Source: Fibrobacter sp. UWH4 (GTDB lineage: Bacteria; Fibrobacterota; Fibrobacteria; Fibrobacterales; Fibrobacteraceae). Taken from it: 64,000 bases of DNA. A program made the translations under genes and the position numbers. The stretch is taken from the NCBI RefSeq assembly GCF_900142475.1, contig NZ_FRAY01000002.1, positions 186,001 through 250,000 of the forward strand, given 5' to 3'. The notes below the pieces were generated by a model. That model ran no database searches and was not told where the DNA came from. It saw only the letters and a list, made by a program, of their open reading frames with translations. Below, one piece after another: positions 1 to 64,000 of this stretch. The stretch's first letter is position 1, and each line of letters starts with the position of its first letter.

Positions 1-177
1 TTGGTCTGCCACCATCGATTCCATAAATTTGTATTTATCTTGCCCCTCTTTTAAATCCCAAAAATCGACTTTGGTCTCTACACCGTCATTCATTAAACGA
101 GTAGCAAGATTAACAGTCCAGTCTTTTACAGCCCAAGAGTACGATATAAAAACTTTCGGTTGTCCTACTTCATTCAT
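1..177 (-). CDS. TIR/SEFIR-domain protein, N-terminal 59 residues only (cut by window edge)
   Basis: Reading the minus strand from the ATG at 177 gives 59 uninterrupted codons that run off the left edge. The protein opens with PKVFISYSW about nine residues in, then LATRLMNDGVE, then a WDLKEGQDKY motif and FMESMV. This is the beta-A strand, first helix and box pattern typical of bacterial TIR_2/SEFIR domains, which usually sense or signal phage infection and often cleave NAD. A purine-rich GGAAGTG lies just upstream of the start. The effector or sensor part of the protein is not in the window, so the full function cannot be stated. Its position beside a restriction-modification system, a KAP NTPase and AbiE fits a defence island. 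Confidence 0.75.
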   Translation of the reverse strand, partial: MNEVGQPKVFISYSWAVKDWTVNLATRLMNDGVETKVDFWDLKEGQDKYKFMESMVADQ

Positions 178-673
178 TTTACACACTTCCATTTTGGATT
201 TCTTTTCAGTATAAATATATATCATGGGAATGTCATAAAATTTCAGAAAAAATTTCGGAAGCGCTATTTTGGGCAAATTTTCGGCTCTTTGTCTAGGATG
301 TCTGGAGAGCCTTGCCACCAAGGGTGCAAAATTTGCTCTTATGTGACGGTGCATTTGACACAAAAAATTCGTATTTATATATATTTTCCACTGACATAGC
401 CCTTTGCCACCCGGCATTGGGCGACCGGAAATTTTGAGATTCGTCTCTTATTCTCGCTCTGAAACTACCACTTTCTAATGACTCGAGAGTAAGACGAACG
501 CTCACGTCCCATCTGGGGCGTGGGTCGTTTGTGCTTATTGAGTCAAGGGTGTGGTAGCCCGCAGAGCGATAGGCACGCTAAGCGACTCCACGCCTTTTTT
601 GTTTTCCCGACATCTTAGGCCAACGTCTCCGTGCGAATGAGGACGGATTTCGCCACTTTTGCTTGGAGATGTT
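178..673. other. Intergenic region of about 500 bases with strong stem-loops, no gene recognised
   Basis: No credible protein gene was found. The left half (about 190-400) is AT-rich. The right half contains a perfect 8-base stem (503-510 with 515-522, counting one G-U pair) and a second hairpin before a T-run at 595-600. GAGTC at 540-544 can also pair with GACTC at 584-588, which would compete or form a pseudoknot with the terminator stem. It may encode a small structured RNA, but I match no known RNA family. Confidence 0.4.
547..600 (+). terminator. Possible intrinsic terminator of a structured RNA
   Basis: GGTGTGG (548-554) pairs with CCACGCC (588-594), followed directly by six T. A small internal AGCG/CGCT stem sits in the loop. 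It lies 74 bases before hsdM, so it could end an upstream RNA or act as an attenuator for the restriction operon. Confidence 0.4.
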
Positions 674-2245
674 ATGGCGAAGGAAAAGAAGCAGGTGTCG
701 CTCGAAGCGGGTCTTTGGGCTGCGTGTAATAAGTTGCGCGGAAGCGTGAGTGCCACGGATTACGTGAACGTCGTGTTGGGGCTATTGTTCCTGCGGTTTG
801 CCTATGACAAGTTTGAGGCACAACGTCAGGCTCTCCTTGCAAACGAAGACACGAAGGATTTCGTCAACAATCCGCGTTTTTACTCCAAGGAAAACGTGTT
901 CTATCTCGAAGAGACGGACTGCTGGAACTACTTGCTCAAGAATTCCAAGAAGAACGACATCTACAAGCAGATTGACGATGCGTTCAACAATATGGAAAAG
1001 AACAATCCTTCGCTCAAGGGCGCTCTCCCGATAGGCTTCTATCGCGACCTGCATATCGAGGCGAACAAGTTCTCTTCGCTGATGGACGAAATCAACAAGA
1101 TGCAATACAGCACCGATGAAACGGACGATGTGATCGGTCGAGTTTACGAATACTTCTTGCGTAAGTTCTGCATTGCAGCAAAGTCCGAAAAAGGCGAGTT
1201 CTACACGCCGGGGAATATTGTTGAACTGATGACTGAAATCGTGCAGCCCTATACGGGTTCCGTTTTTGACCCGGCCTGCGGTTCGGGTGGAATGTTCGTG
1301 CAGTCGGCCGAATTTATCAAGCGCCACAAAGGCAACAAGAAGAACATTACCATTTATGGTCAGGAGTCGAATGACAAAACTTATAAACTTGCCCGAATGA
1401 ACCTGGCCATTCGCGGCTTGAATTGCAACTTGGGCGATGCCGACGCTTCGAGTTTTACGAACGATAAACATAAGGACTTGAAGGCGGACTTTATCCTGGC
1501 AAATCCGCCGTTCAATCTGAAGAACTGGCGAACGGAAGAAGAGTTGAAAAATGATGCCCGTTGGAAGGGCTACGAAGTTCCGCCGGTAAGCAATGCGAAC
1601 TATGCGTGGATTTTGCACATGATTTCGCACTTGAGCTATAACGGGACGGCGGCGTTCCTTTTGGCAAATGGCGCTTTAAACGCCGATGGCGATGAATACA
1701 AAATCCGCAAGAAATTAATCGAAGAACACAAGGTAGAGGCAATTATCGTACTGCCGCGAGATATGTTCTATGCGACGGATATTTCGGTGACGCTTTGGAT
1801 TGTGGGCAATCACAAGAAAGAAAAGACCGTAAAACGCGACGGCAAGAATGTCAAGCTTCGCAACCGCGAAAACGAGATTTTGTTCATTGACGCTCGCCAG
1901 CTTGGTGATGGTGGCGCAAACGAAGACGGCTTTACCCTTTTGACGGAAGAAAGCAAGCAACGCATTGCGCAAACGCTTTTCAACTGGCAATCCCCTGATT
2001 GGAAAAATTTGTATAAGGACGAAGCGGAATATTGTTACTCAGCCCCGATGAGTGAAATCGTTGAAAAGGATTATTCACTTGTTCCGAGTAAGTATATCGA
2101 GTTCATTGACCACGATTTGGATATCGATTACAAGAAAGAGATGAAGCGAATCCAAAAGGAAATGCAAGAAGTCATTGCCGAAGAAGTCAAGTCTCAAGAA
2201 ATGCTCGTAAATGCATTTAAAGGGATTGGGTATGGGATTAAGTAA
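674..2245 (+). CDS. hsdM: Type I restriction-modification system, DNA methyltransferase subunit
   Basis: This is the N6-adenine methyltransferase subunit (523 residues) of a type I system. It methylates the site chosen by HsdS and forms the M2S core of the enzyme. The helical HsdM N-terminal domain comes first. The SAM-binding motif FDPACGSGGM follows near residue 198 and the catalytic NPPF near residue 276, both intact. I chose the ATG at 674 because GGAG lies five bases before it; an in-frame TTG at 659 has no such site. It is the first gene of hsdM-hsdS-hsdR and overlaps hsdS by 14 bases, which implies translational coupling. The length is normal for the family. Confidence 0.95.
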   Translation: MAKEKKQVSLEAGLWAACNKLRGSVSATDYVNVVLGLLFLRFAYDKFEAQRQALLANEDTKDFVNNPRFYSKENVFYLEETDCWNYLLKNSKKNDIYKQIDDAFNNMEKNNPSLKGALPIGFYRDLHIEANKFSSLMDEINKMQYSTDETDDVIGRVYEYFLRKFCIAAKSEKGEFYTPGNIVELMTEIVQPYTGSVFDPACGSGGMFVQSAEFIKRHKGNKKNITIYGQESNDKTYKLARMNLAIRGLNCNLGDADASSFTNDKHKDLKADFILANPPFNLKNWRTEEELKNDARWKGYEVPPVSNANYAWILHMISHLSYNGTAAFLLANGALNADGDEYKIRKKLIEEHKVEAIIVLPRDMFYATDISVTLWIVGNHKKEKTVKRDGKNVKLRNRENEILFIDARQLGDGGANEDGFTLLTEESKQRIAQTLFNWQSPDWKNLYKDEAEYCYSAPMSEIVEKDYSLVPSKYIEFIDHDLDIDYKKEMKRIQKEMQEVIAEEVKSQEMLVNAFKGIGYGIK

Positions 2246-3347
2246 GATTCGAATTGGCGATGTTATTTCATTGGTTGATGAAAGAAATTCGTTTGGAATA
2301 ACAGATTTTTACGGCATAAATATTTTTAAAGAATTTATGCCTACTGTGGCAAATACAGAAAATTTAGATAACGCGAAATATAAAATTGTTAGAAAGAATC
2401 GTTTTGTATATAGTGGCATGCAAACGGGACGAGATAAGTGTATTCGAATAAGCATGTTTATGAAAGATTCACCTGTTATCGTATCGCCGGCATATACGAC
2501 ATTTGATGTTGATCAAGAAAAGATTTTGCCGGAATACTTCTTTATGCTTTTTCTCTCAAGAGAAAAAGACCGATTAGGATGGTTTCATAGCGATGGTAGC
2601 GTAAGAGCAAATTTGGATTGGGATGTTTTTTGTGACTTGGAGTTTGAAATCCCCGATGTCCCGACACAGCAGAAGTATGTTGATATCTATGATGCAATGT
2701 GCGCAAACCAAAAGGCCTATGAAAAAGGCCTTGACGACTTGAAACTCACTTGTGATGCATACATTGAAGAACTGCGCCGCAAGATGCCCTGCGAAAAAAT
2801 TGGTCCGTATATCAAAGAGTGTAACGAAAAGAATGATGATAATTCTATTTCCTTATTTCAGGGTGTGAATGTGGATCATGTATTTACTGCTCCAAAACGC
2901 ATAGCGGATGATAAAAAGAACGGAAACATTGTAAGAACAGGTCAAATAGCTTTTAATAAGGTGATGAAGGCTAATGGCACAAAGTTGCCGATTGCTCTTC
3001 GTGAAGGCCCAGATTGCGTTGTTTCTAGCTCGTATCAAGTTTTTGAAATAAATGATAAGAGAAACTTGTCTCCCGAATATTTTATGTTGTGGATGAATCG
3101 AGTGGAAACGCAGCGATATGCCGGTTTTATTTCTTTTGGAACAACAAGAGATATTTTTTCACTTGATGATATGGCAGAAATATCAATTCCCGTTCCTGAT
3201 ATCAAAATTCAAGAATCTATTGCTGATATTTATAAGGTTTATATAGAACGCAAGCGAATAAACGAAAAACTTAAGCAGCAAATCAAGAACATCTGTCCCA
3301 TCCTAATCAAAGGGGCAATCGAAGAAGGTAAATCCAAAAGAGGTTAA
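2232..3347 (+). CDS. hsdS: Type I restriction-modification system, specificity subunit
   Basis: The 371-residue protein recognises the split DNA target. It shows the usual duplicated plan: first target-recognition domain (about 1-150), a helical conserved spacer beginning PTQQKYVDIYDAM, second target-recognition domain (about 190-335), and a second spacer beginning IQESIADIYKVY. Both halves are present, so a bipartite asymmetric target is expected, although the sequence cannot be predicted from here. The ATG at 2232 is preceded by AAGGGA. An upstream in-frame ATG at 2211 lies deeper inside hsdM and looks less likely. The recognition domains are more AT-rich than hsdM and hsdR, as is common for swapped specificity modules. 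Confidence 0.93.
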   Translation: MGLSKIRIGDVISLVDERNSFGITDFYGINIFKEFMPTVANTENLDNAKYKIVRKNRFVYSGMQTGRDKCIRISMFMKDSPVIVSPAYTTFDVDQEKILPEYFFMLFLSREKDRLGWFHSDGSVRANLDWDVFCDLEFEIPDVPTQQKYVDIYDAMCANQKAYEKGLDDLKLTCDAYIEELRRKMPCEKIGPYIKECNEKNDDNSISLFQGVNVDHVFTAPKRIADDKKNGNIVRTGQIAFNKVMKANGTKLPIALREGPDCVVSSSYQVFEINDKRNLSPEYFMLWMNRVETQRYAGFISFGTTRDIFSLDDMAEISIPVPDIKIQESIADIYKVYIERKRINEKLKQQIKNICPILIKGAIEEGKSKRG

Positions 3348-3352
3348 CGCCT

Positions 3353-6300
3353 ATGGCCAAGTTTTGCGAAAATGAATTCGAGCAGGCTGTTCTTGAAAAG
3401 TTCGAGAACAATTCCTGGGAATACCTTTGCGGCTACGATATCAGCCGTGAGTTGGATACGCCCATTCTTAAACAAGACCTTCGCACTTACTTGGACCAGA
3501 ATTATGATTCCCTTTCGGATAACGAATTTGACCAGGTCGCAAGCTACATTACGGAGTATTCAAACCAGTCGCTTTATCGTGCGTTAAAAGAATCCTACAA
3601 GCGACTTTTCAAGGGCTTTGACCTCCTGCGAGACGATGGTTCAAGGCTGTTCATCAATTTCTTTGACTTTGGCGACGATGCCGAGACAAACAACATCTTT
3701 CGTGTCGTAAACCAGTTTGAATTCCAGGAATATAAGCTACAACGCCCTGATATTGTCCTGTTCATTAACGGCATTCCTGTTTCCGTTATCGAACTCAAGA
3801 ATCCTGCCGATGATTCTGTAACCATTGCGGACGCATACGAACAGACGCATATCCGCTATGCCCAGAATATTCCTTCGCTAATGAAGTTTGACTTTATCAA
3901 TGTCATCAGCGATGGTGCAAACAATAAATACGGAGCGTTGTTCAGCCCATACGAATTCTATTTCAAGTGGAAACTCAAGGAAGGCGATGCTTACAGAAGT
4001 GCCGATGGCCCGCAGGGAATAGACAACATTATCGAAGGCATTTTTGAACGACGCACATTATTGAATTTTCTGCGCAATTATATCTATATTCCTGACAATA
4101 GCGATAAGAATCTCGTTATCTTGCCCAAATACTATCAGTATTATGGTGCAGAGGCGATGTTCAAGGGCATCGTCAAGGAATATGCGGCAAATACACACAA
4201 GGGCGGCACGTTCTGGGGTGCGACCGGCTGCGGAAAATCGTACATCATGCTGTTCCTTGCTAAAAAGATTACGACCTACGAAGAATTTGACAAGCCGACC
4301 GTCATCATGCTTACGGACCGCAATGATTTGGACGACCAGCTGTCCGAAGATTTCGAAAATGCCAAAGAATATTTTGTAGAAGCGAATACATTGCAAATCA
4401 AGAATCGGCCAATGCTGACACAAAAATTGAAGGATGTCCAAAGCGGTGGCGTTTACTTGATGACCATTCAAAAGTTCAGGGAAGACTTGAACTTGCTCAG
4501 TGACCGCAGGAATATCTTCTGTATTTCCGACGAAGCTCACCGAACGCAGACGAATGTGAACAGTAAAGTCGTGATGTCACAAACCAAGGGCGCAAAGACG
4601 GTTTACGGTTTTGCAAAATACTTGCGAGATTCGTTCCCCAATGCAACTTATATCGGCTTTACTGGCACACCCGTAGATGCAACTTTGCAAGTCTTTGGAG
4701 ACATCACCTTCAAATACACGATGTTCCAGTCAAAAGAAGACGGCGCAACGGTTCAAATTTCCCGATTGAACGGTCCGCGAGAAGTTCAATTAAACGAACG
4801 TCAAGCTGAAATTTGCGATAAATTCTACGAATCTATGGCAAATGCAGGCACAAACCCGGACCAGATTCAGCAATCGCAACGGGATATGCTCAAGATCAAG
4901 ACAATTCTGGGGGCTACAAGTCGCCTTGATATTGTTGTCAATCACTTTATTGGCCATTATGAAAAACGTTGCCGTGAAAATGCTACCGTAAACGGCAAGG
5001 CAATGTTTGTGTGCTATGACCGTGAAATCGGGCTTGAAGTCTATAAACGAATCAAGACGCTCCGCCCGGAATGGTTTGAAAAACGCAAATGCGCACCCGA
5101 ATATGACGGAAATGAAATCAGCCGCGATGCGATGGACATTGAAAAAGTCAAGTTCGTCTGCAGCGGTTCCAAGAATGACACTGCAGAAATGAAGGCAATT
5201 ATCGGGACCGATGATGACCGTAAAAACTACGCCAAGGAATTCAAGAATGAAAAATCGAATTTCAAGATAGTCATTCTTGTCGATATGTGGATTACCGGTT
5301 TTGATGTCCCTTCGCTTGACACAATGTATCTTGACAAGCCCGTAGAACGGCATAATTTGATTCAGACGATTTCCCGCGTAAACCGAGTTTTCAAGGGAAA
5401 AGAATACGGGTTGATTGTTGACTACATCGGTCTTGAATCGTCTATCGCAAAAGCGATGAAGTTGTATAATGGCGATATCAAGCCTGTTAACGGAACAGAT
5501 GCAGCCCTCGTTATCTTCAAGGATTTCTTGCAAAAGACGATTGACTTGATGAACGATGTGGATTATAGCCGGTTCTTTGAAGAGACGGCTACGCCTCTTG
5601 AACGGTTGGATATCATCAACAAGGGTGTTGAATTTGTAATGGCGTTCAAGGAACGTCGCGACCGCTTTATGGGTTTTACGCAACGCGCCAAGAAAGCGTT
5701 TGATGTGTGTATCGGTCACGACCAAATTACAGAGCATGAAGTGGATTTGTTGCATTACTTCTTGTGCGTTCGTTCCGTGATTTTCAAGATGACCATTGGT
5801 GATACGCCCGATGCTACTTTGATGAACAAGAAAATTGCAGAACTTGTAGACAGGGCCATCTGCTCGTCATACGAGGGTAAGGATTTCACATTTGACGATT
5901 CTGCAAAAGATGATGTGCAAAACTTGTTCAGCGACGAATTTCTGGAAAAACTGAAGAAAATAAAATTTCCGAATACGAAATACTTCGCGCTGGTCAAGTT
6001 GCTGAAACGCGCCATCAAGGAATTCGGCAAGACGAATATGCTGAAAGCGGCAGAATTCTCAAAACGCCTGAAAAACATCATTGACCGCTATAACAGTCGT
6101 AACGAACTCAACGAAGTTCAAGAAATTATCGAAGAAACTGTTGACAATCTTAGTGAAGAACTTGAAAAAGTATTCAAGGATTTGAAGAAGGAAAAGAGCT
6201 CCTTTGAAGAAATGGGAATATCCTATATCGAAAAGGCGTTCTACGATATCCTAGTCGCCGTCGCCGACGAGCACAATTTCCGTAAGGCCTTGAACGAAGA

Positions 6301-6511
6301 AACCTACATTGAATTGGCCCGAAAAATTAGGGAACTCGTCAATGGCAAGGCGAAATATGCAGATTGGACCAATCGGCAGGATATTCGCGACGAACTCTAT
6401 TCCGACTTGGCCGTACTTTTGAAAAAGAACGGCTACCCGCCAACCGTAATCAACGAAGCCTACGATGAAGTCCTGAAACAGGTTGAGAATTTCAAGAAGT
6501 ACGAAGAATGA
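3353..6511 (+). CDS. hsdR: Type I restriction-modification system, endonuclease/translocase subunit
   Basis: This 1052-residue motor and nuclease subunit pulls DNA past the bound complex and cuts it when translocation stalls. The N-terminal PD-(D/E)xK nuclease is visible as RPDIV near residue 132 and ELK near residue 146. The SF2 helicase core follows: Walker A GATGCGKS near 288, DEAH near 393, FTGTP near 436, and a motif VI region with QTISRVNR. The C-terminal part is helical and should bind HsdM. The start lies 5 bases after the hsdS stop, with AAGAGG as ribosome site. The frame is unbroken and all key motifs are intact, so the system looks active. It ends 2 bases from the convergent KAP gene, with no terminator between them. 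Confidence 0.95.
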   Translation: MAKFCENEFEQAVLEKFENNSWEYLCGYDISRELDTPILKQDLRTYLDQNYDSLSDNEFDQVASYITEYSNQSLYRALKESYKRLFKGFDLLRDDGSRLFINFFDFGDDAETNNIFRVVNQFEFQEYKLQRPDIVLFINGIPVSVIELKNPADDSVTIADAYEQTHIRYAQNIPSLMKFDFINVISDGANNKYGALFSPYEFYFKWKLKEGDAYRSADGPQGIDNIIEGIFERRTLLNFLRNYIYIPDNSDKNLVILPKYYQYYGAEAMFKGIVKEYAANTHKGGTFWGATGCGKSYIMLFLAKKITTYEEFDKPTVIMLTDRNDLDDQLSEDFENAKEYFVEANTLQIKNRPMLTQKLKDVQSGGVYLMTIQKFREDLNLLSDRRNIFCISDEAHRTQTNVNSKVVMSQTKGAKTVYGFAKYLRDSFPNATYIGFTGTPVDATLQVFGDITFKYTMFQSKEDGATVQISRLNGPREVQLNERQAEICDKFYESMANAGTNPDQIQQSQRDMLKIKTILGATSRLDIVVNHFIGHYEKRCRENATVNGKAMFVCYDREIGLEVYKRIKTLRPEWFEKRKCAPEYDGNEISRDAMDIEKVKFVCSGSKNDTAEMKAIIGTDDDRKNYAKEFKNEKSNFKIVILVDMWITGFDVPSLDTMYLDKPVERHNLIQTISRVNRVFKGKEYGLIVDYIGLESSIAKAMKLYNGDIKPVNGTDAALVIFKDFLQKTIDLMNDVDYSRFFEETATPLERLDIINKGVEFVMAFKERRDRFMGFTQRAKKAFDVCIGHDQITEHEVDLLHYFLCVRSVIFKMTIGDTPDATLMNKKIAELVDRAICSSYEGKDFTFDDSAKDDVQNLFSDEFLEKLKKIKFPNTKYFALVKLLKRAIKEFGKTNMLKAAEFSKRLKNIIDRYNSRNELNEVQEIIEETVDNLSEELEKVFKDLKKEKSSFEEMGISYIEKAFYDILVAVADEHNFRKALNEETYIELARKIRELVNGKAKYADWTNRQDIRDELYSDLAVLLKKNGYPPTVINEAYDEVLKQVENFKKYEE

Positions 6512-6513
6512 CC

Positions 6514-7971
6514 TTACACCAAAGTTTCTAGCGTCTTTCGGAAAGCTTCGATAAAAGCGACTTCGGAGGGAATGGGGCCTGCACCATTTATCACAACAGA
6601 TTCATCGTGTTCATAAAAAATCTTTATATAGGATTGTGGATAGTCTAAGACGATGGGGTGTAATGTTGTGTAACGTTCACCTATACGTCTTTTTAGATTT
6701 CCACAACTAGATCTGCTCCAATTTTCAAAACTTTTTTCGAATTCACTTATATTGGAAATTCCTTCTACATTAGTCAAATTTGCAATTTGCAAATATAACT
6801 CATGACGATCGTCTTCCACTTCTTGATGTAATGCTGTGGGATAATTCTTTTTCAATACAGATTTGCAAAGACCGTCGACCAACTCAATACATAAAGTATT
6901 AAATCTAAGATGCTTATCTAAAGAGTCATTCAATGCAGTTATCTCATGAGCGGTCTTTATCAAATGGATTAGCTCTAATTTAGTTCGCATGGGAAAGAAC
7001 GAAAGAACCTCAGTAAAAAATCTTTCAACATATTCTCTTCCATTAGTATCAGCCTCGTCAAAGTTTTTATCAAATCCCTCTAGAAGGGACAATGGATTGT
7101 CTATTTTTTCGCCATTAGATACGGGGATTATCATCTGGAAAAATTTCTTGAAATAATAATTGCCAAATTGTATTTGACATTCATCGAAGTTATCGCAAGA
7201 GATTTTCCCAGGATTATAACCATTAGGGTTTGTATATCGCTGTGTTAAATTGAATTCACGGCCAAATGTTTTGGCTATGGAGTCGAGTAATTCACTTTTA
7301 TTGATTGCCGCTAATTGAATAAACATGTATTTATCGGATGTAGTGTCAAAACATATATGATGTAACCGCTGCATTACTTTAATGGCGTATTCAGGCAAGC
7401 AACGGTCAAGTTCATCTACCGCAATAACGACGTTTTCAAATACATCGTTGCTTTCCGACAGGACATTAGTTAATTGAAAAAGACTTTTGCGAACCATATC
7501 TAAAGTTTCATTTAACGATTGATTCCTGTCGAAATCTTTTGATATTGCAGGAGCTCTGTCTGCGGCTATTGCTTTTTTCCCGGATTCTAAAAAATCGTTA
7601 AAACCGATACCGAACTTATTTGTTAAGATGGTCGATATTACTTCAGCGAAAAATTTTAATGCAATTTGTATTCTGTCTTTTTTATTCGTGTCCGAAATTT
7701 TATCCTGCAATTGGTTCAGTTTATCAATTATAACAGAGAGTATAGCGACAAGCGGTTCTTCGTAGTATTCGTTTTCCCAACAGTTATAGTGAATTACCAA
7801 ATAATTCTTCAGCTCAAGTTTTTGCTCAAACTCTTTCAAAATCCACGATTTGCCGCACCCCCACTTGCCGTCAATGGCAAATGAAAAACCTTCATGTGCA
7901 TTTGTTTTCTGAATAATAATGTTTTCCAATAATGAGACGAACGGCCCACGCCCTAACATATCTTGCGGCAT
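6514..7971 (-). CDS. KAP family P-loop NTPase
   Basis: A 485-residue STAND-related ATPase of the KAP group. Walker A GKWGCGKS spans residues 35-42 and the Walker B region VVIAVDELDRC lies near residue 183, ending in the DELDR typical of KAP proteins. I see no obvious membrane insertion, so it is probably a cytosolic KAP type. The start is the ATG at 7971, preceded by AAGGAC; a longer reading would enter the upstream abiEii gene. KAP NTPases often lie in phage-defence islands as scaffolds or regulators, but the effector here is unknown. It follows abiEi-abiEii on the same strand after 68 bases and may be co-transcribed with them. Confidence 0.8.
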   Translation of the reverse strand: MPQDMLGRGPFVSLLENIIIQKTNAHEGFSFAIDGKWGCGKSWILKEFEQKLELKNYLVIHYNCWENEYYEEPLVAILSVIIDKLNQLQDKISDTNKKDRIQIALKFFAEVISTILTNKFGIGFNDFLESGKKAIAADRAPAISKDFDRNQSLNETLDMVRKSLFQLTNVLSESNDVFENVVIAVDELDRCLPEYAIKVMQRLHHICFDTTSDKYMFIQLAAINKSELLDSIAKTFGREFNLTQRYTNPNGYNPGKISCDNFDECQIQFGNYYFKKFFQMIIPVSNGEKIDNPLSLLEGFDKNFDEADTNGREYVERFFTEVLSFFPMRTKLELIHLIKTAHEITALNDSLDKHLRFNTLCIELVDGLCKSVLKKNYPTALHQEVEDDRHELYLQIANLTNVEGISNISEFEKSFENWSRSSCGNLKRRIGERYTTLHPIVLDYPQSYIKIFYEHDESVVINGAGPIPSEVAFIEAFRKTLETLV

Positions 7972-8039
7972 AATTTTAGTCCTTTTTCTATGCAATATAA
8001 TTTTATTTTTTACTTCCCTATTTACTTGATGATGAAACT

Positions 8040-8900
8040 CTATTCCAGCATTTCTTTTGACCAATACATTTCTAGCTTATCACGAATCAAATTCATCACA
8101 TCTTCAAAATTTAATGGTTTCGTATATTTGATTTTGTGTAAAAAATTTTTCCAAAGAGCTAGTCTTGCTTCGTTATGGGAGAAATTAGCAGAAAAAAGTT
8201 TAGCTTTGGAAGTGTAGTTCGTTTTCCTGGCGCGAAAAGTCGCTTTGATGGCTGATTCAAGAACATTGTTGTCAATCTTGTGATTTGTCAAAATTTGATA
8301 GACGTCAAAGAAATCCTTCATGCGGCTATTGCTTTCGTCTCGCTCAATCATGGCATGGAATTTTTCGGCAACAATAGATTCAATTGAATAGACAAAAATA
8401 ATCGCTTTAGGCAAATTGTCAAGTAGTGAGGGGTACGACATCTCTTTTACACCAACAACCGAATCTCCGAACCCAACGTCAATGGCGACCCACTGGCGAA
8501 TTGAATCCAAGTTTGCCTGTATTTTCACATGAAGCCCGAGGTATTCCTTATCATTCATGATGTCATTGACTTGAATGGAGTCAATATCGAAAGTAATGCC
8601 GTCTTCAGGACACGTTTGCAAACATATATCAGCAAACATAGAGCGGAGCAGTTCTGGCTTTGAAGGGAAATTGATACCGAGCAAGTCCACATCCAAAGTT
8701 GGGCGCGCAATTACGGGATTCAAAGCAAACAGTAATGAACCGCCCTTCAAATAGAATGATGATCTGTACTTGCTTTTAGCGAGGCGATACATCAAACGCT
8801 CATGAAAGAAGCGTATGAGAACTTGTTGGTAGTTTCCGTGTGCTTTTCTCGTTTGCTCCAGTAGACGATTTTTTACTGACTTTGCGACATCCTGAACCAT
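8040..8900 (-). CDS. abiEii: AbiEii-type nucleotidyltransferase toxin
   Basis: A 286-residue member of the AbiEii/AbiGii toxin family, the toxin of type IV toxin-antitoxin systems. The nucleotidyltransferase signature GGS (53-55) with two acidic residues in RPTLDVDLL (D70, D72) is intact. Related toxins such as MenT transfer nucleotides to tRNA acceptor ends; the substrate of this one is inferred only by family. It begins two bases after the abiEi stop, which implies coupled translation of antitoxin and toxin. AbiE pairs give abortive infection or stabilise islands, consistent with the neighbours. Confidence 0.88.
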   Translation of the reverse strand: MVQDVAKSVKNRLLEQTRKAHGNYQQVLIRFFHERLMYRLAKSKYRSSFYLKGGSLLFALNPVIARPTLDVDLLGINFPSKPELLRSMFADICLQTCPEDGITFDIDSIQVNDIMNDKEYLGLHVKIQANLDSIRQWVAIDVGFGDSVVGVKEMSYPSLLDNLPKAIIFVYSIESIVAEKFHAMIERDESNSRMKDFFDVYQILTNHKIDNNVLESAIKATFRARKTNYTSKAKLFSANFSHNEARLALWKNFLHKIKYTKPLNFEDVMNLIRDKLEMYWSKEMLE

Positions 8901-8902
8901 CC

Positions 8903-9481
8903 TTAAAGTCCTATTTCCAAATATGTTTTTAGTGTTGCTGAAACACGGAGCTTTTTTGCATATTCCGATAGTTTAGGGAGATTTCTATCGCTGCGACGAA
9001 GATATGTCTTGACTATTTCGGCACATACATCTAGTCCGATTTTATTTCGGTATTTTACCGCATCGCAGACGGAGCGTTCCAAGTCTGTGACATGCACCTT
9101 ATGCCCATGTACTTCTGCTATTGTGGTTCCGAATTCCAGCAGATGATCCGACCAATAATAAAGCGTTATTGGAGGGAATTCGGGCAATACAAGTTTTCGT
9201 TTACGCTGAATAGCGATACAAAATGCGTTGGGAATTTGCGTCGTGAGTTCGTAATGTTCCCACGCCGAATACAAGCATAGCACGCCACCGGGCACAAGAA
9301 TGTCTATATCGAGCATCGTATCGGCCAATACTATGGGTTCAGCAAACACACCTGGACGCAAGCGAAGCAACTCACCCGATTGAACCTTTTGTAGAATCTG
9401 ATGATATTGATAAGCGCTCATGTTGTCGCGAAGCATGAAACCTTCGGTATTGCAAAATTCTTTTCCGTCGTAATTTGGCAT
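8903..9481 (-). CDS. abiEi: AbiEi-type antitoxin/transcriptional repressor
   Basis: The 192-residue partner of AbiEii. AbiEi proteins have an N-terminal winged-helix domain that represses their own promoter and a C-terminal antitoxin domain. Here the N-terminal segment contains YHQILQKVQSGELLRLRPGV, the recognisable wing of this family. Next come the LYSAWEHYELTT segment and the VTDLERSVCDAVKYR segment that mark AbiEi_4-type proteins. The start at 9481 has AAGGA just upstream. Two perfect inverted repeats lie within 135 bases upstream and are candidate operators. Confidence 0.85.
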   Translation of the reverse strand: MPNYDGKEFCNTEGFMLRDNMSAYQYHQILQKVQSGELLRLRPGVFAEPIVLADTMLDIDILVPGGVLCLYSAWEHYELTTQIPNAFCIAIQRKRKLVLPEFPPITLYYWSDHLLEFGTTIAEVHGHKVHVTDLERSVCDAVKYRNKIGLDVCAEIVKTYLRRSDRNLPKLSEYAKKLRVSATLKTYLEIGL

Positions 9482-9499
9482 ATCCTTAATATAACAAAA

Positions 9500-9527
9500 T
9501 TACGGCATTTTTACAAATACGCCGTAA
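9500..9527. promoter_or_regulatory. Inverted repeat, candidate AbiEi operator
   Basis: TTACGGC (9500-9506) and GCCGTAA (9521-9527) are perfect 7-base arms separated by 14 bases, starting 19 bases upstream of the abiEi start codon. AbiEi proteins of known systems bind inverted repeats at their own promoter. The assignment here is by position and symmetry only. Confidence 0.5.
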
Positions 9528-9570
9528 AATTTTAATATTTTTGTCTAGGACACAGAGTTTAACAACTATC

Positions 9571-9628
9571 AAAATTTCAACAAAATACGGAAAATGTTTA
9601 GATATCCCGTATTTTATTGAAAAAATTT
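9571..9628. repeat. Near-perfect palindrome with arms of about 20 bases upstream of abiEi
   Basis: The arm at 9571-9590 is nearly complementary to 9607-9627, with a perfect 9-base core AAAATACGG/CCGTATTTT. A diverged relative of the whole element lies at 10598-10683 on the other side of the phosphoesterase gene. It is either a second AbiEi operator or a short dispersed palindromic repeat. The remaining bases to 9698 are AT-rich and hold no convincing gene. Confidence 0.5.
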
Positions 9629-9698
9629 CAAGAAAACGACTGCAATTTTGAATATTTGTAGTTGTTTTGTACAGGTTTGAAAATCTATTTTCCATATT

Positions 9699-10541
9699 TC
9701 ACTCCACCTTCACCAAGAAATCTTCCCGTTTTAGCCCGTATTCCGCGTAGGGGTTTTCATCGGGATAACCCACGGGATTGCACAGCAGCAGGTGTTTTTT
9801 GCCAAGCGGGTCGATGTATTCGCGCTTGATGGCGGTGTGGGTGTGGCCAGCCTGCCAAATGCTTCCGTCATCCAGGTTCTCGAGGTATTCCGCCCCGTGG
9901 AAATAGAAAAAGTTTGAGTAGGGATCCTGCCGATAACGTTCGGACATTTCGAATTCCAGCGGTAGAAAGTGCGACATCATGATTTTCGGGCGTTGTGCAG
10001 TAAGTTCGCGAAATACAATGTCATAATGCCGCCAGAGTTTGTCGGCGTTGTTCTGCATGTATTTCCAGTGACGAGCGTCGAACCAGCGTGTCGCCCACAG
10101 GATTTTGTTCGCAATTTCGGACGCGGCAGGCGAATGTTTGTACTTAAAATCGCACATACCCATGCAACCCGCAACGCCTTCTGCGATGCGGTTTTCGAGC
10201 AGGAGAATATTCGGGATTTTCCCTGCTTCAGCAAGGAAGTACTTTATTTTGCTTTCGGATGTAGCAAATTCCTTGTCTGCTCCGAAGCGCCCCAGATGCT
10301 CAGTGATGATGTCGTGGTTCCCGAAGCACACGTAAACCGCACTGTATTTTTCGGCAATGAACTTCAGAAACTCCACATAAGTAAAGTAATCGTTCGCGAT
10401 ATCGCCCGCAATACAGCAGGCATCCGCCGGCAAGAAGTGGCGTTCAAAGTAGTCTACGAAATGTTTGCGTAGTATGGCGACAGTACGGGTTACCGGCGCA
10501 TAGAAATCAACATGCAAATCGATGATAAAGTAGTAAGTCAT
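9699..10541 (-). CDS. Calcineurin-like metallophosphoesterase
   Basis: A 280-residue metallophosphoesterase. The metal-binding motifs appear in family order: D-x-H in IIDLHVDFYA (near residues 8-10), GD in CCIAGDIANDY, GNHD, and GHTH near the C-terminus, so the dinuclear metal site looks complete. Members cleave phosphomonoesters or diesters; the substrate cannot be told from sequence. There is no signal peptide, so it should be cytosolic. It stands alone, downstream in orientation from the PDZ lipoprotein gene and 217 bases from abiEi. Related palindromes flank it on both sides. The protein is not a nuclease of the SbcD type, as the extra C-terminal domain is absent. Confidence 0.85.
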   Translation of the reverse strand: MTYYFIIDLHVDFYAPVTRTVAILRKHFVDYFERHFLPADACCIAGDIANDYFTYVEFLKFIAEKYSAVYVCFGNHDIITEHLGRFGADKEFATSESKIKYFLAEAGKIPNILLLENRIAEGVAGCMGMCDFKYKHSPAASEIANKILWATRWFDARHWKYMQNNADKLWRHYDIVFRELTAQRPKIMMSHFLPLEFEMSERYRQDPYSNFFYFHGAEYLENLDDGSIWQAGHTHTAIKREYIDPLGKKHLLLCNPVGYPDENPYAEYGLKREDFLVKVE

Positions 10542-10597
10542 GTCTCAAATCTATACTTGGGTATTTGGGGCGTCAAGGGGACGAACTGCGAGTTGGA

Positions 10598-10683
10598 TTT
10601 CCCAAAATTTCAATGAAATTCGGACATTTTTCGAATATTCCAAATTTCGTTGAAAAAAGATTCAAAATGCGGGTATTGGGAAA
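10598..10683. repeat. Palindromic element related to the one at 9571-9628
   Basis: Arms 10604-10624 and 10638-10658 are complementary at most positions, and TTTCCC (10598-10603) matches GGGAAA (10678-10683) outside them. The left arm begins AAAATTTCAA like the element at 9571. The rest of 10542-10824 is AT-rich and holds no gene that I can support. Confidence 0.45.
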
Positions 10684-10824
10684 AATGCTACGACATTTTA
10701 TTTGCTACGTCACAGGAAATTCTATACAAAATGGCGAGGCTGTCAATCCGTCTAATTAGGCTGAATCAGGTTTTTCGACCAATTCATACACAATATAAAT
10801 TTTTTTGTCACCAAAAGAGTTTGA

Positions 10825-11601
10825 TTACAAACCGAATCGCAGCGAAATTTTGTACGGTTTGCCATTTCTGATTATGGTCATCTTCCAAGTATCACCTATA
10901 TTCGACGCATTCCTTATGTCAACAAAATCTGCAGTAGTGTATATTTTTCTTCCATTGATTTTGGTAATAATATCGCCATGAAAAACATTAGCATAATAAG
11001 CAACGGAATTTTCAAATACAGTGATTATTTTACAACCAACATTTTGTTTATACGTATCACGATCTTTTTGAGATAAATTCGCTACAGTAAAACCAGGGGC
11101 ATACTGCATTCTATATTTTTCAGGAATCGGAATAAAAAAATATGCGGAATAGTCATATCTATCTATAGAGTATGAATATGTTGAATAAGATGTGGTTGTG
11201 TAGGTATGACCCATCCCATATGCATCAATATAAGAATGGTAGTGAGTTTGGGGAGAAGAAAAAACTCCGTTTCGCGTATCTGTGTATGATTTTGACCAAA
11301 TGACAACTTTAGCCTTGACTTCTTTACTAAAATTGGCGATACTACGGTAAACAGCATTTTCGCTGTAATTCGGGCCGTTGAAACCAGAGTTCCCAATACA
11401 CCAATACCATCGAGAAGTGACTTCTCTGTACTTCGCGTCCAGGTCTGAAGTTTTCATCAAAACAGGTTCTTCACCCTCTTTCAAGTATGCTTCTTGCGGG
11501 AAATAATTTTCGTTGAACCACGGATTATAAAAAGATTTGAAACCGGATGCACAACCTACGAAGAAAATGGCAACGAGACTCATTATAAGCATTTTCTTCA
11601 T
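10825..11601 (-). CDS. Lipoprotein with C-terminal PDZ domain
   Basis: A 258-residue protein with a lipoprotein signal: MKK, a hydrophobic stretch, then FFVGC with the lipidated Cys at residue 17. It should be anchored in the envelope. The middle (about 100-160) is rich in Tyr, Ser and Thr. The C-terminal 80 residues form a PDZ-like fold, with ENSVAYYANVFHGDIITKING as the recognisable carboxylate-binding and strand region. No protease catalytic triad is visible, so it is not a DegP-type protease. The start at 11601 has GGAGAA upstream; a longer reading frame that begins at 11661 lacks one. Similar orphan PDZ lipoproteins occur in several Gram-negative phyla without known function. Confidence 0.75.
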   Translation of the reverse strand: MKKMLIMSLVAIFFVGCASGFKSFYNPWFNENYFPQEAYLKEGEEPVLMKTSDLDAKYREVTSRWYWCIGNSGFNGPNYSENAVYRSIANFSKEVKAKVVIWSKSYTDTRNGVFSSPQTHYHSYIDAYGMGHTYTTTSYSTYSYSIDRYDYSAYFFIPIPEKYRMQYAPGFTVANLSQKDRDTYKQNVGCKIITVFENSVAYYANVFHGDIITKINGRKIYTTADFVDIRNASNIGDTWKMTIIRNGKPYKISLRFGL

Positions 11602-11729
11602 ATTATTCTCCGAATGGTTAACATGTTCAAATATAGGTATTTTTCTATTAGGAATTATCACGAAGGTTTATCTGTAGTTGAACAGAAGGTTCTATTGCTT
11701 TAGAAGTCGTTTTTGTATAGATTGAGGAC

Positions 11730-11885
11730 ATGACAGAAGAAAACTTCGAAGATAATCTGGGCTGGAAGGCCTTTGCGGAATTGCGCAGGCAAGTTCAATG
11801 CAGCGCTGCTGCTGGAATAAGCGAAACTGAAGTAGAAGCAGAGATTGCGGCATATCGTTCTAGAAAAGAACAGAGCGCAAAGTAG
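11730..11885 (+). CDS. Small antitoxin-like protein
   Basis: A 51-residue reading frame with ATG at 11730 and GAGGA four bases upstream. The C-terminal half, GISETEVEAEIAAYRSRKEQ, resembles the tail of small type II antitoxins, in which a helix of this kind wraps the toxin. Composition is acidic then basic, as usual for such antitoxins. A broken PIN-like reading frame follows in an overlapping frame. No DNA-binding domain is visible at this length, so it may itself be a truncated antitoxin. The assignment rests on pattern only. Confidence 0.5.
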   Translation: MTEENFEDNLGWKAFAELRRQVQCSAAAGISETEVEAEIAAYRSRKEQSAK

Positions 11886-11959
11886 TCCTCCTGATCGTTG
11901 CCAATCTGATTTTTGCGTTAGGGATAGTGACCCTTGGCGGCGCTGTGGCGCCGTTTTAG
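11882..11959 (+). pseudogene. Possible remnant of a PIN-domain toxin N-terminus
   Basis: Overlapping the end of the antitoxin-like gene in the +1 frame, 25 codons read VVLLIVANLIFALGIV and so on before TAG. Intact PIN toxins begin with a strand of the type VVLDTNVLISAL, in which the Asp binds metal. Here the position of that Asp is hydrophobic and the frame ends within a GC-rich hairpin. I take it as a decayed toxin gene, but a chance hydrophobic frame is possible. Confidence 0.3.
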
Positions 11960-12043
11960 CAGGTAAGCGGCGAGCGGAGCGAAGACGGTTGCCGCTAAAA
12001 TATAGCCCGGCCCGCGCAGTGGCGCGGGAAACGCCCGTTTTTT
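11938..12043. repeat. Cluster of GC-rich hairpins ending in a terminator-like stem
   Basis: Three stems lie in series: CGGCGC/GGCGCCG (11938-11953), AGCGGC/GCCGCT (11966-11996) and CCCGCGC/GCGCGGG (12011-12028). A final CGGG/CCCG stem (12025-12037) precedes six T. This looks like a dispersed intergenic repeat that also serves as a terminator before the metY1 transcription unit. Confidence 0.5.
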
Positions 12044-12102
12044 CCGTTTACAGTTATAACTTAAATCTATTACCAAGTATAGTTAAATAGTATGTATTTA
12101 TG

Positions 12103-12131
12103 CCTTGACAGGGCCAATTTCAAATTCTATT
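12103..12131 (+). promoter_or_regulatory. Promoter of metY1
   Basis: TTGACA, 17 bases, then TATTTT, placing transcription start near 12138. Unlike the sulfur-regulon promoters in this window it has a consensus -35 box and a 17-base spacer, so control is probably exerted through the long leader that follows. Confidence 0.55.
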
Positions 12132-12137
12132 TTATTT

Positions 12138-12380
12138 CACACAAGATTGATAGGAATAACAAAATGTTTTGCGATTCCTAAGCATTCGAAGGAGCGCCTA
12201 TGAGTAGTGACTGTCGAATGCCGAGAGGCATTCTGAAAACGAACTAGCCGAAAGTCTTTTGTCCTTAGGACTTTGCAGGTTAGAAAAACAAGCCTAAGGA
12301 TATCTCCAAAATCAAACTTTAGCGAGCAAGGGTCAATGAAGAACCCCGTTGCTTGCTGTAACCTAAAAGGAATTTTTACC
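12138..12380 (+). promoter_or_regulatory. Structured 5' leader of metY1, candidate riboswitch or attenuator of unknown class
   Basis: The untranslated leader is about 240 bases and dense in stems. P1 is TAGGAAT/ATTCCTA (12151-12180) with an inner CAAAA/TTTTG. P2 is GCATTCGA/TCGAATGC (12182-12221). An alternative hairpin GAATGCC-GAGA-GGCATTC (12216-12233) shares bases with P2. P3 is TCCTTAGG/CCTAAGGA (12262-12300) and P4 is AGCAAG/CTTGCT (12325-12357). The ribosome site AAAAGGAA comes right after P4. P2 and the GAGA hairpin exclude each other, as in a switch. It does not contain the SAM-I core, and I cannot fit it to SAM-II, SAM-III, SAM-IV, cobalamin or THF classes. The gene product suggests a methionine-pathway ligand. 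Confidence 0.5.
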
Positions 12381-13664
12381 ATGACGACACAGAATAAGCT
12401 CCATTTTGAAACTCTCCAGGTTCACGTTGGCCAGGAACATGCAGATCCCACAACCGATTCTCGCGCAGTTCCCATCTACCAGACCACTTCCTACGTGTTC
12501 CATAGCGCTCAGCATGCCGCTGACCGTTTCGCCCTGAAGGACGCCGGTAACGTCTATGGCCGTATCAACAACTCTACGCAGGGTGTGCTCGAAGAACGTA
12601 TCGCTGCCCTCGAAGGTGGTGTTGCCGCTCTCGCCGTCGCTTCCGGTGCAGCTGCCATTACCTACGCCATTACGGCTCTCGCCCGCAAGGGTGACCACGT
12701 GGTTGCACAGCGTACGGTTTACGGCGGTACCTTCAACCTGCTGCAGCACACGCTCCGCGACTTCGGTATCGAAACGACTTTCGTTGACACCCACGACCTC
12801 AAGAGTGTCGAAGCAGCTGTCAAGAGCAACACGAAGCTCATCTTTATCGAAACGCTCGGCAACCCGCATTCCGACATCCCGGATATCGAAGCCATTTCCG
12901 AAATCGCCCACAAGAACAAGATTCCTCTGGTGATCGACAACACCTTCGGTACGCCTTATCTTATCCGTCCGCTTGAACACGGCGCTGACATTGTGGTGCA
13001 TTCCGCTACCAAGTTTATCGGTGGCCACGGCACGACTCTCGGCGGTATCATCGTGGACGGCGGCAAGTTCGATTGGGCTGCATCCGGCAAGTTCCCGCAC
13101 TTCACCGAAGTGAACCCGAGCTACGGTATTCCTTTCACCGCGACGGGCGCCGCTGCTTACGTGATCTACGTTCGCACGATTCTCCTCCGCGACGAAGGTG
13201 CTGCAATTTCTCCGTTCAACGCATTCCTCCTGTTGCAGGGTGTCGAAACGCTTTCTCTCCGCCTGGATCGCCATGTGGAAAATACCAAGAAGGTTATCGA
13301 ATTCCTCACCAAGCATCCGAAGGTTACCCGCGTGAGCCACCCGAGCCTCCCGAACCATCCGGACCACAAGCTTTATCAGAAGTACTTCCCGAATGGCGGC
13401 GGTTCTATCTTCACCTTCGACATCAAGGGTGGTCAGGAAGAAGCTTTCAAGTTCATTGACAACCTGAAAATTTTCAGCCTGCTTGCAAACGTCGCCGACG
13501 TGAAGAGCCTCGTGATTCACCCGTACACCACCACGCACGCCGAACTTTCTCCGGAAGAACTGGCTGCCGCCGAAATTACCCCGGCAACGATCCGCGTGTC
13601 TATCGGTACGGAACATTACGAAGACATTATCGCTGACTTGGAAAACGGCTTCGCCGCTATCTAA
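12381..13664 (+). CDS. metY: O-acetylhomoserine sulfhydrylase, paralogue 1
   Basis: A 427-residue PLP enzyme of the Cys/Met metabolism family. It replaces the acetyl group of O-acetylhomoserine with sulfide to give homocysteine, or with methanethiol to give methionine. Family marks include [31 protein letters not shown], the [12 protein letters not shown] strand and the PLP lysine in [11 protein letters not shown] (K211). Length and the absence of an early deletion favour MetY over cystathionine gamma-synthase. The ATG at 12381 has AAAAGGAA upstream; a longer frame beginning at 12273 would be translated from the leader RNA and is rejected. It is transcribed from its own promoter through a long leader. 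It may use a sulfur source different from the two paralogues downstream. Confidence 0.9.
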
Positions 13665-13824
13665 AAGTTCCATTGCGTGAACAACATCCCTCGTTCGTCA
13701 TGCAGGCGGGCCGTAGGTAAGGATGATTCTAGTCCTGCTCGAGAGTTTGGTACTGGATTCTTTGCCCACGGTTCCAGCTGGCGGCGGGGATTATTTTTAT
13801 TGATGTTTACAAGGAGAGTACATC

Positions 13825-14985
13825 ATGATAGACTTCGAATATTATAATCCTGCGAAAATTGTATTTGGCGAACATAGTGAACAGAAGTTAAAATCGCTTT
13901 TGGCTGCGTACGACGTGAAGTCGCTTCAGCTTGTTTACAGCGGCGATTTTATCAAGACGCTCGGCATTTATGACGTGATCAAGGACGCTGTCAAGGAACT
14001 CGGGATTCGTTTTTCCGAAAACGGGAATGTGGTACCGAACCCGACCATTGACCTGGTGCGCGAACTCGTGAAGCAGGGCAAGGAAAACCAGGTGGACTTT
14101 GTGCTCGCGGTCGGTGGCGGAAGCTCCATTGATACGGCAAAAGCGGTGGCGCTTGGCATTCCGTATGACGGCGATGTGTGGGACTTCTTTGAAAAAGGCA
14201 TCTCGCCCAAGCAGGTTTTGCCGATTGGCGTGATCGCAACGACGGCTTCGAGCGGTTCCGAGACTTCGAACGCGGCAATTCTTTCGAGCGGTGAATGGAA
14301 ACTCGGCTTTGAAGATGACCGGATCATTCCGAAATTTGCCATCATGAACCCGAAATACACGGTGGGCCTGCCGGCATACCAGACTTTCGTGGGAATCGCG
14401 GACGTACTTTCGCACTTGCTGGAACGCTATTTCTCTGACGAGAAAAATTCCGACACAACGGACTACCTGATTGAAGGCGCAATTCGTGCATTGCTCGTGA
14501 ATGCGGACAAACTCTTGAAAGATCAGAAGGATGTCAATGCCCGTGGTGAAATCCAGTGGCTCGCGAGCGTTGCCCACGGCGGATTTTTGGATGCAGGGCG
14601 TCGCGCGGACTGGGGATCGCACCGAATCGAGCATGAGCTTTCGGCGCAGTACAACATCACTCACGGCGAAGGCATGGCCGTTGTCACCGTCGCTTGGAGC
14701 AAGTACATGGCCGAGAAAAAGCCCTGGAGGCTTGCGCTTTTGGCAAGCAGGGTTTTCGGAGTAGATTCGTTCAACTACAGCGAAACGGAACGCGCTTATA
14801 TTTTGTCAGAAAAACTGGCTGCATTCTTCAAGAAGCTGCACCTCGCAACGAGCCTGGCAGAACTCAAGATTGACAACAAGGACTTTGACGCTATGGCTGC
14901 ACGCGCAACGCGTAACGGCAAGGTCGGGCACTATGTTCCGCTGGATGCCGCAGCAATCAAGGATATCTTGAAAATCGCGTTGTAA
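13825..14985 (+). CDS. Iron-containing alcohol dehydrogenase, butanol dehydrogenase type
   Basis: A 386-residue group III alcohol dehydrogenase similar to YqhD and BdhA, which reduce aldehydes with NADPH or NADH in the cytosol. The nucleotide-binding GGGSSIDTAKA lies near residue 92. Metal-ligand histidines occur in IADVLSHLLERYF and in IEHELSAQYNITHGEGMAVV. The ribosome site AAGGAGAG is strong. It lies 160 bases after metY1 and 65 bases before a CMD-family gene; the three could be one unit or two. A role in handling an aldehyde released from an organosulfur compound is possible given the neighbouring SsuBC-like transporter, but this is inference. Confidence 0.85.
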   Translation: MIDFEYYNPAKIVFGEHSEQKLKSLLAAYDVKSLQLVYSGDFIKTLGIYDVIKDAVKELGIRFSENGNVVPNPTIDLVRELVKQGKENQVDFVLAVGGGSSIDTAKAVALGIPYDGDVWDFFEKGISPKQVLPIGVIATTASSGSETSNAAILSSGEWKLGFEDDRIIPKFAIMNPKYTVGLPAYQTFVGIADVLSHLLERYFSDEKNSDTTDYLIEGAIRALLVNADKLLKDQKDVNARGEIQWLASVAHGGFLDAGRRADWGSHRIEHELSAQYNITHGEGMAVVTVAWSKYMAEKKPWRLALLASRVFGVDSFNYSETERAYILSEKLAAFFKKLHLATSLAELKIDNKDFDAMAARATRNGKVGHYVPLDAAAIKDILKIAL

Positions 14986-15050
14986 TAAAAAACTTCAACA
15001 AAAAACAATAACAAAAACGGTGCGAATGCACCACAAGGAGAGTATAAACA

Positions 15051-15605
15051 ATGGCAAGAGTACATTTAAAACAACCGAACGAATTGACTGGCGAAGCAAA
15101 GGCTGCTTACGAAAAGCTGGAAGCTGCAGGCAAGGTGACCAACATGAAGTTGGTGATGCTCCAGGATTACGGCATCTACAAGGCTTTCATGGGCTGGTAC
15201 GACGCTTGGGAAAGCCTCGAAAAGGCGGTTGGCCTGCGTGCGGCAACGATTTTTGCACACTCGGTTTCTACGACTAACGGCTGCCTTCTCTGCTCGCTGT
15301 TCTTCATTAGCGATTTGAAGGCTCTGGGGCTTGATCCGAACAACTTCGAAACTTCGGAAAACGAAAAGCTTTTGCAGCAACTGGGCCAGCAGATCGTGAA
15401 GGATCCGACAAAGGTTCCCGACGAACTTTTCGAAGGACTGCGCAAGTTCTATACCGACGAACAGATTATCATTATCGTGGGCTTTGGCGCTCAGATGCAG
15501 GCGACGAACAACTTCAATTCTGTCTTGGGTGTTGACGTTGACAAGCGTCTTCTGCCTTTGAAGGAACTGTTCAAGCCCGCTACTTGGAGAGAAAATATCA
15601 AGTAA
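15051..15605 (+). CDS. Carboxymuconolactone decarboxylase / AhpD-like protein
   Basis: A 184-residue all-helical CMD-family protein. The redox CxxC of AhpD-like members is present in STTNGCLLCSLFF near residue 80, so a disulfide reductase or peroxidase-like role is more likely than the decarboxylase one. The strong ribosome site AAGGAGAG precedes the ATG. The 65-base gap to the upstream dehydrogenase contains a small GGTGC/GCACC hairpin. A clear terminator follows the gene. The substrate is unknown; proteins of this family next to sulfonate-type transporters often serve in peroxide or thiol redox during organosulfur use. Confidence 0.75.
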   Translation: MARVHLKQPNELTGEAKAAYEKLEAAGKVTNMKLVMLQDYGIYKAFMGWYDAWESLEKAVGLRAATIFAHSVSTTNGCLLCSLFFISDLKALGLDPNNFETSENEKLLQQLGQQIVKDPTKVPDELFEGLRKFYTDEQIIIIVGFGAQMQATNNFNSVLGVDVDKRLLPLKELFKPATWRENIK

Positions 15606-15626
15606 TTTGTACTCTCCGTACAACCT

Positions 15627-15673
15627 GGCGCTCCTGGAAATATTCGAAGTCCATTTTCAGGGGCGCCTTTTTT
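15627..15673 (+). terminator. Intrinsic terminator after the CMD-family gene
   Basis: GGCGCTCCTG (15627-15636) pairs with CAGGGGCGCC (15658-15667) and is followed by six T. It partly separates the dehydrogenase/CMD genes from the ABC transporter genes that follow. Confidence 0.75.
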
Positions 15674-15695
15674 GAACTTTTTTCACGGAGATTGA

Positions 15696-16673
15696 ATGAA
15701 CATTGTACTGACTATTTCTGGATTCCTGATCGCTTTCTTGGTGAATTTGCTTTTCCCGCAGGTGGCCGAGAATGTGCGAATCAGGGAATATGCTTTTGGC
15801 AGTTTTACGGTTGACGACAATTTGGCTTACCGCTTGGTTTTGCTCGCCATTATCGCCTATTATGCCATTTACGCGATCGTACTGTTTGTCCGCAAGGCAA
15901 GTGCTAATAAAGTCGCGAAGTTTTATGCAGGATCGAGGTTCCGTTTTGCGGTGGGGCTTGCGCTTGCCGCATGGGATATTCTCGGAACTAAGCTGCTGTT
16001 TTTGCCGCAGCCGTTCTTTCCGGGGCCCGCGATTATCATGGACGCCTTTATTGGCGACACCAAGTTCATCTGGCAGAATACGCTTTACTCGTTGCGTCTT
16101 TTTGTAGCCGGATTTTCGGTGGGTGTAGTGACAGGCGTGTTGACGGGGGTACTGATCGGTTGGTATCCGAGGGCTCGTTACTGGATTTTGCCGGTGCTCA
16201 ACATTTGCGGCGTGATTCCAGCGGTGGCATGGATGCCTTTTGCGCTGACGCTTTTTCCGACTTCGTTTGCGGCGGCGACTTTCTTGATTGCGATTTGCTC
16301 CTGGTTCCCGGTGGCGACTATGACGGCCGACGGGGTGCAGGGTACGCCGAAGTCGTTGTTTGAACTTTCGCGCACTTTTGGCGCGGGGCAGCTGTACCAG
16401 ATTTTCCATATTGCGATTCCCCATGCAATGCCGCAGATTTTTACGGGCATTATGACGGCGGCGGCATTCGGCTTTACTACGCTCGTGATGGCCGAAATGA
16501 TGGGGCAGCCGGGCGGTCTTGGCTACTACATTAACACTTCGAAGGTTTGGAGCGCTTATTACAAAGTGTTCGCGGCGATTGTCGTGATGGCAGTGTTGTT
16601 CTCCGCGATTTTGAAGGTGGTTGGCGCGGTACAGCGTTATGTGCTTCGCTGGCAGAAAGGCGTTGTGCGATAG
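15696..16673 (+). CDS. ABC transporter permease, sulfonate/nitrate/taurine type
   Basis: A 325-residue inner-membrane permease of the NitT/TauT (SsuC-like) family. The extra N-terminal part (about 1-75) holds two hydrophobic segments before the usual permease core. The EAA-type coupling loop is seen as LFELSRTFGAGQLYQIFHIA near residue 225, with the IPHAMPQIFTG continuation. It pairs with the ATPase gene that starts 9 bases downstream. No substrate-binding protein gene adjoins. A candidate lies far away behind metY3 (41912), so the transporter may be split. The substrate is probably an organosulfur anion, by family and context. Confidence 0.85.
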   Translation: MNIVLTISGFLIAFLVNLLFPQVAENVRIREYAFGSFTVDDNLAYRLVLLAIIAYYAIYAIVLFVRKASANKVAKFYAGSRFRFAVGLALAAWDILGTKLLFLPQPFFPGPAIIMDAFIGDTKFIWQNTLYSLRLFVAGFSVGVVTGVLTGVLIGWYPRARYWILPVLNICGVIPAVAWMPFALTLFPTSFAAATFLIAICSWFPVATMTADGVQGTPKSLFELSRTFGAGQLYQIFHIAIPHAMPQIFTGIMTAAAFGFTTLVMAEMMGQPGGLGYYINTSKVWSAYYKVFAAIVVMAVLFSAILKVVGAVQRYVLRWQKGVVR

Positions 16674-16682
16674 GAGGCGATG

Positions 16683-17483
16683 ATGACGGATATTTTAGAT
16701 AAAGAAAAAATCTTGAAGATTCGCGAAGTAAACCGTTCCTTTATCGATGAACGTACAGGCGAGCCGCGGCAGATTTTGAAGGATATCAATCTTTCTGTTT
16801 TTGAGGGCGAATTCATTTCGATTTTAGGAGCATCGGGTTGCGGCAAGACGACACTTTTGCGCTTGATTGCAGGGCTTGACCCGGTTCAAGAAGGCAAAAT
16901 TATTCTTGATGGCGAGCCGGTGCATGGACCAGATTCCAAGCGCGGTTACGTGTTCCAGCAGGGTTGCCTTTTCCCGTGGCTCACGGTAGAAGACAACATC
17001 GCGATGGGCCTCAAGATTCGTGGCGTTTATAAGCAGAACAAGGACAAGGTTCACGAATTTATCGAGAAAATCGGTCTTGGCGGATTCGAAAAGAATTTCC
17101 CGCACCAGATTAGTGGCGGTATGGCGCAGCGTGTGGCGATTGCGCGTGCGTTGATTAACGAGCCTGAAATCTTGTTGCTTGACGAACCTATGGGTGCGCT
17201 GGATTCTTTTACGCGTGCCGACATTCAGAACTTGCTTTTGGAACTTCGCAAGGAACGCAATACCACGATGATTCTGGTGACCCACGATATTGACGAAGCG
17301 CTTTATCTGTCTGACCGTATCGTGATTATGACGCCGCGTCCGGGGCGCATTAGCGAGGTGCTTGAAATTCGCGACAGCTTCCCGCGTGAAAGAGGCTCGG
17401 CGCAGTTCCTGGAAAAGCGTCGCAATATTTTGGAACGCTTTAATCTTGCACGTTCCAATACGGCACCGGAATACGTTATATAA
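16683..17483 (+). CDS. ABC transporter ATP-binding protein, sulfonate/nitrate/taurine type
   Basis: A 266-residue ATPase that drives the permease encoded just upstream. Walker A GASGCGKTT, signature ISGGMAQR and Walker B ILLLDEPMGALD are complete, and the H-loop THDIDEA follows. Two ATG codons lie in a row (16680, 16683). AGGAGG ends five bases before the second, so I start there. The gene ends before a strong bidirectional hairpin at 17536. By family it imports sulfonates, taurine, nitrate or pyrimidine precursors, and the sulfur-gene context favours organosulfur. Confidence 0.88.
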   Translation: MTDILDKEKILKIREVNRSFIDERTGEPRQILKDINLSVFEGEFISILGASGCGKTTLLRLIAGLDPVQEGKIILDGEPVHGPDSKRGYVFQQGCLFPWLTVEDNIAMGLKIRGVYKQNKDKVHEFIEKIGLGGFEKNFPHQISGGMAQRVAIARALINEPEILLLDEPMGALDSFTRADIQNLLLELRKERNTTMILVTHDIDEALYLSDRIVIMTPRPGRISEVLEIRDSFPRERGSAQFLEKRRNILERFNLARSNTAPEYVI

Positions 17484-17535
17484 AAAGAGTGGAATAAAAA
17501 CATCGCATACCATTATTTGCGCCATTTTTTAGACG

Positions 17536-17562
17536 AAGGTTACTGCAAAATGCAGTAACCTT
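17536..17562. terminator. Bidirectional terminator
   Basis: AAGGTTACTGCA and TGCAGTAACCTT form a perfect 12-base stem with an AAA loop, with T-runs on both strands. It ends the transporter operon and can also catch transcripts from the convergent porin gene. Confidence 0.85.
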
Positions 17563-17595
17563 TTTAATTTGCCTGTTTACATGACGGATACGAAA

Positions 17596-17633
17596 AACGC
17601 CCCCGACGTTTGGAGGATTACGTCGAGGGCGTT
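17596..17633 (-). terminator. Terminator of the porin gene
   Basis: On the minus strand AACGCCC-type arms (17621-17633 with 17596-17608) form a GC-rich stem followed by TTTTT. It lies 35 bases after the porin stop. Confidence 0.75.
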
Positions 17634-17667
17634 GGAGTGTGCAACAAAAGAAACTTTCTGGAGTATC

Positions 17668-18747
17668 TTACTGGACGGTGGCAGTGAAGCGTGCCGCGAT
17701 AGCGACATCAGAGACTTCTTTTTCGCTGTAGGCGCTCAGCTGAATCTTGCTGCGCTTACCAATCTTTTTAATAAGACTGACGGTCCATGCAATTTCATCG
17801 GCATCAGCCTGCAATTCATCTCGATTGGAAATGTATTCAAGTTCGGCATAAAAGCTGTTCAGGAACCCAGCAGTCGGAATTTCGATACCTACGAAGAACG
17901 GGACATATTCAGTACCCTGAGCGTATTCGGGCTTGATAGCGTTATCAACGGAGAGATTTTCGTCATCACCGGTATAAATGTAGGCAACTTCGCCGTAAAC
18001 ACCCAGATTCTTGAGGAAGTAATAGCTAGCACGTCCTGCAAAGCGGTGCGTGACTTCAGCTGTATGCTGAACAGGATCAAGTACATTACCGCGGTAAGCG
18101 GCGCTGATCTTCGCATCGCCCAACTTGAGGGTTTCTTCGGCGCGGAGATAGCCTGTATCGAACTTATTGTCGTAGGTACCGAGCAACAGGCTGAAGCTGG
18201 AAATACCCTTATCGAAACCAACGGCGATAGCATCATGCTGGTAATCGCGAGCAAGGAAGCCGCGCTTCGAAAGGTGCGGATCGACGTAGGTACCAAAATT
18301 GCCAGCCACGGACCAGTCGGTACGGAAACGTCCAAATTGAGCACTGAAATTGCCGAATGCAAGGTTCCATATATACTTTGCGTAATAAGTATCGGCACTG
18401 ATTTTGTCCTGTGCGGTCTTCGTCACCTTAACTTTGCCTTTTTCGTCGGTAGTGACATCAGTGACATTCTTGTTCCCAAAAACAGGGCTGAAGATGCGCA
18501 AGTTGATTACAGCTTCAAAGTTATCGGATGCATACTTTCCGCCGACATTTGCGCGCAAGAAGGAATTATCAAGCGTATTGTCCGCGTCATTATCGTAAAC
18601 AGCCTTGATAGCCTGGGCCTGCACGTTTCCGGTGAGTTTGAAGGCGGGATCTTCTGCCTTGGATGTTTCCTGGGCAAAGATGTTAGAAACGAAAAGGGAT
18701 GTAGTAATGGCCGCAGCGGTGGCGAGCTTTGCAAAATTCTGATTCAT
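17668..18747 (-). CDS. Outer-membrane porin-like protein of the sulfur regulon
   Basis: A 359-residue exported protein. The signal peptide has a basic start, a hydrophobic core and an SNIFAQE cleavage region near residue 26. The remainder is an alternation of aromatic and polar residues typical of transmembrane beta strands, with many Tyr and Phe at strand ends. I do not recognise a named family. Promoter A directly upstream is a sulfur-regulon copy, so the porin probably lets sulfate or organosulfur anions through the outer membrane in sulfur limitation. The first seven codons (MNQNFAK) and the upstream bases are almost the same as those of the sulfate-binding protein gene at 29722. A 394-codon frame on the other strand is a shadow. 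Confidence 0.75.
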   Translation of the reverse strand: MNQNFAKLATAAAITTSLFVSNIFAQETSKAEDPAFKLTGNVQAQAIKAVYDNDADNTLDNSFLRANVGGKYASDNFEAVINLRIFSPVFGNKNVTDVTTDEKGKVKVTKTAQDKISADTYYAKYIWNLAFGNFSAQFGRFRTDWSVAGNFGTYVDPHLSKRGFLARDYQHDAIAVGFDKGISSFSLLLGTYDNKFDTGYLRAEETLKLGDAKISAAYRGNVLDPVQHTAEVTHRFAGRASYYFLKNLGVYGEVAYIYTGDDENLSVDNAIKPEYAQGTEYVPFFVGIEIPTAGFLNSFYAELEYISNRDELQADADEIAWTVSLIKKIGKRSKIQLSAYSEKEVSDVAIAARFTATVQ

Positions 18748-18800
18748 TCTTAAACTCCTTGGTTATGGTTGATTTTATTTGTTCTTTTTTTGTGCGCACA

Positions 18801-18868
18801 AATATAGAAGGCATTTTTTACTTTGTCCAATACTTTAATTTTATGCGGAGTTATCATTTTTTGTTATA
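18801..18868 (-). promoter_or_regulatory. Sulfur-regulon promoter A (porin)
   Basis: On the minus strand: TATAAC and GATAA boxes, GCATAA, then GTATTGGAC. The -35 box is TTGGAC (18825-18830), the spacer is 18 bases and the -10 is TATATT (18801-18806). Confidence 0.75.
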
Positions 18869-18870
18869 AA

Positions 18871-18894
18871 AAATCCCGCACAATGGCGGGATTT
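18871..18894 (-). terminator. Terminator of the metY2-cysN operon
   Basis: AAATCCCGC and GCGGGATTT form a 9-base stem with T-runs on both sides, about 80 bases after the cysN stop on the minus strand. It also insulates promoter A. Confidence 0.8.
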
Positions 18895-18971
18895 TTATTA
18901 GGAACGAGATCCTTCGCGGCGTGGTTTGACGAGCACACAGACCTTGCCGCTCAGGATGACGACAAGGAACA

Positions 18972-20657
18972 TTACTTTATCACGACTTTTCTATAAGTGT
19001 CAAAAACGGTCCATTTTTTGAAGAACTTTTCGCGGCCAGCTTCGCCCGCTTCGGCATATTCGTGAAGCAGACGCGACACATCTTCGTCGGAATGTACCTT
19101 GATTTCAAAGCCGCGTCCGTTGATGACGGGGAATCCGTCGTAAAGATATTTGGCCGCTTCCGTAATTTCGGCGATACGCTTGCCGCGCACCTTGACAGCG
19201 GTGCTGTCACGCAAGATTATGATGTCAAAATCATCGGGATAGCGGTAGCTCTCCCCCACCGTCGGAATTTCGTCGCCTACGGTGTAGTGCTGCTTTACAG
19301 GCTGTTGTTTCACCACAGAAAGTGTTACCGTATCGTAGAAGAATTCCTCGAAGATTTCTCCGCGACCGTGGCGTTTCCCCTGCACGAATTCAGCCTTTTC
19401 ACCAGCAGCAACCTGCCTTTCGAAAAGACCTTCCACGACGCCACAAGCCGATGTCGCATGGGTCACGCGGTCAATCAGAATCAGTTCGCCCAAGGTCTTG
19501 TGCTTTTCGAAAAGGTCCACGACAATGGCTTCGGTAAATACAATTTCTACAACGGCGATGCCATTCTTTTCAAGGACATCGGAATTGATATGCTTTCCGC
19601 TATTAATATCGACGGAATAATCAATTTTATTTATGATTCCGGGAATCGTCTTCGTTCCAAGTTTCACAAGATAATCCTTGCCGAGCGAAAGCGGTTCATC
19701 GTCCATCCACAGGAGCGACGCCTTGATTTTCTTGTAGCTGCCGATGTCAGTGTCCTTGGCAAGTACACAACCTCTGGAAACGTCCACTTCGCGGTCAAGC
19801 GAAATCGTGACGGGGTCGCCGAAGCGAGCCTCTTCCACATTCCTGTCGCCACGCAGGATTCCCTTGACAGTAGCTTTTTCATTACTCGGGAGGCTTGTAA
19901 CCGTATCACCCACGCGGATTGCGCCCGCTTCAATTTGCCCCTGGAACCCACGGAAAGTGCGGTCCGGACGGCACACACGCTGCACGGGCAGATAAAAGCC
20001 CGTTTCAGTCTGCGCATCATCTATATCAATCGTTTCGAGATAATCGAGCAGTGCCTTGCCCTGATACCAAGCGATGTTCTTGGATTTCACCGTCACGTTA
20101 TCGCCTTCGGTAGCCGAAAGCGGAATCACGTAAACGCTGTGGAGCGAAAGTTCGGCGGCCAGTTCGTTGACTTGCTTCAAAATTTCTTTGAAACGTTCCT
20201 GACTGTAGCCCACAAGATCCATCTTGTTCACGGCAAAGACAAAATAGCGGATGCCCATGAGCTTGCAAATGCGGGCATGACGACGGGTCTGTACCAAAAC
20301 ACCCTGCGATGCATCCACAAGAATCACCGAAAGGTCCGCAAACGAGGCTCCCACCGCCATGTTGCGGGTGTATTCCTCGTGCCCCGGCGTATCTGCCACG
20401 ATAAAGCTGCGGTTGTCCGTTGTAAAGTAACGGTACGCGACATCGATGGTAATGCCCTGCTCGCGTTCGGCCATCAGGCCGTCCAGCAAAAGGGAATAGT
20501 CAATTTTTCCGCTGCGGCTACCGACTTTACTGTCAAGCTCCAGAGCCTTTTCCTGGTCGGCGTAAAGCAACTTGGAATCGTAAAGGATATGCCCGATGAG
20601 CGTCGACTTTCCATCGTCCACCGAGCCGCACGTAATAAACTTCAACAAACCTTTCAT
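18972..20657 (-). CDS. cysN: Sulfate adenylyltransferase, GTPase subunit, with unusual C-terminal extension
   Basis: A 561-residue large subunit of ATP sulfurylase. It couples GTP hydrolysis to activation of sulfate to APS together with CysD. GTPase motifs are complete: GSVDDGKST (11-19), DTPGHEEYTRN and NKMDLV. EF-Tu-like beta-barrel domains follow. Typical CysN is about 475 residues. The last 120 or so here are extra and contain no P-loop, so this is not a CysNC fusion with APS kinase. The extension is unassigned. The start codon overlaps the cysD stop by one base. It is the last gene of the metY2-sir-aprA-aprB-cysD-cysN operon, and no cysC or cysH is present, which agrees with direct reduction of APS. 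Confidence 0.93.
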   Translation of the reverse strand: MKGLLKFITCGSVDDGKSTLIGHILYDSKLLYADQEKALELDSKVGSRSGKIDYSLLLDGLMAEREQGITIDVAYRYFTTDNRSFIVADTPGHEEYTRNMAVGASFADLSVILVDASQGVLVQTRRHARICKLMGIRYFVFAVNKMDLVGYSQERFKEILKQVNELAAELSLHSVYVIPLSATEGDNVTVKSKNIAWYQGKALLDYLETIDIDDAQTETGFYLPVQRVCRPDRTFRGFQGQIEAGAIRVGDTVTSLPSNEKATVKGILRGDRNVEEARFGDPVTISLDREVDVSRGCVLAKDTDIGSYKKIKASLLWMDDEPLSLGKDYLVKLGTKTIPGIINKIDYSVDINSGKHINSDVLEKNGIAVVEIVFTEAIVVDLFEKHKTLGELILIDRVTHATSACGVVEGLFERQVAAGEKAEFVQGKRHGRGEIFEEFFYDTVTLSVVKQQPVKQHYTVGDEIPTVGESYRYPDDFDIIILRDSTAVKVRGKRIAEITEAAKYLYDGFPVINGRGFEIKVHSDEDVSRLLHEYAEAGEAGREKFFKKWTVFDTYRKVVIK

Positions 20658-21556
20658 TAGAAATATCCCTCCCTCTTGCGGCGTTCCATGCTGCCTGCGG
20701 CTTCGTTGTCGATCACGCGGGAAGTGCGTTCCGAAGATACAGCGCTCAGGGTTTCATCGATGATTTCGTCAAGCGTCGTGGCGGTCGATTCAATGCCGCC
20801 CGTAAGCGGGTAGCAACCGAGCGTGCGGAAACGCACCGACTTGATTTCGGGCGTTTCGCCTTCGCGCAACGGGAAACGTTCGTCGTCCACCATGATGATA
20901 TTGCCGTCGCGCACCACGACCGGGCGCAGTGCCGCAAAGTACAGCGGGACAATGTCAATCTTTTCGCGCTTGATGTACTGCCAGATGTCCTTTTCGGTCC
21001 AGTTTGAAATCGGGAACACGCGGATGCTTTCGCCCTTGTTGATCTTGGTGTTGTAAAGTTTCCACATTTCGGGGCGCTGATTTTTCGGATCCCACGCGTG
21101 TGCGGAATTGCGGAAAGAGAAAATTCTTTCCTTCGCACGGGATTTTTCTTCATCGCGGCGGCCACCGCCAAATGCCGCAGTGAAGCCGTACTTGTTGAGC
21201 GCCTGCTTCAACGCCTGTGTTTTCATAATGTCGGTGTAGGCGGCACCGTGGTCAAACGGATTAATGCCCTGCTTGACGCCATCCTGATTGATGTATTCCA
21301 GCATTTCGATACCGAGTTTCTTGGCAATTTCGTCGCGAAACTTGATCATTTCCTTGAATTTCCACGTGGTGTTCACATGCAAGAACGGGAAAGGCGGCTT
21401 TTCGGGGTAAAAGGCCTTCAAGGCCAAATGCAACATGACGGAACTGTCCTTGCCGATAGAATAAAGCATCACCGGCTTTTCGCATTCGGCAGCGACTTCG
21501 CGGATGATGTAGATGGCTTCGGCTTCCAGCTCGTCGAGGTGAGAATATTCGCTCAA
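20657..21556 (-). CDS. cysD: Sulfate adenylyltransferase, ATP-pyrophosphatase subunit
   Basis: A 299-residue small subunit of ATP sulfurylase that forms APS from ATP and sulfate with CysN. The PP-loop appears as [33 protein letters not shown] and the conserved C-terminal REGYF are present. The open frame runs 41 codons further upstream, but that part translates a dispersed hairpin repeat. I place the start at TTG 21556, where GGAG lies 7 bases upstream and the product begins (f)[11 protein letters not shown], which matches the family's start and normal length of about 300. It is cotranscribed with aprB, 58 bases upstream. Confidence 0.92.
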
Positions 21557-21573
21557 ATTAAATCTCCTATGAG

Positions 21574-21594
21574 ATTCCGGAGCAAGTCCGGAAT
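21574..21594. repeat. Short dispersed hairpin repeat before cysD
   Basis: ATTCCGGA, GCAAG, TCCGGAAT form a perfect 8-base stem. The type is a common bacterial intergenic repeat, whose translation gives the well-known spurious peptide CHSGL-PES. It sits in the aprB-cysD gap and extends the cysD frame falsely. Confidence 0.6.
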
Positions 21595-21614
21595 GACATC
21601 TTGAAGTGAAATTC

Positions 21615-21929
21615 CTAATATTTATTTGATTCCTTGGGGTCGATGTCGATAGTCTTAACGCTCCCATTGGGGAACTCAACGATCCATCGAACGAGACCGT
21701 TTACTTTTTCGGTATGCACCTTGCTGCCCTTGCCGCCAATGTCTTCGCCTAGGAAGAAGCTGATGGCGTGAACCGGGCATTCCTTGATGCACGAGGTGCA
21801 ACCCCAGCAATCTTTGGGATACTTGATAAACGCCTTTTTATTTTCGTTTATCTTGATTAACGTGCCGGGACAAACATCGTGACATTTTCCGCAGCCGATG
21901 CATTTACTTTGATCAATGCTGATGCTCAT
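21615..21929 (-). CDS. aprB: AprB-like ferredoxin subunit of APS reductase
   Basis: A 104-residue protein with two [4Fe-4S] clusters: [12 protein letters not shown] at residues 10-21 and [12 protein letters not shown] near residues 42-53. A short C-terminal part follows, with [16 protein letters not shown]. AprB of sulfate reducers is longer (about 150) and uses its tail to wrap AprA; this shorter form matches the assimilatory AprB-like proteins of anaerobes. It would deliver electrons to AprA for reduction of APS to sulfite and AMP in the cytosol. It overlaps aprA by 17 bases, which indicates coupled translation. Confidence 0.85.
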
Positions 21930-23661
21930 AGTTCTTTTGCCCTTCTGCGGTGAGTTCGCGCAAGATGATTTTGATTTCGCCGTTTTCGAGGCGAGAATTC
22001 ACGTACTTGCGGAAGTTGACGTCGTCTTTTTCGGGATAGTCGAGGTTCTCGGCGAAACTGTGCCAGCGGGTTTCGCGGCGGGCGGCTAGGTGCGCAATCA
22101 CGCTCTTGCAGACCGTCAGGCGTTCCTTGAGTTCGTAGATGTACATGACATCTTGCAAGTCGGCGGCACTCAAGTTGTCTGTCAGTTTTTCAATTACCTC
22201 GATTTCTTTTTTCGCCTGGTTCAGCTGGTTTTCGCTGTAGCGGTAGCTGGTCTTGATGCCACCTGCATAGGAATCCATGACGGCCTGCATCGCTTCTTCG
22301 AGATTCTCAGTGGTCTGCGGACCTTTTTCGTTCGAAAGAAATTTCTCGATTTCTGCAACGTGATCAGCAATCTCTTCTTCCTTAATGGTTGCTTCGGCAG
22401 GCTCAGCAACCTTAAATTGCACGTCAGGTCCCTGAGTTTGCCGAAGGGCCGACAAGCTCTCTATATATTCCACCGCGCTTTTCGCTGCAATCTCGCCTTC
22501 GGCAAGGGCCCCCGTCACGTACTTTTGCGGTGCACCTCCGGCCACATCGCCTGCGGCGTAAAGGCCTTGAATGGTGGTGGCACGCTTGGTATCGACCCAG
22601 TAACCGCTTGCGGTATGCCCTCCAACGATATAAGGCTCCGTGCCTTCGATTTCTACGTTCGCTTTTGACGGCGTTTCATTTTCAAGCCAACGGATCGTTT
22701 GCGACGGTGCCATATTCAGGTACGCCTTCAAAAGTGATTCTTCTTGAGCGGGCGTAATCCCGACGGTGCGCAAATAGCAAGGTCCTCGACCTTCCAGATT
22801 CTCGACCACAGTGCCGTAAACGCGTTCCGATGTAGAAATTCCATACTTGGTTTCATAAACATCGCCGAGCGCGTTCACCTGCTTGGCACCAACGCCTTGC
22901 GCGAGCGTACCTGTAGGCGCTATCGTATCTTTGCAACGAAGGGCGATAAAACGCATTTCAAATGTCGTCATTTCGGCGCCGTGGCGGATTCCCATGGCAT
23001 AGCCTGCGCCCGTATTGAACGGTGGATACCACATCTTGTGCCGAGAAAATCCAGGGTTGTTCGGGCGGTAAAGCCCAGCGGCACCGCCTGTTGCGATAAT
23101 CACCGCGCGCGCCTCGATGGCGTAGAAAGTATCGTTCTCAATCCCGAAACCGAATGCTCCGTCTATCTTATTATTGTGAACGGAAAAATCAAAAATGTTC
23201 ACGTGGTTCAGCACTTGAATGTTCCGCGCCTTTGCAACTGCCGCGGCCAAAATCGGCTTGATGTTTTCGCCGTTGATCTTGATGTTACGATTTCCGCGTG
23301 TCACATATTTGCCGTTTTTGTCTTTCAGGATGACAAGGCCCAACTTTTCCAAGCGTGCCGTGACTTCGTTGAATTTTTCGGAGATTGTGTACAGCAAGTC
23401 TTCGCGAACGATTCCGTCGGCGTCCTTCTTCGCATATTCCACGTAATCCTTGGGCGTACGGCCTTCGGTAATGTAAGCGTTCAAGGCGTTCACGCCTGCG
23501 GCCAAACAACCGCTGCGCTTGATATTTGCCTTTTCAACGATAAGGATCTTGAGACCCACCGCTTCCTGAGATGCGTTTTGTGCGGCAGTGATGGCGGCAT
23601 AGCAGCCCGCCGTACCGCCACCAATAATCAACAAGTCTGTTTTAAGCCGTTCTATTTTCAT
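21913..23661 (-). CDS. aprA: AprA-like flavoprotein subunit of adenylylsulfate (APS) reductase
   Basis: A 582-residue FAD protein of the fumarate reductase/succinate dehydrogenase group. The dinucleotide-binding GGGTAGCYAA is near residue 14, and the FAD-domain return motif GLYAAGDVAGGAPQKY lies near residue 375. The segment NPGFSRHKMWYPPFNTGAGYAMG and other stretches match AprA rather than FrdA. It should reduce the sulfur of APS to sulfite. Gene order sir-aprA-aprB-cysD-cysN shows assimilatory use. The start overlaps the sulfite reductase stop by four bases. The combination of CysDN with AprAB replaces the CysC/CysH route. Confidence 0.88.
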   Translation of the reverse strand: MKIERLKTDLLIIGGGTAGCYAAITAAQNASQEAVGLKILIVEKANIKRSGCLAAGVNALNAYITEGRTPKDYVEYAKKDADGIVREDLLYTISEKFNEVTARLEKLGLVILKDKNGKYVTRGNRNIKINGENIKPILAAAVAKARNIQVLNHVNIFDFSVHNNKIDGAFGFGIENDTFYAIEARAVIIATGGAAGLYRPNNPGFSRHKMWYPPFNTGAGYAMGIRHGAEMTTFEMRFIALRCKDTIAPTGTLAQGVGAKQVNALGDVYETKYGISTSERVYGTVVENLEGRGPCYLRTVGITPAQEESLLKAYLNMAPSQTIRWLENETPSKANVEIEGTEPYIVGGHTASGYWVDTKRATTIQGLYAAGDVAGGAPQKYVTGALAEGEIAAKSAVEYIESLSALRQTQGPDVQFKVAEPAEATIKEEEIADHVAEIEKFLSNEKGPQTTENLEEAMQAVMDSYAGGIKTSYRYSENQLNQAKKEIEVIEKLTDNLSAADLQDVMYIYELKERLTVCKSVIAHLAARRETRWHSFAENLDYPEKDDVNFRKYVNSRLENGEIKIILRELTAEGQKNYEHQH

Positions 23662-24521
23662 TTGCCGTTATAAGCGTCTTTGATTTTTTGCGCAAAGACT
23701 TCGTGGCCAATGCGGTCAATGGTGTACTTGAATCGTTCGCTGGGTTTTGCATTTTCGGCAAAGAACTGAATCGCAGCATCGCAGACATCAAGCAGCTTTT
23801 GCTTATCGTCAATAAAGGGGATAATCGTTTCGCCCTTATTGATGTTGTTGCCGAAAAGGCCGCCGAAAGAAACGATGTAGCCGTGGGTATGTTCCCAAGC
23901 GTCGGTGGGGCATGCCTTGTAGCAACGCCCGCAGAAATTGCACTGCGAGTCATCGAAAATCACTTTCTTATTTTCAAATTTGATAGCACCCTTGCGGCAA
24001 CTTTTGGCACAGAGTCCACAACCAATGCACTTATCTTCGATCCAATTGACCTTGATACCGCCCTTGATACCGACATCATTTTCTTCGGCCTTGAGGCAGT
24101 TGTTCTGACAACCGGTCACACCAAATTTAAACTTGTGCGGGAGTTCTCGGGCAAAGTAACGATCGTCCAGTTCCTTGGCGATGGCATAAGTGTCAATGCA
24201 TCCGCTCGGGCAAACGGCTTCGCCCTGACATGCCGTGATAGTACGCACGCGAGGGCCGCAAACGCCAGGTTCCACGCCACCTTCGGCAAGGGCAGCCTTC
24301 ACGTCGTCTACATTCTCCAATTTGATAAATGGTATTTCGACGCTCTGCCTGGAAGTCAAATGAGCGTAGCCTTCGCCGTATTTTTCGGCGACTTCGGCGA
24401 TCTTTGCCAATTGCGTTGCCGTGAGGTTTCCGCCCACGACGCGCACGCGCAGCGAGAAGTTATTCTTCTGCTTTTGGCGCATCCAACCGCCCTTTTTAAG
24501 AGTTGCATAATCTGTTGCCAT
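23658..24521 (-). CDS. Small siroheme sulfite reductase with inserted ferredoxin domain
   Basis: A 287-residue sulfite reductase of the low-molecular-weight/AsrC type. The order is ferredoxin-like half domain, then the siroheme/[4Fe-4S] ligands in TACQGEAVCPSGCIDT and GVTGCQNNCLKAEENDVG, then an 8-Cys ferredoxin insertion (CIGCGLCAKSC and CNFCGRCYKACP), then a C-terminal tail. It reduces sulfite to sulfide by six electrons. Full-length CysI is twice as long, and this form works alone or as a homodimer. It lies between metY2 and aprA, as in thiocarboxylate-dependent homocysteine loci in which the sulfide or sulfur is passed to a HcyS-type carrier. Confidence 0.88.
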   Translation of the reverse strand: MATDYATLKKGGWMRQKQKNNFSLRVRVVGGNLTATQLAKIAEVAEKYGEGYAHLTSRQSVEIPFIKLENVDDVKAALAEGGVEPGVCGPRVRTITACQGEAVCPSGCIDTYAIAKELDDRYFARELPHKFKFGVTGCQNNCLKAEENDVGIKGGIKVNWIEDKCIGCGLCAKSCRKGAIKFENKKVIFDDSQCNFCGRCYKACPTDAWEHTHGYIVSFGGLFGNNINKGETIIPFIDDKQKLLDVCDAAIQFFAENAKPSERFKYTIDRIGHEVFAQKIKDAYNGK

Positions 24522-24593
24522 ATTTTGTGTCTCCGTTTTTTGTTACACCCGCATAGTTCGGCGAAACACACCAACTAGGGCGGGCACCTCCAT

Positions 24594-25820
24594 TCAAATG
24601 CTTTTGACAGCCTGTTCAAAGTCTTCTTTGAGATCTTCGATATCTTCTATTCCGACGCTTACGCGGACAGTGCCTTCGAATACACCGGCGTTTTCCTTCT
24701 GTTCCTTGGAACCGTGCGTAAAGATGGAGCTATCTGGGTGAATCACCAGCGTGCGCAAGTCGCCAATGTTCGTTGCGATGGTGGCGTATTTCAAATTGTT
24801 AATCAACTTGAACGCTCTTTCCTTGCTGCCCGCGTCAATCGTAAGGATGGCTCCGCCCTTGCCTCCGAGCTGACTTTGCACCAAGCTATAATAGGGGCTG
24901 CTTTTTAGAGCAGGATAGTTGACAGAAATACCTTCAAAGCCTTGCAAAAATTCAGCCAGTCGCAAGGCGTTGCTACAAAGGCGTTCCATGCGCAGACCGA
25001 GCGTTTCGAGTCCAAGCGCATTCAAGAAAGAAGTGTTCGGAGCCACGCAGCAGCCCACGTTACGCCAAATGCCGTTGCGGAGTTTGGCGAGGTAGGCGAA
25101 CTTGCTAAAGCGCTTGTATTCTTCAAGGCCTTTAAAACGGGAATAATCCCAGTTGAACTTGCCGCTATCAACAATAATGCCGCTAATGGCACTCCCATTA
25201 CCGTTGATATACTTGGAAGACGAATGTACAACGATATCTGCACCAAAATCAGAGGGATGAATAAGGTACGGAGTTGCCGTGGTACTGTCGACAATAAACG
25301 GCACGCCATTTTGGTGCGCCACATCCGCAACGCTCTGCAAATCGACAACGTTCAGTTTCGGATTTCCGATGAGTTCGGTGAAAACAGCTTTGGTCTTTTC
25401 GTTCAGTTGAGTACTCACCGTTTCGGCGGTGACTTCGGTAACAAAACGCGTCTTGATTCCGAAGGCTTCCAAATCATGGAACAAGTCGATGGTGCCGCCA
25501 AAAAGACCAGCACTTGCAATGACTTCGTCGCCAGATTGCAAAATATTCAAGAGCGAAATCGTCACTGCAGCCATGCCCGACGAACACGCCACCGCACCGA
25601 TCCCTTTTTCAAGGGATGCGATACGGCGTTCAAAAGAATCGGTTGTAGGGTTCCCGATGCGTGTATATGCAAAACCCGGAGCTTTGTTGTTGAAAACAGC
25701 TTCGAGTTTTTCTGCAGAATCATAAGCGAATGCGCTTACCTGATAAATAGGTGTAAGGGTGGATCCGCTACATCGGTCACTGTCAAAATTCTTGTGCAAT
25801 AAAGTCGTGTTAAAATTCAT
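24594..25820 (-). CDS. metY: O-acetylhomoserine sulfhydrylase, paralogue 2
   Basis: A 408-residue PLP enzyme of the Cys/Met metabolism family. The PLP lysine is K203 in HSSSKYINGNG. SGMAAVTISLLNI and FIVDSTTATPYLIHP mark the cofactor pocket. It heads the sulfate-reduction operon and has sulfur-regulon promoter B in front. In Wolinella, MetY takes sulfur from the thiocarboxylate of HcyS instead of free sulfide, and this paralogue is the best candidate for that reaction given the linked sulfite reductase and the HcyS/HcyF/HcyD genes 6 kb away. It is shorter and more divergent than paralogues 1 and 3. Confidence 0.88.
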   Translation of the reverse strand: MNFNTTLLHKNFDSDRCSGSTLTPIYQVSAFAYDSAEKLEAVFNNKAPGFAYTRIGNPTTDSFERRIASLEKGIGAVACSSGMAAVTISLLNILQSGDEVIASAGLFGGTIDLFHDLEAFGIKTRFVTEVTAETVSTQLNEKTKAVFTELIGNPKLNVVDLQSVADVAHQNGVPFIVDSTTATPYLIHPSDFGADIVVHSSSKYINGNGSAISGIIVDSGKFNWDYSRFKGLEEYKRFSKFAYLAKLRNGIWRNVGCCVAPNTSFLNALGLETLGLRMERLCSNALRLAEFLQGFEGISVNYPALKSSPYYSLVQSQLGGKGGAILTIDAGSKERAFKLINNLKYATIATNIGDLRTLVIHPDSSIFTHGSKEQKENAGVFEGTVRVSVGIEDIEDLKEDFEQAVKSI

Positions 25821-25855
25821 TCTGCATGCCCCGTACTATTTTTATTACGTAGCCA

Positions 25856-25924
25856 AATATAGAACGCGTTTTTACCTGCGTCCAATACTTAATAAGTATC
25901 GCCTTTTATAGTTTTTTCTATAAA
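25856..25924 (-). promoter_or_regulatory. Sulfur-regulon promoter B (metY2-sir-aprAB-cysDN)
   Basis: Minus strand: TTTATAG, A-tract, CTATAA, TTAAGTATTGGAC (-35 at 25880-25885), 18-base spacer, TATATT (25856-25861). Confidence 0.8.
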
Positions 25925-25941
25925 TTTTCGATCCGCAACGA

Positions 25942-27000
25942 TTAAATCACTACGACGGGTTCACGCAACGACTTGTTTTCGAGCAAATAAGCGTTATCTC
26001 CTGCGGTGACAAAAATGCGATAAATGAACACATCCACTTTTTCGCCTACAGAAACACTCGGTTCGTCAAAGCCGCGCCGCGCCGTAAGAGTTACGCCGTT
26101 CACCAGTACCGACAATTCTATACCGCTACCACGGAAGGCGACATCGGTCACGACGCCTTCTTCGGCGGAATTCTTGAATTTTTGCACTTCGGTTTTCTTG
26201 GTGACTTTCACAAATTCGGGGCGCACAATCGCCTGCTCCGCACCCTCGATAGCCTCAAATCGGCGGAACTTGCTGTAATCCTTGAAAATGCTGGGTTGTC
26301 CAAAGAAAGACGCGACAAATGCAGTTTTGGGAGCGCTGTAAACATCCAGAGGCTTACCTATTTGATCGATACGGCCCTTGTTCATGATGATGATTTCGTC
26401 AGCCACTTCGATGGCCTCGTCTTGGTCGTGAGTCACAAAGATGCTTGTGACGCCGAGTTTTGCGATCATCTCCTTAAGCCAATGGCGGAGTTCCTGACGC
26501 ACCTTGGCATCAATTGCGGCAAAAGGTTCATCGAGCAAAAGTAACTGCGGATTCGGGGCGAGAGCGCGTGCAAATGCAACACGTTGGCGCTGTCCACCCG
26601 AAAGTTGGCTCGGATAGCGATTTTCAAGTCCATCTAGGCCAATTAGCTTGACAAGTTCCGCGACACGGTCCTTGATTTCACTATCGGATTTTTTGAGCAC
26701 TCGGAGTCCAAAGGCGATGTTTTCAAAAACCGTCATGTAACGGAACAAGGCGTAACTCTGGAACACGAATCCGATGCCGCGCTTACTGGCAGGCACATTA
26801 TTGATTACTTTGCTGTCAATAATGATATCGCCGTTGTCAGGTGTTTCCAGTCCTGCAATCATACGAAGAATCGTCGTTTTGCCAGAACCACTCGGGCCCA
26901 GCAGACCAATCAGTTTACCCTTTTCGATACCGAAGGATACGTCGTCAGACGCCTTGAAATTTCCAAAGTGTTTGTTGATATTTTTTAATTCTACGTACAT
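25942..27000 (-). CDS. cysA: Sulfate/thiosulfate ABC transporter ATP-binding protein
   Basis: A 352-residue ATPase that powers the CysTW sulfate importer. Walker A GPSGSGKTT, signature LSGGQRQRVAFARAL, Walker B LLLLDEPFAAID and the switch THDQDEA are complete. The C-terminal 110 residues form the TOBE-like regulatory region usual for CysA. It is the last gene of sbp-cysT-cysW-cysA. Spacing to cysW is 8 bases. No further gene follows on this strand before promoter B. Confidence 0.93.
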   Translation of the reverse strand: MYVELKNINKHFGNFKASDDVSFGIEKGKLIGLLGPSGSGKTTILRMIAGLETPDNGDIIIDSKVINNVPASKRGIGFVFQSYALFRYMTVFENIAFGLRVLKKSDSEIKDRVAELVKLIGLDGLENRYPSQLSGGQRQRVAFARALAPNPQLLLLDEPFAAIDAKVRQELRHWLKEMIAKLGVTSIFVTHDQDEAIEVADEIIIMNKGRIDQIGKPLDVYSAPKTAFVASFFGQPSIFKDYSKFRRFEAIEGAEQAIVRPEFVKVTKKTEVQKFKNSAEEGVVTDVAFRGSGIELSVLVNGVTLTARRGFDEPSVSVGEKVDVFIYRIFVTAGDNAYLLENKSLREPVVVI

Positions 27001-27008
27001 ATACTCTC

Positions 27009-27842
27009 CTACGGTTCAACCTTATTTTTCTTTTTTCCGTTATATTCGATCAAACTTCTTGCGATCAGAATAAATATTGCGAGTAGTACCAGAATTGACG
27101 CTACCGCAAATGCGGGCACATACTGGAATTCGTTGAACAAAATTTCCACATGAAGCGGAAGCGTATTCGTCTTACCGCGCAAATGCCCCGAAATCACCGA
27201 TACCGCACCGAATTCGCCCATAGCACGCGCCGCGCAAAGCACCACGCCGTACAAAAAAGCCCACTTGATATGCGGGAAAGTAATTTTCCTGAAAATGGTA
27301 AATCCTTTCGCTCCCATTAGTGCAGCAGCCTCTTCTTCGTCGTTTCCACGGGCTTCCAGAACCGGAATCAACTCGCGAGAAATGAACGGAAATGTCACGA
27401 AAATCGTAGCAAGCACAATCCCCGGCACCGCAAAAACAATCTTAACATTCCAATCCTGCAACAGCGGAAAAATCGGGCTTTGACGACCGAATGTGAGCAA
27501 GAAAATCAGGCCTGCGATAATCGGCGAAACCGTCACTGGCAAGTCAATCAAGGTCGTGAGAATTTTTTTGCCCCTGAAGTGGAACTTGGTCAGCGACCAT
27601 GCTGCACTCAGCCCGAAGACCGTATTGATAACAACGGCAAGCGCAGTCGCTTCTAGCGTAAGCCAAATCGCCTTGACTGTGTAGTTGTCCGTTACCGCCT
27701 TCTGGTACACGGCAAAGCCCTGCTTAAAGGCCTCGGTAATCACCGTAATCAACGGGAGCAAAAGCATAAGCACTACAAAGAGCACGCTAATCCCAATTAA
27801 AAACCATTTGACCGCTTTTGAAGATTTAGTTTCTTTATACAT
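27009..27842 (-). CDS. cysW: Sulfate ABC transporter permease CysW
   Basis: A 277-residue inner-membrane permease with about six hydrophobic segments. The EAA coupling motif reads EEEAAALMGAKGFTIFRKIT, followed by FPHIKWA, as in CysW. It pairs with CysT to form the sulfate channel. I use ATG 27842, which overlaps the cysT stop by one base; the frame extends one TTG codon more upstream but coupling favours ATG. Last residues are basic and polar as expected of a cytosolic tail. Confidence 0.92.
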   Translation of the reverse strand: MYKETKSSKAVKWFLIGISVLFVVLMLLLPLITVITEAFKQGFAVYQKAVTDNYTVKAIWLTLEATALAVVINTVFGLSAAWSLTKFHFRGKKILTTLIDLPVTVSPIIAGLIFLLTFGRQSPIFPLLQDWNVKIVFAVPGIVLATIFVTFPFISRELIPVLEARGNDEEEAAALMGAKGFTIFRKITFPHIKWAFLYGVVLCAARAMGEFGAVSVISGHLRGKTNTLPLHVEILFNEFQYVPAFAVASILVLLAIFILIARSLIEYNGKKKNKVEP

Positions 27843-28675
27843 CAAGCGCCTCCCTTCAAAATTCGCGTATTTCTAGTTTGAATCAAGTTCACCAGGAATA
27901 ACGTTACGAACGAAGCTACAAGCATCACGAGCGCAATGGTTGTCGCACTGGCGTAATCGTATTCCTGTAATTCCGACATAATGATGAGTGGCACGATTTC
28001 TGTTTCGAACGGCTTGTTGCCCGCGATAAAAACCACGCTGCCGTATTCGCCTAGGCAACGCCCGAAGGCAAGTCCGAATCCTGTTAAAGCGGCGGGAACA
28101 ATCTCCGGGAAAACAATTTTCCAGAAGATTCGGCTACGAGACGCCCCTAGCACGCCTGCGGCTTCTTCGTAAGCGGGATCCAGTTTTTCAAGCACTGGCT
28201 GCACCGCACGAACTACAAATGGAATGCCAATAAACACTAATGCCACCGTAATGCCAGCCTGCGTGAAAGCAATCTTTACGCCAAACTTTGCAAAGAAGCC
28301 GCCCACAAGCCCAGTATCCGCCGTAAGCGTCGTAAGCGCTATACCCGCCACCGCCGTCGGCAAGGCAAACGGGAGCTCAATCATGCCATCAATCAACCGT
28401 TTGAACGGGAAACTATACTTTACCAGCACCCACGCCAGCACAACGCCCATCACCACATTAATCAACGACGCTACAAACGCCGTCACAAAGCTCACACGAA
28501 AACTAGACAACACTCTATCGCGCGTAATTGTCGCGACAATTTCGTCAAGGCTCATGTGGGCCGTGAACACCACTAGCGACGCAAGCGGAATAAGCACCAC
28601 GATGCTCAAGATGGCAAGCGTGATGCCCGTAGTCAGGCCGAAACCTGGTATGACACTTCTATTCGTTCTTTTCAT
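27842..28675 (-). CDS. cysT: Sulfate ABC transporter permease CysT
   Basis: A 277-residue permease (CysT/CysU). The EAA motif is YEEAAGVLGASRSRIFWKIV, then FPEIVPA, and the RCLGEYGSVVFIAGN segment after it is diagnostic of sulfate permeases. Six transmembrane segments are visible. It starts directly after the stop of the binding protein gene. Together with CysW it carries sulfate from the periplasmic binding protein into the cell. Confidence 0.93.
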   Translation of the reverse strand: MKRTNRSVIPGFGLTTGITLAILSIVVLIPLASLVVFTAHMSLDEIVATITRDRVLSSFRVSFVTAFVASLINVVMGVVLAWVLVKYSFPFKRLIDGMIELPFALPTAVAGIALTTLTADTGLVGGFFAKFGVKIAFTQAGITVALVFIGIPFVVRAVQPVLEKLDPAYEEAAGVLGASRSRIFWKIVFPEIVPAALTGFGLAFGRCLGEYGSVVFIAGNKPFETEIVPLIIMSELQEYDYASATTIALVMLVASFVTLFLVNLIQTRNTRILKGGA

Positions 28676-29722
28676 TTACTTCTTTTCGTAAATCTGGTCA
28701 AAGATGCCACCGTTCGAGAAATGCGTGCTCTGAGCCTTGTCCCAGCCACCGAAGTAGCTGATGTCAATCAGGTTCACGTTCTGGTCGAATTCCTTGTACT
28801 GGTCAAGAATGGCCTTGTTGGAAGGACGATAGTGGTTCTTGGCTGCAATGTGCTGGCCTTCATCGCTGTAGAGGAAGTTCAGGTATTCGGTGGCAAGTTC
28901 GCGGGTGCCGCGCTTGTCAACCACCTTGTCCACGATTGCGACAGAGGGTTCAGCCAAGATACTCACACTAGGAATTACGATTTCGTAATCGTTAGGATAA
29001 TCCTTGAGCGAAAGGAAGGCTTCGTTTTCCCAGGCGAGCAAAACATCGCCCTGACCATTTTCGATGAAAGTCGTCGTAGAGCCACGAGCGCCGGAAGCAA
29101 GCACAAGGACATTCTTGTAGAGTTTCTTCACAAATTCCTTAACCTTGGCTTCGTCACCATTATATTGCTTTTCGGCCCATGCCCAAGCAGCAAGATAATT
29201 CCAACGTGCGCCGCCAGAAGTTTTCGGGTTCGGCGTGATAACTCCGATGCCATCCTTCACGAGATCGCCCCAGTCCTTAAGGTTCTTCGGGTTACCCTTG
29301 CGCACCAAGAACACGATGGTCGAGGTATAAGGGGCGCTATTCAGCGGGAATTCCTTGACCCAGCCGTCTTCAATAAGGCCTGCGTCACGCACGGCGTTCA
29401 CGTCATATTCAAGGGCGAGCGTCACCACGTCGGCTTCAAGACCGTTGGCCACTTCAAGGGCCTGCTTGCCGGAACCGCCATGGGACTGCGTGATTTCTAC
29501 TTCCTTGCCAGTCTTTTCTTTCCAGTGCTTTGCGAAAACTTCGTTGTAGTTGGCGTAGAGTTCACGGGTCGGATCGTAAGACACGTTGGTGAGAGTCTGC
29601 TTTTCGACCTTGGCAGAAGATTCGCTCTTCTGTTCGTCAGAAGAAGAACATGCGCTAAAGCCAATAGTTCCTGCAATCAGGAGGGTTGCCGCAACGGCGG
29701 ACTTGACAAAATTCTGATTCAT
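28676..29722 (-). CDS. sbp: Sulfate-binding lipoprotein
   Basis: A 348-residue sulfate-binding protein (Sbp/CysP family), made as a lipoprotein: MNQNFVK, hydrophobic core, then GFSAC with Cys at 25. Family motifs include [13 protein letters not shown] near residue 48, SHGGSGKQA, and [19 protein letters not shown], which form the sulfate pocket. It delivers sulfate to CysTWA and heads the transporter operon behind promoter C. Its first seven codons and upstream bases nearly match those of the porin at 17668-18747, as if the promoter-start cassette had been duplicated. Confidence 0.93.
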
Positions 29723-29787
29723 TCTTATACCTCACTTGTTTATGTTTGTTGTTTGTTGTTTTTTATTTGTTGTTTTTTGTGCGCCGA

Positions 29788-29857
29788 AATATAGAACCCG
29801 ATTTCGCTATTGTCCAATACTTAATTCTTATGCGGATTTATAGGTTTTTGTTATAAG
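29788..29857 (-). promoter_or_regulatory. Sulfur-regulon promoter C (sulfate transporter)
   Basis: Minus strand: CTTATAAC, CCTATAAA, TCCGCATAAG, TTAAGTATTGGAC (-35 at 29812-29817), 18-base spacer, TATATT (29788-29793), then GCGCAC shortly after. Confidence 0.8.
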
Positions 29858-29902
29858 AAAACGGGATAGACTAATTTTCCTTTAGGGCGCTATGATGAAA
29901 AA

Positions 29903-29936
29903 AATGCCTCCAGAGCACATAAGCACTGAAGGCATT
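29903..29936 (-). terminator. Terminator of the tusA-hcyS-hcyF-hcyD operon
   Basis: AATGCC/GGCATT arms extend into a long imperfect stem, followed on the minus strand by a run of seven T. It lies 35 bases after the JAMM protease stop. Confidence 0.7.
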
Positions 29937-29971
29937 CGGTTTTTATGGCTTTACTTATGGCTTTACAATAC

Positions 29972-30382
29972 CTATACTATCACAAGACCTTCGTTGATGG
30001 CGTTGTCGCCTTCGATATGGAAGGAATTCAACACTGGATTTTCGCGGTCTTGCAGCGAAAGGATCAGGTAGCTTGCCGATGAATCGTAGGCCAGCCGTTT
30101 ATCTTCTTGCGACGGACGCGACGGCGATTCCGGATGCGAATGCCAGTTGCCCAGCGGTTTCAAGCCCTTGGTGCGAATATCCTTGATGGCGGCCAAGTGT
30201 TCCTTGGGATCAAGCGAAAAATGTTCGTTGGAATGGTCAATATTCGTGAGTAGGTACACTTCGCGAATCACCTTTCCTTCGGCGGTCTCTTCGCCCGCAA
30301 TCAGCCCGCAGGCTTCTTCCGGCAAATTCTTTTCCGCATGCGCCAGGATTTTTTCGTAGTTGTCTTTTGAAATTGTAATCAT
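29972..30382 (-). CDS. JAMM metalloprotease, HcyD/Mec-like
   Basis: A 136-residue zinc isopeptidase of the JAB1/MPN+ family. The catalytic set is complete: Glu in PEEACGLIAGE near residue 22, and H-x-H-x7-S-x2-D in HSHPESPSRPSQED. Proteins of this type trim the C-terminus of ubiquitin-like sulfur carriers or release amino acids from them (Mec with CysO, HcyD with HcyS). In this operon the carrier HcyS ends in GGG-C, one residue beyond the Gly tail, so HcyD would be needed to remove the last Cys before activation. It is the last gene of the operon. A repeat element separates it from hcyF by about 145 bases. Confidence 0.85.
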   Translation of the reverse strand: MITISKDNYEKILAHAEKNLPEEACGLIAGEETAEGKVIREVYLLTNIDHSNEHFSLDPKEHLAAIKDIRTKGLKPLGNWHSHPESPSRPSQEDKRLAYDSSASYLILSLQDRENPVLNSFHIEGDNAINEGLVIV

Positions 30383-30410
30383 TGAAAACCTCTAGACATG
30401 AAGTCGCAGC

Positions 30411-30526
30411 AAGTGGTTAGTGATTAGTGGTTGGTGGCTAGGATATGCAAAAAAGGACATCTTGATATCAGCGTTCCTGTTTACGGCCTAACCACTGTTT
30501 ACTAACCACTGCATACTAACCACTTT
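30411..30526. repeat. GTTAGTGGTTAGT-type inverted repeat, copy 1
   Basis: Short units of the type AGTGGTTAGTGATTAG on the left face their complement CTAACCACTGTTTACTAACC on the right. A diverged copy lies at 32991-33085. The element sits between hcyF and hcyD without ending the operon by a clear T-run. Confidence 0.6.
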
Positions 30527-31336
30527 CTAATGCTTCAAATCGCAAACCGCCTGTTCGTAGTCGATGAGCTGGGTGATGGTCGGGTGCGTGCCGCACACGG
30601 CGCAGTCTTCGGTATGCGTCGGGAGCTTCACCTTGCGGAATTCCATCGTGAGCGCATTGTAAGTGAGCAAGTAGCCCGTGAGCAGGTTACCTACACCGAG
30701 AATGTACTTGACGGCTTCCATCGCCTGCAGACTACCGATAACGCCGCCCATCGCGCCAATCACGCCCGCCTGCTTGCATGTCGGCACAGCATCTTTCGGA
30801 GGCGGCTCCTTGAACACGCAGCGGTAGCAAGGGCCCTGGCCCGGAACACACGTCATAAGCTGCCCCTGGAAGCGGATGATTCCCGCATGGGAGAAAGGTT
30901 TCTTCGCCATCACGCAGGCGTCGTTAATGAGGAACTTCGCCGGGAAATTATCCGTGCCGTCGATGATGAAATCGTAATCCTTGATGAGGTCAAGAATGTT
31001 TTCGCTCGTCACAAAGGTATGGTACGTAATCACCTTCACGTCGGGATTCATCGCTTCCATCGTCTCTTTCGCGGACTGCACCTTGGGCTTGCCCACATCC
31101 TGCGTGGCATGGATAATCTGGCGCTGCAGATTGGAAAGGTCGACCACGTCGGCATCGGCAATGCCGATGGTGCCCACGCCTGCTGCAGCAAGGTACATGG
31201 CTACAGGGGCACCGAGGCCACCAGCACCAATCACGAGAACTTTTGCGTTCAGGAGCTTCTTCTGGCCCTTCGCGCCCACCTCTTTCAAGATGATGTGGCG
31301 CGAATAGCGCTCCAGTTGTTCGTTAGTAAAAGCCAT
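30527..31336 (-). CDS. E1-like sulfur-carrier adenylyltransferase, HcyF/MoeB/ThiF type
   Basis: A 269-residue activating enzyme. Its nucleotide motif is GAGGLGAPVAMYLAAAGVG, followed by DVVDLSNLQRQ with the arginine finger. Two zinc-binding pairs are present, CYRC and CAVC. It adenylates the Gly-Gly terminus of the sulfur carrier so that sulfur can be added as a thiocarboxylate. The start codon overlaps the stop of the carrier gene (TAATG), as expected for tight partners. Lack of a rhodanese domain fits use of sulfide or TusA-borne sulfur. Context points to homocysteine rather than thiamin or molybdopterin. Confidence 0.88.
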   Translation of the reverse strand: MAFTNEQLERYSRHIILKEVGAKGQKKLLNAKVLVIGAGGLGAPVAMYLAAAGVGTIGIADADVVDLSNLQRQIIHATQDVGKPKVQSAKETMEAMNPDVKVITYHTFVTSENILDLIKDYDFIIDGTDNFPAKFLINDACVMAKKPFSHAGIIRFQGQLMTCVPGQGPCYRCVFKEPPPKDAVPTCKQAGVIGAMGGVIGSLQAMEAVKYILGVGNLLTGYLLTYNALTMEFRKVKLPTHTEDCAVCGTHPTITQLIDYEQAVCDLKH

Positions 31337-31542
31337 TAGCAGCCGCCTCCCATGAAGTAGAGGAACTCGACGCTGTCACCGTCCTTGAGAACGGCCTTGT
31401 CAAAAGTTCCGCCCTCGACAAACGCCTCGTTCACCGAAACGGTCACGTAAAGCGGGTTATCAATCTTCTCGGCTTCAATCAGCTCTGCTACGGTGAGACC
31501 ATCCTTGTATTCTTTCTTGTTTCCTGCAACAGTAATAATCAT
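31336..31542 (-). CDS. ThiS/MoaD-like sulfur carrier with extra C-terminal cysteine (HcyS-like)
   Basis: A 68-residue ubiquitin-fold sulfur carrier. The C-terminus reads FLYFMGGGC, so the Gly-Gly tail is followed by one Cys. In mature ThiS and MoaD, the Gly-Gly end is exposed; here a protease must first remove Cys-68. In Wolinella HcyS, a terminal residue is likewise removed by the JAMM enzyme HcyD before HcyF acts. The gene lies between tusA and hcyF, 17 bases after tusA. Its role would be to carry sulfur as thiocarboxylate to MetY for homocysteine synthesis. Confidence 0.85.
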   Translation of the reverse strand: MIITVAGNKKEYKDGLTVAELIEAEKIDNPLYVTVSVNEAFVEGGTFDKAVLKDGDSVEFLYFMGGGC

Positions 31543-31559
31543 TTTATACTCCTTAAAAG

Positions 31560-31805
31560 TTATTCACCGACCTTTTTCACGATAAGTGTGTAAGTTCCAT
31601 CTTGATTGTCGTCGAGTTTGAGAATTTCATGGCCTTCTTCCTTGATGCTGCGCGGCACATTTTGCACCGGTTCACCATCGTTCAAGCGGATAGAAAGAAT
31701 TTGGCCTTCGTCAAGTTCTTCCAGAGCGACCTTCGCCTTCACGAAAGTGGTCGGGCACACGACATCGGTAATATCGATCGTATCGTCAATCTTAAATTCT
31801 GCCAT
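31560..31805 (-). CDS. TusA/SirA-like sulfurtransferase
   Basis: An 81-residue TusA-family protein. The persulfide Cys is in DVVCPTTFVKAKVALEEL near residue 17, with the CPxP motif varied to CPTT. It relays persulfide sulfur between proteins. It heads the operon tusA-hcyS-hcyF-hcyD behind sulfur-regulon promoter D. SirA-like genes also accompany HcyS and sulfite reductase in Wolinella. A second TusA domain occurs within the fusion protein at 54326-55333. Confidence 0.88.
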   Translation of the reverse strand: MAEFKIDDTIDITDVVCPTTFVKAKVALEELDEGQILSIRLNDGEPVQNVPRSIKEEGHEILKLDDNQDGTYTLIVKKVGE

Positions 31806-31844
31806 TTTTTGTTTCTCCGTACATTGTTGTTTAATTCAAGCGCA

Positions 31845-31913
31845 AATATAGAACGGCTTTTTGCCCCTGTCCAATACTATCTTTTTATGCAGAATTATCA
31901 GTTTTTTCTATAG
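31845..31913 (-). promoter_or_regulatory. Sulfur-regulon promoter D (tusA-hcySFD)
   Basis: Minus strand: CTATAG, A-tract, CTGATAA, TGCATAAAAA, AGTATTGGAC (-35 at 31869-31874), 18-base spacer, TATATT (31845-31850), then TGCGC. Confidence 0.82.
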
Positions 31914-32003
31914 CAAGTGCAATCCTATGGTTTTTGATGACATTAAATCAATTCCGAGCACATTAATCTTTCGTCTGTAGCAACCTTGCGATCGTCCTCT
32001 CGA

Positions 32004-32963
32004 CTAAATAATGTAGTACCAGACATCGCTTTGTTTGAGTTCTTCCGTTTTATGTTTTTTATCGGTAGACACGTAATCCATTTCAAGATTCTTCATGCTT
32101 ACGCGGGTATTTGCGGCAACGGAACTCGTGATGAATGCGTTGCCACCGATGACAGCGTTTTCGCCGATGACGGTTTCGCCACCGAGAATAGAAGCACCTG
32201 CGTAAATAGTGACATTATCTTGAATGGTGGGGTGACGTTTTTTGCCGGAAAGTTTTTGGCCACCTCTTGTCGAAAGTGCGCCCAAGGTTACTCCCTGATA
32301 AATTTTCACATTTTTTCCGATAACGGCGGTTTCGCCAATCACAATGCCCGTGCCGTGGTCAATAAAGAAATACTTGCCAATAGTCGCACCAGGGTGAATA
32401 TCAATGCCCGTTTTGGAATGTGCATATTCGGTCATAAGACGTGGAAGTACAGGCACATGTAAAAGGTAAAGTTCATGGGCGATGCGGTAAATCGTTGTTG
32501 CCATGAGGCCGGGGTAGGCGAGAATGATTTCGTCAAGGCAGCCGGCGGCGGGGTCACCGTCGTAAGCAGCGTGCAAATCGGTTTCCAGAAATTCGCGGAC
32601 CTGCGGAATCTTCGCGAAGAATTCCTTGCAAATACGGTAGCTTTCAATCTTGCGTTCTTCCGATGTCATCGTGCCACGCAGTTTGCAATAATCCAAAGCG
32701 ATCGCCACCTGCTTGTGAAGGTGATAGAAAGTATCTTCGATAATGACTGCAAAGCTGTTTTTCGGGTTGTAAATTTTGTGTGTGCGGTCCCTGAAATGCC
32801 CGGGATAAACCACGCGGATTAAATTCTGCAAAATCGTTTGAATTTCGGCCTGGTCAGGTCGATTGTAGATGTCGATGTTATCGATATGCTTGTTGCCGTT
32901 GTAATCGTCGAAAATAGTTTGTACGGCTTTTGCTACTTCAGATTCTTGGATTAATTCGTGCAT
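32004..32963 (-). CDS. epsC: Serine O-acetyltransferase
   Basis: A 319-residue acetyltransferase that makes O-acetylserine, the carbon acceptor for cysteine. A helical N-terminal half is followed by hexapeptide repeats of a left-handed beta helix, with DIHPGATIGKYFFIDHGTGI and the catalytic His residues. The ATVGxxV-like GETAVIG and GVTLGALSTRGGQKL form the CoA and serine sites. Serine acetyltransferases of this EpsC type accompany family 2A encapsulins and their cysteine desulfurase. Here it is the third gene of encapsulin-desulfurase-epsC, after a repeat-filled gap of 123 bases. No CysK or CysM is in the window. Confidence 0.92.
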   Translation of the reverse strand: MHELIQESEVAKAVQTIFDDYNGNKHIDNIDIYNRPDQAEIQTILQNLIRVVYPGHFRDRTHKIYNPKNSFAVIIEDTFYHLHKQVAIALDYCKLRGTMTSEERKIESYRICKEFFAKIPQVREFLETDLHAAYDGDPAAGCLDEIILAYPGLMATTIYRIAHELYLLHVPVLPRLMTEYAHSKTGIDIHPGATIGKYFFIDHGTGIVIGETAVIGKNVKIYQGVTLGALSTRGGQKLSGKKRHPTIQDNVTIYAGASILGGETVIGENAVIGGNAFITSSVAANTRVSMKNLEMDYVSTDKKHKTEELKQSDVWYYII

Positions 32964-32990
32964 TGTGAATTTAGGTATGAAAAAGAAATA

Positions 32991-33085
32991 GTGATTAGTG
33001 GTTAGTGGTTGGTGGTTAGGGCGGCTTCGCCGCAGTATGCTAATTGCAATATCCTAACCACTGTTTACTAATCACTAACCACTTT
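32991..33085. repeat. GTTAGTGGTTAGT-type inverted repeat, copy 2
   Basis: Left units such as GATTAGTGGTTAGTGG and right units CCTAACCACTGTTTACTAAT are complementary. A short GCGGC/GCCGC hairpin lies between. It is related to 30411-30526 and lies between the desulfurase and epsC. Confidence 0.6.
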
Positions 33086-33086
33086 A

Positions 33087-34832
33087 TTATGCAAACGTCT
33101 TCAGCGCCCTCACGAGAGCGTCGATGTCGTCCGGAGAGTTGTATAGCGCAAGCGTCGGGCGAACGGTTGTTTCGTAACCGAAATGCCTGAGCACCGGCTG
33201 TGCGCAGTGGTGACCTGTACGCACGGCAACACCGTAGGCGTCAAGCCTCTTGCCCACTTCTTCGTCGGAATAACCGTCGAGCTTGAAGGCGAGAGCAGAT
33301 GCCTTGTTGAGTGCCGTGCCTACAAGGTGCAGACCCTTGACGGTCTTCAGTTCCTTGAGGCCATACTGCAACAGTTCATGTTCCCAGCGGAATACGCAGG
33401 GCATCCCGATTTCGGAGAGATACTGGAGTGCAGCACCCAAGCCAACGGCGTCAGCGATGCTTCCGGTTCCTGCCTCGAACTTGTTCGGGATTCCGTTGTA
33501 GATGGTGCGTTCGAAGGTCACGTCGGCAATCATGTTGCCGCCGCCGTGGTACGGGCGGGCCGCTTCCAGCAATTCCTTCTTGCCGTAAACGACACCGATA
33601 CCGGTCGGGGCAAACACCTTGTGTCCAGAGAACACGAAGAAGTCTGCGTCGAGGGCGGAAACGTTCACCGGAATGTGCGCGATGGACTGCGCACCGTCAA
33701 TGAGGATTCTCACGCCGTGCCTGTGGGCGATGGCGATGAGTTCTTCAATCGGGGTGACCGTACCGAGCACGTTCGAGACATGCGTCACTGAGACGAACTT
33801 GGTGCGCTTCGTGAACAGAGCCTCGTAATCGTGCAACTTGAGCTGGCCGGTAGAATCGCAGGGAATCACCTTGATGATAGCGCCTGTTTCTTCGGCGATG
33901 AGCTGCCACGGCACAATGTTGGCGTGGTGTTCCAAAATGGAGACGATGATTTCGTCGCCCGGCTGGAGCGTCGGTTTCACGTAGGCGTTAGCCACCAAGT
34001 TGATTGCTTCGGTGGTACCGCGCACAAAAACGATTTCCTGCGAAGACGGAGCCCCGATAAAGTCGCGCACGATGTTACGGGCGTTTTCGTAGGCATCCGT
34101 CGATATGGCCGCGAGTGTATGGGCACCACGGTGCACGTTGGAGTTCTCGTTTTCGTAGTAGTACTTGAGGCGATCAATCACCACTTGCGGGCGCTGCGTC
34201 GTAGCACCGTTATCGAGCCAAACGAGCGGATGCCCGTTTACCTGTTTCGAAAGAATCGGGAAATCGGCGCGAATCTGTGCAAGTGTCTTGGAACCAATGC
34301 GGATGGATTCGTTGCGGGAATTGGAGCCGCTGTTTGCGTTGCCGGCCTTGTTCACGGAATCGCCGCCGAGAGATGTCGGAGCGTCTATCGGACGAGCGTT
34401 CTGTGCAGCCTGCGTTTTGGACACGACCTTCGGGGAGTAACCCTGTGCCGGTGCGGGCGCTGCTGGAACATCACCGAACTGCGACACAAATTCTGCTTCG
34501 GGAACCGCAGGGGCTTCCACGGAATTGAGCCAGGTATCGGCGGAATTGCCACCATAGGCAAACGGAGCCGAAGAAGTCGGCTGGTCGCCATAGGTCGCAA
34601 ACGGATGTTCCCAGTCGAATGCGGGAGTCTGGCTGATGGCAGCCGCTCCTTGGGCGGCGCTCACTCCCTGAGCCGCAGAAGCATTCTGCACTTCGGGTGC
34701 CGCGGGAGTTGCAGCATAGGCACTGTCCGTCAAGTCGGGAAAGTACTCATTTGCCAACTGCTCCAGTTCAGCCGCATTGGGAACTCCGGCGAGCTCTTCC
34801 AGCGATCTGGTATCTGGATTATTCGTAATCAT
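33087..34832 (-). CDS. Cysteine desulfurase with long disordered N-terminus, encapsulin cargo
   Basis: A 581-residue protein. Residues 1 to about 180 are of low complexity, rich in Ala, Pro, Ser, Gln and Asn, without a fold that I can see. An acidic helix-like patch AAELEQLANEYFPDLTD lies at 20-36. The SufS-type desulfurase domain follows from about 185: PLP lysine K405 in FSGHKVFAPTG and active-site Cys C543 in RTGHHCAQP. Family 2A encapsulins package desulfurases carrying exactly such N-terminal cargo-loading extensions. The enzyme takes sulfur from cysteine to give persulfide or elemental sulfur in the shell. ATG 34832 overlaps the encapsulin stop by 14 bases; a TTG at 34844 directly abuts the GAGG and is less likely. 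Confidence 0.92.
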   Translation of the reverse strand: MITNNPDTRSLEELAGVPNAAELEQLANEYFPDLTDSAYAATPAAPEVQNASAAQGVSAAQGAAAISQTPAFDWEHPFATYGDQPTSSAPFAYGGNSADTWLNSVEAPAVPEAEFVSQFGDVPAAPAPAQGYSPKVVSKTQAAQNARPIDAPTSLGGDSVNKAGNANSGSNSRNESIRIGSKTLAQIRADFPILSKQVNGHPLVWLDNGATTQRPQVVIDRLKYYYENENSNVHRGAHTLAAISTDAYENARNIVRDFIGAPSSQEIVFVRGTTEAINLVANAYVKPTLQPGDEIIVSILEHHANIVPWQLIAEETGAIIKVIPCDSTGQLKLHDYEALFTKRTKFVSVTHVSNVLGTVTPIEELIAIAHRHGVRILIDGAQSIAHIPVNVSALDADFFVFSGHKVFAPTGIGVVYGKKELLEAARPYHGGGNMIADVTFERTIYNGIPNKFEAGTGSIADAVGLGAALQYLSEIGMPCVFRWEHELLQYGLKELKTVKGLHLVGTALNKASALAFKLDGYSDEEVGKRLDAYGVAVRTGHHCAQPVLRHFGYETTVRPTLALYNSPDDIDALVRALKTFA

Positions 34833-35784
34833 AGTATTCGCCAACCTCTACGTCTTCGAGAACAGCAATGGCGTCGTCGGCAAGGATAGCCGCAGAGCAG
34901 TACAGGGAAAGCAGGTAAGAAGCGACGCCCTTGTTGTCGATGCCGCGGAAACGCACGGAGAGACCGCGAGAATGTTCGTTCTTGAGACCCGCCTGGAAAA
35001 GTCCAATCACGCCGCGCTTGGCTTCGCCAGTACGCACAAGCAGGATGTTAGTCTTGCCACCCTGGGACTTCGGATTCTTCACGCCGTCCACGAGGAGCTT
35101 GTCGGTCGGGACCAGAGGAATTCCGCGCCAGGTGAGGAACTTGCCACCGGCAATGTCCACGACAACAGGCGGCACACCGCGGCGGGTACATTCGCGTTCG
35201 AATGCGGCAATGGCACGCGGGTGAGCGAGGAAGAAAGACGGTTCCTTCCAAACCTTCGAAATGAGTTCATCGAGATCATCCGGTGTGGGGCGGCCATCAT
35301 CGCGACGCGGCTGAATGCGCTGGGAATCGGCGATGTTCTTCAACAGACCGTAATCGTCGTTGTTAATGAGCTGGCTTTCCTGACGTTCGCGGAGCGATTC
35401 GATAGCGAGACCGAGCTGTTCCTGAACCTGGTCATATGGAGAGCTGTAAACATCTTCAATCGCCGTGTTCACGTTGATAATCGTGGAGATGGAGCTCAAC
35501 TTGTATTCGCGCGGTTCGGTTTCGTATTCAACGTAGCCTTCCGGGATAATATCCGTCTTCTTGGTCTGGCTGCAAAGAACATCGAGAGGGGTTTCGCCTT
35601 CTACGACCTTGTTCACGCGGAACAGGCCAGTTTCCAGGCCCTTGAATTCAAGGAACTTGGTGAGCCACTTCGGAGTGAGGGCACCGTATTGTGGCTTAGT
35701 CTTAGTGACGTTAGCAAGGTTATAGGCGGCCTTTGCACCAAGTGCATTGATGCCGACTTTTTTATCAGTAGTTTCATTTGCCAT
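34819..35784 (-). CDS. srpI: Family 2A encapsulin shell protein (SrpI-like)
   Basis: A 321-residue HK97-fold shell protein. Resemblance to SrpI-type encapsulins is clear along the length: the N-terminal arm with GALTPKWLTKFLEFKGLETG, the segment SISTIINVNTAIEDVYSSPY, the E-loop/P-domain region with LRERQESQLINNDDYGLL, and the A-domain segment GGKTNILLVRTGEAKRGVIG. No cNMP-binding domain is inserted, so this is type 2A rather than 2B. The shell self-assembles into an icosahedral compartment. The gene is immediately upstream of and overlaps the desulfurase that bears a cargo extension, and epsC follows. In characterised family 2A systems the compartment stores sulfur. Confidence 0.93.
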   Translation of the reverse strand: MANETTDKKVGINALGAKAAYNLANVTKTKPQYGALTPKWLTKFLEFKGLETGLFRVNKVVEGETPLDVLCSQTKKTDIIPEGYVEYETEPREYKLSSISTIINVNTAIEDVYSSPYDQVQEQLGLAIESLRERQESQLINNDDYGLLKNIADSQRIQPRRDDGRPTPDDLDELISKVWKEPSFFLAHPRAIAAFERECTRRGVPPVVVDIAGGKFLTWRGIPLVPTDKLLVDGVKNPKSQGGKTNILLVRTGEAKRGVIGLFQAGLKNEHSRGLSVRFRGIDNKGVASYLLSLYCSAAILADDAIAVLEDVEVGEYYDYE

Positions 35785-35877
35785 AGTGATTTACCTCTTG
35801 GGTTTTGTGTTAAGTCTTGCACTTCGTCGTCCTGGAGACCGTAGGCCAATAGGAACCAGTGCAGTTTTATAAGATTT

Positions 35878-35894
35878 CCTATCCATTTGATAGG
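35878..35894. promoter_or_regulatory. Palindromic operator candidate of the encapsulin operon
   Basis: CCTATC, CATTT, GATAGG is a perfect palindrome with 6-base arms, 94 bases upstream of the encapsulin start. A TATAAA-type -10 lies about 10 bases downstream on the minus strand. Its shape and spacing recall sites of Rrf2-type regulators (IscR, CymR), but this is by analogy. The sulfur-regulon -35/-10 module is absent here. Confidence 0.45.
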
Positions 35895-35911
35895 TTTTGC
35901 GCGTAAAAATT

Positions 35912-37390
35912 TTATAGCCAGGCACCCTCGTGGGAGAACATAATATCTTTCATCGCATCGACACCTCCCTTCAGGTTGTATAGCGGTCCCGTGTAACCTG
36001 CCTCACGCAAGGTATTGATGGCGAGAACACTACGTTTACCCTGTTTGCAGATAAAAACCGTATCCTTGTTCGGATCCAGTTCTTTTTGCCTGCGGGCCAG
36101 CTGCCCGATGGGAATCACGATGGCGTTGGGGAAGCGTAAAATCGCCCGTTCATGGGGTTCGCGCACATCGATAATGGTCAGCGGGTCGCCATTGTCAATC
36201 TTCTTCGCCAGTTCTTCGGGCGTAAAGCCCTCCACCGGAATTTCGTTTTCGGTCTTGAGTCCACATAATTCATCGTAATCAATTTCCTCAACATCGGTAA
36301 TCGTCGGGCTGTTCCCGCAAATAGGGCAACTCCTGTTGCGCTCCACCTTCAAAATTCGCGAAGTCAAATACAGGCTGTCGACATGCAATAGTTTTCCGTT
36401 CAAATGTTCGCCGATTCCAAGAATCAATTTGAGAGCCTCGTTCGCCTGGATGCTTCCCACAATACCCGGGAGCGGGCTAATCGCACCACCTTCGGAGCAA
36501 GAGGGAATAAGCCCTGCCGGAGGAGGCGACGGATATTGGCAACGATAGCACGGACCACCGTCCAGATTGAAAATGCTCACCTGGCCTTCGAACTGGTAGA
36601 TTGCGCCGAACACGACGGGAATGCCATGCAGTGCACAAACGTCGTTAATCAAGTAGCGGGTTTTGTAGTTGTCGGAGCAGTCGACCACTAAATCGTAACC
36701 ATCAATCTGTTCAAGAATATTCGACGAATCCAGTTGCTCCTTTTCGGCAATAAACTCGATATTCTTGTTGATATTTTTCACCTTATCCCTGGCAGAAGCA
36801 ACTTTCGGGCGCTTGAGATCGCGAGTTCCGTAAAGCACCTGACTTTGCAAATTTTCTAGCGATACTTCGTTAAAATCAATGACCTTGATAGTTCCGACAC
36901 CGGCTGCGGCTAGGTACTGAATTACCGCAGAACCAAGTGCGCCCGCTCCTGCGACAACAACTTTTGCAGCCTTGATGCGCTTCTGCCCCTTCACACCAAT
37001 TTCTTTAAGCATCAAATGCTTGCCGAAGCGTTCCACTTCGCTGTCGTCGAAAGAAACACTCTTGCGTCGTTCATCCGAAACGAGGCTTTCGACGGTCGCG
37101 TTTTGTCCCCCTTCAACAGGTGCGCCGCCTGCGATGGCGGGCAACAACAGGATTTCTGTATCGGCAGGGAGTTCAGTATCCCAGAGTGTGTCGATTACCT
37201 GTTTTTTGCCATTGACATAAACCTGTATGAAATCCCTGAGTTTTTTATTATCGTCGTAAAAAACATTTTGTGCTTCGGGATGCAAATCTAAGAGAATGGC
37301 AAACGCCTTCCTGATACAACTTGCGGGAATTTCAACCTGGGGTGTTCCCCCAAGAAACTTTCTTAATGTTGCTGATATGTATATTTTCAC
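35912..37390 (-). CDS. Ubiquitin-like carrier / E1-like enzyme / rhodanese triple fusion
   Basis: A 492-residue single chain with three domains. Residues 1-89 form a MoaD/ThiS-like ubiquitin fold that ends LLLPAIAGG (Gly 88-89). A linker follows, with a second GG at 94-95. Residues about 115-370 form a MoeB/ThiF-type adenylyltransferase: AGAGALG (147-153), DNYKTRYLIND, and zinc pairs CYRC and CPIC. Residues about 385-492 form a rhodanese, with active-site Cys 448 in FICKQGKRS. The carrier tail is not free, so a protease must cut after the GG before thiocarboxylate can form; a JAMM protease is encoded next to it. Promoter E precedes it. It probably hands sulfur from rhodanese persulfide to the carrier. 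Confidence 0.9.
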   Translation of the reverse strand: MKIYISATLRKFLGGTPQVEIPASCIRKAFAILLDLHPEAQNVFYDDNKKLRDFIQVYVNGKKQVIDTLWDTELPADTEILLLPAIAGGAPVEGGQNATVESLVSDERRKSVSFDDSEVERFGKHLMLKEIGVKGQKRIKAAKVVVAGAGALGSAVIQYLAAAGVGTIKVIDFNEVSLENLQSQVLYGTRDLKRPKVASARDKVKNINKNIEFIAEKEQLDSSNILEQIDGYDLVVDCSDNYKTRYLINDVCALHGIPVVFGAIYQFEGQVSIFNLDGGPCYRCQYPSPPPAGLIPSCSEGGAISPLPGIVGSIQANEALKLILGIGEHLNGKLLHVDSLYLTSRILKVERNRSCPICGNSPTITDVEEIDYDELCGLKTENEIPVEGFTPEELAKKIDNGDPLTIIDVREPHERAILRFPNAIVIPIGQLARRQKELDPNKDTVFICKQGKRSVLAINTLREAGYTGPLYNLKGGVDAMKDIMFSHEGAWL

Positions 37391-37460
37391 TTTACTCTCC
37401 GTTAATTAAAAGCGCCTTTTTGCGCAAAAAAATCCCCGAAAGGGACTTTTGACAAGCAGA

Positions 37461-37528
37461 AATATAGAACTGCATAATTTGTATGTCCAATACAATAATT
37501 TTATGCAACGCTATTGAATTAATTTATA
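37461..37528 (-). promoter_or_regulatory. Sulfur-regulon promoter E (carrier-E1-rhodanese fusion)
   Basis: Minus strand: CTATAAAT, AATAG, TTGCATAAAATTA, TTGTATTGGAC (-35 at 37485-37490), 18-base spacer, TATATT (37461-37466). It lies in the gap after the JAMM gene. Confidence 0.78.
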
Positions 37529-37536
37529 GTAAAGTC

Positions 37537-37917
37537 CTATTTTTGAAAATATTGAATATCTGCAACACCATCTTTGGTTACAGAAAGAATGGCGTAAACG
37601 AGGCCAGGAATCATATAATGCAGATCCTGTTCCGAAGGGACTGCCTTACAATCGGGGTGCGAATGATAAAAACCAACAATTTCCAAACCGCTCCTTTCGA
37701 TTTCACGTTCCACCTGATAAAGGAACATAGGATCCATTTCAAAATGACAACGATTTTGCGCCCCTGTAACCAGGTTGTTCGCTTTGCGAATGTCGCTGAC
37801 AGTAATGGAGCCGTCTATTTTGCCAATCAAAATCCCGCAGCATTCGTACGGATAGGCTTGTTGAGCGTCTAGGACCATCTGCTCAGATATTTTTTCGCAT
37901 AGATTGATATTTGTCAT
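37537..37917 (-). CDS. JAMM metalloprotease paired with the carrier-E1-rhodanese fusion
   Basis: A 126-residue JAB1/MPN+ zinc peptidase. The catalytic Glu lies in PYECCGILIG and the metal motif is HSHPDCKAVPSEQD, both complete. It is the only gene between promoters E and F, and its natural target is the internal Gly-Gly of the neighbouring fusion. The start is uncertain: ATG 37932 is only three bases from a TATATT box on this strand, so I use ATG 37917, which gives MTNINLCEK; neither has a good ribosome site. It differs clearly from the other JAMM at 29972, so the two carriers seem to have separate proteases. Confidence 0.85.
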   Translation of the reverse strand: MTNINLCEKISEQMVLDAQQAYPYECCGILIGKIDGSITVSDIRKANNLVTGAQNRCHFEMDPMFLYQVEREIERSGLEIVGFYHSHPDCKAVPSEQDLHYMIPGLVYAILSVTKDGVADIQYFQK

Positions 37918-37960
37918 ACGCAATAACGGCATTAAATATAGAATGTCGACTTAAACAAAA

Positions 37961-38030
37961 GTTATAGAAAAAAGTGATAACGAATGCTAAAAATTAAGTA
38001 TTGGACATAGCTACAATCCTCTTCTATATT
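37961..38030 (+). promoter_or_regulatory. Sulfur-regulon promoter F (DUF4418-FtsX-ATPase)
   Basis: Plus strand: GTTATAG, A-tract, GTGATAAC, ATGCTAAAAA, TTAAGTATTGGAC (-35 at 38001-38006), 18-base spacer, TATATT (38025-38030), then TGCGC. The divergent JAMM gene starts 45 bases away and may share the activator site. Confidence 0.8.
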
Positions 38031-38073
38031 TGCGCTCGAAAAAATTGTACGATTAAAAAAAACGGAGTTCGCC

Positions 38074-38478
38074 ATGAAACAGTACAAAGTATTTGTTATT
38101 GCAAACCTTATTTTTGGCATTTTGCTGATAGCCCTTACCAAGGTAATTCTGCCTGTATGCCGCCCGATGGGCGGCGGAGTGATGCGTTGTGGGACATCGA
38201 CAACAATTGTCGCCATTTTGGGTCTCGTGTTACTTGTTGTCGCCGTAGCTGCGGTCGGGCTCCTCAAGAAAAAAATCCACATCATTTTATCTGTGGGAAC
38301 TCTTGCAATCGGCATTTTTACTTCGTTGGTGCCAACAGTAATTGTGGGAACCTGTCCGCACGCCCACATGGCGTGCCATACGACAACTGCCCCAGTACTC
38401 GCCATTACGGGCGTTGTGATAGCATTATTTGCAGCTATTAATCTGATTTACTTGAAATTAAGGAGGCGAAATGAATAA
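38074..38478 (+). CDS. DUF4418 membrane protein
   Basis: A 134-residue protein with four predicted membrane segments (about 6-26, 46-63, 69-90, 108-127). Conserved Cys residues of the DUF4418 family are present in VILPVCRPMGGGVMRCG after the first segment and in VGTCPHAHMACH after the third; both lie on the same side of the membrane. Such paired Cys sets could form disulfides or bind metal or thiols. It overlaps the FtsX-like gene by 8 bases. DUF4418 genes are often found next to FtsX/LolD-type ABC genes, so it is likely a subunit of the complex. Function unknown. Confidence 0.8.
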   Translation: MKQYKVFVIANLIFGILLIALTKVILPVCRPMGGGVMRCGTSTTIVAILGLVLLVVAVAAVGLLKKKIHIILSVGTLAIGIFTSLVPTVIVGTCPHAHMACHTTTAPVLAITGVVIALFAAINLIYLKLRRRNE

Positions 38479-39682
38479 GTCTGATGCAAATTTAATTATT
38501 GAAAATTACTTGCGAAATCCGTTCCGCAGTTTCGGACTTTCGCTTTTGATAGCAATGCTCGCCTCGTCGCTTTTGGTGGGCGGGCTTTTTTCATTTTCGC
38601 TTTCAAAGGGGCTGAACCGATTGTCGTCTCGTTTGGGAGCCGATGTCATCGTAATTCCGCAGGGGACCGAAATAAATGACCAATCGGTTCTTTTGCAGGG
38701 CGATTCCAAGTACGCTTACCTGCCCGAAGGTTCGCTGGAATTCATTCGCGGGCTTGACGGCGTAGAAATTGCAACCCCACAGTACTACTTGACCACCTTG
38801 AGCGCAAGCTGCTGCGATCAAAAAGTTTCAGTCATCGGTTTCGATCCGGCGTCTGATTTTGTGATTCAGCCCTGGATTCGCGAAGTTCTCACGGAAAGAC
38901 TCCCTCGAGGAGCGATTGTTGTCGGAAGTGAAATCCGCATAGAAGAAAAGGGAACAGTCAAGTTCTTTGATCGAGAATATCCCGTGGCGGCAACACTTGA
39001 GCCGATTGGCAACAGGCTTGACCAGGCCGTATTTGTAGATGTTTCGACCCTAGAAAGCATTCGTGAGGCAGCGCAGGCGAAAGGCGTAGTGTTCTTGTTC
39101 CGGAACGAAAATCCTGAACTGCTTACCTATTCGAGTATTTTGATTAAACTCGCTCCCAATGCCGATTTGGAACGACTGTCGCGAGAAATTCATACCCGAT
39201 TTGATGGCGTTCAGATTCGCAGCCGTAAGGATATGTTCTCTGGGCTTGAAAAATCAACAAGAATCTTGCAGATTGTGGTATGGGTGATTGTCGCATTTTT
39301 CTTAATTGTGGCAGTGGCCGCGATTGTAATTTCATTTTCACTTTCGACGCGGGAGCGCAGGCGCGAATACGCTTTGTTACGCATTATCGGATTTACGCGT
39401 AAGCGTTTAAAGAAATTAGTGCTCGCAGAATCATTCCTTGTTTCTGCTGTCGGAACATATATCGGCTTATTATTCGCAAGTGTTGCCTTTTTTACATTCC
39501 GCATTTGGATTGGCGAACATGTCGGGGTTCCATTTATTATTCCTGCATCAGCCGAAATTACAGGTGTTTACGTGGCGGTGATTTTACTTTTGCATTCGGT
39601 AGGGCCCGCTGCTGTTTACGGTGTTGCAAATAAGGTGAGTCAAATAGATGCTTACGCCGCTTTGAGGGAGGTTGAACATTGA
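38471..39682 (+). CDS. FtsX/MacB-type ABC transporter permease
   Basis: A 403-residue permease. A first membrane segment near residues 15-40 is followed by a large extracytoplasmic domain of about 230 residues, then three membrane segments (near 270, 320 and 370). This is the MacB/LolC plan for mechanotransmission rather than channel transport. The segment SLSTRERRREYALLRIIGFTR just after the second membrane helix is the coupling motif. The ribosome site AGGAGG lies inside the end of DUF4418. The extracytoplasmic domain contains SCCDQ near residue 116. The substrate is unknown; regulation points to sulfur. Confidence 0.85.
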   Translation: MNKSDANLIIENYLRNPFRSFGLSLLIAMLASSLLVGGLFSFSLSKGLNRLSSRLGADVIVIPQGTEINDQSVLLQGDSKYAYLPEGSLEFIRGLDGVEIATPQYYLTTLSASCCDQKVSVIGFDPASDFVIQPWIREVLTERLPRGAIVVGSEIRIEEKGTVKFFDREYPVAATLEPIGNRLDQAVFVDVSTLESIREAAQAKGVVFLFRNENPELLTYSSILIKLAPNADLERLSREIHTRFDGVQIRSRKDMFSGLEKSTRILQIVVWVIVAFFLIVAVAAIVISFSLSTRERRREYALLRIIGFTRKRLKKLVLAESFLVSAVGTYIGLLFASVAFFTFRIWIGEHVGVPFIIPASAEITGVYVAVILLLHSVGPAAVYGVANKVSQIDAYAALREVEH

Positions 39683-40392
39683 TTTTAAACGTTTCCAATT
39701 TATACAAGACCTATACGCGACGCGGTGAAGAATTTAACGCAGTCGATAATGTTGAATTTTTCGCATGGTCCGGCGACTTTTCGGTGATTTATGGCGAATC
39801 GGGTAGCGGGAAAAGTACGCTTTTGTCGTTGCTTTCTGGAATCAATCGCCCCTCGCAAGGTTCGATTATTTTTAACGGTATCGACTTTGCAAATCTGACA
39901 GATGCTGAACTTTCTGCAATTCGTAACGATAAAATCGGTTATATTCCGCAAGATGCAGTATTTTTGCCGCAATTTACAGTACTAGAAAACATCTTTCTCC
40001 CGCGAGCGATTCGAGACGGCAAGAAAATTGAAGTAAGAGATATTTCGGAATTGACGGATATCGATATTCTTTCGAAACTGGAAACCCTCGGCATTGCGCA
40101 TCTTGCAAATGAAATGCCTGCGGAGCTTTCGGGAGGTGAACTCAAGCGAGCTTCAATCGTGCGTGCCATGGTTAACAAGCCTGATATCGTAATAGCTGAC
40201 GAGCCGACAAGCAACCTTGACGAAGTCAACGGCAAGAAGGTTTTTGACCTGTTGGCAGAACTCGTGCATTCGGGAACATCTGTGATTGTGGCAACTCACG
40301 ATACTCGCGGATTCAAATACGGCGACCGCATCTATACAATGCTCAAGGGAAAACTCCTTCCTAGTGGAGAATCCGATTATGGCGGATTATAA
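39679..40392 (+). CDS. LolD/MacB-type ABC transporter ATP-binding protein
   Basis: A 237-residue ATPase. Walker A GESGSGKST, signature LSGGELKRASIVRAM and Walker B DIVIADEPTSNLD are intact, as in LolD and MacB. The start is TTG 39679, which overlaps the permease stop by four bases (TTGA) and has GGGAGG seven bases upstream. It powers the DUF4418/FtsX-like complex. The operon ends at a terminator at 40416. Confidence 0.88.
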   Translation: MILNVSNLYKTYTRRGEEFNAVDNVEFFAWSGDFSVIYGESGSGKSTLLSLLSGINRPSQGSIIFNGIDFANLTDAELSAIRNDKIGYIPQDAVFLPQFTVLENIFLPRAIRDGKKIEVRDISELTDIDILSKLETLGIAHLANEMPAELSGGELKRASIVRAMVNKPDIVIADEPTSNLDEVNGKKVFDLLAELVHSGTSVIVATHDTRGFKYGDRIYTMLKGKLLPSGESDYGGL

Positions 40393-40415
40393 ATAAACTA
40401 GCATTAAGAGATTCC

Positions 40416-40436
40416 GCTCCCGACTCTGTCGGGGGC
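40416..40436 (+). terminator. Terminator of the DUF4418-FtsX-ATPase operon
   Basis: GCTCCCGAC and GTCGGGGGC form a 9-base stem (one G-T pair) with a TCT loop, followed by TTTGTCTT. Confidence 0.7.
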
Positions 40437-40448
40437 TTTGTCTTATCG

Positions 40449-40517
40449 CTATAAAATTTTCTGATAAATCCATATAAAAACAAAGTATTAGAAAAAGTGT
40501 GAAACCCTTTCTATTTT
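40449..40517 (+). promoter_or_regulatory. Sulfur-regulon promoter G (metY3 and binding protein), weaker copy
   Basis: CTATAAAA, CTGATAAA, CCATATAAAAA, AAAGTATTAGAA (-35 TTAGAA at 40488-40493), 18-base spacer, TATTTT (40512-40517). The upstream boxes are kept while -35 and -10 depart from the other copies. Confidence 0.65.
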
Positions 40518-40551
40518 TCGCATTGAAAAATTTATAAGGAGAGTGATTCAT

Positions 40552-41895
40552 ATGCCAAATAAATCATCAAAAAATTCAAGTAAAATTTCAGCAGACGTTT
40601 CGAATCCGTCCAACTGGAATTTTGGAACCAAGTGCTTACAGGCGGGCTGGAAGCCGAAAGTGGGCGAACCCCGCGTACTGCCGATTTTCCAGTCAACCAC
40701 TTACAAGTACGAAGATGTTGACGAAGTAGAACGTCTTTTCGCCCTCAAGCAGTCGGGCAATAAGTATACGCGTACGGGCAACCCGACGGTAGCGGCTTTT
40801 GAAGCAAAAATTACCGAGTTGGAAGGCGGCGTGGGCGCTGTCGCAACGGCTTCGGGACAGTCGGCCGTATTGCTCGCTATTTCGAATTTGGTCAAGGCAG
40901 GCGATCATATCGTAGCCTCTAAGGCGGTGTATGGCGGGACCTATACACTGCTTGATGTTCGACTTTCAAAGCTCGGCGTCGAAACCACCTTCATTGACCC
41001 GGAAGCCCCTATCGCAGAACTTCGCAAGGCATTCCGCCCAAACACTAAGCTTGTCTTCGGCGAAACCATTGGTAACCCGGCGCTTGGCGTTCTGGATTTT
41101 GAAAAGTTCTCGAAGCTTGCCAAGGAATTTGACGTGCCGTTCCTTGTGGATAATACCCTTGCGACACCGTTCTTGGTGAAGCCCTTAAAGCATGGCGCAA
41201 ACATCGTCATTCATTCAGCAACCAAGTACATTGATGGTCATGCCATCGCCTTGGGCGGTGTCGTGATTGACGGCGGCAATTACAACTGGAATAACGGAAA
41301 GTTCCCGGATCTCGTCAATCCCGATGCGCAGTACGCAAATACTTCTTATACTGAAAAGTTCGGCCGCGCCGCCTACATTGTCAAGGCCCGCGCTCAGTTT
41401 TTGCGCGATTTCGGGGCCGCCCAGAGTCCGTTCAACGCATTCCTTTTGAACTTGGGCCTTGAAACTCTGCATTTGCGCATGCCGCAGCACAGTTCTAACG
41501 CTTTGGCCTTGGCGGAATACCTCTCCAAGCATCCGGCGGTAAACTGGGTCAACTATCCGGCGCTCAAATCTAGCCCGAACAGCAAGCGCATTCGCAAGTA
41601 TTTCGATTACCAGGGCGGAAGCGGCGTGCTGACCTTTGGCCTCAAGGGGGGCAAGGCTGCCATTCGCTCGTTCGTGAAGGCCTTGAAAGTTGCTGCCTTG
41701 GTGGTGCATGTGGGCGATGCTCGCACAAGCGTGCTGCACCCGGCAACAAGTACACATTCCCAGCTTTCGCCGAAGGACAGGCTTGCCGCAGGAATCCCTG
41801 ACGACATGATTCGCGTATCCGTCGGCATCGAAGACCCGCGCGACATTATCGCCGATTTTGAACAGGCAATTAAGGCAAGTACAACAAAGCATTAA
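40552..41895 (+). CDS. metY: O-acetylhomoserine sulfhydrylase, paralogue 3
   Basis: A 447-residue PLP enzyme with PLP lysine K225 in HSATKYIDGHA. Other marks are SGQSAVLLAISN and FLVDNTLATPFLV. It resembles paralogue 1 in the active-site segment but has a longer, Ser/Lys-rich N-terminus. ATG 40552 lies 8 bases after AAGGAGAG; a GTG at 40543 overlaps that site and is rejected. It shares the sulfur-regulon promoter and an operon with a sulfonate-type binding protein, so it may form methionine from methanethiol or another organosulfur product. Specificity cannot be read from sequence. Confidence 0.88.
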   Translation: MPNKSSKNSSKISADVSNPSNWNFGTKCLQAGWKPKVGEPRVLPIFQSTTYKYEDVDEVERLFALKQSGNKYTRTGNPTVAAFEAKITELEGGVGAVATASGQSAVLLAISNLVKAGDHIVASKAVYGGTYTLLDVRLSKLGVETTFIDPEAPIAELRKAFRPNTKLVFGETIGNPALGVLDFEKFSKLAKEFDVPFLVDNTLATPFLVKPLKHGANIVIHSATKYIDGHAIALGGVVIDGGNYNWNNGKFPDLVNPDAQYANTSYTEKFGRAAYIVKARAQFLRDFGAAQSPFNAFLLNLGLETLHLRMPQHSSNALALAEYLSKHPAVNWVNYPALKSSPNSKRIRKYFDYQGGSGVLTFGLKGGKAAIRSFVKALKVAALVVHVGDARTSVLHPATSTHSQLSPKDRLAAGIPDDMIRVSVGIEDPRDIIADFEQAIKASTTKH

Positions 41896-41911
41896 TCATA
41901 GGAGATTTTAA

Positions 41912-42940
41912 ATGAAATTCATCCAAACATTACTATCGTTCGCAACTATTTTCACTTTGGGTTTTGCATTCTCCGCTTGCGAAGAAGAAAAATCCGAGAA
42001 GGCTGCCGCTACCAATGAATCTGCTTTCAAATTCGGTACCGTCGAAATTCCCGTTTCCGATGGAACCCTTTGCATCGCGCCGTTCTTTGTCGCTAAAGAA
42101 AAAGGATTCTTTGCTAAAGAAGGCGTCGATGTAAAATTCGTGTCGGCGAATGCCGAAACCCGCAAAATCGGGCTCAACAACGGAACCTATCCGATTACAA
42201 ACTCCGACTTCGCCTTTTTCCAGTCCGTCGAGAACGGAGTGAACATCAAGGTGGTCGAAGGATTCCACGTCGGATGCATTCATCTGCTTGTTAAGAAGGG
42301 CTCGCCGATTCGCTCTGCGCTAGATTTGAAGGGCAAAAAGATAGCAGTGAATGCTATTGGTGCTACTCCGCACCAGGCCGCAACACTTTGGCTTGAAGCA
42401 AACGGCGTTTCTGCTATAAACGATGTTCAATTCTTGCCCTATGCCGATGGCAACTTGGCGCTCGAGGCCTTGGAACGCGGGCAGGTCGAAGCGGTATCAC
42501 TTTGGGACCCGCTAGGAAGCCTTGCCGCAGTTGACGGTCGCGCCGATGTGCTGATGGATTTGGCAACAGACCCCGTTTTTGCCGGTCGCTATTGCTGTTT
42601 CTATTATGTTTCGGGAGTCCTTCTGGAAAAGGAACCGGAAAAGATCAAGGCTCTCCTCCGCGCTCTTGAACAGGCTCACACCTGGATCAGCGAACATCCG
42701 GAAGAAACCGTAGAACTTATGCAGGCAGGCAAGCACTCCGCCATCGAAGACAAGGAATTCGCAACCGCACTCATCAAGTCGTACGAATACCAATCTCCTG
42801 AACAAAAGGCAAAGAGCGGCCGCAACCTGAAAGCTGATCTGCACTACTTTGCAGACCTGCTGCATAAGGTCGGATACCTGCAGCTGAACGCCGACGAATT
42901 CACCGAAAAAATCTATCGTGAAGTCGACTGGCATCAGTAA
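41912..42940 (+). CDS. Substrate-binding lipoprotein, sulfonate/nitrate/taurine type
   Basis: A 342-residue lipoprotein: signal segment then GFAFSAC with Cys near 23. The body is an SsuA/TauA/NMT1-type binding protein with ELIPVS-like first strand (GTVEIPVSDGTLCIAPFFVA), DLKGKKIAVNAIGATPHQAA and a hinge near residue 200. No permease or ATPase adjoins. The SsuBC-like pair at 15696-17483 lacks a binding protein, and this protein may serve it. It is 16 bases after metY3 and precedes a very strong terminator. Probable ligand: an organosulfur anion. Confidence 0.82.
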   Translation: MKFIQTLLSFATIFTLGFAFSACEEEKSEKAAATNESAFKFGTVEIPVSDGTLCIAPFFVAKEKGFFAKEGVDVKFVSANAETRKIGLNNGTYPITNSDFAFFQSVENGVNIKVVEGFHVGCIHLLVKKGSPIRSALDLKGKKIAVNAIGATPHQAATLWLEANGVSAINDVQFLPYADGNLALEALERGQVEAVSLWDPLGSLAAVDGRADVLMDLATDPVFAGRYCCFYYVSGVLLEKEPEKIKALLRALEQAHTWISEHPEETVELMQAGKHSAIEDKEFATALIKSYEYQSPEQKAKSGRNLKADLHYFADLLHKVGYLQLNADEFTEKIYREVDWHQ

Positions 42941-42986
42941 TAAATTGTACTCCTAAATCCCTGTGCATTACTCTCCGCGCAGGTAC

Positions 42987-43019
42987 CCCTCGGCAGCATT
43001 AGCTGCCGAGGGTGTTTTT
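42987..43019 (+). terminator. Strong terminator of the metY3 operon
   Basis: CCCTCGGCAGC and GCTGCCGAGGG form a perfect 11-base stem with an ATTA loop, followed by TGTTTTTA. Confidence 0.9.
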
Positions 43020-43169
43020 ATAGAGCGGACATCATTCGAAGCGAAAGTGTCATTCTAAGCGAAGGCGTGAAACGCCGAAGTCGATATACGACACTAGACA
43101 CTTTAGTGGCAAAGTGGAGTTATCCACTATGTGGAAGAATCTAGGGCATTTTTATTCTGTGTACAAAAA

Positions 43170-43193
43170 AAGGCTCGTCGTTTGACGAGCCTT
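43170..43193 (-). terminator. Terminator of metK
   Basis: AAGGCTCGTC and GACGAGCCTT form a perfect 10-base stem followed on the minus strand by seven T. It lies 26 bases after the metK stop. The bases 43020-43160 between the two terminators resemble intergenic repeat sequence (GGCGTGAAACGCC hairpin) and hold no gene. Confidence 0.88.
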
Positions 43194-43218
43194 AATCTTT
43201 TTGCTAGAGAGAATTCGC

Positions 43219-44409
43219 TTATGCTTTGGCGAGTTTCTTCAAAGTTGCAGCCTTGTCCGTCTTTTCCCAAGTGAAGCGTGCACCGGTGCGGCCGAAATGG
43301 CCGAGCGCAGCAGTTGCCTGATAGCCGGGCTTTTTCAGGTCGAGCATCTTCACGATGCCGGCCGGAGAAAGGTCGAAAGTTTTCTTTACGATTTCTTCAA
43401 TCTTGCGGTCATCAATCTTGCCGGTCTTGAAAGTATTTACCAACACAGACACCGGCTTGGAATAACCGATAGCGTAGGCAAGCTGCACTTCGCAACGATC
43501 TGCAAGGCCCGCGGCAACGATATTCTTTGCCACATAGCGAGCGGCGTAAGCGGCACTGCGGTCCACCTTACTCGGGTCCTTGCCGCTGAAAGCGCCACCA
43601 CCGTGACGGCCCATGCCGCCGTAGGTGTCGACGATAATTTTACGGCCCGTCAGGCCGCAGTCACCATGCGGGCCACCAATCACGAATTTACCCGTCGGAT
43701 TGATGAGGAAGCGAGTCTTCTTGTCCAAAAGCTTGGCCGGAATCACCTTCTTGATGAGTTTTTCGACGATTTCCTTTTCGATTGTAGAATGCTTGAGTTC
43801 CTTGCCGTTCACGAATTTATCGTGCTGGGTGCTGACCACCACGGTATCGACGCGCACGGGCTTGTCGTTTTCGTCGTATTCGACAGTCACCTGCGATTTT
43901 GCATCAGGACGGAGCCACTTGATTTTGCCGGATTCGCGGAGGTTCTGGATTTCTTCCATGAGCTTGTGTGCCAAGCTAATCGGAAGCGGCATCAGTTCCT
44001 TGGTTTCGTTCACGGCATAACCGAACATCATGCCCTGATCGCCTGCGCCCTGCTTGTCATCTTCCTTGCCTTCGGCAGCCTTGGCGTCAACACCCTGAGC
44101 AATATCGGGAGACTGCTTATCTACGGCGACGAGCACGGAGCAGCCCTTGTAATCAAAAGCAAGTTCCGGGTTCACATAACCGATGCTCTTAATAGTCTTG
44201 CGTGCAATCTGCTGGTAGTCAATTACGGCCTTGGTGGTAATTTCGCCAGAGATAACGACCAGACCGGTGTTGGCAAGTGTTTCGCAAGCCACACGGCTGT
44301 TCGGGTCTTGGGCGAGGCAGGCGTCGAGAATTGCATCCGAGATCTGGTCGCAAACTTTGTCGGGGTGTCCCTTGGACACCGATTCAGAAGTAAAGAGATA
44401 ATGTGCCAT
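43219..44409 (-). CDS. metK: S-adenosylmethionine synthetase
   Basis: A 396-residue enzyme that joins ATP and methionine into SAM. The conserved [12 protein letters not shown] and the P-loop-like [16 protein letters not shown] are complete, along with [17 protein letters not shown] at the N-terminus. Length is as usual. It stands alone with its own consensus promoter (44507-44535) and terminator, so is probably constitutive. It is divergent from the methyltransferase/cupin operon, which would use its product. Confidence 0.96.
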
Positions 44410-44506
44410 TGTGTTAGGCTCCTTTTGTTAACAGCACCGAAAAGAACGTCGCATTTTTGAGCATTCCCAAGCGCTGAAAAAACGTGGTTTAAATTTCTTA
44501 TGCATA

Positions 44507-44535
44507 AATCTACATAAACGCATAAATGTTGTCAA
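44507..44535 (-). promoter_or_regulatory. Promoter of metK
   Basis: Minus strand TTGACA (44530-44535), 17 bases, TAGATT (44507-44512). It gives a 5' leader of about 90 bases. The consensus -35 box contrasts with the TTGGAC of the sulfur-regulon promoters. Confidence 0.55.
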
Positions 44536-44554
44536 GTGAAAAACACGATTTTTC

Positions 44555-44624
44555 CTTATATAAAAAATTGATAGCAAGCGCTAGGAATTTTGTATTAGAC
44601 GCAGCAATAGGCAACATCTATATT
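44555..44624 (+). promoter_or_regulatory. Sulfur-regulon promoter H (methyltransferase-cupin)
   Basis: CTTATATAAAAA, TTGATAGC, TTTTGTATTAGAC (-35 TTAGAC at 44595-44600), 18-base spacer, TATATT (44619-44624), then TGCAC. Confidence 0.75.
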
Positions 44625-44653
44625 TGCACTCAAAAAAGCGAGGTTATCTATAA

Positions 44654-45613
44654 ATGAGTATTTTAGTCGACATTAAAAAGTATCTGACTTTAGATGGTGC
44701 GCCGAAGCACGTTCAAGATTATCTTTCTGTGGCAGTAACGGATCACGCCTACTTGCCAAAAACCGAAGATATTACTAGCGATTGGGTCGCCTACATTGCG
44801 GCTCCGGCATTCAAACTGATCCGTGAAAATCTAGGACACGATGTAGAAGCATTCGCTTCGATCGGTACAGGTTCCGGTATCGATGTCTTGACGGGCATCG
44901 AACTTTTGGGCGCAAAACGCGTAGGCTTTACTGACTTGCAAAAAAGCGTAGTAACTGCCGCCGCCGAGAATATCAAGAAGAATTTGAAGAATGCAGATTC
45001 GGTTGAATTGGAATTCGGTGCAGGCGACTTGTTGCAACCTCTTCAAAATGGCAAGCGCCGTTACGACGTGATTTACGAGAATCTGCCCAATGTTCCGCTG
45101 ACGGACAACACCAAGATTGAAGACAAACGAAACAGCGGCCATTACCTAGAAAAACGTGTAGAAGCGATTCCAGAATTTGTGCACGAACAGATGCTGGATT
45201 TGCATTATCTGGCACTCAAGCAGGCACGCGATTACCTGGCCGACAAGGGTGCGGTCTATTCGACACTCGGTGGACGCGTACCGCTCAGTGCGTTTATCAA
45301 GCTCGGCGAATTGGCGGGCCTATCTTCTGAAATCTTTACTTATTCCTGGAAGGTGCAGGCGGAACCCGAAGACGTGATTTCGGGCTATGCCGCGCAAGAA
45401 AAGGCGGGGCTCGGACCGTTCCGGTTCTACCGTGCAGCAGACTTGCAAAAAGCATTCGCCAGCATTTCGGTGAAGGAATCCGGCAAGAACGCTTTCGAAA
45501 TCGAAAAGTCGCTGGAGTCGTCAAAACTTACAGCTACAGAAGCCTACGAAGCATTCCGAAAGGGCGAAGTTATCGGCCACACCGTTGCCGTATTGAAATC
45601 AAGTGCTAAGTAA
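44654..45613 (+). CDS. Class I SAM-dependent methyltransferase
   Basis: A 319-residue methyltransferase. The SAM site is SIGTGSGIDVLTGIELLGA near residues 69-87, followed by an acidic strand end in VGFTDLQ. ENLPNVP near residue 145 occupies the place of the NPPY-type catalytic motif. A later region has LGGRVPLSAFIKLGELAG, then KVQAEPEDVISGYAAQE, which in order and spacing recalls the methyltransferase domain of plant methionine S-methyltransferase and bacterial MmtN; this is a memory-based comparison and weak. It lies 15 bases before a DMSP-lyase-family cupin under promoter H. A small organosulfur substrate is likely. Confidence 0.6.
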   Translation: MSILVDIKKYLTLDGAPKHVQDYLSVAVTDHAYLPKTEDITSDWVAYIAAPAFKLIRENLGHDVEAFASIGTGSGIDVLTGIELLGAKRVGFTDLQKSVVTAAAENIKKNLKNADSVELEFGAGDLLQPLQNGKRRYDVIYENLPNVPLTDNTKIEDKRNSGHYLEKRVEAIPEFVHEQMLDLHYLALKQARDYLADKGAVYSTLGGRVPLSAFIKLGELAGLSSEIFTYSWKVQAEPEDVISGYAAQEKAGLGPFRFYRAADLQKAFASISVKESGKNAFEIEKSLESSKLTATEAYEAFRKGEVIGHTVAVLKSSAK

Positions 45614-45628
45614 AACGAGTGTATTTTG

Positions 45629-46231
45629 ATGCAAGATTTTATCGCCCGTTTAATTGAAGAATCGAAGCGATTTCTGAATGAACGCGCCCAAATCGATGAC
45701 GACATCGGGCGCGAAGCTGCGAAATTTGTTGAGCGCGAAATTCCCTCCCCCAGCGGAACTTTCAAAAAAAGCGATTCTCCACTGATTCGCTGGATTGAAG
45801 ACTCCGCAAAACATGGATGTTCAGAGACTGCAAATTTGTTAAACGCGTTAAAGCCCGCGCTCCCCTTTTTGCCGTGGAAGTATAATTACGAGCCTCGCGC
45901 CGATATGCCCGATTTAGGAAACCGTATGGGCTGGGGAGAAATCCTCGGGCCCGAAGCGCCGTACCATGACGATCATTTTTGTTTCGGTTTTACGCTTCTC
46001 GGAAAGAATACCTTATACCCGGCGCATTATCACCCCGCCACGGAACTTTATGTGGTGCTTTCGGGCCTTGCCGTTTGGACATTAGACGGCGTTTCAAAAG
46101 TCCGCGGCCCCGGAGAATTTATTCTGCACCCGTCAAACCACGTACATTCCATGCAAACAAAAGACGAGCCGTTGCTTGCGCTTTACACGTGGAGCGGCGA
46201 AGATGTCGAGACTCTCTCAAAGTACGTGTGA
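45629..46231 (+). CDS. Cupin of the DMSP lyase (DddL/DddQ-like) family
   Basis: A 200-residue single-cupin protein. The first cupin motif includes PAHYHPATELYVVLSG near residues 131-146, with the metal-binding His, His and Glu; the second includes ILHPSNHVHSM with a further His. The lead-in GPEAPYHDDHFCFGFTLLG is characteristic of proteins annotated as dimethylsulfoniopropionate lyase family. Known members cleave DMSP to dimethyl sulfide and acrylate, but many family members have untested activities. ATG 45629 is used. The gene is translationally close to the methyltransferase. Together they could make and cleave a sulfonium compound. Confidence 0.7.
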   Translation: MQDFIARLIEESKRFLNERAQIDDDIGREAAKFVEREIPSPSGTFKKSDSPLIRWIEDSAKHGCSETANLLNALKPALPFLPWKYNYEPRADMPDLGNRMGWGEILGPEAPYHDDHFCFGFTLLGKNTLYPAHYHPATELYVVLSGLAVWTLDGVSKVRGPGEFILHPSNHVHSMQTKDEPLLALYTWSGEDVETLSKYV

Positions 46232-46246
46232 TTGAAATAATCCTTT

Positions 46247-47671
46247 TTAGTTGCACAGGCCCGCAAGTATCTCCACCGCTTTTTGCATGTTCGTTTTATC
46301 GACCGACGAGTAGTTCACGACAAACTTGTGCTGCGACGGCTTCGCCTCAAAATAATACTCCGAAAGGGCGCGGATGTTTACCCCGCGAAATCGGGCGCGG
46401 TTGCAGAATTCTATATCGGAACATTTCGTGTTCACTTCCAAGATAAAGTGGAGGCCAGCGTCTTCTTCGTAAATTCGGGCGACATTCGAAAGCCTGCTCT
46501 TGCGGATAGCCGACAGGAGCATATCGCGCTTGGCCCGGTACAGATTGCGCATGCGGTTGATGTGCGTCTCGTAGTAACCGAAATCAATGAACCTGGCCAT
46601 TACATACTGATCAAGATTCGAAACCGTACACGAATAGAACGAAAGTTTGTCATGGAATTTCTCGGCAAGATGCGGCGGGAGCACCATATAACTGAGGCGA
46701 ATCGCAGAAGTCATCGTCTTGGAAAAGGTGTTCAGGTAAATCACCTTTTCGGTAACATCAATGTTCTGTAATGCGGGGATGGGTTTTCCGATCATGCGGA
46801 ATTCGCTGTCATAGTCATCTTCGACGATGTAGCGATTTGGGGATTCTGCCGCCCAACTGAGCAAGCGATAGCGTTCGCCGACGGGCATCACCATCCCTGT
46901 CGGAAAATGGTGCGCTGGGGAAATATGCACGACATCGACGTCAGATTTCTTGACGGAGTCTACGAAACTTTCTGCCGCAATGGGAATATGACACACCTTG
47001 ACGCCGTATTGGCTATACAGTTTTGAAATTTTGCCCCAGCCAGGGTCTTCTACGCCATAGCACTTGTCAAATCCGAGCAATTGTACTAGCAAGCCATAAA
47101 GGTAATCAGTTCCGGCACCAATGACAATCTGTTCGGGCGACACCTGGATATTTCTGAATTCGCGAAGCATACGAGCGATGGCTCGGCGAAGTTCCAGTGA
47201 GCCCATTCCCGGAGAAACTTGCAACAAATCGTTCTGCCTTTCGCAAAGGACCTCGCGAGTGATTTTTGCCCAAGTGGTAAAGGGAAACGCCTCGATGTCG
47301 GCACCGTTGCTTGCGAAATCGGCGAGATATTTCGGGTTGATATGTTCTGATTCATCGGATGGTTCTGCGTGGATTCTGCGCGTGCGGGGTTTCTTGCGGT
47401 TCCGATGGACTTGCGCATTAGCCGCGGCATTTATGTCTACAACAAAGAAGCCTTTTTTAGGGAGCGAGTAGATATAGCCTTCGGCGAGGAGCTGGGCGTA
47501 AGCGTTTTCAACGGTCACAACGCTAATGCCGAGATTCTGCGCGAGGTTGCGTTTGGAAGGGAGCTGTTCTTCAGCAAGGACGTTTCCGCTTACGATATCT
47601 TTTTTGATGCATTGGTAAAGGTAATGGTAGAGGCTGTTTGCTCCCGCTTTGGACATATCGTAAGTGAACAT
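46247..47671 (-). CDS. pdxR: MocR-family transcriptional regulator, PdxR-like
   Basis: A 474-residue protein with a GntR-type winged helix (about 10-75, KRNLAQNLGISVVTVENAYA) and a C-terminal class I aminotransferase-like domain. The PLP lysine region reads YLNTFSKTMTSAIRLSYMVL. MocR proteins of the PdxR kind sense PLP and regulate pdxST. Divergent position relative to pdxS, with repeated operator-like sites between them, supports that. ATG 47671 is preceded by AAGG; a longer frame reaching 47797 would cover the operators and is rejected. Confidence 0.88.
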   Translation of the reverse strand: MFTYDMSKAGANSLYHYLYQCIKKDIVSGNVLAEEQLPSKRNLAQNLGISVVTVENAYAQLLAEGYIYSLPKKGFFVVDINAAANAQVHRNRKKPRTRRIHAEPSDESEHINPKYLADFASNGADIEAFPFTTWAKITREVLCERQNDLLQVSPGMGSLELRRAIARMLREFRNIQVSPEQIVIGAGTDYLYGLLVQLLGFDKCYGVEDPGWGKISKLYSQYGVKVCHIPIAAESFVDSVKKSDVDVVHISPAHHFPTGMVMPVGERYRLLSWAAESPNRYIVEDDYDSEFRMIGKPIPALQNIDVTEKVIYLNTFSKTMTSAIRLSYMVLPPHLAEKFHDKLSFYSCTVSNLDQYVMARFIDFGYYETHINRMRNLYRAKRDMLLSAIRKSRLSNVARIYEEDAGLHFILEVNTKCSDIEFCNRARFRGVNIRALSEYYFEAKPSQHKFVVNYSSVDKTNMQKAVEILAGLCN

Positions 47672-47673
47672 GA

Positions 47674-47753
47674 AACTGACCTTATTAATATTGTTAATCT
47701 GATATTTAACTGACCTTATAAAAATAGTAAAAAACTGAATATTGTGCAGGTCA
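47674..47753. promoter_or_regulatory. Candidate PdxR operators
   Basis: AACTGACCTTAT occurs twice as an exact direct repeat (47674-47685 and 47708-47719, 34 bases apart). The inverse AGGTCA follows at 47748-47753. Two direct sites and one inverted site in the divergent region is the arrangement used by MocR/PdxR regulators. Confidence 0.6.
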
Positions 47754-47811
47754 AGCGAATGTTTTAAATTACAGCCTGAAATTAAACCATTCCACAACCA
47801 AGGAGATTTAC

Positions 47812-48690
47812 ATGTCTGACCAGAATCGTTACGAACTCAACAAAAACCTAGCCCAAATGCTCAAGGGTGGCGTCATTATGGATGTGACGACCCCCGAACA
47901 AGCCAAAATCGCCGAAGCCGCTGGGGCCGCCGCCGTGATGGCATTGGAACGCATCCCTGCCGACATCCGTGCCGCGGGCGGTGTATCGCGCATGAGCGAC
48001 CCCAAGATGATCAAAGGCATTCAGGAAGCCGTCTCTATCCCGGTCATGGCCAAATGCCGTATTGGCCACTTTGCCGAAGCGCAGATTTTGCAGGCTATCG
48101 AGATTGACTACATTGACGAAAGCGAAGTGCTTTCTCCTGCCGACGACATTTTCCACATCAACAAGCGCGAATTCGACGTGCCGTTTGTCTGCGGCGCGAA
48201 GGACTTAGGCGAAGCGCTGCGCCGTATCGAAGAAGGCGCGTCAATGATCCGTACCAAGGGCGAGCCGGGTACGGGCGACATCGTCCAGGCCGTGCGACAC
48301 ATGCGCCTGATGAACCAGGAAATCGCCCGCATTTCGAGTATGCGCGAAGACGAACTCTTTAACCGAGCCAAGGAACTCCAGGTGTCGTACGACCTGGTGC
48401 GCTTCGTTCACGACCACAAGAAACTCCCCGTGGTGAACTTCGCTGCCGGTGGTGTTGCCACCCCCGCCGATGCCGCCCTCATGATGCAACTCGGTGCCGA
48501 AGGCGTTTTCGTAGGCTCCGGTATCTTCAAGTCGGGTAACCCCGCCAAGCGTGCCGCTGCCATTGTGCAGGCTGTCACCAATTATACCGACGCAAAGCTG
48601 ATCGCCAAGCTTTCTGAAGACTTGGGCGAAGCCATGGTCGGTATCAATGAACAGGAAATCGCGCTGCTGATGGCCGAAAGGGGAAAGTAA
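47812..48690 (+). CDS. pdxS: Pyridoxal 5'-phosphate synthase, synthase subunit
   Basis: A 292-residue (beta/alpha)8 barrel that forms PLP from ribose 5-phosphate, glyceraldehyde 3-phosphate and ammonia. Highly conserved stretches include [20 protein letters not shown] and [20 protein letters not shown], with the phosphate-site [10 protein letters not shown]. It starts after AAGGAG. The last base of its stop codon is the first of pdxT. It supplies PLP to the many PLP enzymes here (three MetY, desulfurase, PatB-like, PabC domain). Confidence 0.96.
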
Positions 48691-49277
48691 TGGGAATTAA
48701 CAAACCGCAAATTGGCGTACTCGCGGTGCAGGGGGCATTCATCGAACATGAACGCATTCTGCAATCGCTCGGCGCCGAAGTCTTTGAAATCAGGCAGTTA
48801 CGCGACCTTGACCGCCATTTAGACGGTCTTGTGCTCCCCGGTGGCGAAAGCACCGTGCAAGGAAAACTGCTCCACGATTTGGGGCTTTTTGAACCGCTCA
48901 AGAATCTCATTGAGAACGGACTCCCGACTTTAGGAACTTGCGCAGGATTGATTCTACTCGCTGACAATTTGAGTAACGATTCTCACACCTACTTCGGAAC
49001 ACTCCCCGCCACTGTTGAACGCAATGCATACGGTCGTCAACTCGGAAGTTTTTACGTCGAAGAAAACTTTGAAGAAATCGGAAAAATTCCGATGACATTC
49101 ATCCGCGCACCGCTTATTCAAAAAGTGGACGAGGGCGTCCAGGTTTTAGCAACTGTCAATGACCAAATTGTCGCTGTACGCTACAAAAATCAACTGGCCA
49201 TTTCGTTCCACCCGGAACTCAACGAAGACTTGCGCGTACATCGATATTTTTTGGAAATGATTTCTCATTTTTACTAA
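48690..49277 (+). CDS. pdxT: Pyridoxal 5'-phosphate synthase, glutaminase subunit
   Basis: A 195-residue class I glutamine amidotransferase that feeds ammonia to PdxS. The nucleophile Cys lies in LGTCAGLILLA, and the catalytic His-x-Glu in SFHPELNED. It starts within the pdxS stop (TAATG), implying coupled translation and equal amounts. Confidence 0.95.
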   Translation: MGINKPQIGVLAVQGAFIEHERILQSLGAEVFEIRQLRDLDRHLDGLVLPGGESTVQGKLLHDLGLFEPLKNLIENGLPTLGTCAGLILLADNLSNDSHTYFGTLPATVERNAYGRQLGSFYVEENFEEIGKIPMTFIRAPLIQKVDEGVQVLATVNDQIVAVRYKNQLAISFHPELNEDLRVHRYFLEMISHFY

Positions 49278-49290
49278 CTTTGGCCGCGCC

Positions 49291-50883
49291 ATGCTGATAT
49301 ATGCCGACAAAGTTTTTGAAAATCCCATTGAAATCGTTGAAGCTTTCTGCCCAAATCAGGTCAAACCCGCTTTAGATAAAGTAGAGTTTCTGAAAAACAA
49401 GGGGCTCTACCTTGTGGGTTATATGCGGTATGATCTTAAAAATATCGCCGACAACCTGCCATTGGTTTATTTCGAGGCTTTTGATAGTTGTAAACCTTTT
49501 GAGCACAAGGTGCCTGATTGCAAAATCGGCACCATTGTAACTCCGCTTATCAGCAGAGAAGAATACTTTGAGAAGATTGCCTATATCAAGGAACAGATTA
49601 GGAAGGGTATCACATACGAAGTGAATTACACTTATCCGTCGTCGCTAAAGACCAATGCGAGTGAAATCGATTTGTACCATTTCCTTCTGCAAAATCAGCG
49701 GACGCCCTACAATGCCTTTTTGCAGAATAAATACGAAACAATCCTCTCCTTTTCTCCTGAACTGTTCTTCACTTTGAGCGGTAACAAAATCCGGACAAAA
49801 CCAATGAAGGGGACGGTCAAAAGAGGGAATGATTCCGAAGAAGATGCCAAGTTGAAGGAATTTCTCTTTAATGACCTTAAAAACCGCACCGAAAACATCA
49901 TGATTGTCGATTTGCTGCGGAATGACTTGGGACGGATTTCTAAACCAGGAACGGTCCGCGCAGACAAAATGTTCGAAATTGAAGCGCACAAAACATTGTT
50001 CCAGATGACATCCGAAATCTCTTCGGAACTTAGAAACGACGCGACTCTTTACGACATTTTTGAAGCGATTTACCCCTGCGGTTCCATTACCGGCGCTCCA
50101 AAAATTTCGACTATGCAAATCATCGACGAAACCGAGCCCAAGTCCCGTGGCGTTTATTGCGGGGCCATCGGATATTTGCACAAAAACGAAGTCGTGTTTT
50201 CGGTCCCGATAAGAATTTTGCAGAAAATAAATGGTGAATCAACTTATCGGTACGATGCTGGCAGCGCCATCACGTGGAATTCTACTGCCGAAAATGAATG
50301 GGAAGAAACTATGACCAAGGCCGAATTCTTAAGAACTGATTTTTCGCTTATCGAAACGGGAATTACCGATTTCGAGATGCACGTTGAACGCCTCAAAAAA
50401 TCAGCGCAGGAATTAGGCTTCGTGTGGAATTGTGATATTGAAAAAATCGGATTCAATAAAGAAATTGTCAACCGAATTGAACTTTTCAAAGATGGACATT
50501 TCGAAGTCACGACAAGGCCCATTCCGGCTCCAAAGCAAAATCCGAAAGTCAGAATTGGCTATCACGTAAATTCAGAGAATCCTTTTTTGTACCATAAAAC
50601 CAGCATCCGCCTGCCTGCACCCAAGGATGTTTTCGATGAAATTGGGATTAACGAAAAAGGCGAAATTACCGAAGGAACCTTCACTAACATAGGCATCAAA
50701 CAGAACGGGATCATTTACACTCCGCCAATCAAGTGCGGACTTTTAAACGGAATTACCCGACAAAAGTTGCTCCGTGAAGGCAAAATCCAAGAAAAAATCT
50801 TGTATCCACGCGACCTTGAAACTGCCGAGAAAATCTACTGTTTCAATTCAGTGCGCGGCGTTGTCGAAGTGGAATTGGCTTAA
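49291..50883 (+). CDS. pabBC: Aminodeoxychorismate synthase I / lyase fusion
   Basis: A 530-residue fusion in the 4-aminobenzoate/folate branch. Residues up to about 345 form the chorismate-binding PabB domain: TKPMKGTVKRG, IMIVDLLRNDLGRI and YPCGSITGAPK. From about 345 the chain is a class IV PLP enzyme (PabC, aminodeoxychorismate lyase), with the PLP lysine in YHKTSIR and the ITEGTFTNIG motif. PabB releases aminodeoxychorismate and the fused lyase turns it into 4-aminobenzoate. The 13-base gap after pdxT suggests co-transcription, and PdxST would give its PLP. The ribosome site is weak. Confidence 0.92.
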   Translation: MLIYADKVFENPIEIVEAFCPNQVKPALDKVEFLKNKGLYLVGYMRYDLKNIADNLPLVYFEAFDSCKPFEHKVPDCKIGTIVTPLISREEYFEKIAYIKEQIRKGITYEVNYTYPSSLKTNASEIDLYHFLLQNQRTPYNAFLQNKYETILSFSPELFFTLSGNKIRTKPMKGTVKRGNDSEEDAKLKEFLFNDLKNRTENIMIVDLLRNDLGRISKPGTVRADKMFEIEAHKTLFQMTSEISSELRNDATLYDIFEAIYPCGSITGAPKISTMQIIDETEPKSRGVYCGAIGYLHKNEVVFSVPIRILQKINGESTYRYDAGSAITWNSTAENEWEETMTKAEFLRTDFSLIETGITDFEMHVERLKKSAQELGFVWNCDIEKIGFNKEIVNRIELFKDGHFEVTTRPIPAPKQNPKVRIGYHVNSENPFLYHKTSIRLPAPKDVFDEIGINEKGEITEGTFTNIGIKQNGIIYTPPIKCGLLNGITRQKLLREGKIQEKILYPRDLETAEKIYCFNSVRGVVEVELA

Positions 50884-50889
50884 CGCTAT

Positions 50890-51486
50890 TTACCACACAA
50901 TTCCAATCGCGCAGTAAAGTAGCGATAGTCCCATGAGCGTATAGAAAATTCGGTGGTGTTTTCGGAATATACCTTGAAGCAAAACGCCCGCGAAAAGCCA
51001 CGCCAAATTGCAAACAGGCCCTGTGAATGGCAAGACTAGGCCAAATATAAGGATGTGCGGAAAATCCTGGTGGTAAGGAAGCATGTAGGTCGTAATCGCC
51101 GTCAAGCAAAACACCATTATCTTCACGTTTGTAAGTTGCACGAAAAGGCCCGTGCGGAAATTGCCGGTGGCGCGGTTGTTGCGAATTTCATCGTATGGTT
51201 TAATCGCTTGAAGCAAAAGGCTTATAGCTAGATACGCAATATAAATTGCTCCAATAAACGAGAATATTTCAATAAAACTTTCAAATGCACTGCTAATAAA
51301 ATAAACGATAAAAACGGACGCAAGCGCAACAATCGTGTATCCGGTAAAAAGCCCGTACCATTGCTTTATCGCCACACTTTTTCCACTTTTCATTGCCACG
51401 GACAGCGAGCAAAGATTCGCGGGTCCCGGGGTAATTCCCGAAACAAAGGCGTAAAGCAAAAATGAAAGTGCAACTTCTAGTGACAC
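50890..51486 (-). CDS. LysE family amino-acid exporter
   Basis: A 198-residue inner-membrane protein with about six hydrophobic segments. The N-terminal VSGITPGPANLCSLSVAMKSG is the LysE/RhtB signature. Members export amino acids and related small molecules, some of them cysteine pathway intermediates (for example EamB/YfiK). It lies 19 bases behind bioB on the same strand. Export of a cysteine precursor is possible in this setting, but unproven. Confidence 0.85.
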   Translation of the reverse strand: MSLEVALSFLLYAFVSGITPGPANLCSLSVAMKSGKSVAIKQWYGLFTGYTIVALASVFIVYFISSAFESFIEIFSFIGAIYIAYLAISLLLQAIKPYDEIRNNRATGNFRTGLFVQLTNVKIMVFCLTAITTYMLPYHQDFPHILIFGLVLPFTGPVCNLAWLFAGVLLQGIFRKHHRIFYTLMGLSLLYCAIGIVW

Positions 51487-51505
51487 GATGTGCCCCGCAC
51501 GACGA

Positions 51506-52447
51506 TTATTTATCTGTGCTTTCCACTTGCCAGGTGAAGCCTGCCGCCTCGATGGTGCGGAATGTTTCTTCGAGACTCTGGCCGCCTTCGGTGAGGTAGC
51601 CCGACGCGAATATGGAATCGGCCACCTTGAAAAGCGTCTTTTCGTGCCCCTTGAAATACACCTCGCGGCCGGCGGCGCAGCGGATGTCCGATTTCGGGAG
51701 CATCAGGCGAGCCAGGCAAAGCACCTTGATGCAGTATTCGGGCGTGAGTGCCGAAATGTCGCGGGTAGCAAGGCGTGTGCCTTCTACCGGCAACAAGAAG
51801 TTGATCGGCACCGAATCCGGATTGATTTCAAGCAGTTCAAAAAGCATGTCCACCACATCTTCGGGCGTTTCACCCATGCCGATGATGCCGCCGGAGCAGA
51901 TTTCGAAGCCGAGGCCCTTCAGCATTTTCAAGTTGTCAATTCGTTCCTGGTAAGTGTGCGTGGTGCAGATGCTCGGGTAAAAACGACGGCTGCTGTTCAG
52001 GTTGTGATTGATACGATTGAGGCCAGCTTCCTTAAGAATCAACGCCTGTTTTTCGGTCAGGAATCCGATGGAACAGCAGATTTGCGTGTCGTTCTTTTTC
52101 ATCTTGCGGATGCGTTCGGCAAGTTTTTCGATATCGTCGTCCGCAAAACGGATGCCGCTAAGTCCGATGCAGTGCCTCGCCAAATGCATTTCATCAACGA
52201 GGTCGTTGTCACCATACAGCTTTTTGTCTTCTACATAGCGGTACTTTTCAATCGGTGCTTCGGAATCGCGAGACTGGGCGCAATAGGCGCAGTTCTGCGT
52301 GCAGTTTCCGCTGCGGACATTGGTGAGCAACTGGATGCTTACGCGGTTGCCTTTGTACTTGGTACGCAGCTGATATGCCTGTTCAATCAAGTTAGGCAAG
52401 GAATCCGCATTCGCATTCAAAATATCAAGAGCCGTTTGTCGATTCAT
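51506..52447 (-). CDS. bioB: Biotin synthase
   Basis: A 313-residue radical SAM enzyme that inserts sulfur into dethiobiotin. The CxxxCxxC cluster ligands are C49, C53 and C56 in RSGNCTQNCAYCAQS. The [2Fe-2S] ligands and later motifs such as CSGGIIGMGETPED are present. The sulfur inserted comes from its own second cluster, which must be rebuilt each cycle, a further demand for cysteine desulfurase activity. No other bio gene is in the window. Confidence 0.95.
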   Translation of the reverse strand: MNRQTALDILNANADSLPNLIEQAYQLRTKYKGNRVSIQLLTNVRSGNCTQNCAYCAQSRDSEAPIEKYRYVEDKKLYGDNDLVDEMHLARHCIGLSGIRFADDDIEKLAERIRKMKKNDTQICCSIGFLTEKQALILKEAGLNRINHNLNSSRRFYPSICTTHTYQERIDNLKMLKGLGFEICSGGIIGMGETPEDVVDMLFELLEINPDSVPINFLLPVEGTRLATRDISALTPEYCIKVLCLARLMLPKSDIRCAAGREVYFKGHEKTLFKVADSIFASGYLTEGGQSLEETFRTIEAAGFTWQVESTDK

Positions 52448-52555
52448 GGTAAAAAAATCCCTATAGAAAAATAATATAACCCCAAATGTGGTTTCAAAAG
52501 TCAGCTTTTACTACTTTCCTACATAAAATATAGGAAATAATTTCTGGAGAATCTT

Positions 52556-53137
52556 ATGTCTTCTACCCATTATATGGATTTACTGATGCAGAACTCGCCG
52601 TGGAACTTGATTCTGTTCATGGCGATTCCTGTCATCTTGGCAGAAACCATCGCGATTACGGAACTGTTGATTCCGCTACTCTCACAAAGAGCCGGGTTGA
52701 CAAAAAAAGTGAACCGCGTAAGCGGCGTTCTCGCTGGCATTGCGTTTATCGGCATCATTCTTTACCTCGTCCCTACAGTGGTCCTGCCGCTCGCTTCCAA
52801 CGGGGAATTCAGGACCTGGGTCGATGCGGTCGCCATCTTCTCGTACCTATTAGCGGGTATCCCGATGATTCTGCTGGCGTTGCTCAACTTGAAGCTTCTC
52901 TTTAAGCATGCTGAGCCGAAGAAAAGAAACGTCATTCGCATTTCCTTGCTGGCAGCATTCCTGGTTCTGTCTCACATCGCCATGATTTTTGGTATGGTAG
53001 ATCCGTCCATTGCAGGCTACCAACCAACAAAGCAATCCGTTGAGATGAATCATTCTCACCATCATTCACACGGCGATATTCAGCAGGATTTTTTGCAGCA
53101 AGGCCATTCCATGCATGACCATTCGCATCATCACTGA
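52556..53137 (+). CDS. DUF6803-like membrane protein with histidine-rich tail
   Basis: A 193-residue protein with four membrane segments (about 15-40, 59-80, 92-116, 128-147). The C-terminal 35 residues contain NHSHHHSHGD and HSMHDHSHHH, a likely metal-binding tail. This tail recalls nickel, zinc or cobalt carriers, but the membrane part matches no transporter that I recognise; the DUF name is my best family guess. It has its own start with CTGGAGA and is divergent from bioB. Confidence 0.65.
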   Translation: MSSTHYMDLLMQNSPWNLILFMAIPVILAETIAITELLIPLLSQRAGLTKKVNRVSGVLAGIAFIGIILYLVPTVVLPLASNGEFRTWVDAVAIFSYLLAGIPMILLALLNLKLLFKHAEPKKRNVIRISLLAAFLVLSHIAMIFGMVDPSIAGYQPTKQSVEMNHSHHHSHGDIQQDFLQQGHSMHDHSHHH

Positions 53138-53147
53138 TGCGTAAAAA

Positions 53148-54311
53148 TCACGCTTGTAGTAACGCTGCAATTCCCTGTTTAAGCCGATTCAGCCCTTCTA
53201 GGCATACACTCTTAGGGCAGGCGATGTTCATTCTTAAGAAATGTTCGCCGCCGGCACCGTAAGCATCGCCGCCTATAAGAAGCAGTCCCGTTTTACGCCT
53301 TAAATAGGCGGCAACATTTCGCCCAGTTTCAGGCAACGCCGAAATGTCAAGCCACACAAGGTAAGTGGCGTCGCCCTTGACAGCCTTGATTTCCGGAAGT
53401 TCTTTCGCCAAAAAGTCTTCGACCAGTTTCCGGTTTTCCCAGATGTATTCGCGCAGGCTTTCAAGCCATGGCTCGCCCTGTTCAAACGCAGCAATCGCGG
53501 CCACCGTCGCAAAGGAATTGGGCGCGGCGATCTTGTCCGTGTACAACGCATGCCGTACCTTGCGCCTCAAAGTGGGGCTTGCTACATATACCGCCGAAGT
53601 ATGGAGACTCGCCAAGTTGAAAGTCTTCGTGGGCGCTATGCAAGTAACGCTTACTTCGCGGCAAGTTTCGGAAGCCGCCGCAAACGGCACGTAACTTTTC
53701 CCAGGCTCCGTAATGTCGCAGTGGATTTCATCGGAAATGACGATGACATTGTACTTCTTGGCAAGTTCGCCGATTTTTGCCAAATCTTCCGCACTCCAGA
53801 TTTTTCCAATCGGGTTGTGGGGATTGCAGAGAATCATCACTGTTGTCTGCGGATTCGATAGCTTTTGTTCCAGATCCGTAAAATCGATGGCGTAAGTCCC
53901 GCTCTTATACAAAAGTTTATTTTCGACAACATTACAATCGCCATTTTCGATGCAGTTGTAGAAGTTATTGTAGACTGGAGATTGGATGACGATGTTTTCG
54001 CCCGGAGCGGCAAGCCGCTCGATTACGGAGAAAATCGAAGGCATCACGCCTGCAGAGAAAACCAAATTTTCTTTCTCCATTTTCAAGTGATGCCGCCTAC
54101 CCCACCAATTGATGTAAGCATTGTACCAGGCGTCGGGAACATCCGCATACCCGAAAACGCCATGATCCAGGCGGCTTTTGAGCGCATCCAAAATTTCGGG
54201 GGCAGTCCGGAAATCCATATCCGCCACCCACATGGGCAGCTCGTTTTCGGCGACTTTCCATTTTATAGAATCGCCATTTCGTCGATCGATTACGGTGTCG
54301 AAATCGTACAT
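53148..54311 (-). CDS. patB: PatB/MalY-type PLP C-S lyase (cystathionine beta-lyase like)
   Basis: A 387-residue fold-type I aminotransferase-like enzyme. The PLP lysine is in APTKTFNLASLHTS; other marks are MWVADMDFRTAPEIL and LCNPHNPIG. Enzymes of this subgroup split cystathionine or cysteine conjugates into a thiol, pyruvate and ammonia. In this locus it could turn cystathionine into homocysteine or release sulfide or methanethiol from S-conjugates. It follows the rhodanese-TusA-DsrE gene by 14 bases, so both belong to one operon. Confidence 0.87.
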   Translation of the reverse strand: MYDFDTVIDRRNGDSIKWKVAENELPMWVADMDFRTAPEILDALKSRLDHGVFGYADVPDAWYNAYINWWGRRHHLKMEKENLVFSAGVMPSIFSVIERLAAPGENIVIQSPVYNNFYNCIENGDCNVVENKLLYKSGTYAIDFTDLEQKLSNPQTTVMILCNPHNPIGKIWSAEDLAKIGELAKKYNVIVISDEIHCDITEPGKSYVPFAAASETCREVSVTCIAPTKTFNLASLHTSAVYVASPTLRRKVRHALYTDKIAAPNSFATVAAIAAFEQGEPWLESLREYIWENRKLVEDFLAKELPEIKAVKGDATYLVWLDISALPETGRNVAAYLRRKTGLLLIGGDAYGAGGEHFLRMNIACPKSVCLEGLNRLKQGIAALLQA

Positions 54312-54325
54312 ATCGCAGGGGTCGT

Positions 54326-55333
54326 CTAGATAAAATACGTCAAGTCGGATTTTTCAGTGGAGCCGAGCATGGTCGCAACACCGCCAAGTTCCACGCCGTC
54401 GATGAGTTCTTCGGGCGTAATTCCCATCAATTCCATCGACATCTGACAGGCAACGAATTTTACGCCCTTCTGCCTCGCGCTTTCAATCAGTTCTTCTAGC
54501 GAAGAAACCCCGTTTTTCTTCATAACCGCGCGAATCATCTTGGCGCCAATACCGCCAAAGTTCATGCGCGAAAGTCCGAGTTTCTTGGAACCGCGGGGCA
54601 TCATGAAGCCGAACATTTTCCCGATGAACGATTTTTTGACGCGCACCTTATCGGGCCTACGCAAAATGCTTACACCCCAGAAGGTGAAGAACATGGTAAC
54701 CGAGCGGCCCATGGCGGCAGCACCATTCGCCATGATGAACGAGGCAATCGCCTTGTCCAAATCGCCGCTAAAAACAACAAACGTCTTGTCATGTTCAAAC
54801 CCCTTCCTTTCGGGAGCGGGAAGAACATCGCGCTTTACGATGGTCGCATAGATTACGCCGTCTTTTTCGGAAAGCGATTTCAATTCATTGCCGGTACGCT
54901 GGCACCAGACATTCACATCCGAGAAGAAAGCCTTCTCGGTCGCTTCCACCTGAACTTCTTCGCCAACAGATACGCTTTTGACAGCTTCGTCCACCTTCAC
55001 GATTGGACCTGGGCACTTGAGATCCTTAGCATCCACATAGTGAATTTTCGGGACGGCGTCAAGCCCGCCTTCTACATTGTACACGTCATAATCGCGATCG
55101 GCGAGAATTTCGGCAACTTGTTCGGAACGGTCACCTGTAGAACAGAATACGTAAACAGGCTTGTCTTTCGGGATGCAATCAATCTTCTTGGACAACTCAA
55201 AAAATGGAATTAGAATAGCCCCACTTACGGGACGTACAATGGACTCGCTCGGTTCGCGAACATCCAACAAGATTGAGTTTTTGGAATCAATCTTGTGAAA
55301 ATATTTTGCAAGGAATTTTTTGACTTCGGACAT
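54326..55333 (-). CDS. Rhodanese / TusA / DsrE-like fusion protein
   Basis: A 335-residue protein with three sulfur-relay domains. Residues 1-95 form a rhodanese with active Cys 64 in FCSTGDRS. Residues 98-170 form a TusA domain, with Cys 107 in LKCPGPI. Residues about 180-335 form a DsrE/DrsE2-like domain, with a Cys in VACQMSMELMG near residue 296. All three carry the persulfide Cys, so sulfur can pass within one chain. Such fusions occur in CoA-disulfide-reductase-like and tetrathionate/polysulfide contexts. It precedes a C-S lyase that could supply the sulfur. Confidence 0.87.
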   Translation of the reverse strand: MSEVKKFLAKYFHKIDSKNSILLDVREPSESIVRPVSGAILIPFFELSKKIDCIPKDKPVYVFCSTGDRSEQVAEILADRDYDVYNVEGGLDAVPKIHYVDAKDLKCPGPIVKVDEAVKSVSVGEEVQVEATEKAFFSDVNVWCQRTGNELKSLSEKDGVIYATIVKRDVLPAPERKGFEHDKTFVVFSGDLDKAIASFIMANGAAAMGRSVTMFFTFWGVSILRRPDKVRVKKSFIGKMFGFMMPRGSKKLGLSRMNFGGIGAKMIRAVMKKNGVSSLEELIESARQKGVKFVACQMSMELMGITPEELIDGVELGGVATMLGSTEKSDLTYFI

Positions 55334-55402
55334 TTTGTTGTGTAGAAAAAAATTTAATGACGGTAACTCACAGATTTAACGATATGATTCACAAAAATAA
55401 AA

Positions 55403-55422
55403 ATTGCACCTAAACGGTGCAA
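55403..55422 (-). terminator. Terminator after the RelA/SpoT-domain gene
   Basis: ATTGCACC, TAAAC loop, GGTGCAAT is a perfect 8-base stem; on the minus strand it is followed by TTTATTTTTG. It lies 41 bases after the stop of the gene at 55464. Confidence 0.75.
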
Positions 55423-55463
55423 TATTTCGGGATATACATTTTTTTTATAGCTTTTCAATCAAA

Positions 55464-56450
55464 TCAGTCAATCAAGTCGTTCTGGAAGCGGGACAGGTGC
55501 TCGAACGGCAAGATCTGACGACCGCGGAAAAGGCCGCAACCGTCGTTTATTAGCTGATTGTTGATAGCCTTGAACATGTTCACGTCTATTTTGGCAAGTT
55601 CGAGTTCCTGCAATTTCATAAGACGCTCATAGGCCTCGTCAAAATAGACGCACTCACCACTAGGAATCTGATCGTGTTTGGAGCGCCTGGTCTCTTGCGT
55701 TTTCTCGTAGCCAAAATGGTTTGCCTCGCCGATTTCGGCAAAATCGTCCATGTCCTTGGTGCGCAACTGCACCTCGGTAAAGCAGCGGGCCAGATTGTCG
55801 TAGAAAATAATATGCAGCGATTGGTAGCCCGAACTTCTCGGGAATGCCACCGAATCGTGGTAATACGGCCGCACTTGTTCATTCAACAATTCCGAATGAC
55901 CATCTTCCGTGTACTTCGTGATCTCTGCCGTAAAGCCGCGCTCTTCCAAGAATTCCGGCAGCACGTTCGCGATTTCGTACAGATACTTTTCTTCTACTTC
56001 GCGGCGGTTCTCGCCCTTTTTAATGTGGCAAACCGGCATCGAAATCACAATGCGGTAAGCAATCAAGTCGCGAAAGTTCAGCTTGCTCTTGATTTCGGCT
56101 TCCGTCGGGAACTTCCCGTTTTTTTTGTAGTAGCCGTAAATGTATTCAAGGATGTAACCATTGAATTTTTCTTCGGCGCGAATCAGCGACTTAATGCGAC
56201 CCTTGAAAGTAAAAGCCAAGAACGGGTATTCCCGCGTCATGAACTTGTAGAATTCCTTGATCCGCTGTGACTGCGAAGTCAAAAAGTCATTGTGCTCCAG
56301 CAATTCAATAATCTGAATCAGAAAATTCGAATGCGCAAGGTCGATGCTGTTGCGCGTTTCCTTCGCACCGTTCCTGAGGTCGTTAGAATACTGGTGCAAA
56401 ATTTTCAGCACCGTGTTTCCAGAATATAAATAGTCGTTCAGCGTAATCAT
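55464..56450 (-). CDS. RelA/SpoT-domain nucleotide synthetase-like protein
   Basis: A 328-residue protein. After a helical N-terminal half of about 120 residues it carries the RelA/SpoT synthetase fold: KLNFRDLIAYRIVIS, the FPRSSGYQSLHIIFYD motif, EVQLRT and a later His in EIGEANHFGY. These are the substrate-binding residues of ppGpp synthetases. No HD hydrolase or TGS domain is attached, so it is a small alarmone synthetase or related enzyme; toxin-like members exist. ATG 56450 has AGGA upstream; the longer frame from 56516 lacks this. An HD-domain gene lies upstream on the same strand. Confidence 0.8.
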   Translation of the reverse strand: MITLNDYLYSGNTVLKILHQYSNDLRNGAKETRNSIDLAHSNFLIQIIELLEHNDFLTSQSQRIKEFYKFMTREYPFLAFTFKGRIKSLIRAEEKFNGYILEYIYGYYKKNGKFPTEAEIKSKLNFRDLIAYRIVISMPVCHIKKGENRREVEEKYLYEIANVLPEFLEERGFTAEITKYTEDGHSELLNEQVRPYYHDSVAFPRSSGYQSLHIIFYDNLARCFTEVQLRTKDMDDFAEIGEANHFGYEKTQETRRSKHDQIPSGECVYFDEAYERLMKLQELELAKIDVNMFKAINNQLINDGCGLFRGRQILPFEHLSRFQNDLID

Positions 56451-56565
56451 ATTAAATCCTGCGCCCCATAGAATGCAAAAAATATGCCAAAGCTCTTTCA
56501 CAAGATACTTTGGCATTTTTCATTACAGTTTTTGGAAAACTTTACGGTTTTGGATAGCGTCGTAA

Positions 56566-57135
56566 TTACGCGGCGTTCCCCGCCAATCCGATTTCTGCGG
56601 CGTGTTCGCGCATGCCCTCGATGCAGATGGCGGCGACGTCTTTCACGTCCATGCCGAGCAGTGCGCAGCCTTTCAGGATGTAGTCGCGGTTGCACTTGGC
56701 GGCGAATTTCTTGTCCTTGAACTTCTTCATGAAGCTTTTCACTTCGAGGTCCAAAATTCCGTTGGGGCGCATTCTCGCGCAAGCCTGGATGATTCCGGTG
56801 AGCTCGTCCACGGTGAACAGACTCTTTTCCATATTTGTCCTGGGTTCCACCTGGTTCACGATTTCAAAGCCGTGTGCCAAAATGGCGCGCACGTCTTCTT
56901 CGGAGACGCCCTGCGCAAGCAGTTCCTTTTCGGTGTGCTGCAGGTGTTCTTCGGGGAATTCCTGGTAGTCGTAATCGTGCAGGTAGCCCACGGCCTGCCA
57001 GTGTTCAACGTCTTCGCCGAAGTGTTTGGCCATGGCGCCCATGGCGTAGCATACGTTGAGGGAATGGATGACCAGCGATTCTTCGGTCACGTGGCCCTTG
57101 CTGATTTCTTTTGCGCGTTCGACGGTCAGGCTCAT
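56566..57135 (-). CDS. HD-domain phosphohydrolase
   Basis: A 189-residue HD-superfamily protein. Metal ligands are His in EESLVIHSLNV, the HD pair in VGYLHDYDYQ, and a later His in ILAHGFEIV. Similar small HD proteins act on nucleotides or cyclic dinucleotides, but the substrate here is not evident. It is 115 bases upstream of the RelA/SpoT-domain gene on the same strand. If linked, they could be a split synthetase/hydrolase pair, though the family is too broad to claim it. Confidence 0.75.
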   Translation of the reverse strand: MSLTVERAKEISKGHVTEESLVIHSLNVCYAMGAMAKHFGEDVEHWQAVGYLHDYDYQEFPEEHLQHTEKELLAQGVSEEDVRAILAHGFEIVNQVEPRTNMEKSLFTVDELTGIIQACARMRPNGILDLEVKSFMKKFKDKKFAAKCNRDYILKGCALLGMDVKDVAAICIEGMREHAAEIGLAGNAA

Positions 57136-57182
57136 TTTATATCTCCAATTTCCACCGCTAATATAAATATTTTGAAGAATGA

Positions 57183-57947
57183 CTAGTTCGCTTTTGTCCA
57201 GAACAGGAGTTTGCGTTTAACAAGTTCAAACAGTTCCATAATCGCAAGCACCACAATGCCTGTCCAAAGAATGCCTGCAACCATGTTGGGGTAATCGGAA
57301 TAGTCGGCGTAAAATTGCACAAAGTGACCAAGCCCCGTATTTTCGCCAAAAAGTTCAGCCACGGTGAGCATGATGAACGAAAGTCCCATGCCTACGGACA
57401 GTCCCGAAAATATCGAGGGAAGGCTTGCTACAAGGGCGATTCTCCACAGGTATTCAAACTTTCCGATTCCGATAACGGCGGCGTTACGCTTGTATTTTTC
57501 GGGGATTTCGGCGGCGCCGGCAGCCGTATTCAAGTAGATGGGCCAAAAGGCGGCAATAAAAATGATAAATGTCGAAGACAAATAGAACGTCGGAAGAATC
57601 GCTATCGCGTAAGGAATATAAACGTTGGGGGGAATGGGGGCCGCAAACCTGGAAATGGGTTTTAGCATGTTCGATACCCATGGAACGGAACCAGAAACGA
57701 TTCCGATAGATATTCCGACAATCGATGCCACCAGATAGGCGGGCACCAGTTTTAAAAGAGAGGCTCCTGCGCTGCGCAAAAGTTCTTCGCGAGAATCGAA
57801 GAGGGCCTTAAATATCGCCTTAGGAGACGGGAACAGGTATTGACTGTCCCATTCCGGGCCGCAACTGATTAGCACCCAAATTCCTAACAAGAAGAGAAGA
57901 AAAAGGATTCCCGAAAACTTGGATAAGTATTTTGTAAAAGTTCTCAT
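57183..57947 (-). CDS. ABC transporter permease, sulfonate/taurine type
   Basis: A 254-residue NitT/TauT-family permease (SsuC-like) with about six membrane segments. The coupling motif is EIPEKYKRNAAVIGIGKFEYL. It overlaps the ATPase stop by four bases (ATGA). It is the last gene of the operon porin-SBP-ATPase-permease. The context of a nitrogenase-like enzyme points to import of a small organosulfur molecule. Confidence 0.87.
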   Translation of the reverse strand: MRTFTKYLSKFSGILFLLFLLGIWVLISCGPEWDSQYLFPSPKAIFKALFDSREELLRSAGASLLKLVPAYLVASIVGISIGIVSGSVPWVSNMLKPISRFAAPIPPNVYIPYAIAILPTFYLSSTFIIFIAAFWPIYLNTAAGAAEIPEKYKRNAAVIGIGKFEYLWRIALVASLPSIFSGLSVGMGLSFIMLTVAELFGENTGLGHFVQFYADYSDYPNMVAGILWTGIVVLAIMELFELVKRKLLFWTKAN

Positions 57948-58759
57948 ATGCTGGCACCTCCTTGTACAATGTGGCCTAGTTTTTCAAGGATGTCCTTGTG
58001 GTAGGCGTCTTCAATAGTTGCAATGGTTTCTTGGACTTTTTCGTTGCGGAACCAGTCGCCGCGATTCTTCTTTACCGGGAAATCAAGCGGGATGTCTGCA
58101 ATGATGCGGCCGGGGGTTGACCCTAAAACGATAATGCGGCTTCCGAGATAAACAGCTTCACGAATGTCGTGCGTTACAAACAATGTTGTAATCGGCCGGT
58201 CTTTGATACCGCGGCAAAGTTCCAAAATCAAATCTTGCAAACTCGCCCTGTTTACCGGGTCAAGAGCGCCAAAGGGTTCGTCTAAAAGAAGGGCGTCAGC
58301 GCTGACACTTAAGGCGCGTGCTATGGCTCCGCGCTGGCGCATTCCGCCCGAAAGTTCAAAGGGGTATTTATGTAGGCTTCCTGAAAGTCCCACCAAATTC
58401 AAGTATTCTTCTGCTAAATTTTTGGCGTAACTTGTCTTCAGTTTTTTTGTCTTTTTAATAGCGAGCGTTACATTTTGGAGAAGGGTAAGCCAAGGGAAAA
58501 GGGTGTAGTCCTGAAAGACTACACTCCTTTCTGCAGAAGGCTTTTCGATTTCTTTTCCTTTCCAGTAGACATGCCCCTCGCTCGGCTTGGCAAGCCCAGC
58601 GAGAAGGTTTAGCAAAGTGGTCTTGCCACTACCGCTTTCGCCTAGCAGGCATACGAATTCACCTTGATTGATTTTCAAGTTGATGTCTTTCAAGATGGCT
58701 CTGCCATCGTACGAAAAACCGAGATTCGATGCTTCAAAACCATTTTGCTTTATTGTCAT
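57944..58759 (-). CDS. ABC transporter ATP-binding protein, sulfonate/taurine type
   Basis: A 271-residue ATPase. Walker A GESGSGKTT, signature LSGGMRQRGAIARAL and Walker B ALLLDEPFGALD are complete, followed by the THDIREA switch. ATG 58759 is chosen, since the longer frame reading to 58912 runs through the end of the binding-protein gene. It lies 7 bases after that gene's stop and energises the permease that overlaps it. Confidence 0.88.
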   Translation of the reverse strand: MTIKQNGFEASNLGFSYDGRAILKDINLKINQGEFVCLLGESGSGKTTLLNLLAGLAKPSEGHVYWKGKEIEKPSAERSVVFQDYTLFPWLTLLQNVTLAIKKTKKLKTSYAKNLAEEYLNLVGLSGSLHKYPFELSGGMRQRGAIARALSVSADALLLDEPFGALDPVNRASLQDLILELCRGIKDRPITTLFVTHDIREAVYLGSRIIVLGSTPGRIIADIPLDFPVKKNRGDWFRNEKVQETIATIEDAYHKDILEKLGHIVQGGASI

Positions 58760-58766
58760 ACTATTC

Positions 58767-59801
58767 TTAGTTCCTGGATTTGAAAATATTTTCTGCCTTG
58801 GCGTAGAATTCGGACTTGGGATTTTCTTTGCGAAGTTCTGCGATGGCGGCCTTGTAGAAATCGGTGCGAACGTATTCGGAAACTTTCTTGTCGGACTTGA
58901 TGAATTCGGCATCTTTCAAGAAATCCCAGAAGAATTCGACACCCTTCACGTTCGGGTCCGTATCCTGCGTGACGTGCCCGCTGTAGAACGCCTTGTTGAC
59001 AAGGGCGGTATCGAGCTTGATCCACTTGGCAATAATTTCCACACTCTTCTTGTGGTCATTTTGCACCAGTTCTTCGGCTTCGATCAGTGACTTGACCAGG
59101 CGCTTGTAAACATCGTCGCGACCTTCGATTTTGCGGAGCGATGCAATGAGGCGGCAGCAAATATGGCCGGGGTTAATGTCCTTACTGCGGAGCACCACGG
59201 AAAGGCCTGCTTCTTCGGCGCGAAGGTCATGGGGTCCCCAAGTAACGCCTGCAAATACGCTTCCGTTCTTGACGGCTTCGATCACTGCAGGCGGATTCTT
59301 GAGTTCTACGATGGTAACGTCTTTGCGCCAATCAACGCCCTCCTTCTTGAGGCCGCCGCGAACGATGGCGTCAGCAGTGCCCAAGCGAATGGTGGCAATT
59401 TTCTTGCCCTTGAGGTCACTCAACTTTTTGACGGAGCCTGCGTTTTCTTTGCGGGTAATCACCGCCTGGTCGCCGCCCATGATGCCACCAATCACGCGGA
59501 TGTCGGCACCTTGCGAAATGTGGATAAGCGGAGCGAGTGAACCGAATGCACCTGCATCGAGTTTACCTGCGCGGACAGCGGCAATGCCGTCGCCGGAATT
59601 CGAAAATTCAACGAGCGTTACGTCAAGGCCATTTTTCTCGAAAATGCCAGCGTCTTTAGCGATAAAGAATTTTCCTTGACCTGTAGAAGACAGGTAACCG
59701 ATGGAAATCTTGTCTGCGGCGATTGCAGAAGTAGCGCAGGCGAGGCTAAAGAGGATTGCCAATGCAATCCGAGAATGTTTTTTATGATAATTCTGAGTCA
59801 T
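58767..59801 (-). CDS. Periplasmic substrate-binding protein, sulfonate/taurine type
   Basis: A 344-residue exported protein with a Sec signal that ends ATSAIAADK. The body matches SsuA/TauA-type binding proteins: ISIGYLSSTGQGKFFIAKDAG, GSLAPLIHISQG, DLKGKKIATIRLGTADAIV. It lacks a lipobox, unlike the binding protein at 41912, so it is a soluble periplasmic receptor. It is 17 bases behind the porin gene. The ligand is probably an organosulfur anion or related compound. Confidence 0.87.
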   Translation of the reverse strand: MTQNYHKKHSRIALAILFSLACATSAIAADKISIGYLSSTGQGKFFIAKDAGIFEKNGLDVTLVEFSNSGDGIAAVRAGKLDAGAFGSLAPLIHISQGADIRVIGGIMGGDQAVITRKENAGSVKKLSDLKGKKIATIRLGTADAIVRGGLKKEGVDWRKDVTIVELKNPPAVIEAVKNGSVFAGVTWGPHDLRAEEAGLSVVLRSKDINPGHICCRLIASLRKIEGRDDVYKRLVKSLIEAEELVQNDHKKSVEIIAKWIKLDTALVNKAFYSGHVTQDTDPNVKGVEFFWDFLKDAEFIKSDKKVSEYVRTDFYKAAIAELRKENPKSEFYAKAENIFKSRN

Positions 59802-59818
59802 TGTGAAATTCTCCTATG

Positions 59819-61030
59819 TTAGAAGCCATAAGTTGCGGAAAGGTGATAACGGTTCAAGTCTGCTTCTTTTACGGTGCCTGCGATCAGGTAATCTGTTTGA
59901 ACGTGGAGGTATTCAATCCCGAGCGAGAAGGCATCAGTCAGGCTGTAGGTGGCGTTTGCGAAAATGGATATGTTCTGCTCGCGGCCGCCCACAGTTTCGA
60001 TGTCATCGCGGTCCAGTTTGTCAATACCTGCGCCACCATTAATTGCCAGTTTTTGAATCAGTTTAGCCTGCAGAGCGAACCAACCACCGTACGCCTTGAT
60101 GCTTTTGACACTTTCGGGATCTTCGGTGTTGGCGACAAATCCGCGCCCGATGCCGGCTGCATACGTATCCAGATTCTCGCCGATAAATCCTTCGCCAAGG
60201 AGGGTGATGGAACTTGTAACAGGGAGAGTCAAGTCAACGTTAGCAGACCAGGTGGGAATATCCTTGGTTTTGCCGGTTGCGTCCAAGTCGATTTCTTCTT
60301 GTCCGTAATGGCCAGAAACACCCAGGCCAGCCTTCTTGTTATCTACCCACAGCGGAAGCGCAATGCCGATGCGGCCCTGGAAAGTAGGAATGTCGGCGTC
60401 GGTACCGGTTTCAGAGGCAGAGGAGGAGTTGTACGGTTGGTTTTCACCAATGGTGCGGACAACAGCGGCGGCAATATCCACGGAGCCTTCGCCAACGGGG
60501 ATTTTCTCGGTGAGTCTCAGCTGAGCCCTACGAAGGCCTGCGTCGCCGGAGTTATTGAGAACGCCTGCGTTAAGCGTCGGGGTTACCAACGGAGAAATCA
60601 CGTCCCAAGTTTGACCGCCCAAAATAGAGAAGCCAGTCTTGCCGAAAGAAATTTCACCGTAGCCGTGACGGAGACGCGGGTTGGGATTGTTGGCTGAGCC
60701 ACCACCGTAAAAGTCTACTTCGACTTTACCGTTGGCCTTGAAATAAGTCGTATCGCTACCGCTCGAAAGATTGAAGCCGATTCGAGTCAGGTTAGGAGTC
60801 AAGTGCCAGCCACCGTCGTTTTCGTTGGTAAGATCCGAGGCTGCAACGAAGTTGGCAAAGTTACCGTTATTGCTCTTGGAATCTTCGTAGGCGGCGTTGA
60901 GAGAAGCAAAACCGTAGAGTGTTGCGGTTACGCCGGTTTTTGTGGTGACCGAAATCGGTTCGGCGGCGAAAGAGGTGATTGCAGACAAAAGAATAATCTT
61001 GGCAGCAATATTTTTCGAATTGATATTCAT
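59819..61030 (-). CDS. Outer-membrane porin, DcaP-like
   Basis: A 403-residue exported protein with a short signal that ends SAITSFAAE near residue 22. The mature part has strand patterns with TLYGFASLNAAYEDS, SFGKTGFSILGGQTWDVISP and the C-terminal Phe (ATYGF) required for barrel insertion. DcaP-type porins take up dicarboxylates and other anions. It heads the ABC operon and probably carries the same substrate through the outer membrane. The second porin of the window (17668) does not resemble it closely. Confidence 0.82.
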   Translation of the reverse strand: MNINSKNIAAKIILLSAITSFAAEPISVTTKTGVTATLYGFASLNAAYEDSKSNNGNFANFVAASDLTNENDGGWHLTPNLTRIGFNLSSGSDTTYFKANGKVEVDFYGGGSANNPNPRLRHGYGEISFGKTGFSILGGQTWDVISPLVTPTLNAGVLNNSGDAGLRRAQLRLTEKIPVGEGSVDIAAAVVRTIGENQPYNSSSASETGTDADIPTFQGRIGIALPLWVDNKKAGLGVSGHYGQEEIDLDATGKTKDIPTWSANVDLTLPVTSSITLLGEGFIGENLDTYAAGIGRGFVANTEDPESVKSIKAYGGWFALQAKLIQKLAINGGAGIDKLDRDDIETVGGREQNISIFANATYSLTDAFSLGIEYLHVQTDYLIAGTVKEADLNRYHLSATYGF

Positions 61031-61127
61031 TTACAAATCTCCTGATTGAAAATTTTTATGAGTTGAGCAACCATGCAAAAAAAATTTTGCACGACTTGAT
61101 TAAATTTTGTTTGGTGGGGTTGAGTGC

Positions 61128-61169
61128 TTACTGGCGAATGCCTTGAGCAAAATTATAAAGTCTACACAT
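61128..61169 (-). CDS. Possible leader peptide upstream of the porin-ABC operon
   Basis: Thirteen codons, MCRLYNFAQGIRQ, with the ideal ribosome site GAGGA seven bases before the ATG. It ends 97 bases before the porin start. Translation of one Cys codon at position 2 could couple cysteine supply to downstream expression, but no clear attenuator pair follows. Confidence 0.35.
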   Translation of the reverse strand: MCRLYNFAQGIRQ

Positions 61170-61345
61170 ATAGGTATCCTCGTTTTGATTTGTTTGCTCT
61201 TCGGAACATAATGTTCTCGAATTTTTGTGCGTAAAAAGTAGAAATAAAAATGTGTTTGTAAAATACTTTTTCTTTATAACTTAATATAGGGTTAAACTTG
61301 AACTAAGACAGTGACAAAAAGTGACTTTTACTTTTGAGAAAATGC

Positions 61346-61362
61346 CGCCTGAAAATCAGGCG
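61346..61362 (-). terminator. Terminator of the nitrogenase-like gene pair
   Basis: CGCCTGA, AAA, TCAGGCG is a perfect 7-base stem followed on the minus strand by CATTTTCT. It is 50 bases after the stop of the K-like gene. The plus strand carries an even better T-run, but no plus-strand gene ends here. Confidence 0.65.
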
Positions 61363-61412
61363 ACATTTTTGTGTTAGGAGAGTAAATGGATTGAAGTTAA
61401 TTTATCTTGAAA

Positions 61413-62765
61413 TTATTTACCACCGACAGATGTGCTATAAATCTTTTCGAGTAAATTAAGCGCACCCTTGTAACCGACGAAACTACGATTGATAATCAAC
61501 GTTTCGCTGGACGGCGGAGTAATTTCGAAAAGCAGCGCATTCTTTTCGTTGGCGATATTGATTTCCCAAGAAGACGCAAGAATCAAAGGCTTGCCCGAAG
61601 AGAAATTCACTTCCTTAATGGACTTTTCAATCAGGTAGCCATCTTCTTCAAATTCCACGTCAACATCGACACCTTCGCTAATGTTGTGGAACGCATCTTT
61701 GATACCTTTGCGGAATTTTTCTGGCGGATCGTCACTGATGATCGCCTTGCGCGGAATAAGACCGATTTGGTCTACGAGGAACTTGGTGTAGGCAAGCGTG
61801 TAGGCGGAATCTGCGGTAATGGCAAATTCGCTGGGCATACCGAACCAGTATTCGGCGAAGAATTCAGAGAAGTGTTCCAGATAGTAGTAATAGATTCTGT
61901 TTTCTTCCTTGATGAACTTTTCGCTCTGTTTCTTGTCAATTCCGGCAAATTCGACAACTTTACGGATAAATTCGCTTGTCGCTTCGGCGCCGAGCGGAAT
62001 TTCAGGAATGTGCAGGAACGGCTGACCGTATTTTTCCTGGAGGTGTTCTGCGTTTCGAACGCCCACCCAGGTCGAAATCACCAAGTTGAATTGGGCCTTC
62101 GGAATGCGCAACCAATCCTTAACACCTTCGTTTTCGGGTCCGAAGGGAACATTGACTTCAAAACCGGCACCACGGAGAATACGGGCAATTTCCTGATAGT
62201 CTCCACGCCAGTTCTGGTTGTAGTAAGGAGTTTCAAACCAAAGATTGACAAGACCTTTTTTGCGTTTACCCTTGTAATCGCCAACGAACTGGTCGACAAT
62301 CGCGTTCACGACTTCTTCGTGGCCGAAAAGGTTGTTGCCCTTGAAACCAGCTGTATCGACAGACACAATCGGGTAACCCAAATCGCGGTAGCCACGAACC
62401 AGGCTCGAAACATCGTCGCCGATAAGACCTCCCACGCAACCGGTAAGCACAACGTAGAGGTCGCCATTGAACACCTTGAGCGTCGACTTGATCAACTGAT
62501 CCAAAGTCTTGATGCCGCCAAAGACGATGTCGTTTTCAGTGGAGTTTGCACTCGGCATGTTACCAGCGCCGGCATAAATACTGCCCTGAAAGCCATTTTC
62601 GAAGGTGAGAAAAGCCGTTTGCTTAAGCTGGCAACCCGGAGAACAGTTGGCAATGGGAACTGCACCCTTAATCGCTACAACCGTATGAGATGCACCAACC
62701 GCACAAGCGTATCGGGGGTCCGAAATGGAATTACTCTTTTTTCTTTTAATTGTAGAATCAGACAT
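61413..62765 (-). CDS. Nitrogenase-like component 1, beta (K-like) subunit
   Basis: A 450-residue member of the nitrogenase component 1 superfamily. Cysteines at the places of the P-cluster ligands are present: C21 in YACAVGASH, C45 in ANCSPGCQLKQ and C110 in LTGCVGGLIGDD. NifK is usually about 520 residues; the shorter length and the divergent sequence set this apart from true NifK. It follows the D-like gene by 15 bases, and together they would form the tetramer that receives electrons from a NifH-type protein. Adjacent genes are for organosulfur-type uptake, so methylthio-alkane reductase (MarK-like) is my leading idea, followed by another group of nitrogenase-like reductases. Confidence 0.8.
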   Translation of the reverse strand: MSDSTIKRKKSNSISDPRYACAVGASHTVVAIKGAVPIANCSPGCQLKQTAFLTFENGFQGSIYAGAGNMPSANSTENDIVFGGIKTLDQLIKSTLKVFNGDLYVVLTGCVGGLIGDDVSSLVRGYRDLGYPIVSVDTAGFKGNNLFGHEEVVNAIVDQFVGDYKGKRKKGLVNLWFETPYYNQNWRGDYQEIARILRGAGFEVNVPFGPENEGVKDWLRIPKAQFNLVISTWVGVRNAEHLQEKYGQPFLHIPEIPLGAEATSEFIRKVVEFAGIDKKQSEKFIKEENRIYYYYLEHFSEFFAEYWFGMPSEFAITADSAYTLAYTKFLVDQIGLIPRKAIISDDPPEKFRKGIKDAFHNISEGVDVDVEFEEDGYLIEKSIKEVNFSSGKPLILASSWEINIANEKNALLFEITPPSSETLIINRSFVGYKGALNLLEKIYSTSVGGK

Positions 62766-62780
62766 TTTGAAACTCCCTAG

Positions 62781-64000
62781 TTATACATTTTCCGAATTAT
62801 TTTCTTCGCCGTTATCGTTGTCTTTCTTTTTGCTTTTGCTGAACTTGAGATATCTCGGTTCCGGCAAATCTTCAAGTGCTTCCGGATGGTGCGTCAGGTA
62901 GAACGGATCGTCCTGAGCAAGCCACCAGTCAGAATACGGAAGTTTCACGTTGCGTTTAAGCACTTGGTTAAACTTTGTACGTGCAATCACGCCCTTGAGC
63001 ATTTCGCCAATGCGGAGAATGCCCTGGTAGCCCACCGGGATATGTTCGTCGCCCATGGTAAGGGTCGGGAATCCGAGGTGGCCCGCGACAGAGGCGAGAC
63101 CCGGATGGCGAATGAGCAAGAAATCCGTCTTGGCGCGTTTCAGAAGCTGCGGAAGCTGGAAGGCGCGGGTCTTACTAACGGTATAGTGCGGAATATCGCC
63201 GTAGGTTTCGACCAATTCTTTCAAGGTATCCTGATGTTCGCCACCGCCGTCATAAACGGGGTCGTGGTGGAATACGAGAGCTGCATCGTGACCGATTCCC
63301 AGTTCCGAAAGCACGCTGATGAGGCCGTGTGCGTATGCAGAACCCGTCATCACGATGCCATTCTTGCCCTTGAAAAATTCGCGGAGTTCGGCAAGCTTTG
63401 GAGCAATGCGCTTGTGTTCGCTTTCGATGTATTCTTCGGCTTCTTTTTCTTTGCCGACCACCTTTGCGATAGCGCGAAGCCATGCATCGGTACCCTTGAT
63501 GCCGTAAGGCTGCGGAGCATCAATCTGCGGAACGCCGAAAGATTCTTCAAGTGCTGTTGCCATGTAGCCGCCCAACGTATCGCAGAAGGTAGCGGTAGCG
63601 ACTGCTTCGGAGGCTTGGCGAATTTCTTCGAAAGAGGCGGTATCCAAAAGGTAGTTTACGCGCAGTCCAAGCGGAGCAAGCATTTCGGAGAAATAGTCCG
63701 AACCCCAAAGGGCGACGATATTGAGCAAGTCATTCTGTTTCTTGGTCGGGTGGCGTTCCACAATCTGGCGAAGTACACCATGGAACGCGACGTCAAAACC
63801 CGTAGACCAGTGCTTGGAACGAAAACCTTCGCAATGCAGCGGAATAATAGGCACGCCAACTTCCGGTTCCATTTCTTCGGCAATAGAATCGATGTCTTCG
63901 CCAATGATGGCGGTAGCGCAAGCCATGCCAATGAAGATCGCCTTGGGGTTAAAGCGTTCCTTTGCGTCAAGGATTGTCTGGCGGAGTTTTTCGGAAGCGC
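62781..64000 (-). CDS. Nitrogenase-like component 1, alpha (D-like) subunit, N-terminus beyond window
   Basis: The frame stays open to the right edge, so at least 406 codons are seen and the first part of the protein is missing. IFIGMACATAIIGEDID holds the Cys equivalent to the third P-cluster ligand of NifD. PLHCEGFRS matches the conserved CEGFR. TATFCDTLGGYMATALEESF carries a Cys at the place of the NifD cofactor ligand Cys275, and GDEHIPVGYQG carries a His near the place of the cofactor His442. So a NifD-like metal-cofactor site is probable. The tail is charged (SKKKDNDNGEENN). No NifH is visible; it would lie beyond 64000. Confidence 0.8.
   Translation of the reverse strand, partial: ASEKLRQTILDAKERFNPKAIFIGMACATAIIGEDIDSIAEEMEPEVGVPIIPLHCEGFRSKHWSTGFDVAFHGVLRQIVERHPTKKQNDLLNIVALWGSDYFSEMLAPLGLRVNYLLDTASFEEIRQASEAVATATFCDTLGGYMATALEESFGVPQIDAPQPYGIKGTDAWLRAIAKVVGKEKEAEEYIESEHKRIAPKLAELREFFKGKNGIVMTGSAYAHGLISVLSELGIGHDAALVFHHDPVYDGGGEHQDTLKELVETYGDIPHYTVSKTRAFQLPQLLKRAKTDFLLIRHPGLASVAGHLGFPTLTMGDEHIPVGYQGILRIGEMLKGVIARTKFNQVLKRNVKLPYSDWWLAQDDPFYLTHHPEALEDLPEPRYLKFSKSKKKDNDNGEENNSENV

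Follow-up and report, generated by a model that had tools for sequence, protein, structure and literature searches.

The idea that a protease frees a ubiquitin-like sulfur carrier from a longer chain, put forward in the sequence-only reading of the locus described here, is known already: Iyer, Burroughs and Aravind suggested in 2006 that JAB proteins release fused ThiS/MoaD (PMC1779556). In MoaD-MoaE fusions such cuts do occur and are needed (PMC4326299, PMC8832034). MoaX of M. tuberculosis is cut between Gly82 and Ser83, which is blocked by G81A (PMC4326299), and DRJAMM of D. radiodurans, a JAMM protease, cuts the MoaD-MoaE protein DR2607 to leave a C-terminal Gly (PMC8832034). Fusions of a ubiquitin-like domain to an E1 are also on record, as the Ubl-E1-TBP proteins of Thaumarchaeota, said to be common to bacteria too (PMC2948915). 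In the CysO/MoeZR/CysM/Mec+ pathway of M. tuberculosis, MoeZR was shown to sulfurate CysO, and the source of CysO sulfur was called unknown (PMC3227635). As for desulfurase-loaded encapsulins, the discovery paper left the sulfur acceptor of the caged enzyme open, suggesting NifU/SufE carriers or polysulfide storage (PMC8049743), and the most enriched accessories of operons with this cargo are rhodaneses and serine acetyltransferases (PMC8346489).

The locus described here lies in a stretch of 64,000 nucleotides of Fibrobacter DNA, the window, and we begin with two neighbouring genes:

35912 to 37390, minus strand: FUS, a single chain of carrier, linker, E1 and rhodanese (492 aa, GTG start, one open frame)
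37124 to 37390, minus strand: CysO-like ubiquitin-fold carrier domain of FUS, residues 1-89, with LLLPAIAGG at its end and Gly89 as the predicted cleavage site
37055 to 37123, minus strand: variable linker of FUS from Gly89 to the E1, residues 90-112, differing in length and sequence among homologues
37537 to 37932, minus strand: JAMM1, a JAMM/Prok-JAB metalloprotease of 131 aa with intact motif (Prok-JAB 4e-22, complete protein)

The sequence-only reading had seen a carrier of residues 1-89 ending in GG, fused to an E1 and a rhodanese with active Cys 448, and a separate JAMM gene directly upstream; all of this stands. The carrier of FUS is followed by the linker (90 to about 112), a MoeB/ThiF-type E1 (about 113-360) and the rhodanese (about 388-485). 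Pfam places ThiF at residues 124-356 (2.9e-72) and rhodanese at 390-480 (6.6e-15), with C448 as the active Cys. The ThiF core, four zinc cysteines and the rhodanese active Cys make this part a MoeZR/Uba4-type E1-rhodanese. The zinc cysteines (C281, C284, C355, C358) and C298 are invariant in FUS homologues, and C448 is present in every homologue that reaches that position; the one gap is in a homologue cut short by the end of its contig.

The carrier region, too divergent for Pfam, gave no match there when searched alone, and the SAMP1 model of NCBIfam covers residues 5-89 weakly (3.8e-9, under the model's cut-off). We then built a profile from ten relatives of FUS and searched it against solved structures with hmmsearch. 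Over residues 3-89 it matches CysO/MoaD-type carriers, namely 4n6e_B (4.8e-5), M. tuberculosis CysO (3dwg_C, 4.6e-4) and 2g1e_A (1.8e-3); Ta0895 and the MoaD-related protein 1v8c are also among the solved carriers matched. In all three alignments printed, the match stops where Gly89 of FUS pairs with the C-terminal residue of the free carrier. The predicted model of the domain has the strand-helix pattern of a beta-grasp domain, and together with the profile matches this gives a beta-grasp fold alignable with CysO. The earlier label "MoaD/MoeB-like" should not be taken to mean molybdopterin synthesis, because MoaE (PF02391) has no match in the genome that carries FUS (11 of 14 controls were positive), and a molybdenum cofactor role for FUS is rejected.

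Inside FUS the GG is internal, and its end becomes free only after a cut. Carriers such as ThiS, MoaD, CysO and Urm1 are adenylated only on a free C-terminal Gly. We gathered relatives of FUS from the same genus, from a scan of prokaryote genomes, one for each species, and from encapsulin-bearing genomes of both phyla. This gave 73 distinct fusions in Fibrobacterota and Bacillota, with identity down to about 46%; the scan of one genome per species included near-identical loci labelled Fibrobacter succinogenes and Fibrobacterales. GG88-89 is kept in 73/73, and no fused carrier lacking it, which would speak against the precursor idea of the earlier reading, occurs among them. Over 39 aligned fusions, the mean entropy is 0.12 bits in the tail (84-89), 1.40 bits in the rest of the carrier (1-83) and 1.06 bits in the linker (90-104). 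Gly89 and Arg121 lie 23 to 31 residues apart in this alignment, and one fusion (L166) has a linker of only about five residues. The junction itself (residues 85-100) falls below pLDDT 50 and is predicted to be disordered or flexible. Since the AlphaFold model of FUS has an overall pLDDT of 66.9, with unreliable many-domain geometry, where the GG tail sits with respect to the E1 site plays no part in our argument.

An internal and never-varying GG, in a junction predicted to be flexible and beside an intact JAMM gene, is best read from these sequences as a cleavage site. Because the profile match runs up to the C-terminal Gly of free CysO-type carriers and no further, a cut after Gly89 would be the natural maturation. 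The sequence-only reading had proposed a precursor cut at Gly89 or Gly95 and three products. Its precursor fits the invariant GG88-89 and the linkage to JAMM1 given below. Gly95 is ruled out because the second GG (94-95) is not conserved, being restricted to the window and its closest kin. Two products are expected rather than three, as E1 and rhodanese stay fused. MoaX and DR2607 resemble FUS in having an N-terminal carrier in a longer chain, an internal GG and a cut after it, but there the partner is MoaE, the carrier's client and not its activating enzyme, and the pathway is that of molybdopterin. The Thaumarchaeota proteins share with FUS a ubiquitin-like domain on an E1 core, whereas no rhodanese, JAMM or encapsulin link is described for them (PMC2948915).

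JAMM1 has the E-x(n)-H-S/T-H-x(7)-S-x(2)-D motif and a JAMM fold, modelled with confidence (pLDDT 94.7). The nearest folds to the model are 2kks and PfJAMM1, the latter solved with SAMP2. Across 33 homologues E30, H90, H92, S100 and D103 are invariant although mean column identity is only 38%; the HTH variant of the H-S/T-H motif occurs in L080, L081 and others. JAMM1 evolves faster than FUS. The survey of genomes that the earlier reading had called for shows its linkage to the fusion in two phyla: 71 distinct fusions have over 700 bp of upstream sequence, and in 68 of them a JAMM1-type gene lies upstream on the same strand. The distance is 146 bp in the window, and in 12 loci the two genes overlap. 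Linkage of this order rules out chance adjacency of JAMM1. Of the three exceptions, L072 sits on a contig that starts 1.4 kb upstream of it; in the related loci L045 and L065 the distance to JAMM1 is 1.8-2.1 kb. L184 has no JAMM nearby, and is a second fusion copy in a genome that also holds a complete cassette (L183). The third, L200, is a fusion with its GG, no adjoining JAMM1 and a JAMM2-type gene (see below) about 4 kb upstream.

Directly downstream of FUS lie the genes of a nanocompartment, and further on a sulfhydrylase:

34819 to 35784, minus strand: SrpI-like type 2A encapsulin shell (PF19307 1.2e-93; NF041162 5e-144)
33087 to 34844, minus strand: SufS-type cysteine desulfurase of the encapsulin cargo type, with an N-terminal extension of about 190 residues (PF00266; NF041166)
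32004 to 32963, minus strand: serine O-acetyltransferase, EpsC/CysE type (NF041874, above cut-off)
24594 to 25820, minus strand: MetY-type O-acetylhomoserine/O-acetylserine sulfhydrylase, a homologue of which directly precedes JAMM1 in many Lachnospiraceae

The shell scores 478.8 bits against NF041162 (cut-off 380) and has only the SrpI-like domain in Pfam; the desulfurase scores 762.1 bits (6.7e-229) against NF041166, the family 2A cargo model, slightly under its cut-off of 800. A SrpI-like shell without a cNMP domain adjoining a desulfurase with a long N-terminal extension identifies the type 2A encapsulin. Neither the shell, cargo and acetyltransferase genes nor a second, unfused carrier set at 29972-31542 appeared in the sequence-only reading. 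Among fusion loci with enough sequence, the type 2A shell follows the fusion in 63/63 and the cysteine desulfurase in 59/59, usually with the serine acetyltransferase after it. In L166, from another Fibrobacterota lineage, the order is shell, desulfurase, acetyltransferase, CysM-like synthase, JAMM1 and fusion, the CysM-like gene (under the CysM cut-off) standing directly before the JAMM1-fusion pair. In L177, encapsulin, desulfurase, acetyltransferase, CysM-like and JAMM1-type genes also stand in a row.

The module appears to be lost as a whole. In Fibrobacter UBA4223, shortened remnants of JAMM1 and the fusion (KIYISATLRNFFG...) persist at L113:7388-7800 and a type 2A encapsulin is absent from the genome, which argues that the module decays as a unit, JAMM1, FUS and encapsulin being lost together. 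Four fusion-less loci of the same genus (L050-L053) have an E1 like the unfused one of the window, and within the surrounding 20 kb there is no gene for a shell, desulfurase, acetyltransferase or JAMM1. The sampled encapsulin loci, thin outside Fibrobacterota and Lachnospiraceae, include no split version in which a free carrier gene stands beside an E1-rhodanese and a type 2A encapsulin. Plasmid carriage of the fusion was set aside, the carrier-junction region having no match in a plasmid collection.

The window shares with described SrpI/CyD systems (PMC8049743, PMC8346489) the shell, the long-extension cargo, the serine acetyltransferase and a nearby rhodanese, but here the rhodanese belongs to a carrier-E1 chain with its own JAMM. 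The word "ubiquitin" is absent from PMC8346489, and "ThiF", "MoeB" and "rhodanese" are absent from PMC8049743. In the open-licence literature searched, we did not find a carrier-E1-rhodanese chain with a dedicated JAMM within a type 2A encapsulin module.

How might these parts work together? We consider it rather likely that FUS is a CysO-type pro-carrier joined to an E1-rhodanese activator, that JAMM1 matures the carrier and that sulfur is then relayed to an amino acid. What we infer is the Gly89 cut, where the sulfur comes from and what it ends up in, as follows. JAMM1, as the dedicated processing enzyme of FUS, would cut after Gly89, releasing a carrier that ends in -Gly-Gly-COOH and a MoeZ/Uba4-like E1-rhodanese; by analogy, these parts would correspond to CysO and MoeZR. 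The freed carrier would be adenylated by the E1 and turned into a thiocarboxylate by the persulfide of C448. This persulfide would most plausibly be supplied by the encapsulin-loaded desulfurase encoded next door, the obvious candidate for the sulfur source of the FUS carrier, this order of sulfur transfer being our guess from gene order alone. A sulfhydrylase would then pass the sulfur to an O-acetylated amino acid, giving cysteine or homocysteine. In Fibrobacter and Lachnospiraceae it would be of the MetY type, and in the Fibrobacterota lineage of L166 of the CysM type. The nearest sulfhydrylases in the window are MetY types, at 24594 and 40543; CysK-like genes lie elsewhere in the genome. 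Finally, JAMM1 probably has the further task of detaching the product, by analogy with Mec+ and CysO. The four activities of the mycobacterial pathway would all be present (with a CysM-like synthase in L166), but in M. tuberculosis CysO and MoeZR are separate proteins, CysO needs no internal cut and no encapsulin link is described (PMC3227635).

The genes that travel with the desulfurase nanocompartment in rumen bacteria suggest a use for the compartment's sulfur. Tentatively, we propose that the type 2A encapsulin of rumen bacteria may feed a dedicated thiocarboxylate pathway, in which sulfur taken from cysteine goes from the caged desulfurase to the rhodanese of FUS, itself part of a JAMM-split precursor, and on to cysteine or homocysteine. 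If so, the nanocompartment would act as a sulfur store or valve where amino acids are made by way of a sulfur carrier, precursor processing would add a control point, and ubiquitin-style processing in bacteria would extend from MoaD-MoaE to a chain with its own activating enzyme. Because the near-perfect linkage names an acceptor (the rhodanese C448), a carrier and a protease, the question of the caged desulfurase's acceptor becomes testable with a few purified proteins.

JAMM1 may instead act later, in the manner of Mec+. It would then do no more than hydrolyse cysteine or homocysteine off the loaded carrier, and FUS would be matured by a housekeeping protease or by JAMM2. Mec+ works in this way beside CysO and CysM (PMC3227635), and JAMM1 adjoins CysM-like or MetY genes. 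In L176, encapsulin, desulfurase, acetyltransferase, CysM-like and JAMM1-type genes stand in a row with no fusion after JAMM1, which points to a job of JAMM1 beyond, or other than, cutting FUS. With L200, where only JAMM2 is near the fusion, this also means that the pairing is not absolute. Yet maturation and product release are the same reaction after GG, so that one enzyme can do both; JAMM1 is nearer to the fusion, and more regularly there, than any other upstream gene; and JAMM2 has a pro-carrier of its own. We therefore regard a JAMM1 confined to product release as unlikely.

JAMM2 and its putative substrate belong to the second set:

31560 to 31805, minus strand: TusA-like protein (PF01206)
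31336 to 31542, minus strand: stand-alone ThiS-like carrier ending GGGC (PF02597)
30527 to 31336, minus strand: stand-alone E1 without rhodanese (PF00899 6e-88)
29972 to 30382, minus strand: JAMM2, the protease of this set (PF14464; clade separate from JAMM1)

In relatives, the stand-alone carrier ends in GGG followed by C, Q, R, AF or MR, and this variable end suggests that it too is a pro-form in need of trimming. JAMM1 and JAMM2 are not interchangeable copies, since the tree sets JAMM1 in a clade apart from JAMM2 with support of 100/100; many inner branches are weak and some JAMM1 rows long. This set is matched by row 4e of the ThiS/MoaD, E1 and JAB neighbourhoods of Iyer et al. (rows 4a-4e, PMC1779556), with TusA, ThiS-like carrier, E1 without rhodanese, JAMM2, sulfate genes and MetY. 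These rows hold the same kinds of protein as the window, but in the part of that paper at hand there is neither a carrier-E1-rhodanese triple fusion nor an encapsulin.

With a free carrier so close by, the carrier of FUS could conceivably never be cut, and be a docking or regulatory domain of an E1 that serves the stand-alone carrier at 31336-31542. Most fusion loci also hold a stand-alone carrier, and Iyer et al. judged the N-terminal Ubl of some ThiF proteins, which co-occurs with stand-alone ThiS, to have a different role (PMC1779556). We find this improbable for FUS: every fusion keeps a GG that would be useless without a free end, the tail hardly varies whereas the rest of the domain does, and the second set supplies the stand-alone carrier with an E1 and a JAMM.

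Returning to the pro-carrier reading, the two carrier sets also share a promoter-like element:

37460 to 37493, minus strand: promoter box GTATTGGAC-N15-TTCTATATTT before FUS, common to other sulfur-cluster genes

A pattern search of the whole 3.70 Mb genome finds exactly six copies of GTATTGGAC-N15-TTCTATATTT, all within the window, and none in the read-backwards control. The copies, at about 18835, 25890, 29822, 31879 and 37495 (minus strand) and 37996 (plus strand), precede respectively a porin-like gene, MetY, a sulfate-type binding protein gene, the TusA/carrier/E1/JAMM2 set, FUS and a DUF4418-transporter set. The box is kept before the same genes in other Fibrobacter. Of 12 Fibrobacter relatives, 11 have it 66-148 bp upstream of FUS. 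L049, with almost no gap between JAMM1 and FUS, has it 486 bp upstream of FUS and thus ahead of JAMM1. Since the FUS box lies between the two genes in most Fibrobacter loci, their co-transcription is not required there. Judged by its fixed spacing and free spacer sequence, the box looks like the promoter/operator of one sulfur regulon, for which the six-copy set is our candidate.

That the carrier, once freed, serves mainly to modify proteins, conjugated like ubiquitin (cf. SAMPs and Urm1) with JAMM1 reversing the conjugation, would suit a JAMM1 whose nearest solved relatives include PfJAMM1 and an E1-rhodanese like Uba4, which thiolates and conjugates Urm1 (PMC7527816), but is very improbable given neighbours that are sulfur-assimilation and amino-acid genes, several with this one box, and no E2-like gene noticed among the named flanking genes.

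The transporter set, at 38074-40392, consists of DUF4418, FtsX-like and ABC ATPase genes, is divergent from JAMM1 and has a sulfur-type box in front. Elsewhere in the window, at 54326-55333, a single protein combines rhodanese, TusA and DsrE-like domains, another many-part sulfur-relay chain.
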